This document shows positions 1 through 14,305 of a DNA stretch of 14,305 nucleotides, piece by piece. A model generated the notes under the pieces. It was not told the origin of the DNA. It worked only from the letters and a program-made list of their open reading frames with translations, and did no database searches. The stretch's first letter is position 1; every line of letters begins with the position of its first letter. Both the position numbers and the translations under genes were made by a program. The stretch spans positions 1-14,305 of the forward strand of contig DYHU01000068.1 of NCBI GenBank assembly GCA_020724025.1, in the 5' to 3' direction. This DNA comes from Syntrophorhabdus sp. (GTDB taxonomy: Bacteria; Desulfobacterota; BSN033; UBA1163).

Positions 1-855
1 TTGGAATCGGGAAAGTTTGTCCTCGTCGCTGAACTCCAGCCACCCAAAGGGATTGACCTCTCCGAGCTTTATGAAAATGCGGAACGACTGAAAGGCCGTC
101 TGGACGCCATCAATGTTCCGGATCTTCAGAATGCCATCATGAGGCTGGGATCTCTTTCCGTGGCCGCCCTCCTCAAGGGAAAGGGACTGGAAGTGATCTA
201 CAATCTCTCCTGTAGTGACCGAAACCGGTTGGCGCTCCAGTCCGAGCTCCTCAATGCCTCTGTCTTAGGTTTGAAGAATATCCTGATCCTTCAGGGAGAG
301 CATCCCTCCATCGGAGATCATTTGGAAGCTCAGCCCGTATTCGATCTTGATGTGATGGGCTTGCTCGGTGCGGTCAAACGCCTCCAGGAGGGTTATGATC
401 TCATGGGCAATGATCTTCAGGGAAAACCTCAATTTTTTGTTGGAGCTCAGGTCAATGCCGCGACCAAAGGCCATGTCCTCGATCTGGAGGTGATGGATAT
501 GGAGAAGAAGATCCGCCTGGGAGCCAACTTTTTCTTCACCGGCTCCATCTACGATCCGGGCCTTCTGGAGAACTTTGTCAGGAAAGCGGCCCATTTCAAA
601 GTGCCCATCATCGTGTCCATCACCTTGCTGAAGTCGGTCGGTATGGCCCGATATATCAATAAACATGTCGAAGGAGCTTCCATTCCGGACTCCATCATCG
701 ATCAATTAATGAAGGCCTCCGACAAACAGAAAGCGAGTATCGAAATTGCCAGGGATCTCATCAGAGCCATGAAACCGCTCTGCCAGGGCATCCAGATCAT
801 TCCCATTGGTTGGGAGAATCTGATCCCTGCCCTGCTCGATCAGGTCGGGCTATAA
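1..855 (+). CDS. metF: Methylenetetrahydrofolate reductase (MetF family), probably 5'-partial
   Basis: Predicted flavin-dependent reduction of 5,10-methylene-THF to 5-methyl-THF (or the reverse) in the methyl branch of the Wood-Ljungdahl pathway; cytosolic TIM barrel. What is seen: an N-terminal AELQPPKG motif (residues 10-17) matching the MetF 'E-x-x-PP-(R/K)-G' strand with the catalytic Glu at E11, an ILQGEHP segment (96-102) at the flavin-contact position, GANFFFTGSIYD (174-185) at the folate-binding strand, and a C-terminal IGWENLIPALL. The 284 residues nearly fill the usual 290-300. The reading frame opens with TTG at base 1, but related proteins have about 5-12 residues before 'ESGKF'. 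The TTG is therefore more likely an internal Leu codon, and the true start lies upstream of the window. The nearby hdr genes suggest a MetFV-Hdr type complex; a metV would be expected just upstream. Two family-conserved residues look substituted (see findings). Family call is firm; the electron donor is inferred. Confidence 0.85.
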   Translation: MESGKFVLVAELQPPKGIDLSELYENAERLKGRLDAINVPDLQNAIMRLGSLSVAALLKGKGLEVIYNLSCSDRNRLALQSELLNASVLGLKNILILQGEHPSIGDHLEAQPVFDLDVMGLLGAVKRLQEGYDLMGNDLQGKPQFFVGAQVNAATKGHVLDLEVMDMEKKIRLGANFFFTGSIYDPGLLENFVRKAAHFKVPIIVSITLLKSVGMARYINKHVEGASIPDSIIDQLMKASDKQKASIEIARDLIRAMKPLCQGIQIIPIGWENLIPALLDQVGL

Positions 856-858
856 AAA

Positions 859-1030
859 TGGTGTTCTCGTAAAAAGTCTGAAAAGGCTATTTTCTGTCAT
901 TCCTGCGCAAGCAGGAATCCAGGGTTTCCTGTGAAAACAGGAACCCAGATGATTTTGGTTTTCTACTTTCACAGAGAATTCCCCTGGATTCCCGTTTTCA
1001 CGGGAATGACGACTTTTTACGAATTCATCA
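859..1030. repeat. MITE-like palindromic element, copy 1
   Basis: A 172-bp element that starts 3 bp after the metF stop codon. Its ends are imperfect 20-bp inverted repeats (859-878 and 1011-1030) sharing the core TCGTAAAAAGTC / GACTTTTTACGA. Inside are three hairpins: ATTCCTGC-gcaa-GCAGGAAT (899-918), a GAAA-looped stem about 922-946 with one bulged T, and ATTCCCGT-tttc-ACGGGAAT (988-1007). A second copy lies in inverted orientation at 9479-9611. No coding capacity is seen, so any mobilisation would need a transposase elsewhere. It fills most of the 205-bp metF/kinase spacer, and no clear promoter was recognised there. Confidence 0.85.
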
Positions 1031-1060
1031 AAAATGGGGAATGGAACTTTTTAAAAAGAG

Positions 1061-3010
1061 ATGATGGCTAAAAAGGTGTCTCCACCGACAAAGAGAAAAA
1101 GGCCGACAGAACGGCTCACCCTCGTCAACAAGAGGATTGAGTCCGGAATGTTCCACGCCATCGCCGAACTGGGGAATGACGGGATATTGGTATTCGACGA
1201 AAACCATCGGATCGAATATGCCAATCGAATGGCCTCGGAGATCACCGGGTATTCGAACGAACAGTTACTAAAGATGACCATTCTCTCGCTTCTGGACAAA
1301 CCCCATCAGTCCTTTATCGAAGATCTCTTCATCCATCCTCAACGGTATGGGGAAAAAACCTGTACGGAAGCCCATCTGATTACCTCCACCGGCGAGGTCA
1401 AGGAGGCTGAGGTCTGCATTGCCCTGGCCGAAACATCTCATGGGGTTCGTAAAGGCTACGCTTATCTCAAGGACATTACGGACCGGAAAAAATTTGAAAG
1501 GGATTTAAAGGACTCCGAAGAAAAGCTCCGGAGGCTTTTCGAAAGGGTGAGGCACGGCCTCTTCATCAGTTCGAAGGAGGGAAGGTTCCTGGATTGCAAT
1601 CAGGCCCTCCTTGACATGCTGGGCTATCCCAGTAAAGAAGAATTTCTCAAAATCGATATTGTCCGGGACCTTTATGTGAACCCGGAAGATCGGAAGATTC
1701 TCAAGGAGAAGGCCGAGAGGGGCGGCTATGTCAAAGACATGGAAGTGGAATTCAAGAAGAAGAACGGGGACAAGATCACCGTCCTGCTCACCGGCCATCC
1801 CATCAAAAATCAAGAGGGAGAAATAATCGGTTACGAAGGAATTAACCTGGATATCTCAGAGAGGAAACGGATTGAAGATGAACTCCGAGAGGCGAATGAG
1901 TTCTTCATGAACCTCATCGAGAGCTCCGTGGACGGGATTATCGCCGCGGATATGAAAGGCAACATCATCATTTTTAACAAGGGAGCGGAGGTCTTGACGG
2001 GATATTCAGCGGAAGAGGTCATCGGAAAGATTCATATCACGCAGATCTATCCCCCTGGAATTGCCAAAGAAGTGATGAGAAGGCTCCGGAGTTCCGATTA
2101 TGGGGGAACGGGAAAACTCCTGCCCACTCAGTTCAATGTAGTCAACAAATTTGGTGCGGAGATCCCCATCCAGATCTCTGCCGCCCTAATCTACAACGGG
2201 ACAGGACAGGAGATTGCCAGTGTCGGGATCTTTACCGACCTGAGATCACGTTTGATGATGGAGAAGAAACTTCAGGAGACTCATCTCCAGCTGGTCAGTT
2301 CCGAAAAGATGGCTTCCCTTGGAAAACTGGCCGCAGGCATCGCCCATGAGATCAATAACCCTCTGGGTGGAATTCTCATCTACTCCAGCCTGATGATGGA
2401 AGACCTTCCGGAGGACGATTCCAAGCGAGGCGATCTGGCCCGAATCGTCCAGGAAGCCGGCCGCTGTAAGGAGATTGTTAAAAGCCTGCTTGAGTTTGCC
2501 CGCCAGACCGAACCGAAGAAAGAGCCCACGGATATCAACCAGGCCATCAATGATGGCCTCTTCTTCCTGGTCAATCAGGCCCTCTTTCACAATATCCAGA
2601 TTGTAAAGGAACTCGACCCCTTCCTGCCTTTTGTTCGGGGGAATGCCGGCCAGTTGAAACAGGTCTTTATGAATATCATTGTCAATGCGGCAGAGGCCAT
2701 GCATGGCAGTGGAACCTTAACCATCACCACTTCACCCTCTCCGGATGAAAAGACTGTGCAGATCGAATTTGCAGATACGGGTGAAGGCATCCCCGAAGAG
2801 AATCTCACCCGCATTTTCGACCCCTTCTTCACCACAAAGGATGTGGGAAAGGGGACAGGCCTGGGTCTTGCCACTTCTTATGGAATTATTGAGGAACATG
2901 GAGGAAAAATCAGCGTCAAGAGCAAGGTCAATAAGGGCACGACTTTTACGATCGAACTGCCGGTTCATCCCCAGATTCAAACCATCCTGGAGGGACAATC
3001 CCTCCAATGA
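1061..3010 (+). CDS. PAS-PAS-PAS sensor histidine kinase, cytoplasmic (NtrB-like)
   Basis: A 649-residue sensor kinase that autophosphorylates a histidine and passes the phosphate to an unidentified response regulator. Domains in order: PAS1 (about 28-142), PAS2 (about 152-270), PAS3 (about 276-395), HisKA with the H-box [10 protein letters not shown] (phospho-acceptor H429), then HATPase_c with N-box [10 protein letters not shown] (N542), G1 DTGEGI (D572), F-box FDPFFTTK and G2 GTGLGLATS. No signal peptide or membrane segment is visible, so it is a soluble sensor. The PAS domains may bind haem, flavin or a small ligand, but no diagnostic residue was identified. The start could be either of two adjacent ATGs (1061 or 1064); the ribosome site is weak (AAAGAG, 1055-1060). 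The gene ends 10 bp before hdrC, which suggests co-transcription with the Hdr genes and redox or metabolic sensing. No response regulator is in the window. Confidence 0.92.
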
Positions 3011-3020
3011 GGCGAGGTGA

Positions 3021-3590
3021 ATGATGAATACAAACTCTTTTCTCTCAGAAGTGGTTCAGGCCAGTGGCGAAAAGCTGCAGGCCTGCTATCAGTGCCAGAA
3101 GTGTTCGGCAGGCTGCCCGGTCGCCTATGCCATGGATATCCTTCCCAATCAGGTGCTTCGTCACATTCAGTACGATCATAAGGAGAAGGTCCTCGGTTCG
3201 AAAACGATATGGATCTGCGCCTCCTGCTATGCCTGTAGTGTCCGATGCCCCAATAACATCGACATCGCCAGGATCATGGATACCCTGAGGGAGATCGCCG
3301 CTCGATCCGGGATCAAGCCGGGCGAGAAGGATGTCCCCATCTTTCATTCCGTCTTCCTCGACACGATCAAATCCAAAGGCCGCATTCACGAACTGAGCCT
3401 CATCCTCCAGTTTAAAACGAAAACCAGGGACTTCTTCAAAGATGCTTCCCTGGGATGGAAGATGTACCGTAAAGGTAAGATCAAACTCTTTCCCTCCAAG
3501 TTCGGAGGGGGAAAAGAGATCAAGGAGATCTTCAACACTTTTGAGAAAGGGAAACGAAGTAATGAAGCACCAAATCCCAAACACCAATAA
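3021..3590 (+). CDS. hdrC: Heterodisulfide reductase subunit C-like ferredoxin (HdrC)
   Basis: A 189-residue two-cluster ferredoxin that relays electrons from HdrA to HdrB in the cytosol. Two CX2CX2CX3CP motifs are visible, C22-C25-C28-C32-P and C66-C69-C72-C76-P, each expected to bind a [4Fe-4S] cluster. Length matches typical HdrC (about 180-190). The start is ATG 3021 or the adjacent ATG 3024, preceded by the purine-rich GGCGAGGTGA (3011-3020); the second ATG has the better spacing. The C-terminus is odd: the last six codons (PNPKHQ, 3570-3587) and the stop lie in the left end of a dispersed repeat (3571-3743), so the native end has probably been replaced. It is followed directly by hdrB, the usual partner. 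Confident as HdrC-like; the physiological acceptor is not determined by sequence. Confidence 0.92.
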   Translation: MMNTNSFLSEVVQASGEKLQACYQCQKCSAGCPVAYAMDILPNQVLRHIQYDHKEKVLGSKTIWICASCYACSVRCPNNIDIARIMDTLREIAARSGIKPGEKDVPIFHSVFLDTIKSKGRIHELSLILQFKTKTRDFFKDASLGWKMYRKGKIKLFPSKFGGGKEIKEIFNTFEKGKRSNEAPNPKHQ

Positions 3591-3743
3591 CCAAATAATG
3601 ACCAAAATTCCAATAACCAAAATTCTAATCCCCTCACCCCATCCCTCTCCCCTCAGGGGAGAGGGGCAGGGTGAGGGGCGTTTTGGTAATTGGGTATTAT
3701 TTGTCCCGCCTTGGCGGGATTGGAATTTGGTGATTGGGATTTA
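3571..3743. repeat. Intergenic palindromic repeat element, family A copy 1
   Basis: A mosaic repeat between hdrC and hdrB with imperfect inverted ends: the left end contains AAATCCCAAACACCAA (3572-3587), and the right end GGAATTTGGTGATTGGGATT is its near reverse complement (3722-3741). It shares two exact blocks with the copy at 4624-4880: 29 bp (3586-3614 = 4710-4738) and 35 bp (3703-3737 = 4838-4872). Within it are a long hairpin (3630-3678) and a short CCCGCC-tt-GGCGGG hairpin (3705-3718). The element overlaps the 3' end of hdrC and stops just before the hdrB ribosome site. Confidence 0.8.
3630..3678. repeat. Nested CCCTCACCC...GGGTGAGGG hairpin, copy 1
   Basis: The outer arms CCCCTCACCC (3630-3639) and GGGTGAGGGG (3669-3678) enclose a second palindrome, CCCTCTCCCCT / AGGGGAGAGGG (3643-3665). 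The same fold recurs at 4750-4797 and 10547-10592. No T-tract follows, so this is a repeat unit rather than a canonical intrinsic terminator; it could still stabilise or punctuate an operon mRNA. Confidence 0.8.
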
Positions 3744-3754
3744 AATCACTGAAG

Positions 3755-3760
3755 AAGGAG
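3755..3760 (+). promoter_or_regulatory. Shine-Dalgarno AAGGAG that fixes the hdrB start
   Basis: AAGGAG sits 6 bp before ATG 3767. It favours that ATG over the in-frame TTG at 3734, which lies inside repeat DNA and would add only repeat- and leader-encoded residues. Confidence 0.85.
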
Positions 3761-3766
3761 TTAAAA

Positions 3767-4618
3767 ATGATAGAGGTTTCTTATTATCCTGGATGCTCCC
3801 TCCATGGAACTGCGAGGGAATACGATGAATCGATTCGGGGCGTATCCGAGCTCCTCGGCCTCCAGCTCCATGAGTTAGAAGACTGGACCTGTTGCGGCGC
3901 CAGTTCGGCCCACTGCACGGACGAAGATCTGGCCATCGATCTTGCCGCCCGGAACCTTGCCATCGCAGAAAAGAGCCATCGGGAGTTACTCGTTCCCTGC
4001 GTGGCCTGCTACAGCCGTTTTAAAGTGGCGGAAAAAGAGGTGAAGGAACACTCCAGGAAAGTCCATTTCTCCTATCAGGGAAATGTTCCTGTTCGGTACT
4101 CCCTGGACTTCTTCTGTGACGAACCCATCCTCGAAGAGGTGAAGAAAAAGCGGATAAAACCTCTCAAGAACCTCAAGGTCGTCTGTTATTATGGGTGCCT
4201 GACAGTTCGGCCCCCCCAGTTGACTGGAATAAAACGATACGAGGACCCCAATCATATGGACCGGTTGATGGAAATACTGGGCGCTGACCCCATTCCCTGG
4301 TCCTATAAGGCCGACTGTTGCGGAGCCAGCCTGGTGATGACGCGAACCGATATCGTCAGGAGGTTGAGCGGAAAAATCCTCTCCATGGCAAAAGAGGCAG
4401 AGGCGGATTGTCTGGTCACTGGCTGCCCCATGTGTCACGCCAATCTCGATACCCGTCAGGACGAGCTGGGCAAGGAGGTCGGAGACCATTTCAACATCCC
4501 CATCCTCTATTTTTCGGAGCTAATGGGATTGGCCCTTGGCCATAAAGATGCGAGGAAATGGTTCGGCCACCACATCACCGACCCCATCAAGGTGTTGAAT
4601 GGAAAAGGATTGTTATAA
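3767..4618 (+). CDS. hdrB: Heterodisulfide reductase subunit B-like (HdrB), two CCG domains
   Basis: A 283-residue catalytic-type Hdr subunit. Two complete cysteine-rich CCG motifs are visible: C10-X31-C42C43G-X34-C78-X2-C81 and C144-X39-C184C185G-X34-C220-X2-C223. In methanogen HdrB such motifs bind the noncubane [4Fe-4S] clusters that reduce a disulfide. In bacterial Hdr-like complexes the real acceptor is often unknown and may be delivered through a partner such as MetF. The chosen start, MIEVSYYPGC, places the first CCG cysteine at position 10 as in relatives. No membrane segment is present. It follows hdrC after a 176-bp spacer made largely of repeat DNA, and no terminator separates them, so co-expression is likely. 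All ligand cysteines are intact, so the protein looks functional. Confidence 0.94.
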   Translation: MIEVSYYPGCSLHGTAREYDESIRGVSELLGLQLHELEDWTCCGASSAHCTDEDLAIDLAARNLAIAEKSHRELLVPCVACYSRFKVAEKEVKEHSRKVHFSYQGNVPVRYSLDFFCDEPILEEVKKKRIKPLKNLKVVCYYGCLTVRPPQLTGIKRYEDPNHMDRLMEILGADPIPWSYKADCCGASLVMTRTDIVRRLSGKILSMAKEAEADCLVTGCPMCHANLDTRQDELGKEVGDHFNIPILYFSELMGLALGHKDARKWFGHHITDPIKVLNGKGLL

Positions 4619-4642
4619 TATGCGAATAACCAAATTCAAAAC

Positions 4643-4708
4643 ACCTGCCTTCGCCGAAGCGCCTGCCCTCCGCAAGGCTTCTGGAGGCGGGGCTTCGCGC
4701 AGGCAGGT
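4643..4708. repeat. Nested palindromic repeat with ACCTGCCT / AGGCAGGT ends
   Basis: A 66-bp GC-rich unit with perfect 8-bp inverted ends (4643-4650 and 4701-4708). The pairing extends imperfectly inward (TCGCCGAAGC against GCTTCGCG), and there is an inner CTCC/GGAG stem. Its absence from copy 1 of the surrounding family A repeat suggests it inserted into that repeat. Confidence 0.7.
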
Positions 4709-4749
4709 CAATAACCAAATAATGACCAAAATTCCAATCATTGAAATTC

Positions 4750-4797
4750 CCCCTCACCCTTTCCCTCTCCCCCCAGGGGAGAGGATGGGGTGAGGGG
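4750..4797. repeat. Nested CCCTCACCC...GGGTGAGGG hairpin, copy 2
   Basis: Outer arms CCCCTCACCC (4750-4759) and GGGTGAGGGG (4788-4797) enclose a CCTCTCCCC / GGGGAGAGG inner stem. It is the second of three copies in the window. No downstream T-tract is present. Confidence 0.8.
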
Positions 4798-4939
4798 CGC
4801 TTAGGTGATTGGTTACTGGGTCATTGGTGATTATTTGGTCCCGCCTTGGCGGGATTGGAATTTGGTGATTGGAATTTAGCATATTGCGCTATATGAATAA
4901 GAACAAATCGCATGAGATAAATTGATCGAAAGGGATAAT

Positions 4940-7900
4940 ATGGTTGAAAAAGTTGGCGCTGTCATGGTCGTTGGTGGTGGAATCGCAGGAATCCAGGCCT
5001 CTCTCGACCTGGCCGAATCCGGCTACTATGTCTATCTCGTGGAATCCTCGCCTGCCATTGGCGGAGTGATGGCCCAGCTCGATAAGACCTTCCCGACCAA
5101 CGACTGCTCGATGTGTATCCTCTCTCCCAAATTGGTCGAGGCTGGCCGTCACCTCAACATCATGCCCCTCACCTACTCCGAGGTGATGGAGGTAAAGGGC
5201 GAACCCGGGAACTTCGAGGTGACGGTGAAAAAGAAATCCCGCTTCGTCGATCCCTCCAAATGCACGGGATGCGGGGAATGTCCTGAAGCCTGCCCGGTTC
5301 ATATCAAGAGTCAATTTGACGAAGCCCTTGTGGATCGGAGGGCCATCTACCGGCCTTATGCACAGGCCTTTCCCAATATCTTCACGATTGAAAAAGGAGA
5401 TCGGGCTCCCTGCGGTCTCACCTGCCCTTCCGGCATCAATGTTCAGGGTTATGTCGCCCTGATCGGGGCCGGAAAATATAAGGAAGCCCTCTCCCTGATC
5501 TGGGAAAACCTGCCTCTCCCGGGTGTATTGGGACGAATCTGTCCCCATCCCTGCGAGAAGGAATGCAATCGCAAGGATCTGGATGAACCCGTTGCCATCT
5601 GTGAACTGAAACGATTCGTTGCCGATCAGGTTCCCGTAGGGGCAATTCATGCCCGCCCCGGCCTATTAATAGGGCGGGCCGGGGAATTGCCCCTACAAGG
5701 GATTTCCGAACTGAAAAAAGAAGAGAAAGTGGCCATTGTCGGCTCCGGACCAGCAGGACTGACCGCTGCGGCCTATTTAGCCATGAAAGGATATCCGGTT
5801 ACGATCTTTGAGGCCCTGCCTGTCACAGGCGGAATGCTTTATACCGGCATCCCTTCCTATCGCCTTCCCAGAGATATTCTGGCGGAAGAGATCAAGACCA
5901 TTCAGTCTCTTGGTGTGGAGATCAAGACCAACTCCCCCGTCGGCCCCGACCTCACCATCGATGACCTTTTCCGGCAGGGATACCGGTCTGTCTTTCTCGG
6001 TGTGGGCGCCCATCAGGATCAAAAATTAAATATCCCTGGCGAGGACAACCCCAACGTCATCCCGGGCGTTGTCTTCTTAAGAAAAGCCAATCTCGGCCAG
6101 AAGATGGACGTGGGGAAAAGGGTGGCGGTGATCGGGGGAGGAAATGTGGCGATCGATGCGGCCTGCTCCGCCCTGCGTCTCGGTTCAGAGGAGGTCACGA
6201 TCATCTATCGCCGCTCACGTGAGGAGATGCCTGCCTACGAAGAGGATGTGAAAGAGGCGGATGAAGAGGGAATCCAATTCCATTTTCTCGCCGCTCCAAC
6301 GGAGATCATTCTTAAAGATCGAAAGATTTCCTCCCTCCGATGCATCCGTATGGAATTGGGGGAGCCTGATTCCTCCGGACGAAGACGGCCTATTCCGGTT
6401 CAGGGTTCGGACTTCTTCGTTGAAGCCGATACGATCATCCCTGCCATTGGCCAGACCCCGGATCTCTCTTTTCTCGCAGGCATGGGAATTGAAACAACGC
6501 CTCAGGGGACGATCAAGGCCGATCCCAAAACCCTCCAGACTTCTCGGAAGGAAGTCTTCGCCGGCGGCGATGCGGTCACCAGACCCTGGATTGCCATCGA
6601 GGCCGTGGCCGCCGGCAAAGGGGCGGCCATCTCGATTGACCGGTTTCTCAGGGGTAAAGACCTTCAGGAGGGAAGGGAAAAACCCGATATCGAAAAAGCC
6701 CGGTTCGAGGAGATTTACGGAGATCAACCCAAAGCCCCAAGGCTGCGTATGGAAAACATCCCCCTTGAGGAGAGAAGAAGAACCTTTACGGAAGTGAAGA
6801 AAGGCTTCACCGGAGAAGAGGCAAAGAAGGAGGCCCTCCGATGTCTCAACTGCGGGCTCTGTTCCGAATGTCTCCAGTGTGTGGCCATTTGCAAGGCAGG
6901 AGCCATCAACCATCAGATGAAGGAGGAGGTCGTCAATTTCAGTGTGGGTTCGATCATCCTGAGCCCTGGCTTTGATGAATATGATGCAAACCGGTTGGCC
7001 GCTTATGGATATGGCAGGCTTCCCAATGTGATCACCAGCATTCAATTCGAGCGGATCCTCAGCGCCTCAGGCCCCTTCCAGGGAAATCTTCTGAGACCTT
7101 CGGACCAAAAAGCGCCCAAGAAGGTCGCCTGGATCCAGTGCGCAGGCTCCAGGGATATGACTGAAAACGGCGGCAACGAATACTGCAGTTCGGTCTGCTG
7201 TATGTATGCCATCAAAGAGGCGGTGATCGCCAAAGAACACCATCACGAAGTCGAGCCCACGATTTTCTATATGGATATCCGCGCCCACGGAAAGGATTTC
7301 GACGCCTACTTTGAGAGGGCGAAGAAAGAATATGGCGTTCGGTTTATACGCTCGATGGTTTCTCGGGTGGCTGAAAGACCGAAGTCAAAAAATTTGATCA
7401 TCTCCTATGTGGATTCCGAAGGCAAACTGAAAGAGGAGGAGTTCGATCTCGTTGTCCTCTCCGTAGGGTTGACCCCCTCAAAGGGGGCAAAAGAACTTGC
7501 CTCCAAACTCGGATTGGACCTCGATACCTATGGGTTCTGCAAGACGGAGGAGTTCTCGCCCCTTCAGACCAGCCAGTCAGGAGTCTATGTCTGTGGCGCC
7601 TTTCAGGGCCCCAAGGATATCCCTGAGACCGTTGCTCAGGCGAGCGGCGCAGTGGCCGCCGCCTCAAGCCTTCTCTCCGATGTCCGCGGGACATTGACTA
7701 GGAAGAAGGACTATCCTGAAGAGATGGAGGTGAGCGGCCAGAAGCCCCGAATCGGCGTCTTCGTCTGCCATTGCGGAATCAACATCGGAGGCGTGGTCAA
7801 TGTTCCCGAAGTCAAGGACTATGCCCGGACGCTTGAGGGTGTGGTCTTTGTGGAAGAGAACCTATACACCTGTTCTCAGGATACCCAGGAGAAGATCAAG

Positions 7901-9430
7901 AAGGCGGTCGAGGAGAACCAACTGAACCGGGTGGTGGTAGCATCCTGTTCGCCGAGAACACACGAGCCCATGTTTCAAGAGACGATCCGGGAGACGGGTC
8001 TCAATAAGTATCTCTTCGAGATGACCAATATCCGGGATCAATGTTCCTGGGTCCATATGCACCAGCCCAGAGAGGCGACGGAAAAAGCAAAAGAACTTCT
8101 CCGAATGGCGGTGGCCAAATCCCGTCTCCTTCAACCCTTGAAAGAACCTCTGGTGGAAGTCATCAAAAAAGGTCTGGTCATCGGAGGCGGACTTTCCGGA
8201 ATGAAGGCCGCCCTGGGCCTGGCTCAGCAGGGATTCGACTGCGCCCTCGTGGAGAGGGAGACAGAACTGGGTGGAAATCTTCGGCATATCTATCACACCA
8301 TTGAGGGAAATGATCCACAGGGACTTCTTCGGAAGACGATCAAAGAGGTTCTCGAGAATCCTCGAATCCAGGTCTTTACAAAATCAGAACTGGAAAGCTT
8401 CAATGGCTATATCGGGAATTTTAAATCGGTCATTTCGACCAACGGGACCAAGAAAGAATACGAACATGGGGTAGTTGTTGTTGCGGTTGGGGCCAAAGAG
8501 AGTACGCCAAAGGAATACCTCTATGGCCAGGACCCGAGGGTGATCACACAGAAGGAACTGGAAGAGAAGATCGCCCTTCACGGAGAAGAGCTAAGCCGGA
8601 ACCGCCATATCGTCATGATTCAATGCGTGGGCTCCAGAATTCCGGAACATCCCAACTGCAGTCGGATCTGTTGCTCTGTCGCCATCAAGAATGCGCTGAA
8701 GATAAAGGAGAAGAATCCGGAAAAAAAAGTGACCGTCCTCTATCGTGACATCCGGACTTATGGATTGATGGAACAATATTATACCCGGGCAAGAGATCGG
8801 GGCGTCGAATTCGTCCAGTACGACCTTGACTCAAAACCCGACCTGAGCCTCGAGGGAGGAAACCTTCTGCTCAGAGTTAAAGATAAGATCCTCGGAGAAG
8901 AGGTGAGCCTGCGGCCTGATCTCGTGGTCCTGGCAAGCGCCATCATGCCATACGAGAATGAAGCCCTGGTAAAGATGCTCAAGGTGCCTTTGACCGCGGA
9001 CGGATTCTTCCTCGAAGCTCATATGAAGCTCCGGCCCGTCGATTTTGCCACGGATGGGATCTTCCTGGCCGGGTTGGCCCATTTTCCGAAGAGCATCAGC
9101 GAATCCATCTCTCAGGCCGATGCGGCCGTGGCCCGCGCCACCGCGGCCGTGGCCAAAGGATATGTGAGCGTGCTTCCGACCATCTCCGAGGTGGATCAGA
9201 CTCGCTGTGTGGGATGCGGCCTCTGTGAACTGCTCTGCCCCTTCAATGCGATTCGTGTTGTGGAGACCGAAAAGGGAAGTAAGGCCGAGACCATTGCCGC
9301 CTCGTGCAAAGGGTGTGGAGTCTGCAGCGCCAGTTGCCCGCAGAAGGCCGCGACGGTTTATCATTTCTCCGATCAACAGTTGATTGCCCAGATCGAGGCC
9401 CTTGGCCCCGCAAAGGAGAAAGCCGCCTGA
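4940..9430 (+). CDS. hdrA: Giant HdrA: two flavin modules with an inserted NfnB/GltD-like NAD(P)H module
   Basis: A 1496-residue flavin/Fe-S electron hub, cytosolic. Start: ATG 4940 has AAAGGG 5 bp upstream; the in-frame TTG at 4922 precedes that site. Module 1 (1-155): GGGIAG FAD fold near the N-terminus, HdrA signature C56-SM-C59, and ferredoxin motif C108-C111-C114-C118. Insert (about 158-650): GltD-type Fe-S cysteines C158/C162 and C201/C205/C209, FAD GSGPAG (268-273), NAD(P) GGGNVAID (399-406) followed by YRRSREEMPA, a segment typical of NADPH-using GltD/NfnB proteins, then a cysteine-rich stretch C635-C651. HdrA sequence then resumes (NFSVGSIILSPG; YCSSVCCMYAIKEA). Module 2: FVCHCGINIGG (C943, C945), CSPRTHEPMF, second FAD motif GGG (1082-1084), and C-terminal ferredoxins C1423-C1433 and C1456-C1466. 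Canonical HdrA is about 650 residues. The likely role is NAD(P)H input and flavin-based bifurcation with HdrBC. A repeat palindrome encodes residues 233-253. Confidence 0.9.
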   Translation: MVEKVGAVMVVGGGIAGIQASLDLAESGYYVYLVESSPAIGGVMAQLDKTFPTNDCSMCILSPKLVEAGRHLNIMPLTYSEVMEVKGEPGNFEVTVKKKSRFVDPSKCTGCGECPEACPVHIKSQFDEALVDRRAIYRPYAQAFPNIFTIEKGDRAPCGLTCPSGINVQGYVALIGAGKYKEALSLIWENLPLPGVLGRICPHPCEKECNRKDLDEPVAICELKRFVADQVPVGAIHARPGLLIGRAGELPLQGISELKKEEKVAIVGSGPAGLTAAAYLAMKGYPVTIFEALPVTGGMLYTGIPSYRLPRDILAEEIKTIQSLGVEIKTNSPVGPDLTIDDLFRQGYRSVFLGVGAHQDQKLNIPGEDNPNVIPGVVFLRKANLGQKMDVGKRVAVIGGGNVAIDAACSALRLGSEEVTIIYRRSREEMPAYEEDVKEADEEGIQFHFLAAPTEIILKDRKISSLRCIRMELGEPDSSGRRRPIPVQGSDFFVEADTIIPAIGQTPDLSFLAGMGIETTPQGTIKADPKTLQTSRKEVFAGGDAVTRPWIAIEAVAAGKGAAISIDRFLRGKDLQEGREKPDIEKARFEEIYGDQPKAPRLRMENIPLEERRRTFTEVKKGFTGEEAKKEALRCLNCGLCSECLQCVAICKAGAINHQMKEEVVNFSVGSIILSPGFDEYDANRLAAYGYGRLPNVITSIQFERILSASGPFQGNLLRPSDQKAPKKVAWIQCAGSRDMTENGGNEYCSSVCCMYAIKEAVIAKEHHHEVEPTIFYMDIRAHGKDFDAYFERAKKEYGVRFIRSMVSRVAERPKSKNLIISYVDSEGKLKEEEFDLVVLSVGLTPSKGAKELASKLGLDLDTYGFCKTEEFSPLQTSQSGVYVCGAFQGPKDIPETVAQASGAVAAASSLLSDVRGTLTRKKDYPEEMEVSGQKPRIGVFVCHCGINIGGVVNVPEVKDYARTLEGVVFVEENLYTCSQDTQEKIKKAVEENQLNRVVVASCSPRTHEPMFQETIRETGLNKYLFEMTNIRDQCSWVHMHQPREATEKAKELLRMAVAKSRLLQPLKEPLVEVIKKGLVIGGGLSGMKAALGLAQQGFDCALVERETELGGNLRHIYHTIEGNDPQGLLRKTIKEVLENPRIQVFTKSELESFNGYIGNFKSVISTNGTKKEYEHGVVVVAVGAKESTPKEYLYGQDPRVITQKELEEKIALHGEELSRNRHIVMIQCVGSRIPEHPNCSRICCSVAIKNALKIKEKNPEKKVTVLYRDIRTYGLMEQYYTRARDRGVEFVQYDLDSKPDLSLEGGNLLLRVKDKILGEEVSLRPDLVVLASAIMPYENEALVKMLKVPLTADGFFLEAHMKLRPVDFATDGIFLAGLAHFPKSISESISQADAAVARATAAVAKGYVSVLPTISEVDQTRCVGCGLCELLCPFNAIRVVETEKGSKAETIAASCKGCGVCSASCPQKAATVYHFSDQQLIAQIEALGPAKEKAA
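5636..5696. repeat. Palindromic repeat inserted in frame within hdrA-1
   Basis: A 61-bp palindrome with perfect 13-bp arms, GTAGGGGCAATTC (5636-5648) and GAATTGCCCCTAC (5684-5696). The GC-rich core can pair as GCCCGCCC/GGGCGGGC or CCCCGGCC/GGCCGGGG. It is translated as VGAIH...ELPLQ (residues 233-253) in the linker between the Fe-S helical part and the FAD fold of the GltD-like insert. The same arms occur as a 28-bp perfect palindrome in hdrA-2 (13700-13727), read in the same frame. Confidence 0.9.
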
Positions 9431-9478
9431 CAATTTCGGAATGCGGATTTCGGAGTGAGGAATTTAGTGAGTGAACAA

Positions 9479-9611
9479 TGATGGTCTCGTAAAAAGTCGT
9501 CATTCCCGTGAAAACGGGAATCCAGGGAATTCTAACTATATGAAAATACTGGATTCCTGCTTGCGCAGGAATGACAAAAATCTCCTTTTCAGACTTTTTA
9601 CGAGATCATCA
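9479..9611. repeat. MITE-like palindromic element, copy 2 (inverted)
   Basis: A 133-bp element with 20-bp terminal inverted repeats (9479-9498 and 9592-9611, one mismatch; the inner 14 bp TCTCGTAAAAAGTC is perfect). It has two hairpins, ATTCCCGT-gaaa-ACGGGAAT (9502-9521) and ATTCCTGC-ttgc-GCAGGAAT (9553-9572). It runs in the opposite orientation to the copy at 859-1030 and lacks that copy's middle GAAA-looped hairpin. The ATTCCC-N8-GGGAAT core resembles the dRS3-type units known from Neisseria; this is similarity of form, not a demonstrated relationship. Confidence 0.88.
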
Positions 9612-9626
9612 ACAATAGAAGACTTA

Positions 9627-9764
9627 AGATTATCAGGTCATTAGGAAATCAGGATGAAGGGTAACAGGAAATTAGGTTATTAGGAAAAACTAATTCCGGA
9701 TTTTTTTAGACTGATATCCTGGTATCCTGATAACTGCAACCTGATAATCTGATGGCCTGATAGC
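9627..9764. repeat. AT-rich repeat of ATCAGG/ATTAGG words with inverted ends
   Basis: With the MITE copy this fills the 353-bp spacer between hdrA-1 and mvhD-1. Degenerate direct words (TCAGG, TTAGGAAA, TTAGG) dominate the left half, and their complements (CCTGATAA, CCTGATAG) the right half. A perfect 12-bp inverted repeat, AGATTATCAGGT / ACCTGATAATCT, spans 9627-9638 and 9739-9750. No gene or convincing promoter is seen here. Confidence 0.7.
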
Positions 9765-9783
9765 CTTTAATATGGTGAACCCC

Positions 9784-10539
9784 ATGAGTTTTGAACCAAA
9801 AATCTTATCGTTCCTTTGTAACTGGTGCGCCTATGCGGGCGCGGACCTGGCAGGTATCTCCCGGTTTCAGTACCCGCCCAATACCCGTGTGATCCGGGTG
9901 ATGTGCTCCGGAAGGGTTGACCCCTCTTTCGTCCCCAGGGCTTTTCTTGCAGGGTATGATGGCGTCATGGTTCTGGGATGCCATCCCGGAGACTGCCATT
10001 ACCTGACCGGAAATTATCAGGCCGAGAAGAAAATTAGCCTCACCCGGAAATTGTTGAAGATGGCAGGAATCGGATCAGATAGACTTCTCCTCGACTGGGT
10101 CTCCGCCGGCGAGGGAGAGAGGTTTTCTCAGGTCATCCGCCAGTTCGTCGAGAAGATTCGCGGTTTGGGCCCCTTCCCTCTCGATCAGGGGATGAAAGAG
10201 AGACTTCAGGCAGTCAAAGCCTCTCTCGAGGGGGAAAAGATCCGCTGGATGGTGGGCAAGGGACCCGAACTCATGGAAAAAGAGAATGTCTATCACGAAC
10301 AACTCCCCAAAGAGAGATTGGATGCGGCGATCGAAGCTACCATCCGTGACGAGTTGATAAAAAATCGAATCGTCGCATTGGTGGAATCAAAACCCTTGCC
10401 TGCGGCAGAGATCAGTCAGACATTAGACCTTAAATTAAATGAGACGCTCTCCTACCTGGTCTCATTAGTCGGAGAAGGAAAGATTGGATTTGATCCGTCA
10501 GAGGAAGGAAAAATCCCGAAGTACATTCGAAACGTCTAA
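9784..10539 (+). CDS. mvhD: MvhD/FrhD-type [2Fe-2S] electron-transfer protein with C-terminal extension
   Basis: A 251-residue protein that links an electron donor (a hydrogenase in methanogens, often formate or NADH-linked enzymes in bacteria) to HdrA. The MvhD domain (about 1-135) has C12-NW-C15-AYAGAD, C41-SGRVDP and GC66HPGDC71H, the expected [2Fe-2S] ligands. The start at ATG 9784 (MSFEPKI) matches the usual N-terminus, with GGTGA 5 bp upstream; the in-frame ATG at 9772 has no ribosome site. Typical MvhD is about 140 residues. Here roughly 110 extra residues follow, including a basic/acidic helical stretch and LPAAEISQTLDLKLNETLSY, which could form a helix-turn-helix or winged-helix fold (inference). 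The gene follows hdrA-1 and pairs with it. No hydrogenase or formate dehydrogenase subunit is nearby, so the upstream donor is unknown. Confidence 0.9.
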   Translation: MSFEPKILSFLCNWCAYAGADLAGISRFQYPPNTRVIRVMCSGRVDPSFVPRAFLAGYDGVMVLGCHPGDCHYLTGNYQAEKKISLTRKLLKMAGIGSDRLLLDWVSAGEGERFSQVIRQFVEKIRGLGPFPLDQGMKERLQAVKASLEGEKIRWMVGKGPELMEKENVYHEQLPKERLDAAIEATIRDELIKNRIVALVESKPLPAAEISQTLDLKLNETLSYLVSLVGEGKIGFDPSEEGKIPKYIRNV

Positions 10540-10546
10540 TTCATTT

Positions 10547-10592
10547 CCCTCACCCTCCCCCTCTCCCCATAGGGGAGAGGGCGGGGTGAGGG
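10547..10592. repeat. Nested CCCTCACCC...GGGTGAGGG hairpin, copy 3
   Basis: Outer arms CCCTCACCC (10547-10555) and GGGTGAGGG (10584-10592) enclose CCTCTCCCC / GGGGAGAGG. It begins 7 bp after the mvhD-1 stop. A moderately T-rich stretch follows (GTTTCTTGTTC), so weak termination or mRNA processing is possible, but the copies elsewhere lack this and it is best read as a dispersed repeat. Short TTGTTCAT-like direct repeats follow at about 10601-10627. Confidence 0.75.
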
Positions 10593-10648
10593 GGAGTTTC
10601 TTGTTCATAGTCCATTGTTCATTGTTCTTCATCCGGAGTTTTTAACCT

Positions 10649-13600
10649 ATGGAAGCAGCAAGAGATCTGAAAAAAGGTATAGACAAACAGCCCATCGGCG
10701 CGGTCATGGTTGTCGGAGGCGGCATCGGCGGGATGCAGGCTTCTCTCGATCTTGCCGATTCGGGATTCTATGTCTACCTGATTGACAACTCCCCGACCAT
10801 CGGCGGAGTGATGGCTCAGCTTGACAAAACCTTCCCCACCAATGACTGCTCCATGTGCATCATGTCCCCCAAACTGGTGGAGTGCGGAAGGCATCTTAAC
10901 ATCCGCGTCATCACCAATGCCGATGTAGAAGGCCTCGAAGGTGAACCCGGCCGCTTCAGTGTCACCCTGACGAGAAGGCCAAGATACATCCGCCCCGACC
11001 AGTGTACGGGGTGCGGTGAATGCGCCAAACACTGCCCGGTCACTGCCATCGATCTTTACAACGAAAAGTTGAGCAAGCGGGCTGCCATCTATATCAAATA
11101 TGCCCAGGCCATCCCGAAGGTCTATCTCATCGATCGCGAGCAATGTATCGGATGCGGACTCTGTGAAAGGGTCTGTCTTGCAAAAGCGGTCAATTACGAA
11201 GATGGCCAGATCGTCGAAAAGATCGATGTCGGATCAATTATCCTGGCGCCCGGCTATGAGGTCTTCGATGCCCATCTCAGGCCGGAATTCGGCTACGGAG
11301 TCTATCCCAATGTGTTGACGAGCATCGAATTCGAAAGGCTCTTGAGCGCCACCGGCCCGCACAGGGGCCATCTTCTGAGGCCCTCCGATGGAACGGTTCC
11401 GGAACGGATCGCCTTCATCCAGTGTGTCGGCTCACGGGATTCCAACTGCGGAAATGATTACTGCTCATCCATCTGCTGTATGTATGCCACCAAGGAAGCC
11501 ATCATCGCCAAAGAGCATGTCCACTTTGTTAAGCCCACCATCTTCTATATGGATGTGAGGGCCTATGGCAAAGGGTTTGATGCCTACTATGAGAGGGCGA
11601 AGTCCGAATACGGAGTTCGGTTCATCAAATGCATGGTCTCCAGGATCAGGGAGCAGTTTAAGACAAAGAATCTCCTTCTCACCTATCTGAACGAGGAAGG
11701 GAATCTTGTGGAAGAGGAGTTCGAACTGGTCGTCCTCTCTGTGGGCATGGTCCCTTCCAAAACGACCATGGCGATGGCGAAGAAGATGGGCGTGGAACTG
11801 GACCGATACGGATACTGTAAAACAATACCCTTCGAACCCACCTCTACCTCAAAGCCCGGCATCTATGTCTGCGGCGCCTTCGAGGCGCCCAAGGATATCC
11901 CTGAGACCGTCACTCAGGCAAGCGGCGCAGTGGCCGATGCCACCGGCATCCTCTCTCAGGCAAGGGGAACGATGGCCTTGAAGAAGGAATATCCTGTAGA
12001 GGCCGATGTGGCAAGCGAAGAACCCCGAATCGGCGTCTTCGTCTGCCACTGCGGAATCAATATCGGAGGCTTTGTCAATGTCCCCTCAGTCAAGGAGTAT
12101 GCCCGCACATTAAAGAATGTGGCTTATGTGGATGAAAACCTCTACACCTGCTCCACCGATACCCAGGAGAAGATCAAGAATGCCGTTAAGGAACACCATC
12201 TGAACCGTGTTATTGTTGCCTCCTGCTCTCCGAGGACGCATGAGCCCATGTTCAGGGAGACCATCCGTGATGCAGGGCTGAATAAATACCTTTTTGAGAT
12301 GGCCAATATTCGGGACCAGTGCTCATGGGTCCACATGTCTCAGAAGAATAAAGCCACAGAAAAGGCGAAAAACCTTGTCAGGATGGCGGTGGCCAATGCT
12401 AGGTTGATTCATCCGCTGGGCGAGATCGCCCTCTCCGTTACTCAGAAAGGATTAGTCATTGGAGGAGGTGTGTCAGGAATGACCGCCGCCCTCAAACTGG
12501 CCGAACAGGGATACGAAGTCTTCCTCATCGAAAAAGAGGCCCAATTGGGGGGGAATTTAAGGAACCTTCACTATACGCTTGAGGGTGAAGATGTCCAGAC
12601 CTTTCTCAAGAATCTGATCAGCCGGGTGACAGGTCATCCTTCCATTCAGGCAATCACCAATGCGCTGGTCGTCGACTTCAGTGGCTCCAAGGGCAATTTC
12701 TCAACAGGGATTATGGTCGCGCCTACGATGTATTACCGGAAGATCGAACACGGAGTCACCATCCTGGCCACTGGCGCCGATGAATGGAAACCAACCGAAT
12801 ATCTCTATGGTGAGGACCCCCGCATCCTCACCCAGTTGGAACTGGAAAACCGAATTGCCAATCAGCCGGACGGAGTGGCTCAAGCCAATCAGATCGTCAT
12901 GATCCAGTGTGTGGGATCAAGAAATGAAGAAAGGCCTTATTGCAGCCGGACCTGTTGCGCCACCGCCATTAAAAATAGTCTCAAGATAAAGGAACTGAAT
13001 CCCGACGCTAAAATCACGATCCTCTACCGGGATATGCGGACCTACGGTCTGATGGAATCGTACTATGCAAAAGCCAGAGACGAAGGAATTCTGTTCATCA
13101 GATATGAGCCTGAGAAAAAACCAGCAGTCAGCAAAAATGGAAAGGGACTCTCCGTCTCTATTGTTGATCCAATCCTGAAGGAGGAGATGGAGATAACGCC
13201 CGATCTTTTGGTCCTTTCTTCGGCTACCATTGCGAGGGAGAATGAGGAATTGGCGACCATGCTGAAGGTCCCCCGAACAGCAGAGGGTTTCTTCCTGGAA
13301 GCGCATATGAAACTGAGACCGGTCGATTTTGCAACGGATGGCCTCTATCTGGCTGGCTCAGGACATGGTCCTAAATTGATCAGCGAAAGCATCTCCCAGG
13401 CAAGCGCAACAGTCTCCCGGGCTTGCACCATTCTTTCAAAGGAGAAAATCTTGGTCGGAGGCGTCGTGGCCATTGTGGAAGGGGAGCGGTGTGCGGCCTG
13501 TTTGACCTGTGTGAGGCTCTGTCCGTACAATGTCCCGGTGATCAATGCCAAGGGGGAGGCGGAGATTGATCTGGCCAAGTGCAAGGGGTGCGGCAGTTGT

Positions 13601-13747
13601 GTGGCCGAGTGTCCGGCCAGGGCCATAGAGCTGATGCACTTTCGGGATGGGCAATTGTGGGCGAAGAGCCAGGCCTTGGTTTTCAGTTCGGAGTTCGGAG
13701 TAGGGGCAATTCATGAATTGCCCCTACAGGGTTCGGAGAATTCATAA
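10649..13747 (+). CDS. hdrA: Second HdrA paralogue, two flavin modules, no NAD(P)H insert
   Basis: A 1032-residue HdrA homologue, cytosolic. Module 1: FAD motif GGGIGG (23-28), CSMCIMSPKLVE signature, ferredoxin motifs C119-C122-C125-C129 and C166-C169-C172-C176, and YCSSICCMYATKEA. Module 2: FVCHCGINIGG (C466, C468), CSPRTHEPMF, a second FAD motif GGGVSG (605-610), QCVGSR...YCSRTCC, then C-terminal ferredoxins C948-C951-C954-C958 and C978-C981-C984-C988. It aligns by eye with hdrA-1 over its whole length except the roughly 500-residue GltD-like insert, so the two are paralogues. ATG 10649 is the first usable start, with GGAG at 10634-10637. Family members end near 'MHFxDGQL'; here the last residues (about VFSSEF onward) are repeat-encoded, including VGAIHELPLQG (1018-1028). 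It lies upstream of the Sec-type mvhD and may serve a different donor from hdrA-1. Confidence 0.92.
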   Translation: MEAARDLKKGIDKQPIGAVMVVGGGIGGMQASLDLADSGFYVYLIDNSPTIGGVMAQLDKTFPTNDCSMCIMSPKLVECGRHLNIRVITNADVEGLEGEPGRFSVTLTRRPRYIRPDQCTGCGECAKHCPVTAIDLYNEKLSKRAAIYIKYAQAIPKVYLIDREQCIGCGLCERVCLAKAVNYEDGQIVEKIDVGSIILAPGYEVFDAHLRPEFGYGVYPNVLTSIEFERLLSATGPHRGHLLRPSDGTVPERIAFIQCVGSRDSNCGNDYCSSICCMYATKEAIIAKEHVHFVKPTIFYMDVRAYGKGFDAYYERAKSEYGVRFIKCMVSRIREQFKTKNLLLTYLNEEGNLVEEEFELVVLSVGMVPSKTTMAMAKKMGVELDRYGYCKTIPFEPTSTSKPGIYVCGAFEAPKDIPETVTQASGAVADATGILSQARGTMALKKEYPVEADVASEEPRIGVFVCHCGINIGGFVNVPSVKEYARTLKNVAYVDENLYTCSTDTQEKIKNAVKEHHLNRVIVASCSPRTHEPMFRETIRDAGLNKYLFEMANIRDQCSWVHMSQKNKATEKAKNLVRMAVANARLIHPLGEIALSVTQKGLVIGGGVSGMTAALKLAEQGYEVFLIEKEAQLGGNLRNLHYTLEGEDVQTFLKNLISRVTGHPSIQAITNALVVDFSGSKGNFSTGIMVAPTMYYRKIEHGVTILATGADEWKPTEYLYGEDPRILTQLELENRIANQPDGVAQANQIVMIQCVGSRNEERPYCSRTCCATAIKNSLKIKELNPDAKITILYRDMRTYGLMESYYAKARDEGILFIRYEPEKKPAVSKNGKGLSVSIVDPILKEEMEITPDLLVLSSATIARENEELATMLKVPRTAEGFFLEAHMKLRPVDFATDGLYLAGSGHGPKLISESISQASATVSRACTILSKEKILVGGVVAIVEGERCAACLTCVRLCPYNVPVINAKGEAEIDLAKCKGCGSCVAECPARAIELMHFRDGQLWAKSQALVFSSEFGVGAIHELPLQGSENS

Positions 13748-13770
13748 AGGTTTTACTCCGAACTCCGAAC
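13686..13770. repeat. Nested inverted repeat spanning the hdrA-2 stop codon
   Basis: A 28-bp perfect palindrome (13700-13727, arms GTAGGGGCAATTCA / TGAATTGCCCCTAC) sits inside a larger inverted repeat, GTTCGGAGTTCGGAG (13686-13700) and CTCCGAACTCCGAAC (13756-13770). The hdrA-2 stop codon (13745-13747) lies within the structure. Further CTCCGAACTAA words continue to about 13788. The palindrome arms match those inside hdrA-1. Confidence 0.88.
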
Positions 13771-13797
13771 TAAATTACTCCGAACTAATCAATAGAT

Positions 13798-13802
13798 AGG
13801 AG
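13798..13802 (+). promoter_or_regulatory. Shine-Dalgarno AGGAG for the Sec-type mvhD
   Basis: AGGAG (followed by AGG) lies 5 bp before ATG 13808. This ATG is in frame with both the TGA at 13898 and the MvhD reading frame beyond it, so it supports a start upstream of the TGA rather than at the internal ATG 13931. Confidence 0.8.
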
Positions 13803-13807
13803 AGGCA

Positions 13808-14272
13808 ATGGAGGCAGCGCAGGAGCCACGAGTCACCAGTCACGAATCACCAGTCACGCAGTTTGAGCCTGAGATCTTGGCATATTGTTGTGAGCATTGA
13901 GCTTACAGTGCGGCGGACCTGGCAGGTTCGATGAGGCTTTCCTATCCGACAAATGTGAAGATCGTGAAGGTGCCCTGTACGGGCCGGGTGGATATTCTAT
14001 TGATCCTTAAAGCCTTTGAATCAGGGGTGGACGGGGTTTACCTGGCGGGGTGTTTGGAGGGGGAGTGTCATTTCTTGAGGGGGAACCTCAGGGCCAAAAA
14101 GAGGGTCCAGTATGTAAAGACACTATTGGATGAGGTAGGATTGGGTTCGGGTCGAGTGGAGATGTATAATATGAGTTCAGCCCAGGGTCAGAGATTTGCG
14201 GAGGTGGCCCGTGAGATGACAAAGAATATCCGGGCGTTGGGGCCGAGTCCGGTGAAGAAGTCTAAAAGTTAG
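13808..14272 (+). CDS. mvhD: Selenocysteine-containing MvhD/FrhD-type [2Fe-2S] protein (TGA 13898-13900 = Sec31)
   Basis: A 154-residue MvhD homologue if the in-frame TGA is read as selenocysteine. Residues 19-40 match the MvhD N-terminus: FEPEILAYC28-EH-U31-AYSAADLAG, against C12-NW-C15-AYAGADLAG in the other MvhD of this window. The TGA thus replaces exactly the second cysteine of CxxC. The frame then continues with C57-TGRVD and GC82LEGEC87H to the TAG at 14272; all other ligands are present. ATG 13808 has a good ribosome site, whereas the open frame from ATG 13931 would lack the first ligand pair. A candidate SECIS hairpin starts 11 bases after the TGA. MvhD-family selenoproteins are established (VhuD in methanogens; FrhD-like in some deltaproteobacteria). 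Residues 7-17 come from a tandem repeat. Alternatives are a point-mutated pseudogene or a sequencing error. It probably delivers electrons to hdrA-2. Confidence 0.82.
13829..13856 (+). repeat. 14-bp tandem duplication in the mvhD-2 5' coding region
   Basis: CGAGTCACCAGTCA (13829-13842) is followed by CGAATCACCAGTCA (13843-13856), one mismatch. It encodes part of the N-terminal tail before the conserved QFEPEI start of the MvhD domain, a region other MvhD proteins lack. Confidence 0.8.
13911..13933 (+). promoter_or_regulatory. Candidate bacterial SECIS hairpin downstream of the Sec codon
   Basis: CGGCGGACC (13911-13919) pairs with GGTTCGATG (13925-13933) around the loop UGGCA. This gives eight pairs (two of them G-U) and one G-A mismatch. 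The stem begins 11 bases after the TGA and the loop lies about 20 bases after it, with G in the first two loop positions. That spacing and loop composition agree with known bacterial SECIS elements such as that of fdhF. The fold was drawn by hand; no energy was calculated. Confidence 0.6.
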
Positions 14273-14278
14273 AGGAGC

Positions 14279-14295
14279 GTCCTGCAGGGCAGGAC
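14279..14295. repeat. Short hairpin after mvhD-2
   Basis: GTCCTGC (14279-14285) pairs with GCAGGAC (14289-14295) over a 3-base loop. It is bracketed by an 8-bp direct repeat GAGGAGCG (14272-14279 and 14298-14305, the latter at the window edge). No T-tract is visible before the window ends, so terminator or repeat-unit status is undecided. Confidence 0.45.
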
Positions 14296-14305
14296 TTGAG
14301 GAGCG

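Follow-up and report, generated by a model that had tools for sequence, protein, structure and literature searches.

The window, as we call the whole stretch of DNA analyzed here (14,305 nt of contig DYHU01000068.1 from the Syntrophorhabdus sp. assembly GCA_020724025.1), carries a series of genes for Hdr-, MvhD-, and MetF-like proteins. The last of these genes is predicted to encode a selenocysteine (Sec)-containing MvhD protein and is here referred to as mvhD-Sec. The genes and features of the window are as follows:

1 to 855, forward strand: MetF-like methylenetetrahydrofolate reductase domain, which may begin before the window (PF02219, E value of 2.1e-24)
3021 to 3590, forward strand: HdrC-like iron-sulfur protein (profile matches)
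3734 to 4618, forward strand: HdrB-like protein with two CCG stretches (profile matches)
4922 to 9430, forward strand: HdrA-like protein fused to a GltD-like pyridine-nucleotide oxidoreductase module (HdrL-like; NF040770, 1010.8 bits, below the cutoff of 1100; NF009410, 556.3 bits, over the cutoff of 516)
9772 to 10539, forward strand: second MvhD/FlpD protein, with CNWC (Cys) and a C-terminal extension (sequence reading and profile match)
10649 to 13747, forward strand: HdrA-like flavoprotein directly upstream of mvhD-Sec, with Cys at PTNDCSMC, the presumed partner (NF040770, 998.7 bits, below the cutoff of 1100)
13797 to 13805, forward strand: Shine-Dalgarno-like stretch TAGGAGAGG, 5' of the ATG at 13808-13810 (direct sequence reading)
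13808 to 14272, forward strand: predicted mvhD/flpD selenoprotein gene, 154 amino acids if the TGA is decoded as Sec31 (frame, profile match, and orthologues)
13889 to 13900, forward strand: CxxU motif C28 E29 H30 U31, with the TGA at 13898-13900 (frame reading and the column of 81 sequences)
13915 to 13929, forward strand: putative bacterial SECIS core, with stem 13915-13920/13924-13929 and GGC loop 13921-13923 (6-bp stem, 20 nt past the UGA, and conservation in TGA genes)
13931 to 13933, forward strand: internal ATG (Met42), the start in automatic annotation of a 113-amino-acid truncated product (starts of database homologues)

The window ends 33 nt past mvhD-Sec. The HdrA-like and MvhD genes form a tandem of two pairs of paralogues (4922-9430, 9772-10539, 10649-13747, and 13808-14272), and with one HdrA fused to GltD and one MvhD predicted to contain Sec, a division of labor within the operon is possible. 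Several repeats were also observed. Within the gene for the HdrA/GltD fusion, positions 5636-5696 hold an in-frame palindromic repeat (GTAGGGGCAATTCATG ... GAATTGCCCCTAC) encoding the peptide VGAIHARPGLLIGRAGELPLQG; the 4 homologues displayed either lack this peptide or have another sequence there. The same repeat recurs as a perfect palindrome at positions 13700-13727, in the 3'-terminal part of the second hdrA gene, and there encodes part of the C terminus. Furthermore, dispersed inverted repeats are present in the intergenic regions 859-1030 and 9479-9611, with 49 nt matching at 94% (982-1030 versus 9479-9527) and further arms around them, and these are perhaps a mobile palindromic element.

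The reading frame that opens at ATG 13808 contains a single TGA (13898-13900, residue 31) and is otherwise open to the TAG at 14270-14272; direct reading confirmed the initial annotation on this point, including its good ribosome site and its end at 14272. The 154-amino-acid product covers positions 1 to 123 of the 123 positions of the FlpD/MvhD delta subunit profile PF02662 (E value of 3.3e-48) and scores 163.2 bits against a curated cutoff of 22.3. With the VhuD exception family NF045873 it scores 162.7 bits, below the curated cutoff of 215, and we therefore regard it as MvhD-like rather than as VhuD proper. As had been noticed at the outset, the TGA falls on the second Cys of a CxxC motif, with C28-E-H-U31 standing opposite the CNWC of the MvhD encoded at 9772-10539, and the remaining Cys residues were correctly described as intact, since C57, C82, and C87 are all present.

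Relatives were collected by a protein scan of genome contigs, and the best 80 of 138 loci were kept, which together with the window gave 81 sequences. An alignment around residue 31, proposed with the initial annotation as a check, revealed that Cys and Sec exchange at this column: among the best 80 of 138 loci and the window, TGA was found in 55 sequences (the window and 54 of the 80 loci), TGC in 16, and TGT in 10, and the residue 31 site is the sole stop in the matched stretches of the 54 TGA loci. The hallmark of bacterial selenoproteins, an in-frame TGA aligned with a Cys of homologues, is seen here as 55 TGA codons versus 26 TGC or TGT codons, and in these alignments the recurrence of TGA at the column is far beyond chance. 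A protein tree was built without the residue 31 column and has few columns relative to its rows; on this tree, the distribution of Sec and Cys takes a minimum of 4 changes (bootstrap, 3 to 4), 2 of which are forced by well-supported branches alone. The window falls in a well-supported set of 18 sequences, 18 of which have TGA, as do all of its five nearest rows. The TGA loci are found in Thermodesulfobacteriota, including Syntrophaceae, Syntrophorhabdaceae, and Desulfobacteraceae, with further loci in Acidobacteriota, in one record titled Pseudomonadota, and in records titled only Deltaproteobacteria or bacterium.

Downstream of the UGA, codons +5 to +9, which encode Ala Asp Leu Ala Gly, are near-frozen at their synonymous sites in the 55 TGA genes: GCG is used in 52, GAC in 55, CTG in 55, GCA in 54, and GGT in 54 of them, versus 7, 11, 15, 4, and 7 of the 26 Cys genes, respectively (Fisher P values of 6e-7 to 9e-15, uncorrected for kinship). 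Several synonyms are used at codons +1 to +4 and +13 to +16 of the TGA genes and, among the 26 Cys genes, at codons +5 to +9 themselves. The exact 15-mer of these five codons is present in 50/55 TGA genes, the window among them, and in 0/26 Cys genes. Since no peptide pattern used for selecting the loci overlaps codons +5 to +9, their freezing is not a selection effect. For each of the six pairs of the putative SECIS stem, 54 or 55 of the 55 TGA genes have pairing bases, compared with 10, 17, 7, 26, 26, and 8 of the 26 Cys genes. When the motif TGN-N12-GCGGACCTGGCAGGTT was searched for in the 51 whole genomes with TGA loci, 60 matches were obtained in 49 of the 51 genomes, all 60 of them with TGA, and the reversed pattern used as a control gave no match in the 51 genomes.

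The stem-loop was also checked by hand against the constraints of the bSECIS model as printed in the legend of Fig. 2 of PMC13188914 (loop of 3 to 9 nt, stem of 4 to 16 bp, G in the first two loop positions, distance of 16 to 37 nt from the UGA, and minimum free energy [MFE] of ≤-7.5). With a 3-nt GGC loop, a 6-bp stem, a spacing of 20 nt, and an MFE of -11.6 kcal/mol for 13898-13940, it lies within these constraints and also follows the preferred N1-G-[G/U]-N-N2 pattern with a U-A closing pair. A putative bacterial SECIS, for which scoring of the region had been suggested, is thus consistent with the printed model, and the stem-loop is conserved in TGA genes only. As the SECIS sequence is frozen, no covariation supporting the stem was detected in the 55 TGA genes (alifold covariation term of -0.04), and synonymous-site freezing was used as evidence instead. 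Fold energies were ordinary in four of the five stretches tried (z scores of -0.43 to 0.07), while the stretch 13895-13935 had a z score of -2.30 but folds into a different hairpin. The stretch 13895-13950 does so too, so that the SECIS stem is part of the minimum-energy fold of only three of the five stretches, and folding energy alone was rejected as evidence for a SECIS. No Rfam family was found over the SECIS region, and the two weak Rfam matches obtained stayed far below their gathering scores. The case for a SECIS rests on the frozen synonymous sites.

The sel genes that a Sec protein calls for were looked for in near relatives, and selA, selB, selD, and tRNA-Sec all occur there. Among 16 near-relative genomes, selA is over the cutoff in 16 and selD in 15, and all 15 of these selD genes themselves contain an in-frame TGA. 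A clear tRNA-Sec (68.7 to 82.9 bits) is present in 13 of the 16 genomes, with the anticodon UCA read in 5 of the 13; a tally of 14 of 16 was rejected because the match in genome G003 is a tRNA-Ser. Of the 51 genomes that have a TGA mvhD, 46 have selB over the cutoff, versus 21 of the 25 that have a Cys mvhD. Being nearly as frequent with Cys as with TGA, it indicates that the machinery permits Sec but does not discriminate, and selB presence was rejected as a separator of the two groups of genomes. Cys/Sec exchange, the SECIS-like stem-loop, and the sel machinery in near relatives support the reading of the product as a Sec-containing redox protein, in which Sec would be inserted at residue 31.

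selC*-like tRNAs were observed as well, at loci L085 (13298-13389), L086 (2760-2851), L087, and L129 to L133. Their anticodon is GCA in genomes G004, G010, and G016, with a second selB gene adjoining in G004 and G010, and UCA in genomes G040, G044, G047, G053, and G062. It is conceivable that the UGA is decoded as Cys by a SelB*-type factor together with a tRNA-Sec-shaped tRNA-Cys (selC*) with an opal anticodon, a type reviewed in PMC7609411. The UCA anticodon in five of the eight genomes searched fits this reading, as does a selB-like gene at most 50 nt from the tRNA in four of these genomes and about 1.4 kb away in G044; G053 has both a UCA selC*-like tRNA and a TGA mvhD (L056), so its UGA could be Sec or Cys. 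However, the three genomes nearer the window in which such a tRNA was read (G004, G010, and G016) have the anticodon GCA and not UCA, each of them also has an ordinary tRNA-Sec (UCA), and a clear tRNA-Sec is found in the 13 of 16 near relatives, which makes decoding as Cys improbable.

Another possibility is that the TGA is a true stop, leaving either a pseudogene or only a 113-amino-acid protein from ATG 13931. Gene callers annotate it in this way, as the initial annotation had foreseen: 36 of the best 120 of 6854 database homologues start at an internal Met, MRL[SNH]YP, which corresponds to residue 42. However, the truncated form is without the CxxC/U motif, and the residues ahead of the TGA show conservation: all 55 TGA genes have F (-12), P (-10), A (-6), and CC (-4/-3). 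Also speaking against a true stop, which we consider very improbable, are the recurrence of this TGA in 54 relatives (among the best 80 of 138), whose matched stretches contain no further stop codon, and the downstream stem, whose conservation is confined to genes with the TGA. A sequencing or assembly error at 13898-13900, where the codon would really be TGC or TGT, requires just a single-base change but is hardly credible, as the window has the exact 15-mer of 50/55 TGA and 0/26 Cys genes and its five nearest tree rows all have TGA.

In the relatives, all 49 TGA loci with sufficient flank have metV directly downstream of mvhD (5 more have flanks shorter than 1500 bases), as do 9 of the 24 Cys loci that could be assessed (2 were too short). 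On the other side, an HdrA gene lies directly upstream of mvhD in 48 of the 51 TGA loci long enough to judge (absent in 3, with 3 more too short) and in 16 of 26 Cys loci. At locus L001, for instance, mvhD is followed by metV (PF12225) and then metF. The window itself contains hdrC-, hdrB-, and hdrA-like genes and a MetF domain, and metV is known from the relatives only; given metV downstream in 49/49 testable TGA relatives, the window gene probably encodes the MvhD of a MetVF-HdrCBA-MvhD methylene-tetrahydrofolate (THF) reductase. In a pull-down in Sporomusa ovata, MvhD binds HdrA, HdrB, and MetF (PMC9430772). Based on this and on gene order, Sec-MvhD is most likely the [2Fe-2S] linker of this reductase.

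A restriction of Sec-MvhD to metV loci was considered and rejected. In 20 of the 51 genomes, an in-frame TGA is present in 61 of 139 FlpD matches, 29 of which lie beside metV, 29 elsewhere, and 3 at contig ends; contig ends were recognized on one strand only, and some of the matches placed elsewhere may be contig ends. In the same 20 genomes, 10 of the 39 FlpD matches beside metV have no TGA. The adjacency count used 58 of 69 metV-family rows; the 11 dropped rows were low ranked, mostly long fused frames, and none of them lies downstream of a FlpD match on the same contig. For the SECIS cassette, 30 of the 60 motif matches were fetched, and 28 of the 30 loci are linked to metV, with the other two at contig ends. 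Strict metV linkage is a property of the SECIS cassette in the loci examined and not of Sec-MvhD at large. It seems reasonably likely that there is a distinct Sec-MvhD lineage, with the near-invariant SECIS cassette GCGGACCTGGCAGGT, that is devoted specifically to the Hdr-type methylene-THF reductase across Syntrophales-like bacteria, Desulfobacterales, and Acidobacteriota.

Sec in MvhD relatives of methanogens and some deltaproteobacteria, mentioned in the initial annotation, is indeed in print. Table 1 of PMC13188914 lists PF02662 (MvhD/VhuD/FrhD delta subunit) with CxxU, so that the window protein shares both family and motif with published proteins; Desulfobacterium autotrophicum has four Sec mvhD genes (mvhD1, 2, 3, and 5; PMC2702500) and Desulfococcus multivorans one (dmul_C28840/50; PMC5109826), and methyl-viologen-reducing hydrogenase is named among deltaproteobacterial selenoproteins (PMC8318568). 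The description of a "hidden selenoprotein" thus stood for the annotation but not for the family, whose Sec form is already published (PMC13188914, PMC2702500, PMC5109826). By description rather than by sequence, the genes of D. autotrophicum and D. multivorans resemble that of the window, with an in-frame UGA and hdrA nearby. What these three papers say of the genes mentions no metV neighbor, whereas the window Sec-MvhD belongs to the metV-adjoining group. According to PMC13188914, some archaeal FrhD/VhuD proteins have multiple Sec residues, and archaeal SECIS elements are mostly located in the 3' UTR, unlike the putative SECIS of the window, which lies in the coding region. In the solved chain 9sfi_K of an archaeal-type VhuD, a nonstandard residue X aligns with U31, and a second X stands at the position of C82, where the window has Cys; X is presumably Sec. 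Eight TGA matches of the MvhD family that were read revealed two Sec sites: 3 have CxxU alone, 4 have GU..GDC/GEC, the site of C82 in the window protein, and 1 has both. Paralogues with Sec at the second site, GU..GDC/GEC, occur in the same genomes (L136, L137, L139, and L138), and L138 (13317-13685 of G031:C23) has both sites in one MvhD.

The HdrCBA-MvhD-MetVF systems of Moorella thermoacetica and Sporomusa ovata (PMC9430772) have the same gene set as the relatives, with mvhD directly before metV, but differ from the window, which has two hdrA-like and two mvhD genes. The main text of PMC9430772 contains no mention of selenocysteine or selenium. No title or abstract found in our searches of the open-access literature reports Sec in a metV-linked MvhD. 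Sec-MvhD is already published for Deltaproteobacteria and methanogens, and the window gene is a clear further example; the metV context appears to be new.

Taken together, it is very likely that 13808-14272 is a selenoprotein gene whose UGA is recoded via SelB and the stem-loop and whose MvhD product most likely links HdrCBA to MetVF. As we envisage it, SelB with Sec-tRNA(Sec) would bind the stem-loop 13915-13929, and the UGA at 13898-13900 would be recoded as Sec31 to give the 154-amino-acid MvhD (FlpD) with C28-x-x-U31. This small [2Fe-2S] electron carrier would dock on HdrA and link the flavin-based, probably bifurcating, HdrCBA module to the MetVF methylene-THF reductase, in the setting of the Wood-Ljungdahl pathway or its reverse. 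The Hdr-MetVF link is drawn from gene order, namely, a metF domain, hdrC, hdrB, hdrA/gltD, mvhD, hdrA, and mvhD-Sec in the window, with metV and metF next in the relatives. Sec31 may act as a cluster ligand or a redox-tuning residue, with a possible influence on potential or rate, and bifurcation and a physical complex are presumed.

In summary, this work corrects a wrong annotation in many deposited proteins, which lack the N-terminal region bearing the redox motif, and it provides a simple sequence tag for true Sec-mvhD genes. If the dedicated lineage is real, selenium would be a component of the electron input of methylene-THF reductase in these anaerobes, and the cassette GCGGACCTGGCAGGT would serve as a search tag for misannotated genes. 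If the metV linkage is functional, selenocysteine would stand at the electron entry of the Hdr-type methylene-THF reductase, which stands for an energy-coupling step in the Wood-Ljungdahl pathway. Acetate oxidation or acetogenesis would then be selenium dependent unless a Cys copy takes over, and the second (Cys) MvhD of the operon might be such a substitute for Sec-MvhD.
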